Assembly: GCF_003269065.1 (NCBI RefSeq)
Contig: NZ_QLTA01000003.1
Span: 62,001-126,000 of the forward strand
DNA length: 64,000 bases
Reading direction: 5' to 3'
From: Paracidovorax anthurii
Lineage (GTDB): Bacteria > Pseudomonadota > Gammaproteobacteria > Burkholderiales > Burkholderiaceae_C
Under the pieces are notes generated by a model. The model saw only the letters and a list, made by a program, of their open reading frames with translations, had not been told where the DNA came from and made no database searches. Shown piece by piece: positions 1 to 64,000 of this stretch. The position numbers and the translations under genes were made by a program. How positions within the stretch are numbered: the stretch's first letter is position 1; each line of letters begins with the position of its first letter.

Positions 1-188
1 CCGCCGTGGAGCGCTGGGCCGATGCGGCCCGGCAGGCGGTGCGCGAGCCGGCCGTGGTGGAGGCGCTGGCCAAGCTCGGTTTCGAGCCCGCCTCGGGCAC
101 GCCCGAGGAGTTCGCCCGCCAGCTCACCCAGGAGCGCGACCGCTGGGGCCCCGTCGTGGCCGCCTCGGGCTTCTCGTCGGAGGAGTAG
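1..188 (+). CDS. Bug-family (TctC-like) substrate-binding protein, C-terminal fragment
   Basis: Partial gene cut by the left edge; the reading frame begins at base 3 and ends with TAG at 186-188. About 61 residues are visible. The pattern of an AVREPAVVEALAKLGFEP helix, then GTPEEFARQL, then a RWGPVVAASG ending is the usual C-terminus of Bug/TctC extracytoplasmic solute-binding proteins, which deliver carboxylates or similar small molecules to tripartite tricarboxylate-type transporters or act as orphan receptors. The ligand cannot be inferred. The family call comes from this short tail only. A second, complete member of the family lies at 45829. Confidence 0.7.
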   Translation, partial: AVERWADAARQAVREPAVVEALAKLGFEPASGTPEEFARQLTQERDRWGPVVAASGFSSEE

Positions 189-221
189 GGCGGCAGGCCG
201 GGGCGTGGCGCCTGGAGCGGG

Positions 222-501
222 CCCCTAAGAACGTGTTCACGATCTCCCAGGGGTCGCGCAGTGGCGTGTGCGGGTGGGATGCAAGGCGCGGTGCGCCGCC
301 CATAGCCCGGCTATGGGCCAGCGCCGCAACGCCGCAGACCGCCCGCACACGCCACTGCCCGAAGGGTTGGAGCGAAATCGGGCGATTGAACGCCCCCGAT
401 GCTGGCATGGGCACGAGCCCATGCGGCGCATCCGAGGCATCCACTCATCCCGATTGCGCTCCAACGCGACCCCTGCGAGATCGTGAACACGTTCTAAGGG
501 G
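222..501. repeat. 280-bp palindromic element with 37-bp terminal inverted repeats and two internal stem arms
   Basis: Bases 222-258 and 465-501 are inverted copies with only two mismatches. Inside lie two further inverted repeats: 258-274 with 342-358 (17 bp, perfect) and 366-382 with 449-465 (17 bp, one mismatch). Each contains its own hairpin: 299-317 (8-bp stem, 3-nt loop) and 405-424 (8-bp stem, 4-nt loop). The whole can fold into a cloverleaf-like three-way structure. It lies between a finished gene and chrA and has no convincing coding content. It resembles a non-autonomous, MITE-like or REP-derived element; no transposase is nearby. Confidence 0.85.
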
Positions 502-554
502 AAAAAGAGGAGAATCGGCCGCCTCGGGAACACAGCCTCCCGTCCCGCAAGGGT

Positions 555-570
555 AGACGGTGTCCCGTCT
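555..570. promoter_or_regulatory. short palindrome upstream of chrA
   Basis: AGACGG and CCGTCT form a perfect 6-bp inverted repeat around TGTC, 30 bases before the chosen chrA start. It could be an operator or a leader hairpin. No chrB-like regulator is visible, so any regulatory role is a guess. The rest of the 189-599 gap is taken up by the palindromic element. Confidence 0.25.
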
Positions 571-599
571 AAGCGCTGGAAATGCTCATTGGAGTTTCC

Positions 600-1958
600 A
601 TGGACACCGTGCCGCTTTCCGCCGCCGATTCCCCGCGCCCCCCGTCCGTTTCCCTCTCCGAGGCCCTGCGTTTCTGGCTGAAGCTCGGGTTCATCGGCTT
701 CGGCGGCCCCGCCGGCCAGATCGCGCTCATGCACGACGAGCTGGTGGACCGCCGGCGCTGGATTTCGGAGCGGCGGTTCCTGCATGCCTTGAACTACTGC
801 ATGCTGCTCCCCGGCCCCGAGGCGCAGCAGCTCGCCACCTACCTCGGCTGGCTCCTGCACCGCACCTGGGGCGGCATCCTGGCGGGCCTGCTCTTCGTCC
901 TGCCCTCCCTGTTCATCATGATCGCCCTGGCCTGGCTGTACATGGCCCAGGGCGACACGCCCGCGGTGGCGGGCCTCTTCCACGGCATCAAGCCGGCCGT
1001 CACGGCGCTCGTGGCGCAGGCCGCCGCGCGGGTCGGGGCGCGGTCGCTGCGCAACGGCTGGCTCGGGGCGATCGCCGCCGCGGCGTTCGTGGCCCTCTTC
1101 GCTTTCGATGTGCCGTTCCCCCTCATCGTGATGGCGGCGGCCGTGCTCGGCCATGCCGGGGGCCGATGGCGTCCCGAGGCGTTCGGAGCACGGGCGGCGG
1201 GCCCCGCCGCGGCCGGGCCGGCCCACGGGAGGGGCCCCGCGCTCATCGACGACGACACGCCCGTGCCCGGCCATGCGCGGTTCTCCTGGCGGCGCCTGCG
1301 CAACGTGTTCCTCGCCGGAGCGGGGCTCTGGCTCCTGGCCATCGGGGGGCTGGTGGCGCTGTACGGCTGGAACTCCGTCCTGGCGCAGATGGGATGGTTC
1401 TTCACCAAGGCGGCGCTGATGACCTTCGGGGGCGCCTACGCCGTGCTGCCGTATGTTTACCAGGGCGCGGTCGAGCACTTCCACTGGATCACGCCGGCCC
1501 ATATGATCGACGGCCTGGCGCTGGGCGAGACCACGCCGGGCCCGCTCATCATGGTGGTGTCGTTCGTCGCCTTCGTCGGCGGGTGGACGCAGGCCCTCTT
1601 CGGCCCCGATGCACCGCTGCTCGCCGGGGCGGTCGCGGCATCGGTGGTCACGTTCTTCACCTTCCTGCCGTCGTTCGTCTTCATCCTGCTGGGCGGCCCG
1701 TTCATCGAGTCCACGCACGGCAATCTCCGGCTCACGGCGCCCCTGGCGGGCATCACCGCGGCGGTGGTCGGTGTCATCGTGAATCTGGCGGTGTTCTTCG
1801 CCTGGCACGTCTTCTGGCCGAAGGGGCTGCACGGCGGCATCGACGGGCCGTCGGTGCTCATCGGCCTGGCGGCCGCGGTGGCGCTGATGCGCTACCGGGT
1901 GGGGGCCGTTCCGGTCATCGTCGCCGCGGGACTCGCCGGCTTCGCCCTCGGACTGTGA
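600..1958 (+). CDS. chrA: chromate transporter ChrA, long-chain (two-domain) type
   Basis: Inner-membrane protein of the CHR superfamily, which exports chromate and lowers cytoplasmic Cr(VI). The 452 residues hold two homologous chromate-transport domains. The N-terminal one carries FGGPAGQ (about 34-40) and LPGPEAQQLATYLG (about 70-83). The C-terminal one carries MTFGGAYAVLPY (about 272-283) and LGETTPGPLIMV (about 307-318). Both halves have long hydrophobic helices and are joined by a polar linker around 195-235. The ATG at 600 is preferred because GGAG lies about 6 bases upstream; an in-frame ATG at 582 lacks a site. It converges with the glutathione transferase gene. No chrB or other resistance gene accompanies it. 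Confidence 0.9.
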   Translation: MDTVPLSAADSPRPPSVSLSEALRFWLKLGFIGFGGPAGQIALMHDELVDRRRWISERRFLHALNYCMLLPGPEAQQLATYLGWLLHRTWGGILAGLLFVLPSLFIMIALAWLYMAQGDTPAVAGLFHGIKPAVTALVAQAAARVGARSLRNGWLGAIAAAAFVALFAFDVPFPLIVMAAAVLGHAGGRWRPEAFGARAAGPAAAGPAHGRGPALIDDDTPVPGHARFSWRRLRNVFLAGAGLWLLAIGGLVALYGWNSVLAQMGWFFTKAALMTFGGAYAVLPYVYQGAVEHFHWITPAHMIDGLALGETTPGPLIMVVSFVAFVGGWTQALFGPDAPLLAGAVAASVVTFFTFLPSFVFILLGGPFIESTHGNLRLTAPLAGITAAVVGVIVNLAVFFAWHVFWPKGLHGGIDGPSVLIGLAAAVALMRYRVGAVPVIVAAGLAGFALGL

Positions 1959-2003
1959 GGAGGGCGGAGGGCCGCCGGCCCCGGGCGGGGCCGGGGCGCG
2001 GTC

Positions 2004-2717
2004 TCAGGCCCTTGCCGGAATCTCCAGCCCGCGCGCCACGGCGGGCCGGGCCACGAAGGCGTCCAGCACGCGCTGCACGTGGGTGAAGCGCCCGAACTCC
2101 ACCAGGTCGCCCGCCCCGTAGAAGCCCACGAGGTTGCGCACCCACGGGAAGACGGCGATGTCGGCGATGGTGTAGTCGTCGCCCGCCATCCAGGCGCGGC
2201 CGTCGGCCAGGTGCCGGTCCAGCACGCCCAGCAGGCGCCGCGTTTCGGCCACGTAGCGGTCGCGCGGGCGCTTGTCCTCGTAGTCCTTGCCGGCGAACTT
2301 GTGGAAGAAGCCGAGCTGGCCGAACATGGGCCCGACCCCGCCCATCTGCCACATCAGCCACTGCAGCGTTTCGTAGCGCCGCGCGCCGGCCGGCGCGAGG
2401 AAGCGGCCGGTCTTGTCGGCCAGGTAGACCAGGATGGCCCCCGATTCGAAGAGCGCGAGCGGCTGGCCGCCGGGGCCGTCCGGGTCGAGGATGGCCGGGA
2501 TCTTGTTGTTGGGGTTGAGCGAGAGGAACTCGGGCGAGTTCTGCTCGTCCTGGTCGAAGCGCACGAGGTGCGCCTCGTAGGGCAGGCCCGCTTCCTCCAG
2601 CAGGATCGAGACCTTCACGCCGTTGGGCGTGGGCAGCGAGTAGAGCTGCAGCCGGTCGGGGTGGCGGGCCGGCCATTTGCGGGTGATGGGATGGGCGGCA
2701 AGAACGTCGTCGGTCAT
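2004..2717 (-). CDS. glutathione S-transferase, YfcG/YghU-like (Nu class)
   Basis: Soluble glutathione-dependent enzyme of 237 residues. The N-terminal thioredoxin-like domain contains [18 protein letters not shown] (about 24-41), with the TPNG turn typical of the bacterial Nu class, then NPNNKIPA (about 68-75) and [12 protein letters not shown] (about 89-100), which bind glutathione. The C-terminal all-helical domain has the conserved [11 protein letters not shown] segment. Nu-class enzymes in Escherichia coli show disulfide reductase activity toward glutathione-linked substrates; the substrate here is unknown. AGGAG precedes the ATG on the minus strand. It is monocistronic, convergent with chrA and divergent from dapF. 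Confidence 0.85.
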
Positions 2718-2853
2718 CGGGGCTCCTGGAGATGAACGGAGGAAAAGGACGCGAAGGGACGCGAAGGGTCGCGTGCGCCATCATCGCGCGGGCGCCCGGT
2801 CCGCGCTGGCGCGGGGGCATGGCATGCGCCGCGCGGCGGCGATAATCGCGCGG

Positions 2854-3732
2854 ATGCAGATCCGCTTCACCAAGATGCAGGGCGCGGGCAACGACTTCGT
2901 CGTGCTCGACGAGACGCAGGGGCGCCTCGGGCTCACGCCCGCGCAGTACCGCTTCCTGGCCGACCGCCACTTCGGCGTCGGCGCCGACCAGATCCTCACC
3001 GTGCGGCCCGCGCCGGCCGAGGGCATCGATTTCGAATACGTGATCCACAACGCCGACGGCGGCGAGGTGGAGCAGTGCGGCAACGGCGCGCGCTGCTTCG
3101 CGCGCTACGTGCGCGACAAGGGCCTGACGGCCAAGGACACCATCCGCGTGCAGACGCTGGCCGGCGTGATCGCCCCCCGGCTCACCGATGACGGCCGCGT
3201 CACGGTGGACATGGGCCGCCCGCGCTTCGCGCCCGAAGAGGTGCCCTTCGACGCATCGGGCCTGGCGCCCGTGGCGCAGGGGGCAGGGCAGAAGTGGCCG
3301 CTGGTCGCTGATTCCATTGAAGAGTCTGCCCCACTTTTGGTAGCAATCGTCTCCATGGGCAACCCGCATGCCGTGCAATTGGTGGACGACGTGGACACCG
3401 CCCCGGTCGCGCGCACCGGCCCGGCCATCGAGCGCCACCCGCGCTTTCCGCAGCGCGTGAACGCGGGCTACCTGCAGATCGTGGACCGTGCCCGCGTGCG
3501 GCTGCGCGTCTATGAGCGCGGCGCGGGCGAAACGCTCGCCTGCGGCACGGGCGCCTGCGCGGCGGTGGCCGCCGGCATCCGCCTGGGCCTGCTCGATGCG
3601 CGCGTCGATGTCCAGACGCGCGGCGGCCTGCTCACCATCGCCTGGAGCGGCGATGCGGCCGATCCGGTCTTCATGACCGGCCCGGCCACCACCGTCTTCG
3701 AAGGCCAGATCGACATTCCCGACGCACCATGA
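2854..3732 (+). CDS. dapF: diaminopimelate epimerase
   Basis: Converts LL- to meso-diaminopimelate, the last step before the lysine and peptidoglycan branch; cytoplasmic. The start [16 protein letters not shown] is the classic family N-terminus. The two catalytic cysteines are visible: C75 in EQCGNGARC and C230 in [10 protein letters not shown]. At 292 residues it is slightly longer than the usual 275 or so. The extra stretch, about 145-165, is unusually AT-rich in the DNA (3305-3350) and contains one of the 17-nt hairpins. The stop overlaps the start of the next gene by ATGA (3729-3732). The dapF-DUF484-xerC order matches enterobacteria. Confidence 0.96.
3328..3344. repeat. 17-nt hairpin family, copy in dapF
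   Basis: GCCC, nine bases, TAGC. This is a degenerate copy (one stem mismatch) of the GCTM-N9-TAGC family, read in frame inside dapF as part of APLLVA in a locally AT-rich patch. Confidence 0.45.
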
Positions 3733-4430
3733 CCACTCCGCATTCCCCCGCCCACGCCGTGCCGCCCATCACCGAGGAGGACATCGCCGAGTTCCTCGCC
3801 AATACCCCGGGCTTCTTCGAGCGCCACGCCGAGCTGCTGACCGGCGTCACGCTCACCAGCCCGCACGGCCAGCGCGCCGTGAGCCTGCAGGAGCGCCAGG
3901 CCGAGATGCTGCGCGAGAAGATCAAGGGCCTGGAGCAGCGCATCATGGAGATGGTGCGCCACAGCCACGAGAACACCGCCATCGCGCAGAAGATCCACCA
4001 GTGGACGCGCGAGCTGGCCGAGGCCCGCGACCCGGCGGCGCTGCCGCGCGTGGTGGAGCAGGGCATCCGCCGCCTCTTCGACGTGCCGCAGGCCGCCCTG
4101 CGCCTGTGGGAGCTGGCCCCGCCCTACGCGGGCGCGCCGTTCGCCCAGGGCGCGAGTGCCGATGCGCGCTCCTTCGCCACCTCGCTCACGCAGCCCTTCT
4201 GCGGCCCCAACCTCGGCTTCGAGCCGGCGGGCTGGCTGCCCGAGGCGGCGCAGGTGCAGTCGGTGGCGCTGCTGCCGCTGCGCGAGGGCGCACTCGACGG
4301 CGACGCGCCGGCCTTCGGCCTGCTGGTGCTGGGCTCGGCCGATCCGCATCGCTTCGATGCGACCATGGGCACCGAATTCCTCGCGCGCATGGCCGAGCTG
4401 GCCGGATCGGCGCTCTCGCGCCTGCGCTGA
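3729..4430 (+). CDS. DUF484 family protein (YigA-like)
   Basis: Cytoplasmic protein of 233 residues. The N-terminus carries [22 protein letters not shown] (about 14-35) and [14 protein letters not shown] (about 44-57), the hallmark of DUF484, followed by a coiled-coil helix rich in Glu and Arg and a GAF-like C-terminal half ending in [14 protein letters not shown] and [16 protein letters not shown]. The biochemical role is unknown. Members sit almost always between dapF and xerC, as here. It is coupled to dapF by a 4-base overlap and lies 9 bases before xerC, so the three genes are very likely one transcript. Confidence 0.9.
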
Positions 4431-4439
4431 GCCCGGGCC

Positions 4440-5510
4440 ATGGCGCGCGCAGCGGGGCGCCGGCCGCCGTCCGGCCTTCTTCCTGCGGAGGAGGCTCCGC
4501 CGCCCCCCGCGCACCCGGGCGCGGAGCCTTCCGGGCCCCCGGCCGGCGGACCGCCGCTCGACCCCGACGTGCTGCGCTACCTGGAGTACGCGCGGGTGGA
4601 AAAGCGCCTCGCCGCGCGCACGGTCACGCTCTACACGCTCGATCTGCACAAGCTCGCCGCCTTCGCGCACGAGGCCGGCGCGCCGCTGCGCGGCCTGCAG
4701 CCCGCGCACATCCGCCGCTTCGTGGCCCGCATGCATGCCGAGGGGCGCGGCGGGCGCGGCATCGCGCTGATCCTCTCGGGCTGGCGGGGCTTCTTCACCT
4801 GGGCGCTGCGCCAGGGCCTCGTGCCCCACAACCCGGTGCAGGGCGTGCGCGCGCCGCGCGCGCCCAAGCCGCTGCCCAAGGCGCTGGGCGTGGACGACGC
4901 GGTGCGGCTGGCGGAGTTCGAGGGCACGTCCGGCGCCGACCCCTGGCTGGAGGCGCGCGACGCGGCCATGGTGGAGCTGCTCTACGGCTGCGGCCTGCGC
5001 GTGGGCGAGCTGGCGGGGCTCGATGCCGTCCCCGGGCCGGACACGCAGCGCCAGGGCCGGGGCTGGGTGGATCTGGAGGCCGCCGAGGCGCACGTGTTCG
5101 GCAAGGGCTCCAAGCGGCGCGGCGTGCCCGTGGGGGCGGCGGCGCTCGCGGCGCTGCGCGCGTGGCTGGCGGTGCGCGCCCAGCCGTTCGGCGGCGCGCA
5201 GTCGGCGCGCCTCGATGCGGCGCTGTTCGTGGGCCAACGCGGCGCGCGGCTCACGGCGCAGTCGATCTGGTCGCGGCTGCGCCAGCGCAGCCAGCTCGCG
5301 GGGCTGACCACGCCCGTCCATCCCCACATGCTGCGCCACTCCTTCGCGAGCCACCTGCTGCAGTCCAGCGGCGACCTGCGCGCCGTGCAGGAGCTGCTGG
5401 GCCACGCCAACATCACCACCACCCAGGTCTATACGCGGCTCGATTTCCAGCACCTCGCGAAGGTGTACGACGCCGCCCATCCGCGCGCGCGCCGCAAGCC
5501 GGGCGGGTAG
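4440..5510 (+). CDS. xerC: tyrosine recombinase XerC
   Basis: Site-specific recombinase that, with XerD, resolves chromosome dimers at dif near the divisome. The catalytic set is visible: Arg in CGLRVGEL (about 184-191), Lys in GKGSKRRG (about 221-228), HMLRHSF (about 296-302), the LGH of LGHANITTTQVYT (about 320-332), and the nucleophile Tyr at its end. The N-terminal SAM-like DNA-binding domain starts near residue 40. The first 38 residues are a Pro/Ala-rich extension absent from most homologues, and an insertion around 195-213 makes the protein 356 residues instead of about 300. A later start cannot be excluded, but no better ribosome site is obvious. Confidence 0.93.
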   Translation: MARAAGRRPPSGLLPAEEAPPPPAHPGAEPSGPPAGGPPLDPDVLRYLEYARVEKRLAARTVTLYTLDLHKLAAFAHEAGAPLRGLQPAHIRRFVARMHAEGRGGRGIALILSGWRGFFTWALRQGLVPHNPVQGVRAPRAPKPLPKALGVDDAVRLAEFEGTSGADPWLEARDAAMVELLYGCGLRVGELAGLDAVPGPDTQRQGRGWVDLEAAEAHVFGKGSKRRGVPVGAAALAALRAWLAVRAQPFGGAQSARLDAALFVGQRGARLTAQSIWSRLRQRSQLAGLTTPVHPHMLRHSFASHLLQSSGDLRAVQELLGHANITTTQVYTRLDFQHLAKVYDAAHPRARRKPGG

Positions 5511-5573
5511 CGGGCGGGCCCTGCCGGCGGGCGCGCGGCCGTGGCGATTCCCCGGCTGGCGATCCCCCGGCGT

Positions 5574-7199
5574 TCAGCCGTGCTGCAGCAGCCGCTGCGC
5601 CATGCCCGCCGCCACCGGCGTGGCGGGCCCGGCCAGCAGCCGCTCGCCCGGGAGGCGGAAGGTGGCCACGGCGCTGACCAGCTCCCGGGCGCGCTGGCTC
5701 AGCGCGGCGGCGGCGGCGGCCATCTCTTCCACCAGGGCCGCGTTGTGCTGGGTCGTGCGGTCCATGTCGTTCACGGCGCCGTTGATCTGCTCGACGCCCT
5801 GGCGCTGCTCCTGGCTGGCGGCGGTGATATCGCCCACCAGCTGCGACAGGCCCTGGATGGAGCGCACCACGCTGTCCATGGTCTGGCCGGCGCGGTCCAC
5901 CAGGGCGGAGCCGGCGGTCACGCGCTCGATGCTGGTGGTGACCAGGCCCTTGATCTCGCCGGAGGCCTGCCCGGCGCGCTGCGCGAGCTGGCGCACCTCG
6001 GCCGCCACCACCGCGAAGCCCCGGCCCTGTTCGCCGGCACGGGCGGCTTCCACGGCCGCGTTCAGCGCCAGGATGTTGGTCTGGAAGGCGATCGTGTCGA
6101 TGATGCCGGTGATGTCCGCGATGCGGCGGCTGCTGTCGTTGATGTCCTGCATGGTGCTCACCACCTCGGCCACCACCGCGCCGCCCTGCGCCGCCACCCG
6201 CGAGGCCGCCTGGGCCACGCGGTCGGCCTCCAGGGCGTTGCCGGCGTTCTGGCGCACGGTGCCGTTGAGCTGTTCCATGGAGGCGGCGGTCTGCTGCAGC
6301 GCGCCGGCCTGGCCCTCGGTGCGGGCCGAGAGGTCGCTGTTGCCCTGCGCGATCTGCAGCGCGGCGGAGGACACGCTCTCCGCGCTCTCGTGGATGGCCG
6401 CCACCATGGCGGCGAGCTGGTCGCGCATGCGCCGCAGCTGCGCCATCAGGCTGGTCGCGTCGCCGGGGCGCGTCTGGATGGCGATGGTGAGGTCGCCCTG
6501 CGCCACGCTGCGGGCCACGGCCGCGGCCATTGAGGGCTCGGCGCCGAGTTCGCGCAGGATGCCGCGCACCACCAGCATGCCGAAGCCGATGGCCACGATC
6601 ACGCCCGCCAGCACGGCGGCGATCACGCCCGTGCGGGTCTCGTGGTACTGGACTTCGGCGGCCTCGTACGTGTTGCGCGCCGTGTCGAGCTGCACCTGCG
6701 TGAGCGTGGCCAGCACCGTCTGCAGCGGGTCCAGCGCCGGGTACATCTCCCGGGCGGCGAACGCCGTCAGCCCGGGGATGTCCTGCGCGCGCAGCAGGTG
6801 TTCGAGGGTCTGCACGGCGGCGTCGGCGCGCACCTGCAGCGGCTGGAACTCGCCGATCAGGCGGCGCTCCTCGGCGTGCAGGTCGGTCGCCAGGTAGGCG
6901 CTCCACTGCGTCTCGATGTCCTTGCGCGCGGCGGCGATGGAGTCGAGCCCCTGCCGCGGCGTCATGGCGCCGTCGCGCACCTTGTGGGCCGTGTCCACTA
7001 CGTTGACCGCGTAGGCATCGGCCACCATCTTGATCTGCTGGAGCGGCACGACGCGGTCGCGGTAGACGGTGACCAGTCCGGCGTTGGAGCTGCCCATGCC
7101 CAGCAGCCCCGCCGCGCCGACGCCCGCCGCCAGCAGGCAGAGTGCGGCGAGCAGCCAGCCGAGCCGCGTGGATATCTTGAGCCGGTGAAAGAATTGCAT
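5574..7199 (-). CDS. methyl-accepting chemotaxis protein
   Basis: Inner-membrane chemoreceptor of 541 residues. One membrane helix lies near 14-36, then a periplasmic four-helix-bundle ligand domain (about 37-188), a second helix (about 190-213), a HAMP linker and a cytoplasmic signalling domain. The signalling tip is clear at about 365-410: [20 protein letters not shown], then [12 protein letters not shown]. The ligand is unknown. GGGGGAA precedes the ATG. Genes for CheA and CheW are not in the window. The DNA of the tip region is nearly identical to that of the receptor at 38852. Confidence 0.93.
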
Positions 7200-7453
7200 G
7201 ATGGTTCCCCCTGGAGGTTGTTGATCTGTGGTGCCATGGAACCCGGCTGGGCCTGGCTGGGGGCGATCCTAAGAAACCCGGGCGGAGGATTTCTCAACAA
7301 TCCTCAAATCTTTCACTCCGAGGTGATCCCCTTCGTTATCGAAGGTATGAACGCCACCCGACCCTTTGCGCGGCATGCATGAACTCTTGCCGAATGCGCA
7401 TGAATTCATGCCCGAGAATACCGGCCGTCATGGCACACAACACGGAGGGGCGC

Positions 7454-9907
7454 GTGGCGCGCCGGCAATGCATGGATGAGACCAAGGGGCGCGGACGGCG
7501 GGGGGCACGGGCGGGGCGTTGGCTGGGGGGCGCGCTGGCGCTGGTGGTGCTGGCCGCGATGGCGGGCGGCGGCGGGCTCTGGGCCCGCACGAAGCTGCGG
7601 GCCGTGGCCGCCGCGGCGCCCGCGCCCGCTGCCGTGCCGGCGGGGCGCGCCATCGGCTACGTGGATGCGTTCCGGCAGTCGCCCGGCGGCGCGCTGCACG
7701 TGCGGGGCTGGGCGCTCAGCCCGGACGGCGTGCGCAGCGTGGAGGTGTTCGTCAACGGCCAGTCGCAGGCCTTGCTGCCCCACGGGCAGCCGCGCCCGGA
7801 CGTCGGCGCCGTGCATCCCGAACTGCCCGGCTCGGTGGCGGCGGGCTTTGGCGGCGACGTCGTCATCCAGGGCTTGACCCGCGGCGTCAGCTCCGTCGAG
7901 ATCGTGGCCGTGGACCGCAAGGGGCTGAAGACCACGCTGCTGCGGCAGTCCCTGTTCCCGGACGACTACCCCACCCGCTGGCAGGCCGCCCGGCAGGGGC
8001 GCGAGCTGGACCGGGACGACGTGTTCTATTTCCCCATCGCCACCAGCCACGTGGGCGAGGGCGGCGCCAACGGCATCCGCGAGACCTATGCGCCCTACGA
8101 GAGCCGCACGGTCAAGGCCGGCATCCGCGTGCAGATCCTCTATATGCGCACCACTACCGGCGCCAGCGGCGACTACGCCTTCGATCCGGACTTCGTGCCG
8201 GACAAAAAGTGCGGGCAGCGCTTCATCGCGGAGGACAGCCTGAACCGTGTGATGCGCTTCGCCGTCGAGCAGAACATGCCCGTGCTGTTCACGCTCAATG
8301 CGGGGTTCTGGGCCGATGCCCCCTGCGACGCGCCGCAGTGGGACATCAACGACGTGCTGGAGCAGGACGAGAGCCTGTGCCAGTGGAACGAGAAGAACCA
8401 GGTCATGCCCGACACGGCGCTGGCCGCGCAGCCCGGCTCGTTCGAATCGCCGGAGCTCGGGCGCTCCCTGAGCCTGAACGTGTTCGCCGAGCGCGCCCGC
8501 TTCTACAAGAAGCGCAACCTGCAGCAGGCGTCGGCCCTCATCCAGCGCTTCGCGGCCGAGCACCCCGACCTTTTCATCGGGGTCAACCTGGACCCGGACG
8601 TCTATGTGAATCCGTTCTTCGAGGGGCGCCAGTGGTATGACTACAACCCCCAGACGCTGCGCCAGTTCCGCGACTGGCTGCGCGGCACGGGCCCCTACGC
8701 GGGCGCGGGCGGCGCCGGCGTGCCCGACCTCTCCGCCTACCGCCGCCCGCGCGCGCTGACGCTGGAGGAGGTCGGCCGGCTGACCGGCAAGCGCCACGCC
8801 TCCTGGGACGAGGTGGACCCGCCGCGCGAGTTCCCCACGCAGATGTCGCAGTTCTGGAAGGACCCGTGGACGCAGGAGTGGGAGCATTTCCGCCGCCACC
8901 TGGTCAAGCTGCACTACGACGAGCTGTCGCAGTGGGTCGCGCAGACTGGCGTGCCGGCCGGCCGCATCTATTCCTCGCAGGGCTTCATGCCCCCGGGCGA
9001 GCTGATCGACCCGTTCCCCGTGCGGCTGGACAGCCCGGCCAAGAACTACGACTCGGGCGGCATGTCGATCGAGGGCTCCGTGCCCGTGGAGGGCCGCCTC
9101 GGGGCCATCATCTACGGCAACAGCGCCCTCAATGCCATCCGCATGGAGGGCAGCGCATCGCTCTTCGCCGAGTTCCGGCGCTACAGCCCGGAATGGGCGG
9201 TGGTCGAATACAACACGGCCGACCTGCTGCACCCGCAGCGCATGGCCACCTACGAGCAGGCCTACCGCTCCCTGCGGGACGTGGCCAACTACGGCGCGCG
9301 CTTCATCTCCCCGATGGCCTGGAACGGCAGCCCGGGCGAGACCGCGGGCAGCCCGGGCTATGTCAGCTACACCTCGCTGCGCCGCACGCCGCTGGAGCAG
9401 GCCATCCAGCAATTCATGATGTCGCGCTACGACCTGCCCCGCAGCGCACGGCTGTGGACCTTCGGCGCCGGCATGCACCGGGATGCCGACCAGTGGCAGG
9501 CCGACGGCGGCGCGCGGGCGTCGGCCACGGCGGACGGGCTGCGGCTGCCGCTGGGCGGCGAGGGCCGCGCCGCCGTGCTCTCCCCCGCCGAGCTGGGCGC
9601 GCGCGCGGGCGCGTTCGACGCCCTCATCGTGCAGGCCGAGGGCGGTGGCGAGGACCTGCGGCTGGCCGTGGAGGTGCAGGCCGCCGGCGGCGCCTGGCAG
9701 CCCCTGGTCCCGGAGACGCCGGTGCGGCAGTGGGAGCGGGGGCCCGCGGGCCTGCGCGTCCCGCTGCCGGCGGACGCGGGGCAGGGCGCGCCCGCGTTCG
9801 ACCGCCTGCGCCTCGCGTGGCGCGGCCAGGCGGGCTCCGCCGTGGAGCTGCGCTCCGTGGCGCTCTACCCGGCGCGCCGGGAGGCGGCCGCGCAGCCCGC
9901 GCGCTGA
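7454..9907 (+). CDS. membrane-anchored glycoside-hydrolase-like protein, function unknown
   Basis: Large protein of about 817 residues. After a basic start, one hydrophobic helix (about 22-42) should act as a signal anchor, leaving the rest in the periplasm. A small beta domain follows (about 60-160, GYVDAFRQSPGGALHVRGWAL), like the Ig-type modules of surface proteins. The central region resembles a TIM-barrel glycoside hydrolase (family 42-like): FIGVNLDPDVYVNPFF, YNPQTLRQFRDWLRG, WEHFRRHLVKLHYDELSQW, WAVVEYNTADLL. The end is a beta-sandwich-like tail. No family is certain and catalytic acids are not assigned. GTG at 7454 is chosen because GGAGGGG lies just before it; in-frame ATGs at 7379, 7430 and 7472 have no such site. 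Confidence 0.6.
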   Translation: MARRQCMDETKGRGRRGARAGRWLGGALALVVLAAMAGGGGLWARTKLRAVAAAAPAPAAVPAGRAIGYVDAFRQSPGGALHVRGWALSPDGVRSVEVFVNGQSQALLPHGQPRPDVGAVHPELPGSVAAGFGGDVVIQGLTRGVSSVEIVAVDRKGLKTTLLRQSLFPDDYPTRWQAARQGRELDRDDVFYFPIATSHVGEGGANGIRETYAPYESRTVKAGIRVQILYMRTTTGASGDYAFDPDFVPDKKCGQRFIAEDSLNRVMRFAVEQNMPVLFTLNAGFWADAPCDAPQWDINDVLEQDESLCQWNEKNQVMPDTALAAQPGSFESPELGRSLSLNVFAERARFYKKRNLQQASALIQRFAAEHPDLFIGVNLDPDVYVNPFFEGRQWYDYNPQTLRQFRDWLRGTGPYAGAGGAGVPDLSAYRRPRALTLEEVGRLTGKRHASWDEVDPPREFPTQMSQFWKDPWTQEWEHFRRHLVKLHYDELSQWVAQTGVPAGRIYSSQGFMPPGELIDPFPVRLDSPAKNYDSGGMSIEGSVPVEGRLGAIIYGNSALNAIRMEGSASLFAEFRRYSPEWAVVEYNTADLLHPQRMATYEQAYRSLRDVANYGARFISPMAWNGSPGETAGSPGYVSYTSLRRTPLEQAIQQFMMSRYDLPRSARLWTFGAGMHRDADQWQADGGARASATADGLRLPLGGEGRAAVLSPAELGARAGAFDALIVQAEGGGEDLRLAVEVQAAGGAWQPLVPETPVRQWERGPAGLRVPLPADAGQGAPAFDRLRLAWRGQAGSAVELRSVALYPARREAAAQPAR

Positions 9908-9957
9908 CCGCCGGGGAGCGGGCCCGCGCCCGGCCCGCTCCCGGACAATATGCCCCC

Positions 9958-11142
9958 ATGAAAACCATCCGCCTGCGCCCCGGCAAGGAGCGCTCCCTCC
10001 TGCGCCGCCATCCCTGGATCTTCGAATCGGCCATCGCCAAGGGCGGTGGCGACAGCGGCGAGACCGTCCGCGTGGAGTCGTCCGAGGGCCGCTTCCTGGC
10101 CTGGGCGGCGTTCAGCCCCCAGTCGCGCATCCGGGCGCGGGCCTGGAGCTTCGACGAGGCGCAGCGCATCGATGCCGCGTTCTTCGCCGCGGCCGTGGAC
10201 GGCGCCGTGCAGGCGCGGGAGCGCTTCGCCATCGACAGCGACGGCGTGCGCCTGGTGCACGGCGAATCCGACGGCCTGCCCGGCCTGATCGTGGACCGCT
10301 ACGGCGACACCCTGGTGGCGCAGTTCACCAGCGCCGGCACCGAGCGCTGGAAGGCCGTGATCGCCGATGCGCTGCTGAATGCCACCGGCCTGCAGCGGCT
10401 CTACGAGCGCTCCGACGCCAGCGTGCGGCAGCTGGAGGGCCTCGCGCCCGCCACCGGCTGGCTGCGCGGCGAAGGCCCCACCGGCATCACCATCCGCGAG
10501 CACGGCTGGCGCCTCACGCTGGACATCGCCGAGGGCCACAAGACCGGTTTCTACCTCGACCAGCGCGACAGCCGCCAGCGCTTCTCCGAGGCCGTGCGCC
10601 GGCTGGGCGCGCAGCGGGTGCTCAACTGCTACTGCTACACCGGCGGCTTCACCGTGGCGGCGCTGGCCGGCGGGGCGGGGCACGTCACCTCCATCGACTC
10701 CTCGGCCCCGGCGCTGGAGCGCGCCCGGGCGCACGTGGCGCTCAACGGCTTCGACGCCACCCGCGCGGATTTCCTCGACGCCGACGTGAACGCCTCGCTG
10801 CGGCGCTTCCTGCAGGAGGGGCGAACCTTCGACGCCATCGTGCTCGACCCGCCCAAGTTCGCTCCCACGGCGGCGCATGCCGAGCGCGCCGCGCGCGCCT
10901 ACAAGGACATCAACCGCCTGGGGCTGCAGCTGCTCGCGCCCGGCGGGATGCTCTACACCTTCTCGTGCTCGGGCGGCATCGGCGCCGACCTGTTCCACAA
11001 GATCGTGGCCTCGGCCGGCGCGGATGCCAACGTGGACGGCTACATCCTGGAGCGCCTGGGCGGCGCGCCCGACCACCCGATGACGCTGGAATTCCCCGAG
11101 GGCGAGTACCTCAAGGGGCTGGCGGTGATGCGCAAGGGCTGA
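9958..11142 (+). CDS. rlmI: 23S rRNA m5C1962 methyltransferase RlmI family
   Basis: Class I SAM-dependent rRNA methyltransferase of 394 residues; in E. coli RlmI (YccW) methylates C1962 of 23S rRNA. The N-terminal PUA domain begins LRPGKERSLLRRHPWIFESAI. Then come DGLPGLIVDRYGD (about 106-118), GHKTGFYLDQRDSR (about 194-207), the SAM-binding motif VLNCYCYTGGFTVAAL (about 221-236) and the catalytic-loop motif VLDPPKFAP (about 294-302). The start is fixed by the family N-terminus; ACAATATG upstream could be a -10. A GC-rich hairpin (9915-9941) lies between this gene and the one before it. Confidence 0.92.
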   Translation: MKTIRLRPGKERSLLRRHPWIFESAIAKGGGDSGETVRVESSEGRFLAWAAFSPQSRIRARAWSFDEAQRIDAAFFAAAVDGAVQARERFAIDSDGVRLVHGESDGLPGLIVDRYGDTLVAQFTSAGTERWKAVIADALLNATGLQRLYERSDASVRQLEGLAPATGWLRGEGPTGITIREHGWRLTLDIAEGHKTGFYLDQRDSRQRFSEAVRRLGAQRVLNCYCYTGGFTVAALAGGAGHVTSIDSSAPALERARAHVALNGFDATRADFLDADVNASLRRFLQEGRTFDAIVLDPPKFAPTAAHAERAARAYKDINRLGLQLLAPGGMLYTFSCSGGIGADLFHKIVASAGADANVDGYILERLGGAPDHPMTLEFPEGEYLKGLAVMRKG

Positions 11143-11207
11143 GGCGCCTCCGCGCGGCTGCGCGGCCGCTCCGGGGGCCTCCTGGAGCGGTTGGGGCATC
11201 GAATCGG

Positions 11208-11254
11208 CTCCATGTCGCCGTCAATGCTGAATAGTTTGCTATATATTTGATAGT
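11208..11254. repeat. 46-bp repeat, copy A, including a 17-nt hairpin
   Basis: Bases 11208-11253 match 63724-63769 at 42 of 46 positions. The 3' part holds the hairpin core GCTA-N9-TAGT (11238-11254). It lies in the 259-bp gap between rlmI and the COG0523 gene, which otherwise holds GC-rich hairpins near 11150-11180 and a perfect TTGACA (11302-11307) without a good -10. Confidence 0.75.
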
Positions 11255-11401
11255 TGCTGGGTGCCCGGCCCGGCGGAGGTGTCCGCGCCCGCAGGGGGGG
11301 TTGACACGATCGCTAAACTTTGAAGAGACCTTCCGGAGGCCGGGCCGCGCCGCCCTCCGGGCCCCGCGCCGCGGCGATTCTTCCTTCCTGAAAGACCTCC
11401 C

Positions 11402-12526
11402 ATGTCCCTCATCCCCACCACCATCCTGACCGGCTTCCTGGGCTCGGGCAAGACGACGCTGCTCAAGCGCGTGCTGACCGAGGCGCATGGCCAGAAGATC
11501 GCCGTCATCGAGAACGAATTCGGCGAGGAGAACATCGACAACGACATCCTCGTGACCGATTCCAAGGAGCAGATCGTGCAGATGAGCAACGGCTGCATCT
11601 GCTGCACCATCCGCGAAGACCTGCGCGAGACGCTGCAGATGCTGGCCGCCAAGCGCCGCAAGGGCCTCATCGAGTTCGACCGCATCGTGATCGAGACCAC
11701 CGGCCTCGCCGACCCCGGCCCCGTGGCCCAGACCTTCTTCATGGACGAGGAGATCGCCGAGACCTACCTCATCGACTCCATCCTCACCCTGGTGGACGCC
11801 AAGCACGCGGCCCAGCAGCTCAACGACCGCCAGGAGGCGCGCCGCCAGGTGGGCTTCGCCGACCAGATCTTCCTCTCCAAGACCGACCTGGTCAGCCGGG
11901 AGGAGACCGACGCGCTGATCCACCGCCTCAAGCACATGAACCCGCGCGCGCCGATCAAGGCCGTGCATTTCGGCGAAGTGCCGATCTCCGAGGTGCTGGA
12001 CCTGCGCGGCTTCAACCTGAACGCCAAGCTCGACATCGACCCGGACTTCCTCAAGGAGGACGACCACGACCACGGGCACGAAGATCACGGCCATGACCAT
12101 GACCATGACCATGACCATGACCATGACCATGACCATGACCATGACCATGACCATGACCACGAGCATGGCGAGCACTGCAGCCATCCCTCGCACCAGCACG
12201 GCGGCCACGGCCACCACCATCACCACGACGACGACGTGAAAAGCTTCGTCTACCGCGCCGACCGGCCCTTCGACCCCGCCAAGCTGGAGGATTTCCTGGG
12301 CGCCATCGTCAACATCTACGGCCCGCGCATGCTGCGCTACAAGGGCGTGCTGGACATGAAGGGCACCGAGCGCAAGGTGATCTTCCAGGGCGTGCACCAG
12401 CTCATGGGCAGCGACCTGGGGCCGCAGTGGGCCGAGGGCGAGCGCCGCCAGAGCCGGATGGTCTTCATCGGCATCGACCTGCCGCAGGACATCTTCCAGC
12501 AGGGCCTGGAGCAGTGCCTGGCGTGA
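11402..12526 (+). CDS. COG0523 (CobW/ZNG1-like) GTP-dependent metallochaperone with His-Asp tract
   Basis: G3E-family P-loop GTPase of 374 residues, thought to load or deliver metal ions, often zinc. The Walker A motif GFLGSGKTTL is at about 10-19, the metal-binding CxCC motif in GCICCTIR at about 63-70, the guanine-specificity motif SKTDLV at about 159-164, and a CobW C-terminal domain follows 280. Residues about 220-278 are an extreme His/Asp stretch whose core is encoded by 11 identical hexamers. The next gene encodes a DksA without a complete zinc finger, a pairing that suggests a link to zinc supply. The exact metal and client are not visible. Confidence 0.9.
   Translation: MSLIPTTILTGFLGSGKTTLLKRVLTEAHGQKIAVIENEFGEENIDNDILVTDSKEQIVQMSNGCICCTIREDLRETLQMLAAKRRKGLIEFDRIVIETTGLADPGPVAQTFFMDEEIAETYLIDSILTLVDAKHAAQQLNDRQEARRQVGFADQIFLSKTDLVSREETDALIHRLKHMNPRAPIKAVHFGEVPISEVLDLRGFNLNAKLDIDPDFLKEDDHDHGHEDHGHDHDHDHDHDHDHDHDHDHDHDHEHGEHCSHPSHQHGGHGHHHHHDDDVKSFVYRADRPFDPAKLEDFLGAIVNIYGPRMLRYKGVLDMKGTERKVIFQGVHQLMGSDLGPQWAEGERRQSRMVFIGIDLPQDIFQQGLEQCLA
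12091..12156 (+). repeat. 11 tandem copies of CCATGA encoding (His-Asp)n
   Basis: Sixty-six bases of perfect hexanucleotide repeat in frame with the surrounding gene (CAT GAC codons). Slippage would change the tract by whole His-Asp units without shifting frame. Confidence 0.97.
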
Positions 12527-12599
12527 GGCCCGCCGGAGGGTGTTTGTAGGATAACCACTACTTCGCGCGGGGCGGCCGCGCGTTGTCGAATCAGGTCGA

Positions 12600-12642
12600 T
12601 ACAATCGCGCCCCGGTAAAAACCGGAGGGCTTGCCGCCCTCC
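12600..12642 (+). promoter_or_regulatory. candidate dksA promoter element and leader hairpins
   Basis: In the 300-bp gap before dksA, TACAAT (12600-12605) is a good -10, though its -35 is poor. It is followed by two hairpins: CCGGT-AAAA-ACCGG (12612-12625) and GGAGGGC-5 nt-GCCCTCC (12624-12642). They overlap by two bases and could be alternatives. The remaining 180 bases to the dksA start hold nothing else I recognise. Confidence 0.35.
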
Positions 12643-12826
12643 TGTCCATGCCGCGAGCCGCCGGGGAGCGCGGGCGGACCGGGAGGCCCCGCGGGCCCTT
12701 CGTGTCCACCCTGCGAAAAGGGGTGGGCGCGGCTGCCGGCCTTCTTCCCGTTTGAAGCAATTGACCGTACTATCCACGGCACCATCGCCGGCCACCCTGG
12801 CCGGCACAGCCAGCCAAAGACATACC

Positions 12827-13324
12827 ATGCCTACGACCCTGCAAGAGCAATCGCCCGTCGCGGCCGCCAAGAAAGACCCGAAGCTGGCCAACAACTGGAA
12901 AACCAAGCCGGCCGAGGAGCTGACCGACGCCGAGGTGCTTTCCATGCCCGACGGCGAATACATGAACGAGAAGCAGATGGCCTTCTTCCGCCACAAGCTC
13001 GTCATGCTCAAGCAGGACATGCACAACAACGCCGGCGAGACCACCGAGCACCTGCGCGAGGACACCGTGGTGGTGCCCGATCCCGCCGACCGCGCCACCA
13101 TCGAGGAAGAGCACGCGCTGGAGCTGCGCACCCGCGACCGCGAGCGCAAGCTGCTCAAGAAGATCGAGCAGTCCATCGCGCGCATCGACGCGGGCGACTA
13201 CGGCTACTGCGACGAGACCGGCGAGCCCATCGGCGTCGGCCGCCTGCTGGCCCGCCCCACGGCCACCCTGTCGCTGGAGGCGCAGCAGCGCCGCGAGCTG
13301 AAACAGAAGATGTTCGGGGACTGA
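12827..13324 (+). CDS. dksA: RNA polymerase-binding transcription factor DksA, one-cysteine type
   Basis: Binds the RNA polymerase secondary channel and, with ppGpp, adjusts rRNA and amino-acid promoters. The 165-residue protein has the long coiled coil with acidic tip residues in PDPADRATIEEE (about 85-96) and the C-terminal DksA/TraR fold GDYGYCDETGEPIGVGRLLARP. The E. coli protein has four zinc-binding cysteines; here only one remains (about C127), and the other positions read Thr, Ser and Ala, a pattern known from functional zinc-independent DksA proteins. ATG at 12827 gives the usual beta-proteobacterial N-terminus MPTTLQEQ; an in-frame ATG at 12752 is less likely. Confidence 0.92.
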   Translation: MPTTLQEQSPVAAAKKDPKLANNWKTKPAEELTDAEVLSMPDGEYMNEKQMAFFRHKLVMLKQDMHNNAGETTEHLREDTVVVPDPADRATIEEEHALELRTRDRERKLLKKIEQSIARIDAGDYGYCDETGEPIGVGRLLARPTATLSLEAQQRRELKQKMFGD

Positions 13325-13411
13325 CCGGCCGCACCCTCCCGCCACCCGCCCGGCGCCCGACCTTTTCATGACCACTGCGCCGCGGCGCGTGCCTGGAACC
13401 ACGACGATCCC

Positions 13412-15175
13412 ATGAGCAAGGAAGAATCCTCCCGCGGCCTGCTGTCCAAGATGGTGCGGTTCGTCCGCAACCCCACCGTCAACTGGAACGAACTCGACTC
13501 GATCGACGAGGACCGGGAGAGCCAGTACAGCAAGCAGATGCTCAAGGAAATGATCGAGCGCAAGCGCCGCAACGACTTCGTGCGGCGCCGCGAGTTCGAT
13601 CAGTTGCGCAAGCTGCGCCAGCGCGAGGCGCTGCACGGCCAGCGCACCGAAGACCTGACGGCGCGCCCCTCGTTCTTCCACACCAGCATGACCTCGCCCG
13701 ACGACCGGGCGGTCACGCTCAAGAAGATCGACGAGATCGAGGCGCAGATGTCCCAGCAGTGGTGGAAGAGCAACCAGCCCGCCGCCGGGGCCTCCACCGA
13801 GCCGGGCGGCATCGCGCCCACCGAGCCGGCGCCCATGGGCGCCACCGATTCCACCATCGCCGCGCATGCCCGGGCGTTCGCCCCCACCGCGCCGGCCAGC
13901 CTGCCCGCGAGCCTGAACACGGGCGCCGGCGTGCAGCCGCTCTTCGCCGGGGACAGCCTGCCCCCGTCGGGCCTGGATTTCCCGGCGTCCTCCCGCGGCG
14001 GCGGGCAGCCGCCCCTGCTGACCGAGCGCGCCGACCCGGCCGTGCCCGCCCCGCAGGCCCCCGAGCCCGAGCCTTTCGTCCATGAGCCCGACCTGGAGGA
14101 GGCGGCCATCCGCTTCGCCAATGGCGATTACGCCGGCGCGGAATCGGGCCTGCTGGAGGTGCTGGCGCAGCACGAGCACGACGAACTCGAACGGCAGTCC
14201 GAGTTCTGGATGACGCTCTTCGACCTCTACCGCGCCGTCGGCGAGCACGACCGCTTCGACGCGCTGGCCATCGATTTCGCGGCGCGGTTCGGCCGCTCCG
14301 CGCCCTTGTGGTTCTCCATGCCCGAGCTGCTGGGGCTGCAGGCGCCCGCGGCGTCCTCCCCCCTGGCCGCGGGGATGCCGCAGCGCGAATTCCTCTGGAA
14401 TGCGCCGTCCGTGATCGCCGCCCAGTCGGTGGTGGCCCTGCAGGCGTCCATCGCCCGCTCTGCGCCGCCCTGGACCTTCGCGTGGTCGCGCCTCATGACC
14501 GTGGAAGAGGGGGCCCTCCCGGGGCTGGCCCAGCTCTTCGGCCAGTGGGCGGACCGGGCCGATGCCATCGTCTTCAAGGGCGTGGATGCCCTCGCGAGCC
14601 TGCTGGAGGCGCGCACGCCCTCGGGCGATGCGGGCGTGTCGCCCGAGTGGTGGCGCCTGCGCATGGCGGCGCTGCGGCTCATGGGCAAGCCCGACGAGTT
14701 CGAACTCGTCGCGCTGGACTACTGCGTCACCTACGAGGTCTCGCCGCCGTCCTGGGTGCCGCCGCGCTGCAGCTATTCCGACGACGACGGCGTGGCGCCG
14801 GCCGCGGGTGCCCAGGCCGGCGCGCCCGAGGCCGACCCGCTCGCCTCGGGCTTCGGCGATCCGTCCTCCTCGTTCATCGGCGGCCTGGAGCCCGCCGTGC
14901 CGGCCGCATCGCTGTCCGGCCACATCGAGGGCGACGCGACGCCCATGCTCGAACCCATGGAGGCCCGCCTGCACACCGGCGTGCCGTTCGCCATCGGCTG
15001 CGACCGGCTGGCGCGCGTGGATTTCGCGGCCGCCGGCTCGGTGCTGAACTGGGCCGCCGCCCAGCAGGCCCTGGGCAACGTGGTCCACTTCACGCAGGTG
15101 CAGCGGCTGGTGGCCGTGTTCTTCAACGTGATCGGCGTCAACGAGCACGCGATCATCGTCCCGCGCAAGAACTGA
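13412..15175 (+). CDS. STAS-domain-containing protein of unknown function
   Basis: A 587-residue cytoplasmic protein; no signal peptide or membrane helix. The N-terminus (about 1-110) is charged and helical (NWNELDSIDEDRESQYSKQML, many Arg/Lys/Glu). A Pro/Ala-rich linker follows (about 120-215), then a helical, TPR-like region (about 225-430; ANGDYAGAESGLLEVLAQHEHDE), and a C-terminal STAS/MlaB-like fold (about 505-587; VDFAAAGSVLNWAAAQQALGN, FFNVIGVNEHAIIVPRKN). STAS domains in other proteins bind nucleotides or partner proteins. It sits between dksA and hslV with 87 and 117 bases of spacing. I recognise the domain layout as typical of Comamonadaceae but no function is known to me. Confidence 0.75.
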   Translation: MSKEESSRGLLSKMVRFVRNPTVNWNELDSIDEDRESQYSKQMLKEMIERKRRNDFVRRREFDQLRKLRQREALHGQRTEDLTARPSFFHTSMTSPDDRAVTLKKIDEIEAQMSQQWWKSNQPAAGASTEPGGIAPTEPAPMGATDSTIAAHARAFAPTAPASLPASLNTGAGVQPLFAGDSLPPSGLDFPASSRGGGQPPLLTERADPAVPAPQAPEPEPFVHEPDLEEAAIRFANGDYAGAESGLLEVLAQHEHDELERQSEFWMTLFDLYRAVGEHDRFDALAIDFAARFGRSAPLWFSMPELLGLQAPAASSPLAAGMPQREFLWNAPSVIAAQSVVALQASIARSAPPWTFAWSRLMTVEEGALPGLAQLFGQWADRADAIVFKGVDALASLLEARTPSGDAGVSPEWWRLRMAALRLMGKPDEFELVALDYCVTYEVSPPSWVPPRCSYSDDDGVAPAAGAQAGAPEADPLASGFGDPSSSFIGGLEPAVPAASLSGHIEGDATPMLEPMEARLHTGVPFAIGCDRLARVDFAAAGSVLNWAAAQQALGNVVHFTQVQRLVAVFFNVIGVNEHAIIVPRKN

Positions 15176-15255
15176 CGGATCGGCGCCGGGGCCGTCGGCC
15201 CTTCAGCCCGCCCCTGCGGTTGGGATGGGGCGCCGCCCACTCCTGCGGGCCAGCC

Positions 15256-15283
15256 GTTGCAATCCGGGCAGGCACCCCCATTT
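15256..15283 (+). promoter_or_regulatory. candidate sigma-32 (heat-shock) promoter for hslVU
   Basis: CCCCATTT at 15276-15283 matches the sigma-32 -10 consensus, and GTTGCA at 15256-15261 is a partial -35 (consensus CTTGAA) with 14 bases between. The expected start of transcription would fall only a few bases before the hslV ATG, which would make the mRNA nearly leaderless, so this is uncertain. Confidence 0.3.
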
Positions 15284-15292
15284 CCGGACGCT

Positions 15293-15841
15293 ATGGAACA
15301 GTTTCACGGCACCACCATCCTCAGCGTCCGCCGCCAGGCCGCGGACGGCACCATCCAGGTCGCCATCGGCGGCGACGGCCAGGTCACCCTCGGCAACATC
15401 GTGGTCAAGGGCTCCGCGCGCAAGGTGCGCAAGCTCTACCACGGCAAGGTGCTCGCGGGCTTCGCGGGGGCCACGGCCGATGCGTTCACGCTGTTCGAGC
15501 GCTTCGAGGCCAAGCTCGACAAGCACCAGGGCCACCTGACGCGCGCCGCCATCGAGCTCACCAAGGACTGGCGCACCGACCGCGTGCTGCGCCGCCTGGA
15601 GGCCATGCTGGCCGTGGCCGATGCCAGCGCCTCGCTCATCATCACCGGCAACGGCGACGTGCTGGAGCCCGAGCAGGGCATCGTGGCCATCGGCTCGGGC
15701 GGCGCCTATGCGCATTCGGCCGCCAAGGCGCTGCTCAACCACACCGAGCTGCCGGCCGAGGAGATCGTGCGCAAGTCCCTCGCCATCGCGGGCGAGCTGT
15801 GCATCTACACCAACATGCACCACACCATCGAGACGCTCTGA
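15293..15841 (+). CDS. hslV: ATP-dependent protease HslVU, peptidase subunit
   Basis: Threonine peptidase that forms the proteolytic double hexamer of the HslVU (ClpQY) complex in the cytoplasm. The 182-residue product starts [14 protein letters not shown]; removal of the first six residues would expose Thr7 as the catalytic N-terminal nucleophile, a short propeptide seen in other beta-proteobacteria. Other family marks are GDGQVTLGN (about 28-36), [29 protein letters not shown] (about 45-73) and AIGSGGAYA (about 130-138). An in-frame ATG at 15257 would add residues without homology, so 15293 is chosen. hslU follows 105 bases later. Confidence 0.95.
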
Positions 15842-15872
15842 CCGGCGGGGCGCACCTGCTCCTTTCAGTGTG

Positions 15873-15895
15873 TTCGCTATATTTTATGTAGCGAA
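15873..15895. repeat. 17-nt hairpin family, hslV-hslU intergenic copy
   Basis: TTCGCTA and TAGCGAA form a perfect 7-bp stem around a 9-nt AT-rich loop (core 15876-15892). It stands between the hslV stop and hslU start and could tune the hslV:hslU ratio, for example by stabilising or partly terminating the mRNA; no U-run follows. Confidence 0.7.
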
Positions 15896-15946
15896 TTTCG
15901 TAGTATTCACGCCGACATGCGGCCCCTTTCGCTTCCAGGTTCTTCC

Positions 15947-17263
15947 ATGTCCTCCATGACCCCCCAGGAAATCGTCTCCGAACTCGACCGCCACATCGTG
16001 GGCCAGGCGGGCGCCAAGCGCGCCGTCGCCATCGCGCTGCGCAACCGCTGGCGCCGCCAGCAGGTCGATGCCGGCCTGCGCCAGGAGATCACGCCCAAGA
16101 ACATCCTCATGATCGGCCCCACCGGCGTGGGCAAGACCGAGATCGCGCGGCGCCTCGCGCGGCTGGCCGACGCGCCCTTCATCAAGGTGGAGGCCACCAA
16201 GTTCACCGAGGTGGGCTACGTGGGCAAGGACGTGGATTCGATCATCCGCGACCTGATCGAGGTCGCCGTGAAGCAGACCCGCGAGGCGGACATGAAGAAG
16301 GTGCGCGCCCGCGCCGAGGACGCGGCCGAGGACCGCATCCTCGACGTGCTGATCCCGCCCGCGCGCACCGGCGAGCAGCCGGCCGACAGCACCGCGCGCC
16401 AGGTGTTCCGCAAGAAGCTGCGCGAGGGCCAGCTCGATGACAAGGAGATCGAGATCGACGTCGCCGATGCGCGCCCGCAGCTCGAAATCATGGGCCCGCA
16501 GGGCATGGAGGACATGGCCGAGCAGCTGCGCGGCATGTTCAGCCAGATCGGCCAGGAGCGGCGCAAGACGCGCAAGCTCAAGATCGCCGAGGCCCTCAAG
16601 CTCATCGCCGACGAGGAGGCCGCCAAGCTCGTGAACGAGGAGGAGATCAAGACCCGCGCCGTGCAGAACGCCGAGCAGAACGGCATCGTCTTCCTCGACG
16701 AGATCGACAAGGTGGCCACGCGCCAGGAAACGAGCGGCTCCGACGTCTCCCGCCAGGGCGTGCAGCGCGACCTGCTGCCGCTGGTGGAGGGCACCACGGT
16801 GAGCACCAAGTACGGCATGGTCAAGACCGACCACATCCTCTTCATCGCCTCGGGCGCCTTCCACCTCTCCCGGCCCAGCGACCTGATCCCGGAGTTGCAG
16901 GGGCGCTTCCCGATCCGCGTGGAGCTGGAGTCGCTCTCGGTGGGCGATTTCGAGGCCATCCTCACCCAGACGCACGCCTCCCTCGTCAAGCAGTACCAGG
17001 CCCTGCTGGCCACGGAGGGCGTGGCGCTGGAGTTTTTGCCCGAGGGCATCACCCGGCTCGCGCACATCGCCTTCGAGGTCAACGAGCGCACCGAGAACAT
17101 CGGCGCGCGCCGCCTCTCCACCGTCATGGAGCGGCTGCTGGACGAGGTGAGCTTCGACGCCACGCGCCTGTCGGGCCAGACGGTGCGCGTCGATGCGGCC
17201 TACGTGGACGCGCGCCTGGCCAGCCTCAGCCAGAACGAAGACCTCTCGCGCTACATCCTGTAA
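15947..17263 (+). CDS. hslU: ATP-dependent protease HslVU, ATPase subunit
   Basis: AAA+ unfoldase that feeds proteins to HslV. The 438 residues include [20 protein letters not shown] near the N-terminus, Walker [16 protein letters not shown] (about 58-72), the pore loop in GYVGKDVDS (about 90-98), an I-domain insertion (about 105-235), Walker B VFLDEIDK (about 248-255), and the C-terminal EDLSRYIL tail, whose last residues dock into HslV. ATG at 15947 ([10 protein letters not shown]) fits the family; the in-frame ATG at 15917 adds ten unrelated residues. A GC hairpin (17285-17300, 7-bp stem) lies after the stop. Confidence 0.96.
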
Positions 17264-17486
17264 GAGCCCGCCTACAGGCGCCCCGCCGCCGTCCGGCGGC
17301 CGGGATGCGCGTGCGCGCATTCCATGTTGGCGCACAACCTTCAGGTATCACTTGCACAGGGTCTGCTAAGTGCTTATCCATGAAGGAATTTTGGCGATAC
17401 GCTGCCTTCGCTGTCGCCGCTAAGTCCTTGATTTCATTGCAAAACTTTGTTGCACCCCCTCGTGCGGCTGGGTCTTTTCCTGCTAC

Positions 17487-17521
17487 AGTGCAAAAAAGTG
17501 CAATTAAGTGGTGAAAAGTGC
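17487..17521 (+). promoter_or_regulatory. MraZ operator: four AGTGN repeats at 10-bp spacing
   Basis: AGTGC, AGTGC, AGTGG and AGTGC start at 17487, 17497, 17507 and 17517, exactly one helical turn apart. In E. coli, MraZ binds a row of direct repeats with the same 10-bp period ahead of mraZ, so this is very likely the autoregulatory site of the dcw operon. The 313-bp gap (17264-17576) holds this, the hslU-side hairpin, and an AT-rich stretch (17370-17490) that must contain the promoter; TTGCAC (17450-17455) is a possible -35 with only a weak -10. Confidence 0.75.
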
Positions 17522-17576
17522 CCTCCGGCCCCGGTTTTGCGGGCTTTGGCGGCGACAACATGTCGGGGTCTGATCG

Positions 17577-18005
17577 GTGTTTCAAGGGGCGTCATCGCTG
17601 AGTCTGGATGCGAAGGGAAGGCTTTCCGTGCCGACCCGGCATCGTGACGTCCTCAGCGCGACGGCCGGTGGCCAGCTCACCATCACCAAGCACCCGCACG
17701 GCTGCCTCATGGTCTTCCCCCGCCCCGAGTGGGAGAAGTTCCGCGAGCGCATCGCCGAGCTGCCGATGTCCGCCCAATGGTGGAAGCGCATCTTCCTGGG
17801 CAACGCCCAGGACGTGGACATGGACGGCACGGGCCGCGTGCTCGTCGCCCCCGAGCTGCGCCAGGCCGCCGGCATCACCAAGGACGCGATGCTGCTGGGC
17901 ATGGGCAACCACTTCGAGCTTTGGGACAAGGCCACGTACGAGGCCCAGGAGGCCCAGGCCATGCAGGGCGGGATGCCCGAGGCCTTCAAGGACTTTTCTT
18001 TCTGA
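17577..18005 (+). CDS. mraZ: transcriptional regulator MraZ
   Basis: DNA-binding regulator and first gene of the dcw cluster; in E. coli it represses its own operon. The 142-residue protein has the two SpoVT/AbrB-type halves, each with a DxxGR signature: [14 protein letters not shown] (about 10-23) and [14 protein letters not shown] (about 81-94). It starts with GTG at 17577 ([11 protein letters not shown]), with GGGG upstream; no in-frame ATG gives this conserved N-terminus. rsmH follows after five bases. The likely operator is the four-repeat array at 17487-17521. Confidence 0.95.
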
Positions 18006-18010
18006 AGGCC

Positions 18011-18949
18011 ATGGCAGTCGCACCTTTGCTGCTTCAGCACACCACTGTTCTTCTGGACGAGGCGGTCGATGCCCTGCTGGGTGCCGCCGGTCCGTCGCCG
18101 GCCGGCACCTGGGTCGATGCGACCTTCGGGCGCGGCGGGCATTCGCGCCGCATCCTGGAGAAGCTGGGGCCGGGCGGGGGCCTCGTGGCGTTCGACAAGG
18201 ACCCCGAGGCCATCCAAGAAGCAGCGCGCATCACCGATGCGCGCTTTTCCATTCGGCACGAGGGCTTTCGCCACCTGGTCGAGCTTCCCGAGGGCAGCGC
18301 CGCCGGCATCCTCATGGACCTGGGCGTGAGCTCGCCGCAGATCGACAGCCCCGCGCGTGGCTTCAGTTTCCGTTTCGACGGCCCCCTCGACATGCGCATG
18401 GACACCACGCGCGGCGAAAGCGTGGCCGACTGGCTGGCCTCGGCCGAAGTGGGGCAGATTGCGGAGGTGATTCGTGAATACGGTGAAGAACGGTTTGCTG
18501 GCCCCATTGCAAAGGCGATTGTTGCTTGGCGCGCGGAACGCGGCCCGCTGCGCACCACTGCCGAGCTGGCCCAGCTCGTGGCTGGCGCGGTCAAGACCCG
18601 CGAAGTCGGCCAGAACCCCGCCACACGGACCTTTCAGGCTCTTCGGATTTTCATCAACGCTGAACTGGAAGAACTGCAGGCCGCGCTAGAGGCCAGCCTG
18701 CGCGTGCTGGCGCCCGGCGGCCGGCTGGTGGTCATCAGCTTCCACTCGCTGGAAGACCGCATCGTCAAGCAGTTCATCGCCCAGCACTCCAAGGAGGTCT
18801 ACGACCGCCGCGCGCCCTTCGCCGCGCCGCAGCCCATGCGGCTCAAGGCGCTGGAGCGCGTCAAGCCCGGCGCGGCCGAGGTGGAGGCCAACCCGCGCGC
18901 GCGCAGCGCCGTGATGCGCGTGGCCGAGCGCACGGAGGTGCCGGCATGA
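18011..18949 (+). CDS. rsmH: 16S rRNA m4C1402 methyltransferase RsmH (MraW)
   Basis: SAM-dependent enzyme that N4-methylates C1402 in the decoding centre of 16S rRNA. The 312 residues begin [22 protein letters not shown]. The SAM-binding loop is [14 protein letters not shown] (about 37-50), followed by [10 protein letters not shown] (about 102-111) and the C-terminal [15 protein letters not shown] (about 241-255), all diagnostic. Its stop overlaps the ftsL start by ATGA, the first of a long chain of such overlaps in this cluster. Confidence 0.96.
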
Positions 18950-19293
18950 CGCGCCTGAGCCTCGTGCTGCTGCTGGCCGTGCTGGCCAGCGCGCTCTACC
19001 TCGTGCACACGCAGTACGAGTCGCGCCGCCTCTTCACCGAGCTGGACCGCGCCATCGCCGAGTCGCGCCGGCTGGAGACCGAGCACCAGCGCCTGCAGGT
19101 CGAGAAGCGCGCCCAGGCCACGCCGCTGCGCGTGGAGAAGCTCGCGCGCGACCGCCTGCAGATGCGCACGGCCACGCCGGCGATCACCCAGTACGTGGCG
19201 GACGACGGCCGCCCCGTCGTCACCGCGTCCGCCGCGATGGCCGGCGCGTCCGGCCCGGCCGGTGCGGCGCCCGCCGCAGGGGGACGCCGATGA
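18946..19293 (+). CDS. ftsL: cell division protein FtsL
   Basis: Small bitopic divisome protein that forms a coiled-coil complex with FtsB and FtsQ and helps activate FtsWI. The 115 residues show a very short cytoplasmic end, one membrane helix (about 4-21, [18 protein letters not shown]) and a periplasmic coiled coil (about 25-60, with [20 protein letters not shown]). The Ala/Gly/Pro-rich tail (about 90-115) is likely disordered. Assignment rests on size, topology and its place between rsmH and ftsI. It is coupled to both neighbours by ATGA overlaps. Confidence 0.92.
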
Positions 19294-21035
19294 GCCGCAG
19301 CGTCCTCTACACCTCCAGCCCGCTGCTCGCGAGCAAGACGCCCGTCTGGCGCAGCAAGTTCATCGTCGCCATGGTGGCGCTGGGCTTCCTGGCGCTGGCT
19401 GGCCGCGCGGCCTACGTGCAGGTGTTCGGCAATGCCTTCTTCCAGCGCCAGGGCGAGGTGCGCTTCGCGCGCACGCTGGAGCTGCCGGCCAACCGCGGCC
19501 GCATCCTCGACCGCAACGGCCTGATCCTGGCCTCCAGCGTGCCGGCCGCCAGCATCTGGGCCATTCCCGAGGACGTGGAGCAGGACCGGCCCGAGGTGCG
19601 CGCCAAGATGAAGGAGCTGGCCCGGCTGCTGGAGATGCCCCTGCCCGCGCTGCAGGCCAAGCTCGCCGACGAGGACAAGACCTTCGTCTGGATCAAGCGC
19701 CAGCTCGACTGGGAGCTGGGCCAGCAGATCGCCGCGCTGGACATCAAGGGCATCTACCAGCGCAAGGAATACAAGCGCCAGTACCCCGAGGGCGAATCCG
19801 CCGCGCACGTGGTGGGGTTCACCAACGTGGAGGACCATGGCCAGGAGGGCGTGGAACTCGCCTTCGACAAGGACCTGGCCGGCAAGCCCGGCTCGCGCCG
19901 CGTCATCAAGGACCGCCTGGGCCGCGTGGTGGAGGGCGTCGGCGCTGAGGTGCCGCCCGTGGACGGCAAGGACATGCAGCTCTCGATCGACAGCAAGGTG
20001 CAGTTCTTCGCCTACCAGAAGCTGCGCGACCAGGTGGCGCTGCACAAGGCCAAGGCCGGCAGCGTGGTGGTGATCGACGCGCACACGGGCGAGCTGCTGG
20101 CGCTCGCCAACTACCCGAGCTACGTGCCCGACAAGCGCCAGAACCTGACTGGCGAGCAGTTGCGCAACCGCGCCATCACCGACGTGTTCGAGCCCGGCTC
20201 CACGATGAAGCCCTTCACCATCGGCCTCGCGCTGGAGACGGGCCGCGTGAAGCCCGAGACCATCATCGACACCAACCCCGGCCGCGTCACCGTGACGGGC
20301 TCCACCATTTCCGACACGCACAACTACGGCGTGCTCACCGTGGAGGGCGTGATCCAGAAATCCAGCAACGTGGGCACCACCAAGATCGCCATGCAGATGC
20401 CCGCGCGCGAGATGTGGGAGACCTTCTCCGCCGCCGGCTTCGGCCAGAAGCCGCAGATCCACTTCCCCGGCGTGGTGGGCGGCCGGCTGCGGCCCTACAA
20501 GACGTGGCGCCCGGTCGAGCAGGCCACCATGTCCTATGGCTACGGCCTCTCGGCCAGCCTGCTGCAGATGGCGCGCTCCTACACCGTCTTCGCCAACGGC
20601 GGCAAGGTCATTCCCGCCACCATGCTCAAGACCCACGAGCCGGCCGTGGGCGTGCCCGTGTTTTCCGAGCGCACGGCCGATCAGGTGCGCAAGATGCTGC
20701 AGATGGCCGCGGGCCCCGGCGGCACGGGGCAGCAGGCGCAGACCGTGGGCTACTCGGTGGGCGGAAAATCCGGCACCGCGCGCAAGCAGGTGGGCAAGAG
20801 CTATGCCTCGGGCAAGTACCGCGCGTGGTTCACCGGCATGGCACCGATCGACAAGCCCCGCATCATCGTCGCGGTGATGATCGACGAGCCCAGCAACGGC
20901 GTTTTCTACGGCGGGGCCGTGGCCGCGCCCGTGTTCAGCGTGGTCGTGCAGCAGACGCTGCGCATGATGGGCGTGTCGCCGGACATGGCCGTGAAGCCCC
21001 AGATCGTCGCCAACAGCGTCGAGGAGTCGCTATGA
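19290..21035 (+). CDS. ftsI: peptidoglycan D,D-transpeptidase FtsI (PBP3)
   Basis: Septal class B penicillin-binding protein that cross-links peptidoglycan with FtsW. The 581 residues have a short cytoplasmic N-terminus, one membrane helix (about 25-46), the dimerisation/pedestal domain starting at ELPANRGRILDRNG (about 63-76), and the transpeptidase domain. The active-site motifs are visible: SxxK in FEPGSTMKPF (about 300-309), SxN in QKSSNVGTT (about 354-362), and KSGT in GGKSGTARK (about 491-499). The start overlaps ftsL by ATGA, and the end overlaps murE the same way. Confidence 0.96.
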   Translation: MSRSVLYTSSPLLASKTPVWRSKFIVAMVALGFLALAGRAAYVQVFGNAFFQRQGEVRFARTLELPANRGRILDRNGLILASSVPAASIWAIPEDVEQDRPEVRAKMKELARLLEMPLPALQAKLADEDKTFVWIKRQLDWELGQQIAALDIKGIYQRKEYKRQYPEGESAAHVVGFTNVEDHGQEGVELAFDKDLAGKPGSRRVIKDRLGRVVEGVGAEVPPVDGKDMQLSIDSKVQFFAYQKLRDQVALHKAKAGSVVVIDAHTGELLALANYPSYVPDKRQNLTGEQLRNRAITDVFEPGSTMKPFTIGLALETGRVKPETIIDTNPGRVTVTGSTISDTHNYGVLTVEGVIQKSSNVGTTKIAMQMPAREMWETFSAAGFGQKPQIHFPGVVGGRLRPYKTWRPVEQATMSYGYGLSASLLQMARSYTVFANGGKVIPATMLKTHEPAVGVPVFSERTADQVRKMLQMAAGPGGTGQQAQTVGYSVGGKSGTARKQVGKSYASGKYRAWFTGMAPIDKPRIIVAVMIDEPSNGVFYGGAVAAPVFSVVVQQTLRMMGVSPDMAVKPQIVANSVEESL

Positions 21036-22585
21036 CCGGAACCGCCGTTCCCCAGCCGCCACTGCTCGGCTCCGTGCACGAGGCGCTCGAATGGCTGCGC
21101 GCGCGCGTGACGCAGGGCACGCTGCGCACCGACAGCCGGCAGGTGCAGCCGGGCGATGCGTTCGTCGCCTGGCCGGGCGCCGCCACCGATGGCCGCATGC
21201 ACGTCGGCGAGGCGCTCGCACGCGGCGCCGTGGCCTGCCTGGTGGAGCACGAAGGCGTGGAGGCCTTCCGCTTCGGGGCGGACGGCATCGCGGCGCTGCA
21301 CGGCCTCAAGGCCGCCACCGGGCTGCTGGCCGCCGAGTGGTTCGGATTGCCCGCGCAGCGGCTGGACGTGATCGCCGTGACGGGCACGAACGGCAAGACC
21401 AGCACCACCTGGTGGCTGGCCGATGCGCTCAACCTGCTGTCGCAGCACGGGCTGTCGAAGCCGGGCCGCTGCGGCATCGTGGGCACCCTGGGCCTGGGGG
21501 TTCCCCCGGAGCTGGAAAGCACCGGCCTCACGACGCCCGACCCGGTGCGGCTGCAGCGCGCCTTCGCCGCGCTGGTGGAGGCGGGCGATGCCGCCTGCGC
21601 CATCGAGGCCTCGTCCATCGGGCTGGCGGAGCACCGGCTCGCCGGCACGCGCATCCGCGCCGCGGTGTTCACCAACTTCAGCCAGGACCACCTGGACTAC
21701 CACCCCGGCATGGCCGCGTACTGGCAGGCCAAGAGCGCGCTCTTCGACTGGCCCGGACTGCAGGCCGCCATCGTCAACATCGACGATCCGCGCGGCGCGG
21801 AGTTGGCCGATGCGCTCGCGCAGCGCCCGCTCGACCTGTGGACCACGTCCATCGCCGGCCCCGCGCGCCTGCAGGCCCGCGACATCGCCTGGGGCGAGGG
21901 CGGCCTGCGCTTCACGGTGGCCGAGGGCGTGCACACCCATGTGCTGCAGACGCGGGTGATCGGCCACTACAACATCCACAACCTGCTCGCCGTGGCCGCC
22001 GCGCTGCGCGCGCTGGGCGTGCCGCTGGAGCATGCGCTCTGGGCCTGTGCCCAGCTCTCGCCCGTGCCCGGCCGCATGGAGCTGATCCACCTGCCGGGCC
22101 AGCCGCTCGTGGCCGTGGACTATGCCCACACGCCCGATGCGCTGGACCAGGCGCTGCAGGCCCTGCGGCCCGTGGCCGCCGAGCGCGGCGGGCGCCTCTG
22201 GTGCGTGTTCGGCTGCGGGGGCAACCGCGACCGCGCCAAGCGGCCCCTCATGGGGCGCATCGCGCAGCAGCGCGCCGATGCGGTGATCGTGACCAGCGAC
22301 AACCCGCGCAACGAAGACCCCGCAGCCATCCTGCAGGAGATCCTGCGGGGCACCGCGGAGGGGGCCCTGGTGCGGGCCGAACCCGACCGCGAGGTGGCCA
22401 TCGCGCGCGCCCTGGCCGATGCGGGCACGAGCGACGTGGTGCTCATCGCCGGCAAGGGCCATGAGGACTACCAGGAAGCGGCGGGCGTGCGCCGGCCCTT
22501 CTCCGACGCCGCCCATGCACGGGCGGCGCTCGGCCTGCGGGACGCCGGCGGCGCGGCCCCCACCGAGCCGGGAGGCCTGCCATGA
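21032..22585 (+). CDS. murE: UDP-MurNAc-L-Ala-D-Glu:meso-DAP ligase MurE
   Basis: Cytoplasmic Mur ligase adding the third stem-peptide residue. The 517-residue protein has LRTDSRQVQPGDAFVAWPG (about 31-49), the P-loop [13 protein letters not shown] (about 116-128), the ATP/Mg region around EASSIGLAEHRL (about 193-204), and NPRNEDP following SD (about 421-429). The DNPR motif is the known marker for meso-diaminopimelate rather than lysine, which fits the dapF gene nearby. It is coupled to ftsI and murF by ATGA overlaps. Confidence 0.96.
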   Translation: MTGTAVPQPPLLGSVHEALEWLRARVTQGTLRTDSRQVQPGDAFVAWPGAATDGRMHVGEALARGAVACLVEHEGVEAFRFGADGIAALHGLKAATGLLAAEWFGLPAQRLDVIAVTGTNGKTSTTWWLADALNLLSQHGLSKPGRCGIVGTLGLGVPPELESTGLTTPDPVRLQRAFAALVEAGDAACAIEASSIGLAEHRLAGTRIRAAVFTNFSQDHLDYHPGMAAYWQAKSALFDWPGLQAAIVNIDDPRGAELADALAQRPLDLWTTSIAGPARLQARDIAWGEGGLRFTVAEGVHTHVLQTRVIGHYNIHNLLAVAAALRALGVPLEHALWACAQLSPVPGRMELIHLPGQPLVAVDYAHTPDALDQALQALRPVAAERGGRLWCVFGCGGNRDRAKRPLMGRIAQQRADAVIVTSDNPRNEDPAAILQEILRGTAEGALVRAEPDREVAIARALADAGTSDVVLIAGKGHEDYQEAAGVRRPFSDAAHARAALGLRDAGGAAPTEPGGLP

Positions 22586-24072
22586 CCGCGCCCGCCCTGC
22601 TCACCCTGCGGGATGCGCACGCGCTCGTGCAGGCCCGCGTGCCCCAGGCGCGCCTCGCCGGGGATGCGCAGCTGCCCCTGGCCCGCGTGCACACCGACAC
22701 GCGCACCCTGCGCGCGGGCGACCTGTTCGTGGCGCTCAAGGGCGAGCGCTTCGATGCCAATGACTTCCTCGCCGACGCGCGCGCGGGCGGTGCCGCCGCG
22801 GCCCTGGCCCATCCCGGCCGGCTGGAGGCCGCGGGCCTGCCCGGCATCGAGGTGCCCGACACGCTCGCGGCGCTGGGCGCTCTCGCGGCGGGCTGGCGCG
22901 CGCGCCTCGCGCTGCCGCTCATCGGGGTGACGGGCAGCAACGGCAAGACCACCGTCACGCAGATGACCGCCTCGGTGCTGCGTGCCTGGAAGGGCGAGGC
23001 CGCATTTGCAACGCAAGGCAACTTCAACAACGACATCGGCGTGCCGCTGATGCTGCTGCGCCTGGGCGCGCAGCACGAGGCCGCGGTCATCGAACTCGGC
23101 ATGAACCATCCGGGCGAGATCGCCTACCTTGCCGACATCGCGCGGCCCACGGTGGCACTCGTCAACAACGCGCAGCGCGAGCACCTGGAGTTCATGCGCA
23201 CGGTGCGCGCGGTGGCCGAGGAGAACGGCTCCGTGATCGCGGCGCTGTCCGCGGACGGCGTGGCGGTGTTCCCCGCCGACGACGAATACACGCCCCTCTG
23301 GCGCGAGATCGCGGGCGCGCGCCGCTGCCTCACGTTCGGCGCGCAGGCCGGCAGCCGCGCGGAGGTGCGCTGCACGCAGGCCCGCTGGGAGGCGGGCGCG
23401 TGGCGCGTACACATCGACACGCCGCAGGGCGCCTTCGATGGCACGCTGCGCATCGCGGGTCGCCACAACGTGGCCAATGCGCTGGCCGCCACGGCCTGCG
23501 CGCTGGCCGCGGGCGCGCCGCTCGATGCCATCGCGCGCGGCCTCGCGGCCTTCGAGCCGGTGAAGGGCCGCTCGCGCGCCTTCGAGGCCTGGGTGCCGCA
23601 GCCCTCCGGGGCGCCGCGCGCCCTCACGGCCGTGGACGACACCTACAACGCCAACCCCGACTCCATGCGCGCCGCCATCGACGTGCTGGCCGAACTGCCC
23701 GGCCCGCAACTGCTGGTGATGGGCGACATGGGCGAGGTGGGGGACGAAGGGCCGCAGTTCCATGCCGAGGCGGGCGCCCATGCGCGCGAATGCGGCATCG
23801 GCCGGCTGTTCGCGCTGGGCGCGCTCAGCACATACGCCGCGCGGGCCTTCGGGCCGGATGCGCGGCATTTCGACGACATGGCATCGCTGCTCGCGGCGGT
23901 GCAAGACACCCTGCCCGCGGTGGGCAGCGTGCTGGTGAAGGGATCGCGGTTCATGAAGATGGAACAGGTGGTGCAGGCGCTGGAAGCGGCCTCGCAAATC
24001 CGCCCGCAGGACGGCAACGGCGCAGGCGGCACGGCCCGCGCCACCACCCCGGGGAGCACCGCATGCTGCTGA
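22582..24072 (+). CDS. murF: UDP-MurNAc-tripeptide:D-Ala-D-Ala ligase MurF
   Basis: Last cytoplasmic Mur ligase; it attaches D-Ala-D-Ala to complete the pentapeptide. The 496 residues include [19 protein letters not shown] (about 36-54), the P-loop [15 protein letters not shown] (about 116-130), [16 protein letters not shown] (about 148-163), and [15 protein letters not shown] (about 353-367), the conserved MurF signature. The extreme C-terminus overlaps the start of mraY by ten bases, which implies coupled translation. Confidence 0.96.
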
Positions 24073-25241
24073 TGCTCTCCCAATGGCTGCAGGGGCTCTC
24101 GCCCGAGTTCGGCTTCTTCCGCGTGTTCCAGTACCTCACCTTCCGCGCGGTGATGGCGGCCATGACGGCGCTGCTCATCGGCCTCGTCGCAGGGCCGAAG
24201 GTGATCCGCGTCCTCTCGGCCCTCAAGATCGGCCAGCCGATCCGCGGCTATGCGATGGAGTCGCACCTCTCCAAGAGCGGCACGCCCACCATGGGCGGCG
24301 TGCTCATCCTGGGCTCCATCGCCATCTCCACGCTGCTGTGGTTCGATCTCTCCAACCGCTTCGTGTGGGTGGTGCTGGCCGTCACGCTGGGCTTCGGCGC
24401 CATCGGCTGGGTGGACGACTGGCGCAAGGTGGTGCGCAAGGACCCCGAGGGCATGCGCTCGCGCGAGAAGTATTTCTGGCAATCCGTCATCGGCCTGCTG
24501 GCGGCGCTGTACCTGGTGTTCTGCATCTCCGAGAACTCCAACGCGCGCGTGTTCGAGCTGTTCATCACCTGGATCCAGTCCGGCTTCTCGATGGACCTGC
24601 CGCCGCAGGCCGGCCTGCTGGTGCCTTTCTTCAAGGAGGTGAGCTACCCGCTCGGCGTGCTCGGCTTCGTGATTCTGACCTACCTCGTCATCGTGGGGTC
24701 GAGCAATGCCGTGAACCTCACCGACGGGCTGGACGGCCTCGCCATCATGCCCGTGGTCATGGTGGGCGCCTCGCTCGGCGTGTTCGCCTATGTGACCGGC
24801 AGCTCGGTCTATTCCAAGTACCTGCTGTTCCCCAACATCGCGGGCGCGGGCGAGCTGCTGATCTTCTGCTCGGCCATGGCCGGCGCGGGCCTCGCCTTCC
24901 TGTGGTTCAACACCCACCCGGCGCAGGTCTTCATGGGCGACGTGGGCGCGCTCGCGCTGGGCGGCGCGCTGGGCACCATCGCCGTCATCGTGCGCCAGGA
25001 GATCGTGCTGGCCATCATGGGCGGCATCTTCGTGGTCGAGGCGCTGTCGGTGATGCTGCAGGTGGCGTGGTTCAAGTACACCAAGCGCCGCTACGGCGAG
25101 GGCCGGCGCCTGCTCAAGATGGCGCCGCTGCACCACCACTTCGAGAAGAGCGGCTGGAAGGAGACGCAGGTCGTCGTGCGCTTCTGGATCATCACCATGC
25201 TGCTGTGCCTGATCGGCCTCACCACGCTGAAACTGCGATGA
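24063..25241 (+). CDS. mraY: phospho-N-acetylmuramoyl-pentapeptide transferase MraY
   Basis: Integral membrane enzyme that moves phospho-MurNAc-pentapeptide onto undecaprenyl phosphate to make lipid I. The 392 residues carry about ten hydrophobic helices. Diagnostic sites are [12 protein letters not shown] near 74-85, GWVDDWRK near 117-124 with the paired catalytic Asp, [10 protein letters not shown] near 218-227, [14 protein letters not shown] near 291-304, and the basic [11 protein letters not shown] loop near 357-367. The ATG at 24063 lies inside the end of murF. Confidence 0.96.
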
Positions 25242-27124
25242 ACCCGCTCGACCGCGACCCCCTCGCTGCCGCCGAACCGGCGCTGCCCCCGTCCCCGGAG
25301 GCGGCCGCCGGGCCGGAGCATGCGCCCGTGCCGTCGGGCCCGGGCGAGGCACCGGTGCCCGGTGCCGGTGCCGGTGCCGGCACGCCCGTGCCCACGCTCG
25401 CGGACGCCATCGACATGACCGCGCCGCGCGTATCGGCGGCGCAGGCCGCCTCGGAGTTCGTGGCCCGCATCTTCGCGGACGTGCAGGCGCCCGAGGGCGA
25501 AGACGGGCCCGCCCCGGAACCGCAGGCCGAGGCTTTCGCCGGGGCCGATTCTGTAGAGGCGCCCGCCGCCGCCGCGGCCGGCCGCCCGGGCGAGGGGCTG
25601 CGCCCGCTCGACGGGCAGAACCTCCTCATCCTGGGGCTGGGGGCCTCGGGCCTGGCGATGGCGCGCTGGTGCGTGCGCTGCGGCGCCCGCGAGGTGACCG
25701 TGGCCGATACGCGCACGGCGCCGCCGCAGCTCGCCGCGCTGCAGGCCGAGCTGCCGCAGGTGCGCTTCGTGTCCGGCGCCTTCGATGCCGCGCTCGTGCA
25801 GGGGCGTGGGCTGCAGGGCGTGTACCGCTCGCCGGGCCTGAGTCCCGCGACGTTTGCTCCTGTTTTTGTAGCTGCAAAGCAAGAAAACATGGCGACTGGC
25901 GGGGAGCTGGACCTCTTTTCCCAGGCCCTGGCGGCGCTCCGGGCATCGCATGGCTATGCGCCCGCGGTGCTGGCCGTCACCGGCACCAACGGCAAGACCA
26001 CGGTGACCTCGCTCACCGGCCTGCTCGTGGAATGCGCGGGCCGCTCCGTGGCGGTGGCCGGCAACATCGGCCCCACCCTGCTCGACACGCTGGGCCGCCA
26101 CCTGGACGCGGACGCGCTGCCCGAGGCCTGGGTGCTCGAACTCTCCAGCTTCCAGCTGGAAGGCGTCGCCGGCTTCGAGCCCACGGCCGCCACCGTGCTC
26201 AACATCACGCAGGACCACCTCGACTGGCACGGCGACCTGCAGGCCTACGCGGGCGCCAAGGCCCGTGTCTTCGGTGCGTCGGGGCTCATGGTGCTCAACC
26301 GCGAGGACCCGTCGGTGATGGCCATGCTGCCGCCGCCCGTGCGGGTCAAGCTGCAAAAGCCCCAGTTGCGTGCCCACGTGACCTTCGGCGGCGACATGCC
26401 CCAGCGCCCCGGCGACTTCGGCATCGAGGTCGTCAACGGCATGGCCTGGCTGGTGCGCGCGCAGGAAGCCGACGAGACCGCGAAGCGCGTGCGCGGGCAG
26501 GCCGAGGAAGACCTGCACATCCAGCGCCTGATGCCGGCCGACGCGCTGCGCATCCGGGGCCGGCACAACGCGGTGAACGCGCTGGCCGCGCTGGCGCTGG
26601 CCCATGCCGCCGGCTGCGCCTTCGCGCCCATGCTCTATGCCCTGCGCGAGTACCGCGGCGAGCCCCACCGCGTGGAATCCGTGGGCCGTTTGAACGAGTT
26701 GGAGTATTTCGACGACAGCAAGGGCACCAACGTGGGCGCCACGGTGGCCGCGCTGGGGGGCCTGGGCGCGGACCGGCGCGTCGTCGTCATCCTGGGCGGC
26801 GACGGCAAGGGGCAGGATTTCTCGCCGCTGGCCGCGCCCGTGGCCCGCTATGCGCGCGCTGCCGTGCTCATCGGCCGCGACGGCCCGCAGATCCGCGCCG
26901 CGCTGCAGGGCGCCGGCGTGCCGCTGATCGACGCCGCGACGCTGCCCGAAGCCGTGGGCATCGCCACGCAGCGCGCCCACGCGGGCGACGCCGTGCTGAT
27001 GTCGCCCGCCTGCGCGAGCTTCGACATGTTCCGGAATTACGAACACCGCGCCGAGGTGTTCCGCGAGGCCGTTCAGGCCCTCGCCGACGAGGCCGGTCAG
27101 GCGCTGGAAGGGGGCCTCGCATGA
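25238..27124 (+). CDS. murD: UDP-MurNAc-L-Ala:D-Glu ligase MurD with long N-terminal extension
   Basis: Adds D-glutamate to the nucleotide precursor. The catalytic part starts near residue 125 ([21 protein letters not shown]) and has the P-loop [15 protein letters not shown] (about 246-260), ELSSFQLEG (about 301-309), [11 protein letters not shown] (about 322-332) and [13 protein letters not shown] (about 489-501). At 628 residues it is far longer than the usual 440-500. The first 125 residues are Pro/Ala/Gly/Glu-rich and unlike any MurD part I know, yet the ATG at 25238 overlaps the mraY stop in the cluster's normal ATGA style, so translation probably begins there. The insertion around 206-220 contains a 17-nt hairpin. 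Confidence 0.93.
25856..25872. repeat. 17-nt hairpin family, copy in murD
   Basis: GCTC-N9-TAGC with loop CTGTTTTTG, inside an AT-rich patch (about 25850-25905) of murD that encodes [11 protein letters not shown], a stretch that interrupts the usual MurD sequence between the N-terminal domain and GGELDLF. Confidence 0.7.
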
Positions 27125-27165
27125 GCGCCGTCCGGCAAGCCCGCCGCAGGGAGGCTGCGCCATGA
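27121..27165 (+). CDS. 14-codon bridging ORF between murD and ftsW
   Basis: ATG at 27121 overlaps the murD stop as ATGA, and the TGA at 27163-27165 overlaps the ftsW ATG as ATGA. The basic product, [14 protein letters not shown], has no recognised function. It may carry ribosomes from murD to ftsW, preserving the coupling found elsewhere in the cluster. CAGGGAGG within it is the ftsW ribosome site. Confidence 0.35.
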
Positions 27166-28436
27166 GCGCTGGCGCACCGGCCCAGGGCCTCTGGCAGCGC
27201 ATGGCCGGCTGGTTCGGCGGCGGCGCCGCGCCCGCGGCCGACGTGCTGCCCGTGCGCGTGGGCGGCACCGAGTACCGCAAGACCACGACCACGCCCGCGC
27301 GCGTGCTCGGCTTCGACCAGGCGCTGCTCTGGGTGGTGGTGGCGCTGCTCGCCTGGGGCCTCGTGATGGTGTATTCGGCCTCCATCGCTATGCCGGACAA
27401 CCCGCGCTTCGGCAAGATCGCGCCCACCCACTTCCTCATGCGCCACATCTTCGCGCTGGCGATGGGCTTCGTGGCGGCGCTGTTGGCGTTCCAGGTGCCG
27501 ATGTCCGTCTGGGAGCGCGTGGCGCCGTGGCTGTTCATCGTGTCCATCGCGCTGCTGGTGGCCGTGCTCGTGCCGCATGTGGGCACGGTGGTCAACGGCG
27601 CGCGCCGCTGGCTGTCGCTGGGCATCATGAACTTCCAGCCCTCCGAACTCGCCAAGTTCGCGGTGCTCATCTACGCGGCCGACTACATGGTGCGCAAGAT
27701 GGAGGTCAAGGAGCGCTTCTTCCGCGCCGTGCTGCCCATGGGCGTGGCGGTGGCGGTGGTGGGCGTGCTGCTGCTGGCCGAGCCCGACATGGGCGCCTTC
27801 ATGGTGATCGCCATCATCGCCATGGGCATCCTGTTCCTGGGCGGCGTGAACGCCCGCATGTTCTTCCTGATCGCCGCCGTGCTGGTGCTGGCCTTCGCCA
27901 TCATGGTGATGGGCAGCCCCTGGCGGCGCGAGCGCATCTTCGCCTACCTCGACCCGTTCAGCGAGGCGCATGCGCTGGGCAAGGGCTACCAGCTCTCGCA
28001 CTCGCTCATCGCCATCGGGCGCGGCGAGATCTTCGGCGTGGGCCTGGGCGGTAGCGTGGAGAAGCTGCACTGGCTGCCCGAGGCGCACACCGACTTCCTG
28101 CTTGCCGTCATCGGCGAGGAGTTCGGCCTCGCCGGCGTGCTCGTGCTCATCGTGCTCTTCTTCTGGATGACGCGCCGCATCATGCACATCGGCCGCCAGG
28201 CCATCGCGCTCGACCGCGTGTTCGCGGGCCTCGTCGCGCAGGGCGTGGCGATCTGGATGGGCTTCCAGGCCTTCATCAACATGGGCGTGAACCTCGGCGC
28301 GCTGCCCACCAAGGGCCTCACGCTGCCGCTCATGAGCTTCGGCGGCTCGGCCATCCTCATGAACCTCGTGGCCATCGCGGTGGTTTTGCGGGTGGACTAC
28401 GAGAATAAATTGCTGATGAGAGGGGGGCGTGTATGA
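27162..28436 (+). CDS. ftsW: septal peptidoglycan glycosyltransferase FtsW
   Basis: SEDS-family polymerase that works with FtsI at the septum. The 424-residue protein has a cytoplasmic N-terminus of about 50 residues and ten hydrophobic helices. Family signatures are [11 protein letters not shown] (about 68-78), [21 protein letters not shown] (about 145-165), [20 protein letters not shown] (about 275-294), [22 protein letters not shown] (about 301-322) and [12 protein letters not shown] (about 386-397). A strong GGGAGG site precedes the ATG. It is followed by murG through an ATGA overlap. Confidence 0.96.
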
Positions 28437-29503
28437 CGGCCCGCCCGAAGACCGCCCTCGTGATGGCCGGCGGCACCGGCGGCCACATCTTCCCGGGCCT
28501 TGCCGTGGCCGAGGAGCTGCGCGCGCGCGGCTGGCGCGTGCACTGGCTCGGCACGCCGGGCAGCATGGAGTCGCGCATCGTGCCGCCGCAGGGGTTCGCG
28601 TTCGAGCCCATCGATTTCTCGGGCGTGCGCGGCAAGGGGCCGGTCACGCTGGCGCTGCTGCCGTTGCGCCTGCTGCGCGCGTTCTGGCAGGCGCTGGCCG
28701 TGGTGCGGCGCGTGAAGCCGGACGTGGTGGTGGGCCTGGGCGGCTACGTCACCTTCCCCGGCGGCATGATGGCCGTGCTCTGCGGCAAGCCGCTCGTGGT
28801 GCATGAGCAGAACTCGGTGGCCGGGCTCGTGAACAAGGTGCTCGCTGGCGTGGCCGACCGGGTGTTCACCGCATTCCCGGAGGCGCTCAGGAAGGGCGCG
28901 TGGGTGGGCAACCCGCTGCGCGCGGCCTTCACGCGGCAGCCCGCGCCCGAGGCGCGCTTCGCCGGCCGCACCGGCCCGCTGCGCCTGCTGGTGGTGGGTG
29001 GCAGCCTGGGCGCGAAGGCGCTCAACGACATCGTGCCGCAGGCGCTCGCGCTCGTTCCCGCCGACCGCCGCCCCGTGGTCACCCACCAGAGCGGCGCCAC
29101 GCAGATCGACGCGCTGCGCGCGAACTACGCCGCCGTGGGCGTGGAGGCCACGCTCACCCCCTTCATCGACGACACCGCCACCGCGTTCGCCGAGGCCGAC
29201 CTCATCGTCTGCCGCGCGGGTGCGAGCACGGTGACCGAGATCGCCGCCGTGGGCGCGGCGGCCGTCTTCGTGCCGTTCCCGCACGCGGTGGACGACCACC
29301 AGACGGCCAATGCCCGTTTCCTCGCCGATGCCGGCGGCGGATGGCTCGTGCAGCAGCGCGACCTGTCGGCCGAATGGCTGGCACGGTTGCTACAAGACAC
29401 GGAGCGCCAAACGCTGATGGAGCGTGCGCTGAAAGCCAAGACGATGCAGAAGATCCATGCCACCCGCGAGGTGGCGAACGCGTGCGAGGAGCTGGCCGCA
29501 TGA
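28433..29503 (+). CDS. murG: UDP-GlcNAc:lipid I N-acetylglucosaminyltransferase MurG
   Basis: Peripheral inner-membrane GT-B enzyme that makes lipid II. The 356 residues contain the N-terminal glycine loop [18 protein letters not shown] (about 10-27), [11 protein letters not shown] (about 101-111), [12 protein letters not shown] (about 123-134), [10 protein letters not shown] (about 190-199) and the donor-site segment [15 protein letters not shown] (about 261-275). A degenerate 17-nt hairpin lies near the 3' end. It is coupled to ftsW and murC by ATGA overlaps. Confidence 0.96.
29389..29405. repeat. 17-nt hairpin family, copy in murG
   Basis: GCTA-N9-GAGC, a decayed stem with the same 9-base spacing, in a patch of lower GC near the 3' end of murG, encoding LLQDTER. 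Similar peptides appear at the copies in murC and aroE. Confidence 0.5.
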
Positions 29504-30933
29504 AGCACGCCATCCGCCATATCCATTTCGTGGGCCTCGGAGGCGCCGGCATGTGCGGTATCGCCGAGGTGCTGTTCAACCTGGGCTACGAGATCTCGGG
29601 CTCGGATCTCTCCGACAGCGCCACGCTGCGCCGCCTCGCGGCCCTGGGCATCGCCACGCACGTCGGCCACGCCGCCTCGAACATCGAGGGCGCCGATGCG
29701 GTGGTCACGTCCACCGCGGTGCAGGCCGACAACCCCGAAGTGCTGGCCGCGCGCGAGCGCAAGATCCCGGTGGTGCCGCGTGCGCTGATGCTGGCCGAAC
29801 TCATGCGGCTCAAGCGCGGCATCGCCATCGCCGGCACGCACGGCAAGACGACCACCACGAGCCTCGTCACCAGCGTGCTCGCCGAAGCGGGCCTGGACCC
29901 GACCTTCGTGATCGGCGGCCGCCTCAACAGCGCCGGTGCCAACGCCAAGCTGGGGCAGGGCGATTACATCGTTGTGGAGGCCGACGAATCCGATGCCTCG
30001 TTCCTCAACCTGCTGCCCGTGATGGCGGTGGTGACGAACATCGACGCCGACCACATGGAAACCTACGGCCACGACTTCGGCCGGCTGAAATCGGCCTTCG
30101 TGGATTTCCTGCACCGCATGCCGTTCTATGGCACGGCCATCCTGTGCGTGGACAACCCGGCCATCCGCGAGATCCTGCCCGACGTGACCTGCCCGGTCAC
30201 GAGCTATGGCTTCTCGGAGGATGCCCAGGTGCGCGCGGTGGACGTGCGCGCCGACGCGGGCCGCATGCACTTTCGGGTGCAGCGGCGCAACGGCGTCACG
30301 CTGCCCGACCTCGACGTGGTGCTCAACCTCGCGGGCGAGCACAACGTGCTGAACGCGCTCTCGGCCATCGCCGTGGCGGTGGAGCTGAACGTGCCCGACG
30401 AGGCGCTGTTGCGCGCGCTCGCGCAGTTCAAGGGCGTGGGCCGGCGCTTCCAGCGCTACGGCGAGCTGCCCGCGCAGGGCGGCGGCACCTTCACGCTGAT
30501 CGAGGACTACGGCCACCACCCCGTGGAGATGACGGCCACGCTCGCCGCGGCGCGCGGCGCCTTCCCGGGCCGGCGCCTGGTGCTGGCCTTCCAGCCGCAC
30601 CGCTACAGCCGCACGCGCGACTGCTTCGAGGATTTCGTCAAGGTGATGGGCAGCGCCGATGCCGTGCTGCTCACCGAGGTGTACGCGGCCGGCGAGGCGC
30701 CCGTCGTGGCCGCCGACGGCCGCTCGCTGGCGCGCGCCGTGCGTGTCGCGGGCCAGGTCGAGCCCGTCTTCGTGGACGACATCGCCGACCTGCCGCAGCG
30801 CATCGCGGACAACGCGCGCGGCGGCGACGTGATCCTGTGCATGGGGGCCGGCTCCATCGGCGCCGTGCCCGCGAAGGTGGTCGATATGCTACAGAAAGAA
30901 GAGCGAACTATTCAGGAAGGACGGCGACAGTGA
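29500..30933 (+). CDS. murC: UDP-MurNAc:L-alanine ligase MurC
   Basis: First Mur ligase of the pathway. The 477-residue protein begins [25 protein letters not shown] (UDP-sugar-binding glycine loop about 12-19) and has the P-loop [13 protein letters not shown] (about 111-123), [10 protein letters not shown] (about 161-170), [11 protein letters not shown] (about 180-190) and the C-terminal DYGHHPVEM and [10 protein letters not shown] motifs (about 339-347 and 363-372). The last 15 residues carry one of the 17-nt hairpins. The stop overlaps the GTG start of ddl. Confidence 0.96.
30888..30904. repeat. 17-nt hairpin family, copy at the 3' end of murC
   Basis: GCTA-N9-GAGC with loop CAGAAAGAA; the encoded MLQKEER forms part of the last residues of MurC. 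Confidence 0.5.
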
Positions 30934-31928
30934 GCCAGAAAGACCTCGAAATCGACGTCAAGGCCCTCGGCAAGGTCGCCGTGCTCATGGGCGGCGATTC
31001 GGCCGAGCGCGAGGTGTCGCTCATGTCCGGCGGCGGCGTGCTGCAGGCACTGCGCGCGCGCGGGGTGGACGCGCATGCGTTCGATCCGTCGCAGACCGAC
31101 CTGTCCGAGCTCAAGCGCCACGGCTATACGCGCTGCTTCATCGCGCTGCACGGCCGCCACGGCGAGGACGGCACGGTGCAGGGCGCGCTGGAGCTGCTGG
31201 GCATTCCCTACACCGGCCCGGGCGTGATGGCATCCGCCATCGCCATGGACAAGACCATGACCAAGCGCATCTGGCGCTTCGAGGGGCTGCCCACGCCGGA
31301 CTGGCGCCTGGTGGCGAGCGCGGCCGAGACGGCGCGGGCCCTGGAGGCGCTGGGTTCGCCCATGATCGTGAAGCCCGCGCGCGAGGGCTCGACCATCGGC
31401 CTCACCAAGGTCACCTCGCCCGGCCAGTGCGAGCAGGCCTACCGGCTCGCCTCCCGCTACGACCCCGAGGTGCTGTGCGAGCAGTTCATCGAGGGCGACG
31501 AGACCACCTGCCCGGTGCTGGGCCAGGGCGCGGGCGCGCAGGCGCTGCCGCTCATCCACATCGTCGCGCCCCAGGGCAACTACGACTACCAGAACAAGTA
31601 CTTCACCGACGTCACGCAGTACCACTGCCCGAGCGGCCTGCCCGCGGAGGAAGAGCGCGAGATCCAGCGCCTGGTGGTGGAGGCCTACCGCACGCTGGGC
31701 TGCCGCGGCTGGGCGCGCGCGGACATCATGGTGCGCGCCAGCGACCGCAAGCCCTTCCTGCTGGAGATCAACACCTCGCCCGGCATGACGGGCCATTCGC
31801 TGGTGCCGATGTCGGCGCGCGCGATGGGCGTGAGCTACGAGGAGCTGTGCCTGCGCATCCTCGCGGGCGCGTCGCTCGACGCGCTGCAGGGCCACGGCAC
31901 GGCGCCAGGAGCTTCGGGAGCCGCATGA
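30930..31928 (+). CDS. ddl: D-alanine--D-alanine ligase
   Basis: ATP-grasp enzyme that makes the D-Ala-D-Ala dipeptide for MurF. The start is GTG at 30930, overlapping the murC stop as GTGA, with AAGGA about 8 bases upstream. The 332 residues include [17 protein letters not shown] (about 18-34), [12 protein letters not shown] (about 73-84), [15 protein letters not shown] (about 149-163) and [17 protein letters not shown] (about 277-293), covering ATP, Mg and substrate binding. The end overlaps the ftsQ start by ATGA. Commonly named ddlB when it sits in the dcw cluster. Confidence 0.96.
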
Positions 31929-32767
31929 CCACGACCACGCTGCCCGCACCGCTGGACGTCAAGCTCATGAACTGGACCGCCATGGTCCTGTTCGTGGGCT
32001 GTGCCGCGGCCGTGCTCGTGGCGGCGGGGTCCTGGGCGAGGCACCACCCCATGTTCGCCATCGGGCGCATCGTGGTCCAGGGCGAGCTGGTGCACAACAA
32101 CGCCGTGACGCTGCGCGCCAACGTCGGGCCGCACCTCGTGGGCAACTTCTTCACCATGGACCTCAAGGCCGTGCGCGAGGCGTTCGAGCAGGTGCCCTGG
32201 GTGCGCCGCGCGATGGTGCGCCGCGAGTTCCCCAACGGCCTGCGCGTGGAATTGCAGGAGCACGATGCCTTCGCCTACTGGGGCCCCGAGGAGGGCGCGG
32301 CGCTGGTCAACCGCCAGGGCGAGGTCTTCGAGGCCAGCGCCGACGACGTGGAGGACGACGAGTTGCCCCGGCTGCAGGGCCCGCAGGGCCAGTCGCTGGA
32401 GGTGATGCGCATGTACCAGCGCCTGGCGCCCCTCGTCGAGCCGCTCGGCGGCCGCCTCGCGGCGCTGGAGCTTTCCGGGCGCGGAAGCTGGCGCGCGAAG
32501 CTCTCGGGCGGCGCGGCGATCGAGCTGGGCGGCGGCAGCGCGGACGAGGTGGAGGCGCGCACCCGGCGCTTCGTGCGCACGGCCGGGCGCGTGGTGGCCC
32601 AGTACGGGCGCCGCCCCGACGCGCTGGAATCGGCGGACCTGCGCCATCCGGACGGCTATGCCATGCGCCTGCGCGGCGTCACCACCGTGGATGGCACGGC
32701 GCCGGTGCGCGCGGCCGCGCGGCCGGCCCCGGCGCGCGGTGCACGGCCCGCAGGACAGAACCGCTGA
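31925..32767 (+). CDS. ftsQ: cell division protein FtsQ
   Basis: Bitopic divisome protein linking FtsBL with other division proteins. The 280 residues have a cytoplasmic N-terminus, one membrane helix (about 17-38), the POTRA domain (about 45-115, [21 protein letters not shown]) and the beta domain with [24 protein letters not shown] split around 90-113 and [18 protein letters not shown] (about 118-135). The Arg/Pro/Ala-rich tail (about 258-280) looks disordered. ftsA follows after 31 bases. Confidence 0.94.
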
Positions 32768-32798
32768 AGGACCCTGACTCAGGCAGGACACACAAGAT

Positions 32799-34028
32799 AT
32801 GGCAAGAGAATACAAAGACGTGGTGGTGGGGCTGGACATCGGGACGGCCAAGGTGATGGCCGTCGTGGCCGAGGTGCTGCCGGGCGGCGAGCTCAAGCTC
32901 GCGGGCCTGGGCGTGGCGCCCAGCAACGGCCTCAAGCGCGGCGTGGTGGTCAACATCGACGCCACGGTGCAGAGCATCCAGCAGGCCCTGAAAGAAGCCG
33001 AGCTGATGGCCGACTGCAAGATCCAGCGGGTCTATACCGGCATCACCGGCAGCCACATCCGGGGCCTCAATTCGAGCGGCATGGTGGCCGTGAAGGACAA
33101 GGAGGTCACGCCCGCCGACGTGGCGCGCGTGGTCGAGACCGCCAAGGCCATCAACATCTCTTCCGACCAGCGCCTGCTGCTCGTGGAGCCGCAGGAATTC
33201 GTGATCGACGGGCAGGACGTGAAGGAGCCCATCGGCATGAGCGGCATCCGCCTGGAGGCCAAGATCCACATCGTGACGGGCGCGCAGAGCGCGGCCGAGA
33301 ACATCATCAAGTGCGTGCGCCGCTGCGGCCTGGAGGTCGAGCAGCTCATGCTCAACCCGCTCGCCTCCAGCCAGGCGGTGCTGACCGACGACGAACGCGA
33401 GCTTGGCGTGGCCGTGGTGGACGTGGGCGCGGGCACCACCGACGTGGCGATCTTCACGGGCGGCGCGATCCGCCACACGGCCGTGATCCCCATCGCGGGC
33501 GACCTCATCACCAGCGACATCGCCATGGCGCTGCGCACGCCCACCAAGGACGCCGAGGACATCAAGGTCGAGAGCGGCTACGCCAAGCAGCTCCTGGCCG
33601 ACCCCGAGGCGCAGGTGGAGGTGCCCGGCCTGGGCGACCGCAGCCCGCGCATGTTGTCCAAGCAGGCGCTCGCCGGCGTGATCGAGCCGCGCGTGGAGGA
33701 GATCTTCTCGCTCGTGCAGCAGGTGATCCGCGAATCGGGCTACGAGGAAGTGCTCTCGTCGGGCATCGTGCTCACGGGCGGCAGCGCCATCATGCCGGGC
33801 ATGGTGGAACTGGGCGAGGACATCTTCCTCAAGCCCGTGCGCCGCGGCATTCCCAAATACTCCAGCGCGCTGGCCGACATGATCGCCCAGCCCCGCGCGG
33901 CCACCGTCATGGGGCTGCTGGAGGAGGCGCGCCTGGCGCGCCTGCGCGGCTTCAAGGTGGCGCAGAAGAGCGGTTCGGTGAAGACCGCCTTCGGCCGCTT
34001 CAAGGACTTCATCATCGGGAACTTCTGA
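32799..34028 (+). CDS. ftsA: cell division protein FtsA
   Basis: Actin-like ATPase that anchors FtsZ to the membrane. The 409 residues start MAREYKDVVVGLDIGTAKV with the phosphate-1 motif; VVDVGAGTTDVAIF (about 206-219) is phosphate-2, and GIVLTGGSAIMPGM (about 323-336) is the adenosine site. The C-terminal FGRFKDFIIGNF (about 398-409) forms the amphipathic membrane-targeting helix. A 191-bp gap separates it from ftsZ, which could hold an extra ftsZ promoter, though I cannot point to one. Confidence 0.96.
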   Translation: MAREYKDVVVGLDIGTAKVMAVVAEVLPGGELKLAGLGVAPSNGLKRGVVVNIDATVQSIQQALKEAELMADCKIQRVYTGITGSHIRGLNSSGMVAVKDKEVTPADVARVVETAKAINISSDQRLLLVEPQEFVIDGQDVKEPIGMSGIRLEAKIHIVTGAQSAAENIIKCVRRCGLEVEQLMLNPLASSQAVLTDDERELGVAVVDVGAGTTDVAIFTGGAIRHTAVIPIAGDLITSDIAMALRTPTKDAEDIKVESGYAKQLLADPEAQVEVPGLGDRSPRMLSKQALAGVIEPRVEEIFSLVQQVIRESGYEEVLSSGIVLTGGSAIMPGMVELGEDIFLKPVRRGIPKYSSALADMIAQPRAATVMGLLEEARLARLRGFKVAQKSGSVKTAFGRFKDFIIGNF

Positions 34029-34219
34029 GATGTACGCCCATCTGCACCGGCTTGCCCGCGGAAGTCCGACGGCCCTGTCCCGCCACCGATGGCGGAACAC
34101 CGGCCCGCCCGCGGCGCATGCCCGCATGACCGCCTCAACCGTTTTATCCATCGAACCCCGGACCGGCCGAACGGCCACCCGCAAATCTCACGTGAAAGAC
34201 CAGGACTAGGAGCACCAGC

Positions 34220-35452
34220 ATGACCATCGAAATGATCGAAGCCGAAGAATTCAACCAGGGCACGCAGATCAAGGTGATCGGTGTCGGCGGCGGCGGCGGC
34301 AACGCCGTCGAGCACATGATTTCGCGACAGGTGCAGGGCGTGGAATTCGTCTGCGCCAACACCGATGCGCAGGCGCTCACCCGCAGCAGCGCGCACCGCG
34401 TGATCCAGCTCGGCCACAGCGGCCTGGGCGCGGGCAGCAAGCCCGAGAAGGCCCGCGAGGCCGCCGAGGCCGCGCAGGAGGACATCCGCCAGGCCATCCA
34501 GGGCGCGCACATGCTGTTCATCACGGCCGGCATGGGCGGCGGCACGGGCACCGGCGCCGCGCCCGTGATCGCGCGCGTGGCCAAGGAAATGGGCATCCTC
34601 ACCGTGGGCGTGGTCACCAAGCCCTTCGAGTGGGAAGGCGGCCGCCGCATGCAGAACGCCGACAACGGCCTCTCCGAGCTGGAAGCCAACGTCGATTCGC
34701 TGATCGTCGTGCTCAACGAGAAGCTGCTGGAAGTGCTGGGCGATGACATCACCCAGGACGAGGCCTTCGCGCACGCCAACGACGTGCTCAAGAACGCCGT
34801 GGGCGGCATCGCCGAGATCATCAACGAGTACGGCCACGTGAACGTGGACTTCGAGGACGTGCGCACCGTGATGGGCGAGCCCGGCAAGGCCATGATGGGC
34901 ACGGCCACGGCCAGCGGCCCCGACCGCGCGCGCATCGCCGCCGAGCAGGCCGTCGCCTGCCCGCTGCTGGAGGGCATCGACCTCTCCGGCGCCAAGGGCG
35001 TGCTGGTGCTGGTCACGGCCGCCAAGGGCAGCCTCAAGCTGTCCGAGTCGCGCCTGGCGATGAGCACCATCAATGCCTACGCTTCGCCCGATGCCCACGT
35101 GATCTACGGCGCGGCCTACGACGACAGCCTGGGCGAGGAGATCCGCGTGACCGTGGTGGCCACGGGCCTCTCGCGCGCCAACGCGCGCCGCCAGCCCATC
35201 TCGGTGGTGCAGGGCGGCCTGCGCACCGGCACCGACAACCTCGCCTACCAGATGCCCATCGCGGGTGCCGGCGTGGGCGTGGCCGGCGGCCTCGCGGGCG
35301 GCTCGGCCTCCCAGGCCGACTACGGCAACATGTCGGTGCCCAGCGTCTGGCGCACCAACCGCACGCAGGCCGCGGCGCGCGTCGATGCGCTGTCCTCCGG
35401 CGGCATGGACGACCTGGAGATCCCGGCGTTCCTGCGCAAGCAGGCCGACTGA
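34220..35452 (+). CDS. ftsZ: cell division GTPase FtsZ
   Basis: Tubulin homologue that forms the Z ring. The 410 residues include VGGGGGNAVEHMI (about 22-34), the tubulin signature GGGTGTGAAPVI (about 106-117), the T7 synergy loop VNVDFEDVRTVM (about 207-218), a variable linker, and the conserved C-terminal DDLEIPAFLRKQ (about 397-408) that binds FtsA and ZipA-type partners. AGGAG sits nine bases before the ATG. A strong terminator follows. Confidence 0.97.
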   Translation: MTIEMIEAEEFNQGTQIKVIGVGGGGGNAVEHMISRQVQGVEFVCANTDAQALTRSSAHRVIQLGHSGLGAGSKPEKAREAAEAAQEDIRQAIQGAHMLFITAGMGGGTGTGAAPVIARVAKEMGILTVGVVTKPFEWEGGRRMQNADNGLSELEANVDSLIVVLNEKLLEVLGDDITQDEAFAHANDVLKNAVGGIAEIINEYGHVNVDFEDVRTVMGEPGKAMMGTATASGPDRARIAAEQAVACPLLEGIDLSGAKGVLVLVTAAKGSLKLSESRLAMSTINAYASPDAHVIYGAAYDDSLGEEIRVTVVATGLSRANARRQPISVVQGGLRTGTDNLAYQMPIAGAGVGVAGGLAGGSASQADYGNMSVPSVWRTNRTQAAARVDALSSGGMDDLEIPAFLRKQAD

Positions 35453-35488
35453 CAACGCCCGCCCCGCCGTGCGGGGCGCGTGCGAACC

Positions 35489-35525
35489 ATCCGCCCGCTC
35501 CCTTCGTGGGGCCGGCGGATTTTTT
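35489..35525 (+). terminator. Rho-independent terminator after ftsZ
   Basis: ATCCGCC (35489-35495) pairs with GGCGGAT (35514-35520), with more pairing inside (CTCCC and GGGG), followed by a T-run. It should end the main dcw transcript and separate lpxC. Confidence 0.85.
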
Positions 35526-35606
35526 GTTTCCGTTGTGACATGCCGGCTATGAATGCCATAGGCATGCATGCGCGTGGGGGCGGGAGCCGCCACCTAAAAT
35601 CGCCGG

Positions 35607-36530
35607 ATGCTCCAGCAACGCACGATCAAGACCCTCACCCGCGCCGTCGGCGTGGGCCTGCACAGCGGCCAGCGGGTCGAACTCACGTTGCGTCCCGCCG
35701 CGCCCGACACGGGCATCGTCTTCCGGCGCGTCGATCTGCCCGAGCCCGTGGACATCCCCATCCGCGCCGAATCGGTGGTCGATACGCGCATGGCCTCGAC
35801 CATCGGCGTGGGCGGGGCCAAGGTGCACACGGTGGAGCACCTCATGTCCGCCTGCGCGGGCCTCGGGCTGGACAACCTCTACGTGGACATCACGGCCGAG
35901 GAGGTGCCGATCCTCGACGGCTCGTCGGCCTCGTTCGTCTTCCTGCTGCAGAGCGCCGGCGTGGCGCTGCAGAACGCCCCCAAGAAATTCATCCGCGTGA
36001 CGCGGCCCGTGGAAGTGCGCGAAGGCGAGGGCGCCAACGCCAAGTGGGCCCGCCTGGAGCCCTACCACGGCTACAAGCTGCGCTTCGAGATCGATTTCGC
36101 CCACCCGGCCGTGGACTCCACGGGCCAGAGCGTGGAGTTCGACCTGGGCTCGGGCAACTACACCCGCGACATCGCGCGCGCGCGCACCTTCGGTTTCACG
36201 AAGGACGTGGAGATGATGCGCGCGAGCGGCCTGGCGCTGGGTGGCGGGCTCGACAACGCCATCGTCATGGACGACTACAAGGTGCTCAATGCCGACGGCC
36301 TGCGCTACGACGACGAGTTCGTGAAGCACAAGATCCTCGACGCCATCGGCGACCTCTATATCGTCGGCAAGCCCCTGCTGGCCGCCTACAGCGCCTTCCG
36401 CTCGGGGCATGCGATGAACAACCGGCTCCTGCGCGAGCTGCTCGCGCACGAGGACGCCTGGGAGATCGCCACGTTCGAGAGCGAACGGCAGGCCCCCGCG
36501 GGGTTCGCCGAGCCCGCGCAGGCCTGGTGA
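35607..36530 (+). CDS. lpxC: UDP-3-O-acyl-N-acetylglucosamine deacetylase LpxC
   Basis: Zinc enzyme for the committed step of lipid A synthesis. The 307 residues start [21 protein letters not shown]. The zinc ligands are His in VEHLMSA (about 77) and His and Asp in [13 protein letters not shown] (about 237 and 241). The active-site glutamate lies in the LDGSSASF loop region (about 105-112 holds the conserved DGSSASF). It has its own gap behind the ftsZ terminator, so its promoter must lie in 35526-35606. Confidence 0.96.
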
Positions 36531-36537
36531 CGCGGCC

Positions 36538-36714
36538 ATGCTGCTGTTCCGCTGGGTTTTCTTCCTGCTGCTGCTGATGGCGGGCGTGTCGTTCGTGTTC
36601 TACGTGGGCACGGGCCAGGCGCGCTACAAGCGCTTCGGCATCGCCATCCTCAAGTGGACGGTGATTTCCGCGTTCGCGTTCTTCGCCGTGCTGGCGCTGG
36701 AACGCTTCCTCTGA
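36538..36714 (+). CDS. small two-helix membrane protein
   Basis: A 58-residue ORF seven bases after lpxC. It reads MLLFRWVFFLLLLMAGVSFV with the first membrane helix (about 3-22), then a basic turn GTGQARYKRFG (about 24-34), then a second helix (about 36-54). Composition, codon use and tight spacing argue that it is a real gene cotranscribed with lpxC. Function unknown. The basic loop flanked by helices suggests a hairpin with both ends on one side of the inner membrane. Confidence 0.75.
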   Translation: MLLFRWVFFLLLLMAGVSFVFYVGTGQARYKRFGIAILKWTVISAFAFFAVLALERFL

Positions 36715-36766
36715 CCCCTGCGCCGGCGCGGTGATGACACCGCCCGGCATCGCTCCTATACTCGCG

Positions 36767-38811
<2,045 letters not shown>

Positions 38812-38851
38812 TCCGGCACCGCGGCGGGCTACCCTCCGCGCGGGCGGGCCG

Positions 38852-40561
38852 TCAGCCGGCCGCCAGCAGGCGCTGCGGCCGGGGCGCGGCCAGCGCCGTG
38901 CCCGCCGCGTCCGCGCCGCTGTCCTGCGGGGGCAGCGCGAACCGGCTCACGAGGCTGGCGAGGTCATGGGTCTGGCCGCGCAGGCTCTCGGTGGCCGCCG
39001 CCGATTGTTCCACCAGCGCGGCGTTCTGCTGGGTCATCTCGTCCAGGCGGGTCATGGCGGCGTGGATGGCCGCGATGTCTTCGTTCTGCGACTGCGCATG
39101 GCTGCGGATCTCGCCCATCGTTTGGGCCGTGTGCTCGATGGTGGCGACCACCCGGCGCATCGTCTGGCCGGCCTGCTGGGCCAGCCCCGCCCCCGATTCC
39201 ACCTGCCGCACCGAGGCGGTGGTGAGCGCCTTGATTTCGCGGGCCGCTTCGGCGGAGCGGTTGGCGAGGTTGCGCACCTCCGCCGCCACCACCGCGAAGC
39301 CCCGGCCCTGGTCGCCGGCGCGCGCGGCCTCCACGGCGGCGTTGAGCGCCAGGATGTTGGTCTGGAAGGCGATGGAGTCGATCATGCCGGTGATGTCGGC
39401 GATCTTGCGCGAGCCGGCCGCGATCTGCTGCATGGTGTGCGCCACCTGTTCCACCACGCCGTTGCCTTCCCGGGCGACGTGTGCGGCCTCGGCCGCCAGG
39501 TTTTCGGTGCGCTGGGCGGAGTCGGCGGCATCGGCCACGCGGCGCGTGACGTGTTCGAGCGATGCGGCGGTCTCCTGCAGCCGGGCCGCGGTTTCCTCGG
39601 TGCGGTTGGAGAGGTCGGCGTTGCCGCCCGCGATGTCGGAAGAGGCGGCGTTGATGTTCTGCCCCAGGGCCTGCACGCGGCGCACGAGGCTGCGCAGCGC
39701 CGCCTGCATCATCGCGAGCGATGCCAGCATGCGGCCGGTTTCGTCGCGGCCGTGGCCGTGGATCTCGTGGCGCAGGTCCAGGCCCGCCACGCGGTCCGCC
39801 GTGGCGCTCGCCAGGGCGATGGGCCGGGTGATGCTGCGCACGAGCCACAGGGCCAGCAGCGTGCCCAGGGCCAGCGACAGCGCGCCGAACGCGAGCAGCG
39901 CCCAGCGCCCCGTGGCGCCCAGCGCGGCGACCTCTGCGGCGCCCGCGTCGATGGCCTGGCGCTGGGACTGCGACAGCGCGTCCAGCGACGAGAGCAGCCG
40001 CCCGGCAGCGGGCCGGAAGCGCTCGCCATAGACCTTGCGGATGCGCTCCGTGAGGCCGGAGTCGCGCGCCGCCACCAGCTCCTTGCAGGCCTGCAGGAAA
40101 TCCGTCCCGGCGGTGCGCACGGCCACGAGGCGCCCGGCGTCCTCGGTGCCCTGCAGCCGCTCGGCGAGCTGCGCGATGAGCGCGTCGTACTGCTGCTGGG
40201 TGCGCGAGATGTCCGCGCCGAGGATCTCGCCGACCTCGGGCTCGGAGCTGAGGGCGACGGCCTTGTAGCGCTCGGCGTTGATGGCCTGCAGCCGGTGGGC
40301 GTCGGCCACCAGCCGCTCCGTGGCCACGCGGCGGTCCACCATGGCGCTGGCGGAGTGCCCGATGCGCTGCAGCGCGGCGATGCCGATGGCCGAGCCGATG
40401 CCGTTGAGCGCGAGCACCGCGAGGAAGACGCCCAGCAGCCTTCGGCCGAGCGGGCCCAGCCTGCGCGGCGCCGCCCGGCCGGGGGCCGGCAGGGCTCCGG
40501 CGCGGGCGGTGGCGGAGGGGGTGGCGAGGGCGTGCGGATGGCTGTTCAAGGGAGGCACCAT
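38852..40561 (-). CDS. methyl-accepting chemotaxis protein
   Basis: Chemoreceptor of 569 residues. A basic Pro/Ala-rich cytoplasmic start leads into a membrane helix (about 38-62), a periplasmic four-helix-bundle ligand domain (about 63-218), a second helix (about 220-241), HAMP (about 242-294), and the signalling domain with [20 protein letters not shown] (about 397-416). The adaptation regions contain Glu/Gln pairs. Ligand unknown. It diverges from another chemoreceptor gene across 259 bases (40562-40820) in which I see no clear sigma-28 promoter. Confidence 0.92.
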
Positions 40562-40820
40562 GGTCGTTGCGCCGTCGGGCGCGGAGCGGGAGAGTCCCGG
40601 GGTTGCCCGAAGGCAGTGCGACTGTGCACCGTGCTTGTGACAATTTGTTTATCCCACGCCCACCCTGGGGCACTTCCGCCGTGACTTCGCCAGTCGTGGT
40701 TACCCTGTCAGCCGCCCCGGAAGCCCCCGCATATAGTGGCGGCCCCGGCGATCCACGAGGCCGCCGTGGAGGTGGGCGCGGTTATTGCATGCGTCCGTGT
40801 CACGTTTTGTAGAGGAAGCC

Positions 40821-42464
40821 ATGAACGCTCTGGGACGGCTGTCGATCCGCACGCGCCTGTACTTCGGCACGATCTTCTCCCTGGTCCTGCTGGTCGTCAT
40901 CGGGGCCATGGGGTACCTGGCCCTCGACCACACGCGGGATACCCTGCAGGTGCTGTTCTCGCAGCGCGTGCAGACGCTGACGGACATGGCCGACCTGCGC
41001 ACGACGCTGGGCACGCTGCGCCGCACCGAGAAGGATCTCATCCTCAACTTCAACAACTCGGTCGAGGTGGCGGCCCAGCGCGAGATCTGGGCCAAGACGC
41101 TCGCCGCGCTGCGCAAGGGCCTCGCCGACGTGCGCCAGGTGCAGTCGGGCGAGGCGGATTTCGTGGCCGCCATCGACAAGGCGCTCGCCGAGGTCAAGCA
41201 GTACGAGAGCGGCATCTCCCCGATCTTCGAGCAGATCGAGCGCGCGCAGCTCGACGGCGCGGGCGGTGCGGCCTATGCCGACCGCTTCAAGCCGCACATG
41301 GAGGCCACCGACCAGACGCTGGCGAGCCTCGCGCAGAGCGCGCGCCAGCAGATGGAGCAGGCCCGCCAGGGCGTGGAGGCCCGCACGGCCGCCATGGCCG
41401 CCGCGATCGGCATCGGCCTCGTGCTGGCGCTGGCGGTGCTGATTCCGCTCACGTTCTTCAGCGTGCGTTCGATCACGCGCTCGCTGTCCCAGGCCCGCGA
41501 GCTGGCCGAGCGCATCGCCGGCGGCGATCTCTCGCAAGAGGTGCGGCCCTCGCAGCAGGACGAGGTGGGCCTGCTGGTGGTGGCCATGGGCCGCATGCAG
41601 GAGGCGCTGCGCGGCCTCGTGCGGCAGGTGCAGGAGGCCTCGGGCAGCATCTCGACGGCCAGCACCGAGATCGCCTCGGGCAACCACGACCTCAGCCAGC
41701 GCACCGAGCAGACCGCTGCGAACCTGGAGGAGACCGCCTCCTCCATGGAGCTGCTGACCAGCACCGTGCAGCAGAGCACGCAGTCCGCGCGGCAGGCCAG
41801 CGAGTTCGCCTCCACGGCGGCCGAGGTGGCCGCCCGCGGGGGGAGCGTGGTGTCGCGGGTGGTGAGCACCATGGGCCAGATCACCGACAGCTCGCGCAAG
41901 ATCGCCGACATCACGGGCGTGATCGACTCCATCGCGTTCCAGACCAACATCCTGGCGCTCAATGCCGCCGTGGAAGCGGCGCGCGCGGGCGAGCAGGGCC
42001 GGGGCTTCGCGGTGGTGGCGGCCGAGGTGCGCAGCCTGGCGCAGCGTTCGGCCTCCGCGGCCAAGGAGATCAAGGAGCTGATCGGCTCGTCGGTCGAGCG
42101 CGTGGAGGACGGCTCGCGGCTCGTGAGCCAGGCCGGCGCGACGATGACCGAGATCGTGGACAGCGTGCGCCGCGTGTCCGAGATGATTTCCGAGATCACG
42201 AACTCCTCGGCCGAGCAGAGCGACAACATCGGCCAGATCAGCCAGTCGGTGAGCCAGCTCGACCAGATGACGCAGCAGAACGCGGCGCTGGTGGAGCAAT
42301 CCACCGCGGCATCGGAATCGCTGCGCGAGCAGGCGGTGCAGCTCACGCATGCGGTGAGCCGCTTCCATCTCGATGGCGCGGGGGATGCGCCGGCCCGGCC
42401 CGCCGCCGGGGCCCTGCCCGGGCTGCGGGTGGCGCGGCTGGCGCACCACGAGCCGGCGCTTTAA
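40821..42464 (+). CDS. methyl-accepting chemotaxis protein
   Basis: Chemoreceptor of 547 residues. ATG at 40821 is preferred over the in-frame ATG at 40785 because AGAGGAAG precedes it and the product then begins [19 protein letters not shown] with a membrane helix at about 12-34. The periplasmic part (about 35-190) is a four-helix-bundle type; the second helix is at about 193-214; HAMP follows; the tip [20 protein letters not shown] is at about 371-390. The C-terminus LAHHEPAL lacks a CheR-binding pentapeptide. Divergent from the previous receptor. Confidence 0.92.
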
Positions 42465-42559
42465 CGGCGTGGGCGCGGGGCTGCTGCCCCGAATCGCGGC
42501 AGTGGCGCGGGCCGGCCCGCGCCGGGCGATACTCGGCGTTTTTTCCGGGAGTTTTCCAC

Positions 42560-43087
42560 ATGCCACGTTCCGACCCCTCGCCCGCCGCTTTTTCCCGCAC
42601 GGGCCTGGCCCGCGCCGCGCGGGCGGCCCTGGCCGTGGCGGCCCTGGGCGTGCTCGCCGCCGGTGCGCGCGCCCAGCCGTATGACGGCGTGCCCGGGTAC
42701 GACCGGCCTTCCCACGGCGCGCGGCACGGCGACCGCGATGGTCGCGATGGCCGCCGCCATGAACTCCACGATGGCCGCCAGGCCGGCCCCCGCCACGGGC
42801 CGCCGCCGCAGGCCTATCACCCCAATCCCCATGCGGGGCCGGGCCACCGGCCCGGACCGCCGCAGCACGCGCGGGCCCATGGCCACCGCGGCGCGGGGCC
42901 GCACCACGACTGGTACCAGGGCGGCCGCATTCCGCCCATGTACCGCTCGCGCCACTACGTGGTGAACGACTGGCGCCGCCACCACCTCGCTCCGCCCCCG
43001 CGCGGCTACCACTGGGTGCAGAACGGCCCCGACTACCTGCTGATCACCATCGGCTCGGGCGTCATCGCCCAGATCGTCTTCCGCTGA
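42560..43087 (+). CDS. RcnB-family periplasmic protein
   Basis: A 175-residue protein with a signal peptide (about 15-38, [17 protein letters not shown] with the cleavage site after Ala-Arg-Ala). The middle (about 45-115) is rich in His, Gly, Arg and Pro. The C-terminus carries the RcnB domain: WYQGGRIPPMYRSRHYVVNDW (about 122-142), PRGYHWVQNGPDYLLITIGSG (about 148-168). RcnB of E. coli takes part in nickel and cobalt homeostasis; the His-rich middle fits metal binding, but no rcnA-type exporter is nearby, so the role is only suggested. Confidence 0.75.
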   Translation: MPRSDPSPAAFSRTGLARAARAALAVAALGVLAAGARAQPYDGVPGYDRPSHGARHGDRDGRDGRRHELHDGRQAGPRHGPPPQAYHPNPHAGPGHRPGPPQHARAHGHRGAGPHHDWYQGGRIPPMYRSRHYVVNDWRRHHLAPPPRGYHWVQNGPDYLLITIGSGVIAQIVFR

Positions 43088-43154
43088 AGCAAGGGGGCAT
43101 GCCCCGGGCGGCCGCGCCGTGCCGCGCCTCGCGGGCCGGGGCGCGTGGCCGCCG

Positions 43155-43703
43155 TCAGTAGCTGCGGCCGCCCTTGTACATGGCGTGCTGCCGGCGGCTG
43201 AGCGTGGCGGCCTGCCCCAGGCGGCCCATGGCCGCGCCCGCGTGCGCGTGGGTGATGGCCAGGCCCAGCGCATCGGCCGCGTCGGTGCCCGGCAGGCCCG
43301 GCAGCTGCAGCAGGCGGCGCACCATCTCCTGCACCTGCGACTTGGCCGCGCGGCCATGGCCGACCACGGCCTTCTTCATCTGCAGCGCCGTGTATTCCGC
43401 CACGGGCAGGTTGCTCGCCACCAGGGCCGTGACGCAGGCGCCCCGGGCCTGGCCCAGCAGCAGGGTGGACTGCGGGTTCACGTTCACGAAGACGATCTCC
43501 ACCGTGGCCACGTCGGGCCCGTAGCGCGCGGCCACCTCGGTGATGCCGTCGAACAGCACCTTCAGCCGCCCGGGCAGGTCGCCCAGGGCCAGCCCCGTCG
43601 TGCGGATGGTGCCGCTGGCGACGTAGCTCAGGTGGTGGCCCTCCACGTCCACCACGCCGAAGCCGGTGGTCTGCAGGCCGGGGTCGATGCCCAGGATTCT
43701 CAT
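43155..43703 (-). CDS. ruvC: crossover junction endodeoxyribonuclease RuvC
   Basis: Resolves Holliday junctions with RuvAB. The 182 residues begin [19 protein letters not shown] (catalytic Asp7) and carry [21 protein letters not shown] (Glu at about 69), [16 protein letters not shown] and [15 protein letters not shown] with the two catalytic Asp residues near 139 and 142. No ruvA or ruvB lies beside it in the window. A copy of the 17-nt hairpin family sits immediately upstream of its start codon. Confidence 0.95.
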
Positions 43704-43705
43704 TT

Positions 43706-43722
43706 GCTACGCTTTTTATAGC
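43706..43722. repeat. 17-nt hairpin family, copy upstream of ruvC
   Basis: GCTA-N9-TAGC with loop CGCTTTTTA, three bases upstream of the ruvC start codon on the minus strand, followed by a small CTAC/GTAG hairpin to 43733. The pair could occlude or shape the ruvC ribosome-binding region. Confidence 0.7.
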
Positions 43723-43762
43723 TACTCAGGTAGATTTCTCGGCGACGTGGGGGCGAAAACAC

Positions 43763-44764
43763 TCAAAGGCCGAAATACCAGCGCACGGAGTGGAAGAACA
43801 CCGGCCCGGCGAAGCACAGCGCGTCCACGCGGTCCAGCAGGCCGCCCGCGCCGGTGGTGGACTGGCCCTGCAGGCCCCAGCTCGTCACGCCCCGGTCGCG
43901 CTTGAGGGCCTTCATCACGAGGTGGCCCAGGCTGCCGGCGAGGCAGGCCAGCAGCGCCATGCCCAGGGCCTGCCCCGGCTTGAAGGGCGTGATGAACGAC
44001 AGCACCACGCCCGCGAGGCCGCCCACGAGCACGCCGATGATCCAGCTCAGCCACTGGAAGCTCTGGCTCACCTGCGGCGCCACCGGCCGGTGCGGGAAGC
44101 GCCGGCCCAGCAGGTGCTGCACGATCACGCTGGTCTGCACCACCGCGACGAGGAAGAACACGAGGAACGCGCCCTTGCCCTCGTAGTTGGGGAAGTCCAG
44201 CAGCAGCAGCGCCGGCACGTGGCTCATGCCATAGACGCAGACCATGATGCCCCACTGCAGCTTGGCGTTGCGCTCCAGGAAGCGCTCGGGGTCGTTGGCC
44301 AGCGCGCTCGCCACGGGCAGCGCGAGGAAGACGTAGACCGGGATGAACACCGTCAGCAGGTCGAACTTGCGCAGCCCCACGATGGCGAACTGAAGCGGCA
44401 GCACGACGAAGAACGCCAGCACGAGGCTGCGGTGGTCGCCCCGCCGCGTGGGCGAGAGCGTGATGAACTCGCGCAGCGCGAGGAACGCGACGATCGCGAA
44501 GAGCACGGTGGCCACGGCGTCGCCCAGGGCCCAGCCCACCCAGAAGACCGTCGCCATGGCCCAGGAGGTCTTGAGCAGGCTCCAGAAGCGGTGCCATTCC
44601 TGCTGGTGCGCCTCGTGCGCGGCCTGGTCCTCGGGGCCGGGGCCGCGCGCTTCGCGCAGGGTCTGGAAGAACGCGTACAGCGTGACCAGCGAGAGCAGCC
44701 CGAACATGGCGACGAAGAGCGCGCCGATCTGCTGCGTGGTCGTGAGGTTGCGCAGGAAGTCCAT
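43763..44764 (-). CDS. phosphatidate cytidylyltransferase-like membrane protein (YnbB type)
   Basis: Integral membrane protein of 333 residues with about eight hydrophobic helices. The C-terminal LKRDRGVTSWGLQGQ (about 283-297) and GGLLDRVDALCFAGPVF (about 304-320) match the CTP:phosphatidate cytidylyltransferase signature in the divergent form of YnbB-like paralogues. It would convert phosphatidic acid to CDP-diacylglycerol. Its start overlaps the stop of the acyltransferase gene (TGATG), so the two are translated together. Being a paralogue type, it may serve a special lipid branch rather than bulk phospholipid synthesis. Confidence 0.8.
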   Translation of the reverse strand: MDFLRNLTTTQQIGALFVAMFGLLSLVTLYAFFQTLREARGPGPEDQAAHEAHQQEWHRFWSLLKTSWAMATVFWVGWALGDAVATVLFAIVAFLALREFITLSPTRRGDHRSLVLAFFVVLPLQFAIVGLRKFDLLTVFIPVYVFLALPVASALANDPERFLERNAKLQWGIMVCVYGMSHVPALLLLDFPNYEGKGAFLVFFLVAVVQTSVIVQHLLGRRFPHRPVAPQVSQSFQWLSWIIGVLVGGLAGVVLSFITPFKPGQALGMALLACLAGSLGHLVMKALKRDRGVTSWGLQGQSTTGAGGLLDRVDALCFAGPVFFHSVRWYFGL

Positions 44765-45567
44765 CACACCTCCCTCAGCGCGATCACCGCGCGGCGCGCA
44801 CGGTCGAGGAACGCGCGGCGCTCCTCGCCGGGCGCGAGTTCGACGGGGGCGCCGAAGGTCACCGAGCACAGGATGGGCACCGGCACCACTTCGCCCTTGG
44901 GCATGACGCGCTGCACGTTCTGGATCCAGGCCGGCACCAGCACCACCTGCGGGAACATCTGCGCGAGGCGAAAGAGCCCCGACTTGAAGGGCTGGGGCTC
45001 GTCGCCGTTGCCCCGCGTCCCTTCGGGAAAGATCACGATGGAGTCGCCGCTCTCCAGCGCGCGCACCAGCGGCGCGAGCGGGTCGTCCTCGGCCAGCGCC
45101 GCGCGCAGGGCCTCGGGGCTGGCGGGCGGCTGCGCCGCGGCGGGCGCGGCCGTGGTAGCCGCGCTGGCGTTGAAGCCCTCCAGCATGCCCTGCGTGGGGG
45201 CCGGGCCGGCGGCGGGCTGCGCGGCGGGGGCCTGCGCCGGAGCGGTGGGCGCACCCTCCGCCGGGGCGCGGGCCGCGGCCGGCGGGCCCGAGACGCGGTC
45301 CACGTACACCGCGTTGAACACGGCCGTGGTGATCCATTGGCGCAAGGGCGTCTTGGTCCAGTAGTCCTTGGCGGCGATGGGGCGCGTGATGCTGCGCAGC
45401 TCCTGCGGCAGCGCGGCCCAGATCATGACGAGGTCGGCATGGCTCTGGTGGTTGGCGAAATAGATGCGCTGCTCGGCCTTGGGCGGGCAACCATACCAGC
45501 GGGCCTGCGAGCCGGTGAGCAGGCGCACCAGCCCGAGCAGGAAAAGGCTCATCAACTTGGACAACAT
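44764..45567 (-). CDS. PlsC-like 1-acyl-glycerol-3-phosphate acyltransferase with Ala/Pro insertion
   Basis: Membrane-associated acyltransferase of about 267 residues. The N-terminal helix (about 1-20) is followed by FANHQSHADLVMIW (about 37-50), holding the catalytic HxxxxD, and FPEGTRGNGDEPQPFKSGLF (about 180-199), the acceptor-phosphate site. Between them, about 95-160, lies a low-complexity Ala/Pro stretch not found in typical PlsC. The start at 45567 (MLSKLMSLFLLG) fits the family; an in-frame ATG at 45675 would add 36 residues without homology. It probably makes phosphatidic acid for the following CdsA-like enzyme. Confidence 0.82.
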   Translation of the reverse strand: MLSKLMSLFLLGLVRLLTGSQARWYGCPPKAEQRIYFANHQSHADLVMIWAALPQELRSITRPIAAKDYWTKTPLRQWITTAVFNAVYVDRVSGPPAAARAPAEGAPTAPAQAPAAQPAAGPAPTQGMLEGFNASAATTAAPAAAQPPASPEALRAALAEDDPLAPLVRALESGDSIVIFPEGTRGNGDEPQPFKSGLFRLAQMFPQVVLVPAWIQNVQRVMPKGEVVPVPILCSVTFGAPVELAPGEERRAFLDRARRAVIALREV

Positions 45568-45672
45568 GGCGCGGATGATACGGGCGAGCCCGGCAGCGCC
45601 CGCCGGAGCCTCCGCCCGTCCGGAAGCAGGGGGGCACATCGGCGTAGAAATCCCAATTTGTGGGAATTCAAT

Positions 45673-45712
45673 CATTCCTTGGAATGCAAAAGGGTTGTTC
45701 CGTAGATCGGAA
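45673..45712. promoter_or_regulatory. two palindromes upstream of the Bug-cupin-aldolase operon
   Basis: CATTCC-TT-GGAATG (45673-45686) and TTCCG-TAGAT-CGGAA (45698-45712) are perfect inverted repeats about one to two helical turns apart, 117 bases upstream of the operon. Palindromes with TTCC/GGAA ends are typical of IclR-family operators, and an IclR gene ends this gene group, so they are its likely target. Confidence 0.45.
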
Positions 45713-45828
45713 TCCGGAAAGTTGCCCCCCTATTTGACGAATATGGCTTCTAGACTTTGCCAATCACCTGTCCTGGTGGGGATTTTTGATACGTTTTTTT
45801 CAAATTAATCAGAGAGGGACCGATCCAC

Positions 45829-46830
45829 ATGCCGACCAACGCTTCGCCGTCGCGCCGCCAGGCGCTTGCACTCTGCCTCGCGGGCGCCGCCCTGCCGTGG
45901 GCCGCGCGGGCCCAGGGCCCCCATGGGCAGGGAGACTTCCCGTCCAAGCCGGTGCGGCTGGTCGTGCCCTTCGCTCCGGCGGGATCGACCGACATCCTCG
46001 CGCGCCTGCTCTCCAAGCAACTGTTCGCCGGCAGCGGCCAGCCGATCGTGGTCGAGAACGTGGCGGGCGCCGGGGGCAACCTGGGCGCGGCGCTGGTGGC
46101 CCGTGCCCCGGCCGACGGCTACACGCTCGAGATCGGCGCGATGTCCACGCATGCGATGAACGGCAGCCTCTACAAGCAGCTTCCGTTCGATCCGATCAAC
46201 GATTTCGATACCGTCGCCATGCTGGCCTACGCGATCAACGTGATCGCGGTCTCGGCGAGCCTGCCGGTGCGCACCTTCCCCGAGCTGCTGGCCTACATCC
46301 GCGCCAACCCCGGCAAGATCAACTACGCCTCCGGCGGCATCGGCACGCACAACCACCTCACGCTGGCCCTGCTGGCCAAGACCGCGGGCCTCGACATCGT
46401 GCACGTGCCCTACAAGGGCGGCGGCCCGGCCGTGGCGGCGCTGCTGCAGGGAGAGTGCCAGATGTTCGCGGGCGGCGCGTCGCTGCTGCTGCCGCATGCC
46501 CAGGCCGGCAAGATCCGCATCCTGGCCGCCACCGAGAAGACCCGCTCCGACCTGCTGCCCGACGTGCCCAGCGTCTCCGAGACGCTCAAGGGCTTCGAGG
46601 TGACCAACTGGTATGGCGTGTTCGCGCCGCGCGGGCTCGATCCCGCGCGCCGCGCGCTGCTGAACCAGGAGATCAACCGCGTCACCGCGCTGCCCGAGAT
46701 CGCCGAGCGCCTCAAGGGGCTGGGCATGGTGCGCGCGCCGCTGTCCCCGCTGCAACTGCGCAACGTCCTGCTGGCCGACCACGACCTGTGGACGCGCACC
46801 ATCCAATCCCTTCGCATCGCCGCAGAATGA
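45829..46830 (+). CDS. Bug-family (TctC-like) periplasmic binding protein
   Basis: Extracytoplasmic solute receptor of 333 residues. The N-terminus SRRQALALCLAGAALPWAARA has a twin-arginine-like start and an Ala-x-Ala cleavage site. The mature part carries the family marks FPSKPVRLVVPFAPAGSTDI (about 37-56), ENVAGAGGNLGAALVARAPADGYT (in two blocks, about 75-99), VPYKGGGPAVAALLQGE (about 194-210) and WYGVFAPRGLD (about 263-273). GAGAGGGA lies about 14 bases before the ATG. It leads an operon with a cupin and an HpaI-type aldolase; the ligand is probably the acid that these handle. Confidence 0.88.
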   Translation: MPTNASPSRRQALALCLAGAALPWAARAQGPHGQGDFPSKPVRLVVPFAPAGSTDILARLLSKQLFAGSGQPIVVENVAGAGGNLGAALVARAPADGYTLEIGAMSTHAMNGSLYKQLPFDPINDFDTVAMLAYAINVIAVSASLPVRTFPELLAYIRANPGKINYASGGIGTHNHLTLALLAKTAGLDIVHVPYKGGGPAVAALLQGECQMFAGGASLLLPHAQAGKIRILAATEKTRSDLLPDVPSVSETLKGFEVTNWYGVFAPRGLDPARRALLNQEINRVTALPEIAERLKGLGMVRAPLSPLQLRNVLLADHDLWTRTIQSLRIAAE

Positions 46831-47204
46831 CCTCCTCCCTTCCCGCTTCCCTGCCGCAGGCCGCCACGGCGGCCCTTCACAGCGTGGACTGGAGCGCGCT
46901 GGAGTGGGTGCCCGTGCGCCGCGGCATCGAGCGCAAGACCTTCGGCAGCGACAACGTCACGCTGGCGCTGCACCGGCTCATGCCTGGTCACGAGCCCCTG
47001 CCGCACTCCCACCCGAACGAGCAGGTGATGTACATCCTCGCGGGCCTGATGGATGTGCACGTGGATGGGCGCATCGTGCGGCTGGGGCCCGGCGGGCTGC
47101 TGCTCATCCCGCCCAACGCTGAGCACTACGGCGTGGTGGTGGGCGACGAGCCGGTGCTCAATCTCGACGTCTTCACCCCCGCGCGTCCGGAATACCACCC
47201 ATGA
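46827..47204 (+). CDS. cupin-domain protein
   Basis: Small cytoplasmic beta-barrel protein of 125 residues. The cupin motifs are clear: PLPHSHPNEQVMYILAGLMDVH (about 58-79, with the metal-binding His, His and Glu/Gln positions) and PPNAEHYGVVVGDEPV (about 96-111, with the third His). Such single-domain cupins may be isomerases, decarboxylases or sensors. It overlaps the Bug gene and the aldolase gene by 4 bases each, so it belongs to the same pathway. Confidence 0.85.
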   Translation: MTSSLPASLPQAATAALHSVDWSALEWVPVRRGIERKTFGSDNVTLALHRLMPGHEPLPHSHPNEQVMYILAGLMDVHVDGRIVRLGPGGLLLIPPNAEHYGVVVGDEPVLNLDVFTPARPEYHP

Positions 47205-48019
47205 CGCCCTTTGCAGAACCCGTCCACGCCGGGCCGGCGCCCACCGCCAGCCTGCGCCAGCGCCTGGCGGCGCGGGAGCGCCTGCTGTCGACCTTCGTCA
47301 AGACCACCTCCCACCAGACCGTGGAGGTGCTGGCGGCAACGGGGCTGGACACGCTCGTGCTCGATGCCGAGCACGCGCCCTTCGGCCCCGAGAGCCTCGA
47401 CCGCAGCCTGCTGGCCGGCCATGCCTGCGGCCTGCCCGTGCTGGTGCGCGTGCCGTACCCGCGTGCGGCGGCCATCCAGCAGGCGCTGGACCTGGGCGCG
47501 GCCGGCGTGATGGTGCCGCACGTGGACGATGCGCGCATCGCCACCGAGGTGGTGCGCGCCGCGCGCTACGGGCAGGGCGGAACGCGCGGTTTCTCCACCG
47601 CCTCGCGCGCCGGCGGCTACGGCCTGCGCAGCATGGCCGATCACCTGCGCGCCAGCGACGAGCACACGGCCGTGATCGTGCAGATCGAGAGCGCCCAGGC
47701 CGTGGCCGAGGCCGCCGCCATCGCGGCCGTGCCGGGCGTGGACTGCCTCTTCGTCGGCCCCGCCGACCTGGCCGTGTCCTTCGGCGCCACGGGCACGGAC
47801 GACCCGCGCGTGGCGGAGGCGATGGCCACCGTGTGCGCGGCGGGCCGGGCCGCGGGCCGCGCGGTCGGCTGTTTCGTGCCCGATGCGCGGGCCGTGCCGG
47901 ATCTGGGCGCGATGGGCGCCTCCTTCTTCGTGGTCGGGTCCGACCAGGCCCTGCTGCGCAAGGCTGCGCGGCAGGTCATGGCGGGCGCGGCTGAATCCGA
48001 AGCGGCCTGCGCGCCGTAA
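47201..48019 (+). CDS. HpcH/HpaI-type aldolase/citrate lyase family protein
   Basis: Class II metal-dependent aldolase of 272 residues. LRQRLAARERLLSTFVKTTSHQTVEVLA leads into LDAEHAPFG (about 52-60); LVRVPYP (about 84-90) holds the conserved Arg; AAGVMVPHVDDA (about 104-115), VQIESAQAVAEA (about 162-173, metal-binding Glu) and DCLFVGPADLAVSFG (about 182-196, metal-binding Asp) follow. Family members cleave 2-keto-3-deoxy-type or 4-hydroxy-2-oxo acids to pyruvate and an aldehyde. With the Bug protein and cupin it suggests catabolism of an imported hydroxy or keto acid. Confidence 0.87.
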   Translation: MTPFAEPVHAGPAPTASLRQRLAARERLLSTFVKTTSHQTVEVLAATGLDTLVLDAEHAPFGPESLDRSLLAGHACGLPVLVRVPYPRAAAIQQALDLGAAGVMVPHVDDARIATEVVRAARYGQGGTRGFSTASRAGGYGLRSMADHLRASDEHTAVIVQIESAQAVAEAAAIAAVPGVDCLFVGPADLAVSFGATGTDDPRVAEAMATVCAAGRAAGRAVGCFVPDARAVPDLGAMGASFFVVGSDQALLRKAARQVMAGAAESEAACAP

Positions 48020-48219
48020 CCGTTCCACAGGAGCCTGCTTCCGGGAACCAAAAGGGTATGGAAAAACATGCACAGCCATCCAGACCGATCCAGTTGCGAG
48101 CGCGCCACGCCGCGGAGCGTGCTTTTCCATGCCCTTCTTCCGCGTGCGCCCGCGATGCCCATGCGCACCTCCCTTCGACCCGTGCCTTCCGCGGCCCCCA
48201 CTTCCACTGAGAGAACACC

Positions 48220-49071
48220 ATGAGTACCGAAGTCCGTTCCGTGCAACGTGCGCTGTTGATCCTGCGCGTCATGAACGAGCGCTCCACCTGGAGCCTGCAG
48301 GAGCTGCACCAGCGCACCGGTCTTGCCAAATCCACGCTCCACCGCCTGCTGGGCACGCTGGAGTACGAGAAATACGTGCGCAGCGATCCGCATGCCTATG
48401 GCCAGTACCAGCTCACGCTCGCCGTGGGCAACCTGAGCAGCGGCGTGAACGAGAAACTGCGCCTGGCCGAGCTGGCCGCGCCGATGATGATCTCCGCCAC
48501 GCGCCAGATCAAATGGCCGCTGTCGCTCGCCGTCATCGACGGCCACCAGATGCGCGTGGTGTTCTGCACCATGCCCTACAGCCCCTACGCCATCCGCCCG
48601 TCGAGCCTGGGCCGGCGCTACGACCTGATCCCCTCGGCCCTGGGGCGCGCCTACCTCGCGCACTGCAGCCGCGCCGAGCGCCGCATCCTGGTGGAGGCCG
48701 CCAACACCCACGGCGAGCCGCACCAGAAGATCACCGACATGTGGGCGCTGCGCCGGATGGTGCAGGAGACGCGCCGCCAGGGCTATGCGATCCGCTATGC
48801 GCGCAACAGCTCCGAGAGCACGGCCTTCGCGGTGCCGGTGTTCGGCGGCGGGGTGCTGCGCGGCGCGCTGGTGTACTCCACCTTCGCGAGCCAGATGGAC
48901 GACCGCATGCTCAAGCGCTTCCTCTCGCTGGTGCAGTCCACCGCCTCGCGCATCGGTGAGGAGGCCGCGGGCTCCCAGCAGGCCGGCGGCGCGCCCGTGC
49001 CGCCGCCGCTCGCCACGCCCATCCTGCAGCTGGCGGGCCTGTCCGCGGCGGCGCATCCGGTTGCGGCTTGA
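48220..49071 (+). CDS. IclR-family transcriptional regulator
   Basis: Regulator of 283 residues. The N-terminal winged helix-turn-helix (about 5-65: VQRALLILRVMNERSTWSLQELHQ, then TGLAKSTLHRLLGTLEYEKYV) is followed by an IclR effector domain (about 80-250: VIDGHQMRVVF, SSLGRRYDLIPSALGRAYLAHC, AVPVFGGGVLRGALVYS). The C-terminal 35 residues are Ala/Pro-rich. It lies 200 bases after the aldolase gene in the same direction and probably controls the upstream operon through the palindromes at 45673-45712. The 200-bp gap holds no convincing gene. Confidence 0.9.
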   Translation: MSTEVRSVQRALLILRVMNERSTWSLQELHQRTGLAKSTLHRLLGTLEYEKYVRSDPHAYGQYQLTLAVGNLSSGVNEKLRLAELAAPMMISATRQIKWPLSLAVIDGHQMRVVFCTMPYSPYAIRPSSLGRRYDLIPSALGRAYLAHCSRAERRILVEAANTHGEPHQKITDMWALRRMVQETRRQGYAIRYARNSSESTAFAVPVFGGGVLRGALVYSTFASQMDDRMLKRFLSLVQSTASRIGEEAAGSQQAGGAPVPPPLATPILQLAGLSAAAHPVAA

Positions 49072-49107
49072 GGGTCTGAGGCAACCCCCTGTGGCGCTGC
49101 GCGCCTT

Positions 49108-49148
49108 CCCCCTTCTCTCACAGCGCTGCGCGCTGTGAGAGAAGGGGG
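49108..49148. terminator. perfect 19-bp hairpin between convergent iclR-type gene and mtgA
   Basis: Bases 49108-49126 and 49130-49148 are perfectly complementary with the 3-nt loop TGC. It lies 37 bases after the regulator's stop and could serve transcripts from both sides, though no T-run follows on either strand. The rest of the 247-bp gap (49149-49318) shows nothing I recognise. Confidence 0.55.
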
Positions 49149-49318
49149 ACGACGCCGGTGGCCGGGCCAGGCCCGCTCCATGGCGTCCGCTGGCGTGGCC
49201 TGCTCCGCGGCCATCTGACAGGTGGCGCGGCGCCGGTTTCTTGGGCTCGGGGCGATGCCATGGCCGACCGATGCCGGGCAGGGGTCAAGGTGCCCGGGTG
49301 GGCTCCAGAGTGCGCGGC

Positions 49319-50053
49319 TCAGGGCAGCTCGGCGCTCGCCATGCGGCCCAGGATCACCCGGGTGCGGCCTGACAGGTAGGCCGAGTCCGGGTTTTTCTCG
49401 AAACGCCTGGGCGCGGGCAGCATCACCGCCAGGCGGGCGGCCTCCGCGGCGCTGAGCTGCGAGGCGCTCTTGCGGAAATAGCGCTGCGCGGCGGCCTCGG
49501 CGCCGAACACGCCCTCGCCCCATTCGACGCTGTTGAGGTAGATCTCCAGGATGCGCTCCTTGCTGAGCAATTGCTCCAGCGCCAGCGTGAGCACGAACTC
49601 CTGGCCCTTGCGCAGCAGCGTGCGCTCGCCCGAGAGCAGCAGGTTCTTGGCGAGCTGCTGCGTGATGGTGGAGCCGCCCCGGATCTTCGCCGGGCGCACC
49701 GTGCGCCCGGGCCGGGCCTCCTGCAGCCGGGCCGTCTGCGCCTCGGCGCGCGCATTGCGCTCCCAGGCCTTCTCGATCGCGTTCCAGTCCACGCCGTCGT
49801 GGTTCGCGAACCCGTCGTCCTCCGAGGCGATCACCGCGCGCTTGAGCGTGTCGGCGATGCGGCCGTAGGGCACCCACTCCTGCCGCCAGCGCAGGCCGTC
49901 GCCGCCCGCTATCCGGGCCCAGGCCTCGGAGCGCTGGAAGCTCGTGGACTGCGGGTCGATCACCGCCATCGCGGCGATGCGCGCGATGAAGAAGACCTGC
50001 AGCGCCACGCAGGCCAGCAGCACGCAGCCGATCCAGCGCAGCAGGGCTTTCAT
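49319..50053 (-). CDS. mtgA: monofunctional biosynthetic peptidoglycan transglycosylase MtgA
   Basis: GT51 glycosyltransferase that polymerises lipid II. The 244 residues have a membrane helix at about 5-27 and the GT51 motifs: ASEDDGFANHDGVDW (about 76-90) with the catalytic Glu, KIRGGSTITQQLAKNLLLS (about 122-140), RKGQEFVLTLALEQLLSKERILEIYLN in two blocks (about 147-173), and EGVFGAEAAAQRYF (about 179-192). There is no transpeptidase domain. It is the last gene of the operon, 76 bases after aroE. Confidence 0.95.
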   Translation of the reverse strand: MKALLRWIGCVLLACVALQVFFIARIAAMAVIDPQSTSFQRSEAWARIAGGDGLRWRQEWVPYGRIADTLKRAVIASEDDGFANHDGVDWNAIEKAWERNARAEAQTARLQEARPGRTVRPAKIRGGSTITQQLAKNLLLSGERTLLRKGQEFVLTLALEQLLSKERILEIYLNSVEWGEGVFGAEAAAQRYFRKSASQLSAAEAARLAVMLPAPRRFEKNPDSAYLSGRTRVILGRMASAELP

Positions 50054-50129
50054 GGGCGGCCTTCCGCCAGGCCCGTGGTGCCGGTGGTGCCTCCCCGGCG
50101 GAAAGGCGCGAAGCGGCCCCGGGGGTGGC

Positions 50130-50975
50130 TCATGCCTGCGCGCGCAGTTCCTGCAGCACCTGCGCCGCCGGAGGGCGCACGCCGCGCCAGATCGCGAACG
50201 CCTCGGCGGCCTGCTCCACCAGCATGCCCAGCCCGTCGCGCGGCACCGCCCCGTGGGCGCGCGCCCAGTCCATGAAGCCCTGGGCGGCAGGGCCGTACAT
50301 CATGTCGTAGGCCAGCGCGCCGGGGCGCAGCACCTCGCCCGGCACGGGCACGCCGTCTCCGGCGAGGCTGCTGGCCGTGGCGTTGATGATCACATCGAAA
50401 TCGCCCGCATGTCGCCGTATCGGCTGGGCTTCTAGCTCTGTTTTTTGTAGCGCCGCGAGGTCGGCGTGCGCCTGCACCAGCGCCTCGGCGCGGGCCTGCG
50501 TGCGGTTCACCACCACCACGCGGCGCGGGGCCTGCTGCAGCAGCGGCGCGAGCACCCCGGCCGCGGCGCCGCCCGCGCCCACCAGCAGCACGTCGCGGCC
50601 CGCGAGCGGCACGCCCGCGTTGCGCACGATGTCGGCCACCAGGCCCATGCCGTCGGTGTTGTCGGCATGGATGGCGCCATCGGGCCCGAAGCGCAGCGTG
50701 TTGGCCGCCCCGGCGCGCCGCACGCGGTCGCTGGCCTGGGTGGCGAGCCGGGCGGCATCGTGCTTGAACGGCACCGTCACGTTGCAGCCGCGCCCGCCCG
50801 CCGCCGCGAAGTCCGCGAGCGCCGCGGCGAAGCCGTCCAGCGGCACCAGCCGGCGCGTGTAGGCCATGCGCTCGCCCGTGAGTTCGGCGAAGCGCGCATG
50901 GATCCAGGGCGAGCGGCTGTGCTCCACGGGGTGGCCCATCACGCAGTAGGCGTCCGGCTCGGAAGGAGTCGTCAT
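50130..50975 (-). CDS. aroE: shikimate dehydrogenase
   Basis: NADPH-dependent reduction of 3-dehydroshikimate. The 281 residues start near CVMGHPVEHSRSPWIHARFA (about 11-30, substrate-binding Ser pair). VTVPFKHDA (about 65-73) carries the catalytic Lys, ADNTDGMGL (about 97-105) the catalytic Asp, and LVGAGGAAAGVLAPL (about 126-140) binds NADP. The stretch AALQKTELEAQPIRR (about 171-185) is encoded by AT-rich DNA that includes a 17-nt hairpin. It lies 55 bases after the TonB-like gene and 76 before mtgA. Confidence 0.95.
   Translation of the reverse strand: MTTPSEPDAYCVMGHPVEHSRSPWIHARFAELTGERMAYTRRLVPLDGFAAALADFAAAGGRGCNVTVPFKHDAARLATQASDRVRRAGAANTLRFGPDGAIHADNTDGMGLVADIVRNAGVPLAGRDVLLVGAGGAAAGVLAPLLQQAPRRVVVVNRTQARAEALVQAHADLAALQKTELEAQPIRRHAGDFDVIINATASSLAGDGVPVPGEVLRPGALAYDMMYGPAAQGFMDWARAHGAVPRDGLGMLVEQAAEAFAIWRGVRPPAAQVLQELRAQA
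50435..50451. repeat. 17-nt hairpin family, copy in aroE
   Basis: GCTC-N9-TAGC on the plus strand with loop TGTTTTTTG, inside aroE in an AT-rich patch. On the coding strand it reads GCTA-N9-GAGC, like the murG and murC copies, and encodes LQKTEL. Confidence 0.7.
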
Positions 50976-51030
50976 GTCGGAGAGGAAAGCTGCAGCGAAA
51001 GAAAGGAGGGAGGGACGGCGGCCGTGCGCG

Positions 51031-51891
51031 TCAGCGCACGCTGGTTTCCAGGGTCTGCTCGCGCGTGAACTTGAAGCGCGACACCACCGCGATCTGGTCG
51101 GCCTTGGCGCGCATGGCCGGGTCGAAGCTGCCGAACGGCCCGGCGGCGCGCGCGATGGCCTGCGCGCGCTGGTCCAGCAGGCGGTTGCCCGAGCCCTGCA
51201 CCACCTCGGTGTCGAGCACGCGGCCGTCGTGGTTCACGGTCACGATCATGGTCAGCTCGCCGTAGAGCTTCTTGCCCGCCTGCTCGGGAAAGCTCTCCGT
51301 GCCCTTGTCCTCGATCCTGCGGCGCAGCGCGTCGTAATAGACGGCGTACACCTCCTCGCGCGTGGCGGGGCTGATGTAGCGCTTCTTGGGCCGCGAGTTT
51401 TCCTCGTTGATGCGCTTCTCGATCTCCGCGAGCAGCTTCAGGAGCTGGCGGCGCTTTTCCTCCTGCTGTTCCTGGTCGGCGTTCTGGCTCGGGTCGCGCG
51501 GATCGGGCACGGGCATGGTGGCGAGCTGCTTGCGCAGCTGCGCGAGCAGCTGGTTCTGCTGCTCCTGCATGGCGTCGAGCTTGCGCTGCGCCTCCTCGAA
51601 ATCCTCGCCCACGTGGGTGATGGCGGAATAGGGCAGGGGGCTGGTCGCGCGGCCCTTCTCCGCATCGCCGCCGCCCGCCAGGGACGACTGGGCGATGGCC
51701 TGGGCCTTGTCGGGGCGCTCGTTCGACTTCGCGTTCACCAGGATCACCTCCAGCGGCGTGTCCTGGAAGACGCGGTTGAAGCCTTCCGGGTCGATGAAGC
51801 GCACCGACAGCAGCGCCGCGTGCACGGCCACCGAGATCGCGAGCGCGATCTGCAGCGTGCTGAACCGTCGGAGGAGGGCGGGGCGTGTCAC
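51031..51891 (-). CDS. TonB-like energy-transducer family protein
   Basis: Bitopic inner-membrane protein of 286 residues. One membrane helix (about 14-31) follows a short basic N-terminus; the periplasmic part holds a long Gln/Glu-rich coiled coil (about 95-165, EEAQRKLDAMQEQQNQLLAQL) and a C-terminal TonB-like domain (about 200-286, YGELTMIVTVNHDGRVLDTEVVQGSG split near 209-234). ExbB and ExbD genes are not in the window. It could energise an outer-membrane transporter or play a TolA-like structural part. It starts ten bases after the RNB gene stop, in one operon. Confidence 0.8.
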   Translation of the reverse strand: MTRPALLRRFSTLQIALAISVAVHAALLSVRFIDPEGFNRVFQDTPLEVILVNAKSNERPDKAQAIAQSSLAGGGDAEKGRATSPLPYSAITHVGEDFEEAQRKLDAMQEQQNQLLAQLRKQLATMPVPDPRDPSQNADQEQQEEKRRQLLKLLAEIEKRINEENSRPKKRYISPATREEVYAVYYDALRRRIEDKGTESFPEQAGKKLYGELTMIVTVNHDGRVLDTEVVQGSGNRLLDQRAQAIARAAGPFGSFDPAMRAKADQIAVVSRFKFTREQTLETSVR

Positions 51892-51900
51892 GGCGGCCGA

Positions 51901-53988
51901 TTATGCGGGCTGGGGCGCCGCGCCGGCCGTACCGCCGGCCGCCTCCGCCTCGTTCACGTCCACCGCGATGGCGATGGGGCCGGCCACGGCCTCCTCGTCG
52001 TCCTCGGCGCCGTCCTCCGCGGCCGGCGGCAGGCCGGCGGGGCTGTCCAGCCGCTCGACGACCGTGCCGTTCACGTCCAGGGTGATGTCGTCGATCTCGC
52101 CGAGCTTCACCCGCACGCGCGCGCCGCGCGGCAGGCCCTGCGCGCCCAGCACGGGCAGCACCAGCGGCAGGGTTTCGGCGCGCACCAGGAAGCTGCCGCC
52201 CGCACCTTCCTTGATCACGCTGGCCTCGATCTCCGCGATGCCGTTCTGCCGCAGATACTGCAGCGTCCAGAAGCGCTCCATGCCGGCCTGGTAGCCGTTG
52301 TAGGCGCCGTAGGCCGCGTCGAAGCTGCTGATGATCGAGAACAGGTCCGCGTCCTTGGGCTTGAACGGCGCGGCCAGCGCGGCGGTCTTGCCGTGGCGCA
52401 CGCAGGCGATGATCTGCCACTGGTTCACCAGATCGACGTAGCGGCGCAGCGGCGAGGTGGCCCAGGCATAGCTCTTCACGCCGATGCCCGCGTGCGGCAG
52501 GGCCTTGGTGCCCATGCGCACCTTCATGCCGGGCGCGAGGCTCGCCTGGCTGCGATAGATGCCTGGCACGCCGTGCTCGGCCAGCAGGCCGCCCCAGGTG
52601 CTGTTGGCCACGATGGCGGCTTCGGCCACGATCAGGTCCAGCGGCGCGCCGCGGCGGCGCGTGGTGATGCCCACCGTCTCGGTGCCGGCCGGCTCGCCGC
52701 CCACGGGCACCCCCGCGAGGCGGAAGTTGTAGTCGGGCCGGTTGAAGGTCTCGGGCTTGCCGCGGACCACTTCGCGCTGCGCCTTCAGCTTCTGCGCGAG
52801 GCGATACAAAAACGATAGCTGCTCACGTCGATCCGACAGCGACTCCGGCGTGTTTTCGACCTCAACCGACGGGTCCTGCAGCCAGGCTTCGGTGACGATG
52901 TGGTCGAGCTGGTCGTGGCGCAGGTTCACGGCCACGGGCACGCGTTCGAGCTTCGTCTCGGTGCCGGTGATCTCCAGCGTGGCCTCGTCGATGGTCGCGT
53001 AGAGCGACACGGCCGGGTTGGCGCGCCCCTCGTCCAGCGTGTAGATCTTCACCACCTCGTCGGGCAGCATGGTGATCTTGTAGCCCGGCATATAGACGGT
53101 GGAGAGCCGCTGGCGGCCGAGCTGGTCGAGCGGCGTGCCCGGCACGATGGCCAGGCCCGGCGCCGCGATGTGGATGCCAAGCACCACGGTGCCGGTGCCC
53201 AGGCCCTGCACCGAGAGTGCGTCGTCGATCTCGGTGGTCTGCGAATCGTCGATCGAATAGGCCTGCACGGGCGCGAGCGGCAGGTCGGCCGGCGGCTGCG
53301 GCGCCACGAGGGCCGGGAAGCCCGTGCCCTTGGGGAAGTTGTCGAACAGGAAGCGCTTCCAGTGGAACTGGTAGGGCGAATCGATCGCGCCGGCCTGCGT
53401 GAGCAGGTCCAGCGGCGCCTTGTGCGTGGCGCGGCTGGCTTCCACCACGGCCTTGTATTCGGGCGCGTTCTTGTCGGGCCGGAAGAGGATCTTGTAGAGC
53501 TGCTCGCGGATGGGCTGCGGGCACTCGCCGCGCCCGAGCTGGCCGGCCCAGTCCTCGATCTGCTGCTGGAGGAGCTTTTTCTTCTCGATGGCGGCCAGCG
53601 CCTGCTGGAGGATCTCGGCCGGCGCCTTCTTGAAGCGGCCCTTGCCCGCGCGGCGGAAATAGTGCGGTGCCTCGTAGAGCGCGAACAGCGCGCCGGCCTG
53701 CTGGACCAGCGTGGCGTTCTCGGAGAAATAGTCGCGGGCGAGGTCGGCGAAGCCGAATTCGTCCTCGGGCGCGAACTCCCAGGCCAGGGGCAGCTCGATG
53801 GTCGCGGCCAGGGCCTGGCCCTCGCGCAGCAGGTCGGCGGGGGCGGGCTTCTCGAACTTGAGCAGGATGTGGGCGGCCTTCACCTTCACCCGCTTGCCCG
53901 AATCCAACTCGATCTGGGCCGAGCTTTCGGCCTCGGACAGGATGCGGCCGGCGAGGAACTTGCCGGCTTCTTCAAACAGTGCGTGCAT
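51901..53988 (-). CDS. RNB-domain exoribonuclease (RNase II/R family)
   Basis: 3'-to-5' exoribonuclease of 695 residues. The N-terminal part is not a typical cold-shock domain and carries FEEAGKFLAGRILSE and a helical region (about 140-215). The RNB catalytic core begins at YSIDDSQTTEIDDALSVQGL (about 245-264), which holds the Asp cluster for Mg binding, and runs through YMPGYKITMLPDE (about 300-312) and the SPLRRYVDLVNQWQI region (about 512-526). An S1-like domain (about 575-640) follows, then an acidic Ala/Glu tail. Often named rnb or vacB. The insertion LSFLYRLAQ contains a 17-nt hairpin. First gene of the operon. Confidence 0.9.
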   Translation of the reverse strand: MHALFEEAGKFLAGRILSEAESSAQIELDSGKRVKVKAAHILLKFEKPAPADLLREGQALAATIELPLAWEFAPEDEFGFADLARDYFSENATLVQQAGALFALYEAPHYFRRAGKGRFKKAPAEILQQALAAIEKKKLLQQQIEDWAGQLGRGECPQPIREQLYKILFRPDKNAPEYKAVVEASRATHKAPLDLLTQAGAIDSPYQFHWKRFLFDNFPKGTGFPALVAPQPPADLPLAPVQAYSIDDSQTTEIDDALSVQGLGTGTVVLGIHIAAPGLAIVPGTPLDQLGRQRLSTVYMPGYKITMLPDEVVKIYTLDEGRANPAVSLYATIDEATLEITGTETKLERVPVAVNLRHDQLDHIVTEAWLQDPSVEVENTPESLSDRREQLSFLYRLAQKLKAQREVVRGKPETFNRPDYNFRLAGVPVGGEPAGTETVGITTRRRGAPLDLIVAEAAIVANSTWGGLLAEHGVPGIYRSQASLAPGMKVRMGTKALPHAGIGVKSYAWATSPLRRYVDLVNQWQIIACVRHGKTAALAAPFKPKDADLFSIISSFDAAYGAYNGYQAGMERFWTLQYLRQNGIAEIEASVIKEGAGGSFLVRAETLPLVLPVLGAQGLPRGARVRVKLGEIDDITLDVNGTVVERLDSPAGLPPAAEDGAEDDEEAVAGPIAIAVDVNEAEAAGGTAGAAPQPA
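52803..52819. repeat. 17-nt hairpin family, copy in the RNB gene
   Basis: GATA-N9-TAGC with loop CAAAAACGA, one stem mismatch, inside the exoribonuclease gene in an AT-rich patch (about 52795-52865). Confidence 0.55.
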
Positions 53989-54150
53989 GGGCGGGATTGT
54001 CCCATGGGGCGCGGCCGGGCCGGCCCGGCGGCCCCCGCCGCACCGCCCGCGCCCCTATGATCTGGCGCTTTCGCGTGCCACGGCGCCGCGCCGGGGCGTG
54101 CACTCCCCGAGCGGTGGCGCCCCGCCATCTCCCCCGGCTTTTTTCCTCCG

Positions 54151-55749
54151 ATGACCGCGCACCTTCCCATGTCCAGGGCCGTACCGATGGCCATCGCCTG
54201 CCTCGCCATCCCGGCCATCGCGCTGCCGTTCCTCTATGGCTACACGGCGTCGCCGCTCTCGAATTTCTGGCCCCTGCTCGTGTCGGGCCTGTGCGCCCTG
54301 GCAGTGGCGGCGGTTTTCGTGGGCGCCTGGGCGCGCCAGCCGGCCGGCGCGGCGGGGGAGGGCTTGCGGCACCGCGCGGCCGGGCTGGTGGCGGCCGGGG
54401 TGCTGCTCGCGGCGCTGGCGGCCTCCGTCGTGGGCCTGGCCCAGTTCTTCTGGGGCGATCCGGGCTGGGCGCCGTGGGTCCACCCGTCCTCGCCCGGGGT
54501 CGCCATGGGCAACCTGCGCCAGCGCAACCAGCAGGCCACGCTGCTGTGCATGGGCGTGTGGGCGCTGGCATGGTGGGTGGCCCGGCTGCGCACGGACCCG
54601 CCGGCGCAGGCCCCGCGCGGCATGCGGCCCGCTTCGGTGGGCCTGGGCATGCTGGCGGCCTGGGCGCTCATGCTGCTGGCCGCCGCCGCGGCGGCCACGG
54701 CCTCGCGCACCGGGGCGCTCGAATGGGGCGTCCTGCTGGTCCTGCTGCTGCTCTGGCGCCGCGCGATGGGCACGTCCGCACTCGCCATGGGCGTGGTGGG
54801 CATCGCGCTGTACGCGGCCCTCGGGTGGCTGCTGCCCATCCTGCTGGAGCGCTGGACGGGCTTCACCATCGACGGCCTCTTCACCCGGTTCTCGGCCGAG
54901 GGGCACCCGTGCGACAACCGCCGCGTGCTCTGGGCCAACGTGCTGCACCTGATCGCGCAGCGGCCGTGGACCGGCTGGGGCTGGGGCGAGCTGGCCTATG
55001 CCCACTATTCCACGGAGTTCCCGGGCACGCGCTTTTGCCTGCTGGTGGACAACGCGCACAACCTGCCGCTGCACCTGGCGGTGGAACTGGGCCTGCCCTT
55101 CGCCCTGGCCGCATGCGGGCTCGGGCTCTGGCTGGCATGGCGCGCCAAGCCCTGGCGCGAGACCGAACCCGCGCGGCAGCTCGCCTGGGGCCTGCTCGCC
55201 CTCATCGGCGTGCACAGCCTGCTGGAATTTCCTCTTTGGTACGGGCCGTTCCAGCTGGCCGCCGCCTGCGCGCTCGCGCTGCTCTGGCCCGGTCTCTGGA
55301 GGGCTTCGGCGCGCGCGCGCGGCGCGCTGTTGTGCGCGGCGGCCCTGGCGGGCGGCCTCGCGGCGGGCGGCGCGTGGCTGGCCGTGCGCGACTACCACCG
55401 CGTATCCCAGCTTTACCGCCCCGTGGACCAGCGCGATCCGGCCTTGCGCGACGACACCACGCGGCGCGTGGCGGAATCCATCCTCTTTTTCCGCGACACG
55501 CTCGATTTCGCCGTCCTCACCACCACCCCGCCCACGCGGGCCAATGCCGAGCGCGTGCACGCGATGGCCCTGCGCATCGTGCACTACTCGCCCGAGCCGC
55601 GCGTGATCGAGGCCCTGATCGAGAGCGCCCTGCTGCTGGGGCGCAAGGACGAGGCGGCGTTCCACATGCGGCGCTACCGGGCGGCCTATCCGCAGGAGTA
55701 CGGTATCTGGGCGAGGAAGGGCATGGGGCGGGTGTCCCCCGCGCCGTGA
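54151..55749 (+). CDS. PglL/O-antigen-ligase-type O-oligosaccharyltransferase
   Basis: Polytopic inner-membrane protein of 532 residues with about ten to eleven helices. The large periplasmic loop carries NLRQRNQQATLLCMGV (about 122-137), and the Wzy_C ligase region shows GWGWGELAYAH (about 276-286), DNAHNLPLHLAVELGLPF (about 301-318) and HSLLEFPLWYGPFQLA (about 356-371), the pattern of PglL-type enzymes that transfer lipid-linked glycans to pilin or other proteins. The C-terminal periplasmic tail (about 420-532) contains TPR-like helices. No pilin or glycan locus is adjacent. A lipopolysaccharide ligase is the alternative. Confidence 0.8.
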   Translation: MTAHLPMSRAVPMAIACLAIPAIALPFLYGYTASPLSNFWPLLVSGLCALAVAAVFVGAWARQPAGAAGEGLRHRAAGLVAAGVLLAALAASVVGLAQFFWGDPGWAPWVHPSSPGVAMGNLRQRNQQATLLCMGVWALAWWVARLRTDPPAQAPRGMRPASVGLGMLAAWALMLLAAAAAATASRTGALEWGVLLVLLLLWRRAMGTSALAMGVVGIALYAALGWLLPILLERWTGFTIDGLFTRFSAEGHPCDNRRVLWANVLHLIAQRPWTGWGWGELAYAHYSTEFPGTRFCLLVDNAHNLPLHLAVELGLPFALAACGLGLWLAWRAKPWRETEPARQLAWGLLALIGVHSLLEFPLWYGPFQLAAACALALLWPGLWRASARARGALLCAAALAGGLAAGGAWLAVRDYHRVSQLYRPVDQRDPALRDDTTRRVAESILFFRDTLDFAVLTTTPPTRANAERVHAMALRIVHYSPEPRVIEALIESALLLGRKDEAAFHMRRYRAAYPQEYGIWARKGMGRVSPAP

Positions 55750-55785
55750 AGTCCGCCGGCGGGCCCGCTGGCGGACGACGGGGCG

Positions 55786-56379
55786 TCAGCCCAGCCCGCA
55801 GAACGCCGTCACCGTGCCCAGGTGCTGCGCGAAATCGCTCAGCGCGTGGTCGCCCCCTTCCAGCAGCAGCACCTGCGCGTGGGCGTAGCGCTGCGCCATC
55901 TCCCGCCAGTCCAGCAGCTCGTCGCCCTTGGCGATGATGGCCAGTTCCGGCCCGGCCGGCGGCTGGCCGCGCGTGTCCAGCGCGCGCAGCTCGGCGATGT
56001 ATCCGGGGTGAAAGTAGAACGACTCGGCCGGGTCGTGCCAGGACGTCTGCTCGCCGATGTAGCGCTCCAGGTCGCGGGCCGGGTCCACGGCGGGGTTCAG
56101 CAGCACGCTCGCGCAGCCGGGTTTTTGCTGCGCCACCCAACTGGCGTAGAAGCCCCCGAGGGACGAGCCCACCACCGCCATGCGGCCTGCGGGCCAGTCC
56201 GCGATGCCCTGCGCGACCCGCGCCATCGCCTCGCGCGGCGAGGGCGGCAACTGCGGGCACCAGAAGCGCACGTCCGGCCGGTGCGCGGCCACCCAGTCCG
56301 CCATCTGCACGGCCTTGGCCGAGCGGGGCGACGAGCGGAAGCCGTGCAGATAGAGCAGGTGGGTGGTGGCGTGCGGCAT
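55786..56379 (-). CDS. YqiA-like esterase (UPF0227)
   Basis: Alpha/beta hydrolase of 197 residues. It begins MPHATTHLLYLHGFRSSPRSAK with the oxyanion HGF motif (about 12-14). The nucleophile elbow is GSSLGGFYA (about 70-78, Ser72), LLNPAVDP follows (about 92-99), and LAIIAKGDELLDW (about 147-159) and GGDHALSDF (about 176-184) hold the catalytic Asp and His. E. coli YqiA hydrolyses short acyl esters; the natural substrate is unknown. Upstream in-frame ATGs add residues without similarity. Divergent from rodA with 72 bases between. Confidence 0.86.
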   Translation of the reverse strand: MPHATTHLLYLHGFRSSPRSAKAVQMADWVAAHRPDVRFWCPQLPPSPREAMARVAQGIADWPAGRMAVVGSSLGGFYASWVAQQKPGCASVLLNPAVDPARDLERYIGEQTSWHDPAESFYFHPGYIAELRALDTRGQPPAGPELAIIAKGDELLDWREMAQRYAHAQVLLLEGGDHALSDFAQHLGTVTAFCGLG

Positions 56380-56451
56380 GGCGCGGCGGGCGTGGGGGGA
56401 CGGGGCATTGTGCCGCGCCGCCCGAGGGCGGGCCGCCGATAATGTCGCCCC

Positions 56452-57618
56452 ATGTCCGCCGTCTTCGACAAGCCATCCCTGCCGCAGCGCATCCTGCCCC
56501 TGTTCCGGGGCTTCGACTGGCCGCTCATCGCGGTGCTGCTGCTGCTCTCGGCGACGGGCCTGGTGGCGATGTACTCCTCGGGCTACGACCACGGCACGCG
56601 GTTCTACGACCATGGGCGCAACATGGTCCTCGCGGCCGGCATCCTGTTCGTCGTCGCGCAGATCCCGCCGCAGCGGCTCATGGCCCTGGCCGTGCCGCTC
56701 TATGCCGCGGGCGTGGCCCTGCTCGTGGCGGTGGCGCTCTTCGGCATCATCAAGAAGGGCGCGCAGCGCTGGATCAACGTGGGGATCGTGATCCAGCCGA
56801 GCGAGATCCTCAAGATCGCCATGCCGCTCATGCTGGCCTGGTGGTTCCAGAAGCGCGAAGGGCAATTGCGCCCGCTGGATTTCGTGGTGGCCGGCGTGCT
56901 GTTGGCCGTGCCCGTGGGGCTCATCATGAAGCAGCCCGATCTGGGCACCTCGCTGCTGGTGCTGGCCGCCGGGCTTTCGGTGATCTTCTTCGCCGGCCTG
57001 CCGTGGCGGCTGGTGCTACCGCCCGTCATCCTGGGGGGCATCGGCATCATGCTCATCGTGTGGTTCGAGCCGCAGCTGTGCGCCGACGGCGTGCGCTGGC
57101 CCGTGCTGCACGACTACCAGCAGCAGCGCATCTGCACGCTGCTCGACCCCACGCGCGATCCGCTCGGCAAGGGCTTCCACATCATCCAGGGCATGATCGC
57201 CATCGGCTCGGGCGGCATCTGGGGCAAGGGCTTCATGGCCGGCACGCAGACCCACCTGGAATTCATTCCCGAGCGCACCACCGACTTCATCTTCGCCGCG
57301 TACTCCGAGGAGTTCGGCCTGGCCGGCAACCTTTTCCTGATCGTCTGCCTGCTGCTGCTGGTGTGGCGCGGGCTGGCCATCGCGCTGGGCTCTTCCACGC
57401 TCTTCGGGCGCCTCATGGCCGGGGCGGTGTCGATGATCTTCTTCACCTATGCCTTCGTGAACATGGGCATGGTGAGCGGCATCCTGCCCGTGGTGGGCGT
57501 GCCGCTGCCGTTCATCAGCTACGGCGGCACGGCCATGGTCACGCTGGGGCTGGCGCTGGGCGTGCTGATGTCCATCGCCCGGGCCCAGCGCCATCCGCTG
57601 GCCGAGCGCGGCGGATGA
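56452..57618 (+). CDS. rodA: peptidoglycan glycosyltransferase RodA
   Basis: SEDS-family polymerase for cell elongation. The 388 residues have about ten membrane helices. Marks include GLVAMYSSGYDHGTRFYDHGRN in two blocks (about 36-58), KKGAQRWINVGIVIQPSEILKI in two blocks (about 102-123), KQPDLGTSLLVLAAG (about 162-176), GKGFHIIQGMIAIGSGGIWGKG (about 238-259), FIPERTTDFIFAAYSEEFGL (about 271-290) and GVPLPFISYGGTAM (about 350-363). The mre genes and mrdA, usual partners, are not in the window; the gene stands alone here. Confidence 0.95.
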   Translation: MSAVFDKPSLPQRILPLFRGFDWPLIAVLLLLSATGLVAMYSSGYDHGTRFYDHGRNMVLAAGILFVVAQIPPQRLMALAVPLYAAGVALLVAVALFGIIKKGAQRWINVGIVIQPSEILKIAMPLMLAWWFQKREGQLRPLDFVVAGVLLAVPVGLIMKQPDLGTSLLVLAAGLSVIFFAGLPWRLVLPPVILGGIGIMLIVWFEPQLCADGVRWPVLHDYQQQRICTLLDPTRDPLGKGFHIIQGMIAIGSGGIWGKGFMAGTQTHLEFIPERTTDFIFAAYSEEFGLAGNLFLIVCLLLLVWRGLAIALGSSTLFGRLMAGAVSMIFFTYAFVNMGMVSGILPVVGVPLPFISYGGTAMVTLGLALGVLMSIARAQRHPLAERGG

Positions 57619-57640
57619 TTCCCGCGCGGCGCGGGATGCC

Positions 57641-59005
57641 TCATCCGGCCGCGCGCAGGCAGTCCTCGACGGCGCGGCCCACCTGCAGCACCCGGGCGTC
57701 CGCGCCGTGCAGCCCGGCCACCGACAGGCCCACGGGCAGCTCGCCAGGGGCCTCGCAGGGAAGGGTCAGCGCACAGCCGTCCAGGAAGTTGATGACGGAG
57801 GGGTTGCGCAGCACCAGGGCGTTGGTGGCGAAGAAGCGCGCGTCGTCGTGCTCCAGCTCGGCCCGCCGGGGCGCGCGGATCGCCACCGTCGGCATGAGCC
57901 AGGCATCGAGGTGGCCCAGGCGCTCGCGCGCGGTGGACTGCAGCCGGGCGCGGGCGTCCTGCACGTCGATGTAATCCGCCGCCGAGAGGGCCTCGCCCCG
58001 GCGGGTGCGCTGCGCGACGCGGGGGTCGTAGCGCCGTGCCACCACCGGGTCCGCGAGGCGCGCCCGGTGCACCTGCCATGCCTCGGCGGCGATGAGCCCG
58101 CCCGCCGCGTTGATCTGCGGCAGGGCCTGCAGCTCGGCGAAGCCCACGCGCTCGATGCGCGCCCCGGCGGCCGAGAGCCGCCGCACCGCGCGGTCGAAGG
58201 CGGCGGCTACCTCCGGTTCCAGGCCGTCCATGACGAAGTCTTCCGTGATGCCCAGCCGCAGGCCGGCGAGGGGCGCGGCGCGCGTCTCCAGGGCGTCGCC
58301 GCCGAGCGCCGCGTCCAGGATCGCGCAGCAATCCACGCTGCGCGCCAGGGGCCCGGCCGAATCCAGGCTGCGCGAGAGCGGGTAGGCGCCCGCGAGCGGC
58401 ACCCGCCGCGCCGTCGGCTTGAAGCCCGTGAGCCCGCAGAACGCCGAGGGGATGCGGATGGAGCCGCCCGTGTCGGTGCCCAGCGCGGCGACGGCGAGGT
58501 CCCATGCCACCGTGGCCGCCGCGCCGGAGCTCGACCCGCCGGTGATGCGCGCGGCGTCGTGCGGGTGGGCCGGCGTGCCATGGTGCGGGTTGAGCCCCAG
58601 GCCGGAGAACGCGAACTCGCTCATGTTCGTGCGGCCCAGCAGGATCGCGCCCGCCGCGCGCAGCCGCGCCACGGCGGGCGCGTCGGCCGTGGCGGCGGGC
58701 TGGCCGTCCAGCACCGAGGCCCCCGCCCGGGTCACCTGCCCCCGGACATCGAAAAGGTCTTTCACCGACACCGGCAGCCCCGCGAGCGGCGAGGGCACGT
58801 GGCCTGCCGCCCGCGCCAGATCGCTGGCGCGCGCCGCCCGGCGGGCGGCCTCCGCGTCCACTTCGCCGATGTAGGCGGCGCCCCCGGCGGCCCGATGGGC
58901 CGCGATGCGCTCCAGCGCCCCTTCGACCAGGGCTTCGCTCGTGGTCGCTCCGCGGGTCAGGGCCTGGGCGAGGTCACGGATGGGGGGCAGGGCGAGGGCG
59001 GGCAT
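57641..59005 (-). CDS. amidase signature-family protein
   Basis: Amidase of 454 residues. The Ser-cisSer-Lys triad is visible: Lys in PVSVKDLFDVRG (about 78-89), and the glycine/serine-rich ITGGSSSGAAATVAWDLA with GTDTGGSIRIPSAFCGLTGFKPT (about 151-195). The C-terminal DGCALTLPCEAPGELPVGLSV region is typical. The family includes GatA and many hydrolases of amides and carbamates; lack of gatC/gatB neighbours argues against GatA. AGGAG precedes the ATG. It converges with rodA and diverges from tldD. Substrate unknown. Confidence 0.88.
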   Translation of the reverse strand: MPALALPPIRDLAQALTRGATTSEALVEGALERIAAHRAAGGAAYIGEVDAEAARRAARASDLARAAGHVPSPLAGLPVSVKDLFDVRGQVTRAGASVLDGQPAATADAPAVARLRAAGAILLGRTNMSEFAFSGLGLNPHHGTPAHPHDAARITGGSSSGAAATVAWDLAVAALGTDTGGSIRIPSAFCGLTGFKPTARRVPLAGAYPLSRSLDSAGPLARSVDCCAILDAALGGDALETRAAPLAGLRLGITEDFVMDGLEPEVAAAFDRAVRRLSAAGARIERVGFAELQALPQINAAGGLIAAEAWQVHRARLADPVVARRYDPRVAQRTRRGEALSAADYIDVQDARARLQSTARERLGHLDAWLMPTVAIRAPRRAELEHDDARFFATNALVLRNPSVINFLDGCALTLPCEAPGELPVGLSVAGLHGADARVLQVGRAVEDCLRAAG

Positions 59006-59140
59006 GCGGGTGGACTCCTGGAGCGGTGAAGGGAAAAGGCGCGAAGCGCATTCTTGCAGGCCGAAAGAGAGGCCACGCCGCCGGGCGGGATGTGCGCGGG
59101 CAGAGCGGCACATGCCGGCCGGGGCTTCTAGAATCCGCCC

Positions 59141-60601
59141 ATGATCTCCCGCGAACCGACCATCGAACGCCTGTCCATCGCCCGCCAGCTCCTGCTGGAG
59201 CCCTTCGGCCTGGACGAAACCCACCTCGCGCGCGCGCTGGCCGACATCCGGGCGCACCGGGTCGACGACGCCGACCTGTACTTCCAGTACACGCGCAGCG
59301 AAGGCTGGAGCCTGGAGGAGGGCATCGTCAAGACGGGCTCCTTCAGCATCGACCAGGGCGTGGGCGTGCGCGCGGTGAGCGGCGAGAAGACGGCGTTCGC
59401 CTATTCCGACGACATCTCCGAGGCGTCCCTGCGCGATGCCGCCCGCACGGTGCGGTCGATTGCCTCCGCGGCCCAGGACGGGCGCGCGAAGGTGTCCCTC
59501 AAGAAGATCGCGAGCAGCCGCTCGCTCTACCCCGGCACGGACCCGATCGCCACGCTGGACAGCACCGCCAAGGTGGCGCTGCTGGAAAAGGTGGAGCAGC
59601 TGGCGCGCGCCAAGGACCCGCGCGTGGCGCAGGTGATGGCGGGGCTGGCGGGCGAGTACGACGTGGTGCTGGTTGCGCGCGCCGATGGCACGCTGGCCGC
59701 CGACGTGCGCCCGCTCGTGCGCCTGTCGGTGACGGTGATCGCCGAGCAGGGCGGCCGCCGCGAGGTGGGCTCGGCCGGCGGCGGCGGGCGCTTCGGCCTC
59801 GCCTATTTCGATGACGCGCAGATCCGCCAGTACGTGGACGAGGCCGTGAACGCGGCGCTGGTCAACCTGGAGTCGCGCCCGGCCCCGGCCGGCGAGATGA
59901 CCGTGGTGCTCGGGCCCGGCTGGCCCGGCGTGCTGCTGCACGAGGCCGTGGGCCACGGGCTGGAGGGCGATTTCAACCGCAAGGGGTCGAGCGCCTTCAG
60001 CGGCCGCATCGGCCAGCGCGTGGCCGCCAAGGGCGTCACGGTGCTCGACGACGGCACCCTCGCCGACCGGCGCGGCTCGCTCAACGTGGACGACGAGGGC
60101 CACGCGAGCCAGCGCAACGTGCTCATCGAGGACGGCATCCTCAAGGGCTACATCCAGGACGCGATGAACGCGCGCCTCATGGGCGTGGCGCCCACCGGCA
60201 ACGGCCGCCGCGAGAGCTACGCGCACATTCCCATGCCGCGCATGACCAACACCTACATGCTGGGCGGCGACAAGGACCCGGCCGAGATCGTGGCGAGCAT
60301 CAAGCGCGGCCTCTACGCCACCAATTTCGGTGGCGGGCAGGTGGACATCACCAGCGGCAAGTTCGTGTTCTCCGCCAGCGAGGCCTACTGGGTCGAGGAC
60401 GGCAAGATCCTCTACCCCGTCAAGGGCGCCACCATCGTGGGCAGCGGCCCCGAATCGCTCAAGAAGGTCACCATGATCGGCAACGACATGCGCCTGGACA
60501 GCGGCGTGGGCACCTGCGGCAAGGAGGGCCAGAGCGTGCCCGTGGGTGTGGGCCAGCCCACGCTGCGCATCGACGGTCTGACCGTCGGCGGCACCGCCTG
60601 A
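59141..60601 (+). CDS. tldD: metalloprotease TldD
   Basis: With TldE (PmbA) it forms a zinc protease known for processing microcin B17 and degrading CcdA-type proteins; the general role is peptide turnover. The 486 residues contain DADLYFQYTRSEGWSLEEGIV (about 43-63), the zinc motif LLHEAVGHGLEGDFNRKGSS (HExxxH, about 265-284), and the C-terminal GLYATNFGGGQVDITSGKFVFSAS and GTCGKEGQSVPVGVGQPT segments (in blocks, about 389-478). No tldE lies next to it. Confidence 0.96.
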   Translation: MISREPTIERLSIARQLLLEPFGLDETHLARALADIRAHRVDDADLYFQYTRSEGWSLEEGIVKTGSFSIDQGVGVRAVSGEKTAFAYSDDISEASLRDAARTVRSIASAAQDGRAKVSLKKIASSRSLYPGTDPIATLDSTAKVALLEKVEQLARAKDPRVAQVMAGLAGEYDVVLVARADGTLAADVRPLVRLSVTVIAEQGGRREVGSAGGGGRFGLAYFDDAQIRQYVDEAVNAALVNLESRPAPAGEMTVVLGPGWPGVLLHEAVGHGLEGDFNRKGSSAFSGRIGQRVAAKGVTVLDDGTLADRRGSLNVDDEGHASQRNVLIEDGILKGYIQDAMNARLMGVAPTGNGRRESYAHIPMPRMTNTYMLGGDKDPAEIVASIKRGLYATNFGGGQVDITSGKFVFSASEAYWVEDGKILYPVKGATIVGSGPESLKKVTMIGNDMRLDSGVGTCGKEGQSVPVGVGQPTLRIDGLTVGGTA

Positions 60602-60639
60602 GTCGCTGTCACGCGTGATCCGGCGGGGCGCACGACACC

Positions 60640-61209
60640 ATGCCTCCCGCCCCCACGCAACTGCCCACCAGCCTGCAGACGTTCGGCGACATCAGCCGGC
60701 TGCTGCGCGAGGGTGTCGCGGACGAGGATTCGCGGGAGTTCCGCGATGCCGTTACGGCGCTGTCGGGGCTGGTCGAGCAGGCGGTGCAGATCCGCAGGGC
60801 GCCCGGGGCCGACCCGCAGGCCGTGCTGGGTTGTGCCGACCAATTGCTGCGCGCCGCGCGCGAGCACCAGCGGTTCCTGACCGGCCTGGGATCGGCATGG
60901 CACGCCCTCTACGAATTCTCCGCCTACGAAGGGGCCATGCGCCAGCTCGTGCGGGCGGTCGCGGCGTGGCAGCAGGCGCTGCAGCGCCGCAGCCGCAACG
61001 AGGCGCCGTGCTTCGGTGCCTTCGAGCGGCAGGCCTGGCGGGTCTTGGGAGAAGCCGTGCTCCTGATCGACATGTACGGGCAGGGCGGCCAGGGCCCGAG
61101 CGAATTGCAGAGCCTGCTCGCCGGCACGCTGGCGGGCCACCCGCCGCCGCGGCGCTGGTGGGGGCGGCTGGGCGACTGGCTGGCCTTGCGCGGGCGGGCC
61201 CGCCGGTAG
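60640..61209 (+). CDS. hypothetical protein
   Basis: A 189-residue protein I do not recognise. It looks cytoplasmic and mostly helical (SRLLREGVADEDSREFRDAVTAL, YEGAMRQLVRAVAAWQQALQRRS), ends in a basic Trp/Arg-rich tail (PPPRRWWGRLGDWLALRGRARR, about 168-189) and contains one Cys pair only by spacing. It begins 38 bases after tldD in the same direction, with no strong ribosome site. Codon use and the length of the frame suggest a real gene. Confidence 0.6.
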   Translation: MPPAPTQLPTSLQTFGDISRLLREGVADEDSREFRDAVTALSGLVEQAVQIRRAPGADPQAVLGCADQLLRAAREHQRFLTGLGSAWHALYEFSAYEGAMRQLVRAVAAWQQALQRRSRNEAPCFGAFERQAWRVLGEAVLLIDMYGQGGQGPSELQSLLAGTLAGHPPPRRWWGRLGDWLALRGRARR

Positions 61210-61319
61210 TCCGTCCACGGCACGCGGGGCCGGTGTGGGCGGATGCCGCGCCGCGTCTGTCGCCCTCGCGCAACGCGATGAAATGTCGCGGCACGGAAAA
61301 GAGTGCTACATTGCCACGC

Positions 61320-61379
61320 ATGCAGATTCGCAGCGCGTTTTATTTTTGGTCCTTTTGGTTCTCTGTCCCTGGCGGATGA
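61320..61379 (+). CDS. aroG leader peptide rich in Phe, Tyr and Trp
   Basis: ATG at 61320, 19 codons and a TGA at 61377-61379. The product contains FYFWSFWF: seven aromatic residues in eight consecutive codons (four Phe, one Tyr, two Trp), which covers all three end products that control DAHP synthase. Such runs are the hallmark of leader peptides used in ribosome-mediated attenuation, as in trp and phe operons. It is followed by competing RNA hairpins and a terminator before aroG. Confidence 0.8.
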   Translation: MQIRSAFYFWSFWFSVPGG

Positions 61380-61460
61380 GAGGTTAGCGCGCAACCACCC
61401 CTGAAAGCACCTACCCCCCACAACCGCCGACGCTGAAAAGCCCGGCGGTTTTTGTTTTTT
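61366..61460 (+). promoter_or_regulatory. aroG attenuator: pairing segments and terminator
   Basis: Downstream of the leader codons, GGCGG (61371-61375) can pair with CCGCC (61424-61428) as an antiterminator, while GGTT (61382-61385) can pair with AACC at 61393-61396 or 61422-61425. The alternative is the terminator AACCGCCG (61422-61429) with CGGCGGTT (61443-61450). Ribosome stalling at the aromatic codons would favour one fold over the other. Confidence 0.65.
61422..61460 (+). terminator. Rho-independent attenuator terminator before aroG
   Basis: Perfect 8-bp GC-rich stem (61422-61429 with 61443-61450), 13-nt loop, then TTTGTTTTTT. It lies 49 bases before the aroG start, in its own leader, so it must be regulatory rather than the end of the previous gene. 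Confidence 0.85.
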
Positions 61461-61508
61461 CCGGTCCCCGATTTTTTTCCTACCGATCTACCTCACGAGG
61501 AAGCAGCC

Positions 61509-62654
61509 ATGACGGCCCAAGCCCACCCCGCCAGTCCCGCCAGCGATGCCTGGTACCGCCACGTCGAGAAAACCAGCCAGACCGACGACGAACGTATCAA
61601 GGACATCACCGTGTTGCCTCCTCCCGAACATCTCATCCGCTTCTTCCCGATCCGGGGCACGGCGGTGGAAACGCTGATCTCCCGCACGCGGCAGCGCATC
61701 CAGGACATCATGGCCCGCCGCGACGACCGCCTGCTCGTGGTGATCGGCCCCTGCTCCATCCACGATCCGGCCGCCGCCCTGGAATACGCCCGCCGCCTGC
61801 AGCCCGTGCGCGCCCAGTACGCAGACACGCTGGAGATCGTGATGCGCGTCTATTTCGAGAAGCCCCGCACCACCGTGGGCTGGAAGGGCCTCATCAACGA
61901 CCCCTACCTCGACGAGAGCTACCGCATCGACGAGGGCCTGCGCATCGCGCGCCAGCTGCTCATCGACATCAACCGCCTGGGCGTGCCGGCCGGCAGCGAG
62001 TTCCTCGACGTGATCTCGCCGCAGTACATCGGCGACCTCATCAGCTGGGGCGCGATCGGCGCACGCACCACCGAGAGCCAGGTGCACCGCGAGCTGGCTT
62101 CCGGTCTCTCGGCGCCCATCGGCTTCAAGAACGGCACGGACGGCAACATCCGCATCGCCACCGACGCGATTCAGTCCGCGAGCCGGGGCCACCACTTCCT
62201 CTCGGTGCACAAGAACGGCCAGGTGGCGATCGTCAACACCCAGGGCAACCGCGACTGCCACGTGATCCTGCGCGGCGGCAAGACCCCCAATTACGACGCG
62301 GCCAGCGTGGCCGCCGCCTGCAAGGATCTGGAGGCGGCGAAGCTGCCGCCCTCGCTCATGGTGGACTGCAGCCATGCCAACAGCAACAAACAGCACGAGC
62401 GCCAGCGCGACGTGGCGCGCGACATCGCGGGCCAGATCGCGGGCGGATCGCACAGCATCTTCGGCGTGATGATCGAGAGCCATCTGGTGGCCGGCGCGCA
62501 GAAGTTCACGCCGGGCAAGGACGACGCCTGCGCGCTCGAATACGGCAAGAGCATCACGGACGCGTGCCTGGGCTGGGACGACTCGCTGGGCACCCTGGCC
62601 GAGTTGTCCGAAGCCGTGGCGGCCCGCCGCAACGCGATGCCCCTGGCCGCCTGA
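61509..62654 (+). CDS. aroG: 3-deoxy-7-phosphoheptulonate synthase, class I alpha
   Basis: First enzyme of the shikimate pathway, joining phosphoenolpyruvate and erythrose 4-phosphate. The 381 residues contain VVIGPCSIHDPAAALEYA (about 79-96, metal-binding Cys), FEKPRTTVGWKGLINDP (about 117-133), GAIGARTTESQVHRELASGLS (about 182-202), KNGTDGN (about 208-214), HKNGQVAIVNTQGN (about 236-249) and VDCSHANSNK (about 285-294). ATG at 61509 has GAGGAA upstream; the in-frame start at 61452 falls inside the terminator. Regulation is probably by the attenuator at 61320-61460 as well as by feedback inhibition. Confidence 0.96.
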   Translation: MTAQAHPASPASDAWYRHVEKTSQTDDERIKDITVLPPPEHLIRFFPIRGTAVETLISRTRQRIQDIMARRDDRLLVVIGPCSIHDPAAALEYARRLQPVRAQYADTLEIVMRVYFEKPRTTVGWKGLINDPYLDESYRIDEGLRIARQLLIDINRLGVPAGSEFLDVISPQYIGDLISWGAIGARTTESQVHRELASGLSAPIGFKNGTDGNIRIATDAIQSASRGHHFLSVHKNGQVAIVNTQGNRDCHVILRGGKTPNYDAASVAAACKDLEAAKLPPSLMVDCSHANSNKQHERQRDVARDIAGQIAGGSHSIFGVMIESHLVAGAQKFTPGKDDACALEYGKSITDACLGWDDSLGTLAELSEAVAARRNAMPLAA

Positions 62655-62662
62655 GCAAGCGG

Positions 62663-62684
62663 CCACGATCCAACGCCCTCGTGG
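62663..62684. terminator. small hairpin after aroG
   Basis: CCACGA (62663-62668) pairs with TCGTGG (62679-62684), eight bases after the aroG stop, with further GC-rich sequence but no T-run directly after. A weak terminator candidate. Confidence 0.35.
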
Positions 62685-62825
62685 TCACGGCATTTCTGCC
62701 GCCTTTTGTTGCAAGAATGCGGGGCGCCGTGATCCGGCCGGGTGCGGTGGCGGCATCGACCTGGCCCGGGGTCACGGTCCGCCTTCCGTTCCTGCCAACC
62801 CCCATGCCCTGCAAGGAGAAACACC

Positions 62826-63152
62826 ATGTCTGCGAATGAAGAAGCCCCGAACGCCGCCCCCGCATCCAGTCCGAACACCGGGGCCGTTCCGGCCCGGGAT
62901 GCGCTGGCCCATCGGCTGGACGAGTTGAAGGCCCTGCTGGAGGCCTCGGCCCTGGCCCGGGGCATCACCGATGTGGAGGACTGGTTCAAGGCACTCCGCG
63001 TGCTGGTTGAACTGAAGGTCCATGCGGATGCCAATGGCCAACTGGTCGTTCCCCTGGGTGTTCCCATCTTCGTTCCGGGCCGTGTCGCCAAGGAGAACAT
63101 CCTGGTCACCTTCGGCCAGGATGGCGTGCGCATCAAGGTGGCGGCTCGGTAA
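62826..63152 (+). CDS. small hypothetical protein
   Basis: A 108-residue protein I do not recognise. AAGGAG lies nine bases before the ATG, which strongly supports the start. The first 25 residues are Ala/Pro/Asn-rich, then a helix (LAHRLDELKALLEASALARGI) and a compact end with FVPGRVAKENILVTFGQDGVRIKV. No membrane helix or cysteine. The 171 bases before it and 186 after hold no other gene I can support, so it may be monocistronic. Confidence 0.65.
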   Translation: MSANEEAPNAAPASSPNTGAVPARDALAHRLDELKALLEASALARGITDVEDWFKALRVLVELKVHADANGQLVVPLGVPIFVPGRVAKENILVTFGQDGVRIKVAAR

Positions 63153-63338
63153 CGAGGAGGCAGGCATCGGACCGATCCCTGCTGGATCGTGGGCGTGCCC
63201 TGGGGCGGGGCCGAGGGTTTACCGCGAGCTTCTGGAGCGAGGTGCCGTGTAAGCTTTTCGGCAGATAGATGTGCGCCGGGCCCGGCACGAGCCAAGTGGC
63301 GGGCCCCTCGTTCCCTCCGCCCGCCGAAAGACCCTCCC

Positions 63339-63647
63339 ATGCGCAGCGAAGTCACCGTCCTTCTCGCACCCGGCCAGGAATTCCGATTCGATCTCGAAGG
63401 CGAGGTGCCCATGGCCCATGAGATCGCGCGCCGCTGGCTCGACGAGGAATTCGTGCGCCTGGAATGCGAGCCGCTGCGGGCCAGCGGCAAGGTGCTCACC
63501 GCCGACAAGGTGCTGACCGTGGCGCAGGCCGCCGGGCCGGCGCTGCTGGCGCAGGGCTGGGGCCGCCAGTTTGCGGCGGCGGCCACCGCGGCGCTCGCGC
63601 GGCCCATGGTGCGCGTGGACGTGCCCGCGATGGCGATCAGCTATTGA
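63339..63647 (+). CDS. small hypothetical protein
   Basis: A 102-residue protein I do not recognise. It begins MRSEVTVLLAPGQEFRFDLEG, likely beta strands, continues with a helix (AHEIARRWLDEEFVRLEC) and ends with VRVDVPAMAISY. No strong ribosome site, but the frame is open, codon use fits the genome, and the sequence is amphipathic. It is convergent with mpl, whose end lies 108 bases downstream. Confidence 0.55.
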   Translation: MRSEVTVLLAPGQEFRFDLEGEVPMAHEIARRWLDEEFVRLECEPLRASGKVLTADKVLTVAQAAGPALLAQGWGRQFAAAATAALARPMVRVDVPAMAISY

Positions 63648-63723
63648 CCGGCCTCGCCTCGCGCCAGTGCGGCCTGCGGGGCCGGCCTGGAGGCCTTCTG
63701 GAGAGGGTTTTCAGCCAAACCCC

Positions 63724-63770
63724 CTCCATGTCGCCGTAAATGCTACGTAGTTTGCTATATATTTGATAGC
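63724..63770. repeat. 46-bp repeat, copy B, including a 17-nt hairpin
   Basis: Matches 11208-11253 at 42 of 46 bases. The hairpin core GCTA-N9-TAGC (63754-63770, loop TATATTTGA) forms the last codons and the stop of mpl on the minus strand. Confidence 0.75.
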
Positions 63771-64000
63771 GAATCGAGCAGTTTGGCGTGGATGCCGCCG
63801 AAGCTGCCGTTGCTCATGCACACCACGTGGTCCCCCGGGCGGGCCGCCTGAACGATCTGCGCCACGAGCGCGTCGATGCCTGCCGCGGTCCGGGCCCGTT
63901 CGCCCAGCGGCGCCAGCACGGCGGCCGCGTCCCAGTCCAGCCCCGCCGTGTGGCAGAACGCCAGGTCGGCGGATTCGAGCGCCCAGGGCAGTTGCGACTT
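63755..64000 (-). CDS. mpl: UDP-MurNAc-tripeptide ligase Mpl, C-terminal fragment
   Basis: Partial gene running off the right edge; the last 81 residues are visible. The fragment reads KSQLPWALESADLAFCHTAG, then a helical stretch and GDHVVCMSNGSFGGIHAKLLDSLSNI. The HVVCMSNGSFGGIHAKLL motif is the usual C-terminus of Mpl, which recycles L-Ala-D-Glu-meso-DAP onto UDP-MurNAc. The final SLSNI and the TAG stop (63755-63757) are encoded by the 17-nt hairpin of a repeat, which seems to have replaced the original end. Confidence 0.85.
   Translation of the reverse strand, partial: KSQLPWALESADLAFCHTAGLDWDAAAVLAPLGERARTAAGIDALVAQIVQAARPGDHVVCMSNGSFGGIHAKLLDSLSNI

Follow-up and report, generated by a model that had tools for sequence, protein, structure and literature searches.

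The window analysed here, a stretch of 64,000 nucleotides from Paracidovorax anthurii, contains the DAHP synthase gene aroG, whose product matches TIGR00034 with 532 bits (cut-off 173) and a stricter AroG model with 544, below the cut-off of 568 for that model. Between tldD and aroG, on the aroG strand, lies an ORF of 189 residues (60640-61209) for which no Pfam or NCBIfam match was found and which ends 110 nt upstream of a much shorter ORF. This short ORF encodes 19 residues from an ATG at 61320 to a TGA at 61377-61379 and contains, as residues 7-14, the run FYFWSFWF with seven aromatic residues. It is followed by a hairpin with a T tract, the end of which, at 61460, is located 49 bases upstream of the aroG ATG at 61509 (Table 1). 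The initial annotation had read these elements as an aromatic leader peptide and an attenuator controlling aroG, a reading that conservation and predicted pairing support.

Table 1. Features of the aroG leader region and their positions in the window.
Feature	Position	Strand	Basis
Extended -10 promoter element TGCTACATT; distance to the leader ATG, 7 nt	61304..61312	+	Conserved; putative promoter activity
Leader peptide ORF, MQIRSAFYFWSFWFSVPGG and stop codon	61320..61379	+	ORF list, shuffle test, conservation in relatives
Segment 1 (UUCUC and GUCC), partner of segment 2 and 5' strand of the protector hairpin	61359..61368	+	Folding, 78 leaders
Segment 2 (UGGCGG, then GAGAGG), antiterminator arm overlapping the leader stop codon	61370..61383	+	Pairs with segment 3
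Segment 3 (AACCGCCG), 5' arm of the terminator and partner of segment 2	61422..61429	+	Folding, alignment
Segment 4 (CGGCGGTT), 3' arm of the terminator, plus T tract	61443..61460	+	Stem energy, alignment
aroG, DAHP synthase, gene proposed to be regulated	61509..62654	+	TIGR00034, PF00793

Control of DAHP synthase is best known from the enterobacterial regulators TyrR and TrpR. Searches of the window's genome for Trp_repressor (PF01371) and for the TyrR-type HTH family (TIGR04381) returned no match, with the E. coli positive control matching in each case. The same genome encodes a second DAHP synthase (L002, G000:C35:26591-27646), which is 55% identical; no aromatic leader was found upstream of it.

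An ORF of this composition is rare by chance. We looked for ORFs of 8-45 residues that begin with ATG and have 7 aromatics in 10. Among 20,000 dinucleotide shuffles of a 299-nt region, a single one contained such an ORF, and at a relaxed 5 aromatics in 10 the leader is the sole such ORF on both strands of the 64-kb window. Coordinates and rarity thus bear out the 19-residue ORF with FYFWSFWF described in the initial annotation.

To place the leader among its relatives, we turned to the family of the window's genome, referred to here as the source family. AroG is present in 198 of 200 genomes of this family, and a named collection contributed at least 80 further AroG loci. A total of 111 loci were gathered and, with the L002 paralogue set aside, 110 aroG-like loci were read. 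The ORF, a GGCGG arm and a terminator were curated at 86 of these, with an aromatic score of at least 5 except for L042 and L052, which were set by hand. Phe and Tyr occur in all 86 curated leaders and Trp in 75, in a set chosen partly by aromatic content. The leader of L052 is degenerate, with His replacing several aromatics (..RYHFWHFHIQH..). Four loci (L075, L097, L101 and L106) look real but diverged and were left out of the curated set, and 20 of the 110 are without such a leader (L055, at a contig edge, L060-L062, L064, L065, L073, L077, L082, L083, L089, L102-L105 and L107-L111). Read by eye, the Polynucleobacter loci (L060-L062) have lost both the leader and the intergenic space, so that aroG directly follows tldD. 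In L089, on a contig labelled as an Anaerolineae MAG, the DAHP synthase gene is preceded by an aromatic ORF (MSRYFSFFSWYGYF..) and by an inverted repeat of another kind; this is possibly a separate invention or a mis-binned contig.

A covariance model built from 71 of the 86 curated loci gave one match in the window's genome and found the module in 194 of the 200 family genomes (176 of the 179 good ones), some of which had supplied training sequences. All 40 family matches whose position was compared lie on the AroG strand, 29-96 nt before the AroG match. The closest named relative among the matches listed is Paracidovorax konjaci, with an AroG 95% identical and the leader MPIRSAFYFWSFWFSVPGG. 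The upstream alignment proposed in the initial annotation thus finds the aromatic ORF, the antiterminator arm and the terminator kept together in the family and in part of the order; relatives retain both the aromatic ORF and the alternative pairing, the absence of which had been named there as evidence against an attenuator.

Phe codon use in the leader differs from that of the neighbouring genes. In the window, TTT makes up three of the four Phe codons of the leader (61338-61361) and none of the 25 Phe codons in aroG, tldD and the ORF between them. Among the 86 curated leaders, the Phe codons before the last one are TTT in 231 of 299 cases, compared with only 80 of 675 Phe codons in the aroG genes at the same loci, which prefer TTC. 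This bias could mean slower reading of UUU, avoidance of structure, or both. The last Phe codon is TTC in 60 of 71 cases, as expected if its bases also serve the RNA fold, and Trp directly precedes the last aromatic residue in 57 of the 86 leaders. Between close pairs, the run shows 653 synonymous and 1217 non-synonymous codon changes; the counts by codon position are 1268 at position 3, 1036 at position 2 and 453 at position 1. The synonymous and non-synonymous counts give no clean coding signal, as one aromatic residue often takes the place of another and non-aromatic residues also enter the run. Conservation of the ATG, the frame and the aromatic content is therefore what the case for coding is built on.

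Upstream of the leader, a TGNTANNNT-type extended -10 element ends 6-9 nt before the ATG in 63 of the 65 loci examined among L001-L076 (Comamonadaceae and near kin), and in 46 of the 65 it reads TGCTACATT. For L021, which has two in-frame ATGs, the second was taken as the start, and this accounts for its 14-nt gap. A Shine-Dalgarno match of at least 4 bases is absent from 150 of 155 leaders. Given the spacing of the -10 element to the ATG and the lack of a Shine-Dalgarno sequence, we predict that the leader in the source family probably starts at the first base of its transcript, a point that the initial annotation had missed. In the full set of 155 leaders the extended -10 element was unrecognised in 52 and placed elsewhere in others, so the leaderless arrangement is not common to all families.

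In the window RNA, all 8 bp are matched in the terminator stem between AACCGCCG (61422-61429) and CGGCGGTT (61443-61450), which encloses an inner 3-bp stem and is followed by the T tract TTTGTTTTTT. With -17.1 kcal/mol and a z-score of -4.3, this hairpin agrees with the perfect 8-bp terminator and U-run that the initial annotation had placed before aroG. The competing complementary segments, given there without coordinates, could also be located: UGGCGG at 61370-61375 is able to pair with CCGCCG at 61424-61429, and the resulting 2:3 helix has a predicted energy of -16.3 kcal/mol (z -1.9). The whole leader RNA folds little better than its shuffles (z -1.4). The protector hairpin formed by segments 1 and 2 is, on its own, at chance level in the window (-7.9 kcal/mol, z -0.3), whereas folding across relatives supports it: among 78 mutually related leaders, the modelled sequestration of segment 2 is 0.49, against 0.32 with the coding part shuffled, and the same shuffle raises 2:3 pairing from 0.29 to 0.52.

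Since the upstream gene at 60640-61209 shares the strand of the leader and stops 110 nt short of it, the hairpin could in principle terminate the upstream transcript or act as a constitutive damper, with the short ORF left untranslated. A conserved promoter-like element separates that gene from the leader, the ATG and in-frame aromatic run recur across families, and the terminator arm has a matching arm within the ORF; in view of these features, we regard such a role as extremely improbable.

The arrangement of the switch segments relative to the peptide is well conserved. In 84 of 86 loci, 8-17 nt separate the end of the aromatic run from GGCGG, and GAGAG follows GGCGG in most curated loci. 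We examined the reading frame of this arm in 141 loci, after dropping 10 of 151 (three without the terminator pattern and seven without an exact GGCGG, among them several in which the arm is retained but shifted or paired through G-U). GGCGG occurs in frame 0, 1 and 2 relative to the leader in 57, 7 and 77 loci, respectively, and its retention in differing frames points to selection on the RNA rather than on the peptide. In an alignment of 71 sequences, 99.8% of cells are paired in the terminator stem and 96.7% in the 2:3 helix; most stem pairs are invariant and hence uninformative for covariation. At the sixth pair, both sides are changed in 12 sequences for 3:4 and in 9 for 2:3, which exceeds all 500 shuffles, while in the same alignment neither the number of pairs with two-sided changes nor the number of pair types for 2:3 is above shuffles. 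The sixth bases of arms 2, 3 and 4 vary jointly, as C-G-C in 55 of the 141 loci, T-A-T in 33 and A-T-A in 2; they are T-G-C in 12, and the sixth pair fails in 36 of 141 for 2:3 and in 3 of 141 for 3:4, all counts that ignore sequence relatedness. The terminator stem of L202 has a swapped pair.

We modelled a stalled ribosome as a mask whose downstream edge lies 12 nt beyond the first A-site base, on a transcript extending up to segment 3. Folding in stalled and unstalled states had been suggested in the initial annotation. In this model, averaged over 86 loci, the predicted probability of the 2:3 helix is 0.98 for a stall at the penultimate aromatic codon and 0.28 for naked RNA. It falls to 0.51 at the last aromatic codon and to 0.18 and 0.09 one and two codons past it, and ranges from 0.68 to 0.96 for stalls 3-9 codons before the last aromatic. 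For the window, stalls between codon 4 and the second Trp codon give 0.90-1.00, those at the last Phe and beyond give 0.00, and naked RNA gives 0.15. This fall is mostly a matter of geometry, with the mask crossing segment 2, so the model speaks for a fitting spacing rather than for stalling itself. Some loci deviate: the 2:3 helix prevails even without a ribosome (0.87-1.00) at, for example, L013, L023, L033 and L081, and early-run stalls give low 2:3 in, for example, L007 and L012. Pairing of segment 3 drops from 0.98 to 0.59 once the RNA between the ribosome and segment 3 is shuffled.

On the strength of its parts, their conservation and the predicted pairing, we consider it very likely that this module is a ribosome-mediated transcription attenuator controlling aroG, and infer its transcription start, translation, stalling, termination and induction as follows. 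Transcription would start at or beside the leader ATG, and a ribosome would load onto the 5' end of the leaderless message. If Phe-, Tyr- or Trp-charged tRNA were scarce, this ribosome would stall in the aromatic run, covering segment 1 and leaving segment 2 (GGCGG..GAGAG) open. Free segment 2 could then pair with segment 3 (CCGCC), no terminator would form, and aroG would be transcribed. With all three charged tRNAs plentiful, the ribosome would either cover segment 2 at the stop codon or depart and allow 1:2 to form; segment 3 would pair with segment 4, and transcription would stop near 61460.

One named group of Burkholderia, Caballeronia and Paraburkholderia loci has a nearly constant peptide (MSAKFYFYFFW..), a constancy that would suit a sensor based on nascent-peptide arrest, in which the aromatic peptide within the exit tunnel would respond to a free aromatic amino acid as its ligand and the arrest would set the RNA fold. 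Such an arrest, with Trp as ligand, is known from TnaC. Across families, however, the aromatic character is kept and the sequence is not. Moreover, an arrest in the run triggered by excess would be expected to leave segment 2 open and so increase aroG, the opposite of what suits a biosynthetic gene. We consider arrest sensing very unlikely.

Beyond the source family, the covariance model matches 115 of 399 genomes of the order Burkholderiales at E 0.01. We read 82 of the order-level matches, 71 with AroG downstream and 11 without; 8 more were fetched and left unread, and the remainder rest on their E-values. The 11 matches without AroG (L186-L196) are all weak, with E-values of 6.8e-4 to 8.7e-3, and each is the sole match of its genome, so that at most 104 genomes stand. 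Most of these 11 look like ordinary terminators and were rejected as leader modules. At positions 72-222 of L187, an aromatic leader-like ORF (..YFYWY..) and a GC-rich terminator precede a gene other than aroG, and may be an attenuator of that gene. At class level, 6 of 274 genomes match, three of them belonging to the source family; L202 and L203 have AroG and an aromatic leader, with a GTG start in L203, and L204 is a match without AroG.

As a control, we inspected 40 module-less aroG upstream regions from 39 genomes of the order, none of which has an aromatic ORF followed by a terminator. Six contain one part only, or both in inverted order. In L210 a terminator precedes a weak aromatic ORF; weak aromatic ORFs that lack a terminator occur in L234, L240 and L243, and terminator-like stems that lack an aromatic ORF in L233 and L237. 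The lack of an intact pair in these regions indicates that the module is usually either whole or absent.

The leaders of other families (n=65) are a fairer sample of amino acid content than the curated 86, bearing in mind that they were found by a model itself trained on aromatic leaders. Phe is present in all 65, Tyr in 61 and Trp in 25, the last count having been lowered from 26 because the ORF picked at L172 was wrong and the true leader there lacks Trp. By family code, Trp occurs in 9 of 9 leaders in f23, 3 of 3 in f3, 1 of 7 in each of f4 and f8, 2 of 8 in f11 and none of 6 in each of f20 and f44. The leaders of L176, L181 and L201 were picked with GTG starts. Two loci with AroG, L182 and L184, did not pass the aromatic filter; the degenerate leader of L184 has one remaining Phe codon, and its hairpin elements are still present. 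The proposal of the initial annotation that one leader senses Phe, Tyr and Trp is therefore in keeping with the source family, in which Trp codons are common, and does not extend to the order as a whole: sensing of three amino acids would be a clade trait.

The enterobacterial leaders trpL and pheL (Rfam Trp_leader and Phe_leader) combine codons for the end product with 1:2, 2:3 and 3:4 pairings and a terminator before the structural gene. The aroG leader resembles them in its codon-sensing peptide, alternative pairings and terminator, and differs in that each of them senses one amino acid and controls other genes. Several regulatory amino acids per leader are known from the ilvGMEDA and thr leaders, which share the reading of multiple products; theirs are branched-chain amino acids or Thr and Ile, without aromatic signal codons. 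Searching window positions 61150-61600 against Rfam at E up to 5 returned two unrelated weak matches, both far below their gathering scores, and 20 relatives gave none at the gathering threshold. A plasmid collection gave no match.

Among published candidates, one close in design is uORFC-13-1 before aroF of Acholeplasma, a predicted uORF in which a U run codes for one or more Phe residues ahead of a terminator, described from 24 sequences of the genus Acholeplasma and environmental DNA (PMC8632094). As far as the accessible part of that source goes, it shares a Phe-coding uORF and a terminator before a DAHP synthase gene with the aroG leader, and differs in having a ribosome-binding site and in that no mixed aromatic run is described for it. 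Attenuators of aroF in E. coli were proposed in 1980, and RNA motifs have been predicted before aroF and aroH in Shewanella (PMC2659441). These proposals likewise place a DAHP synthase gene under a leader RNA; in the portions of these sources available to us they concern gammaproteobacteria, with Tyr-tRNA as the signal sensed at aroF, and no leader of mixed aromatic codons is described. Conserved complementary triples, noted in proteobacterial attenuators in the accessible text of PMC1262725, are also seen in the aroG leader. DAHP synthase is not mentioned in the available sections of a survey of terminators before genes (PMC2965389), nor do those of PMC3102044, PMC4833913 and PMC7377471 contain anything on an aroG leader. 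The Bordetella sRNA S17 was ruled out as a published relative, as it is placed between a glycosyltransferase gene and coq7 in the excerpted text of PMC11722255.

The trpL transcript of Sinorhizobium meliloti begins with the ATG of its leader ORF, according to the accessible part of PMC7298713. This leaderless start is like the one predicted for aroG, whereas trpL senses Trp only, precedes trpE(G) and belongs to alphaproteobacteria. The leader RNA and peptide of this system, rnTrpL and peTrpL, are reported in the same text to act in trans, and by parallel the terminated aroG leader RNA or its peptide might be a small regulator in trans, possibly on top of attenuation. Outside the switch segments, the aroG leader RNA varies in sequence and length among relatives, which argues against such a role, and we give it very little credence.

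The initial annotation knew of no published description, and we likewise found no aroG leader peptide or attenuator of Burkholderiales in the open-access literature covered by our searches. The mechanism is classical; what is probably new is the combination of gene and bacterial group, the mixed aromatic signal and the probable leaderless start. We tentatively propose a broader reading, which we place just short of even. The module would represent an undescribed attenuator family of Burkholderiales, in which a single leaderless leader responds to Phe, Tyr and Trp charging as an OR gate and so controls entry into the aromatic pathway in genomes without TrpR or TyrR, both of which are unmatched in the window's genome. 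Clades would have retuned the module by losing Trp codons with the RNA switch kept, and translation from the first base would take the place of the pausing by which classical attenuators keep ribosome and polymerase in step.

Entry into the aromatic pathway is gated by DAHP synthase, and neither TyrR nor TrpR was matched in the window's genome. Many relatives of Comamonas and Burkholderia carry a leader with Phe, Tyr and often Trp codons together with a hairpin, by which a stalled ribosome most likely switches the pathway on when these amino acids are short. As leaders occur naturally with and without Trp codons, and with and without a promoter that places the ATG at the start of the transcript, codon choice, codon position and leaderless coupling can be tested directly. 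If this proposal is true, a large environmental, plant- and animal-associated group of bacteria would gate the aromatic pathway by one RNA switch that reads two or three of its end products.
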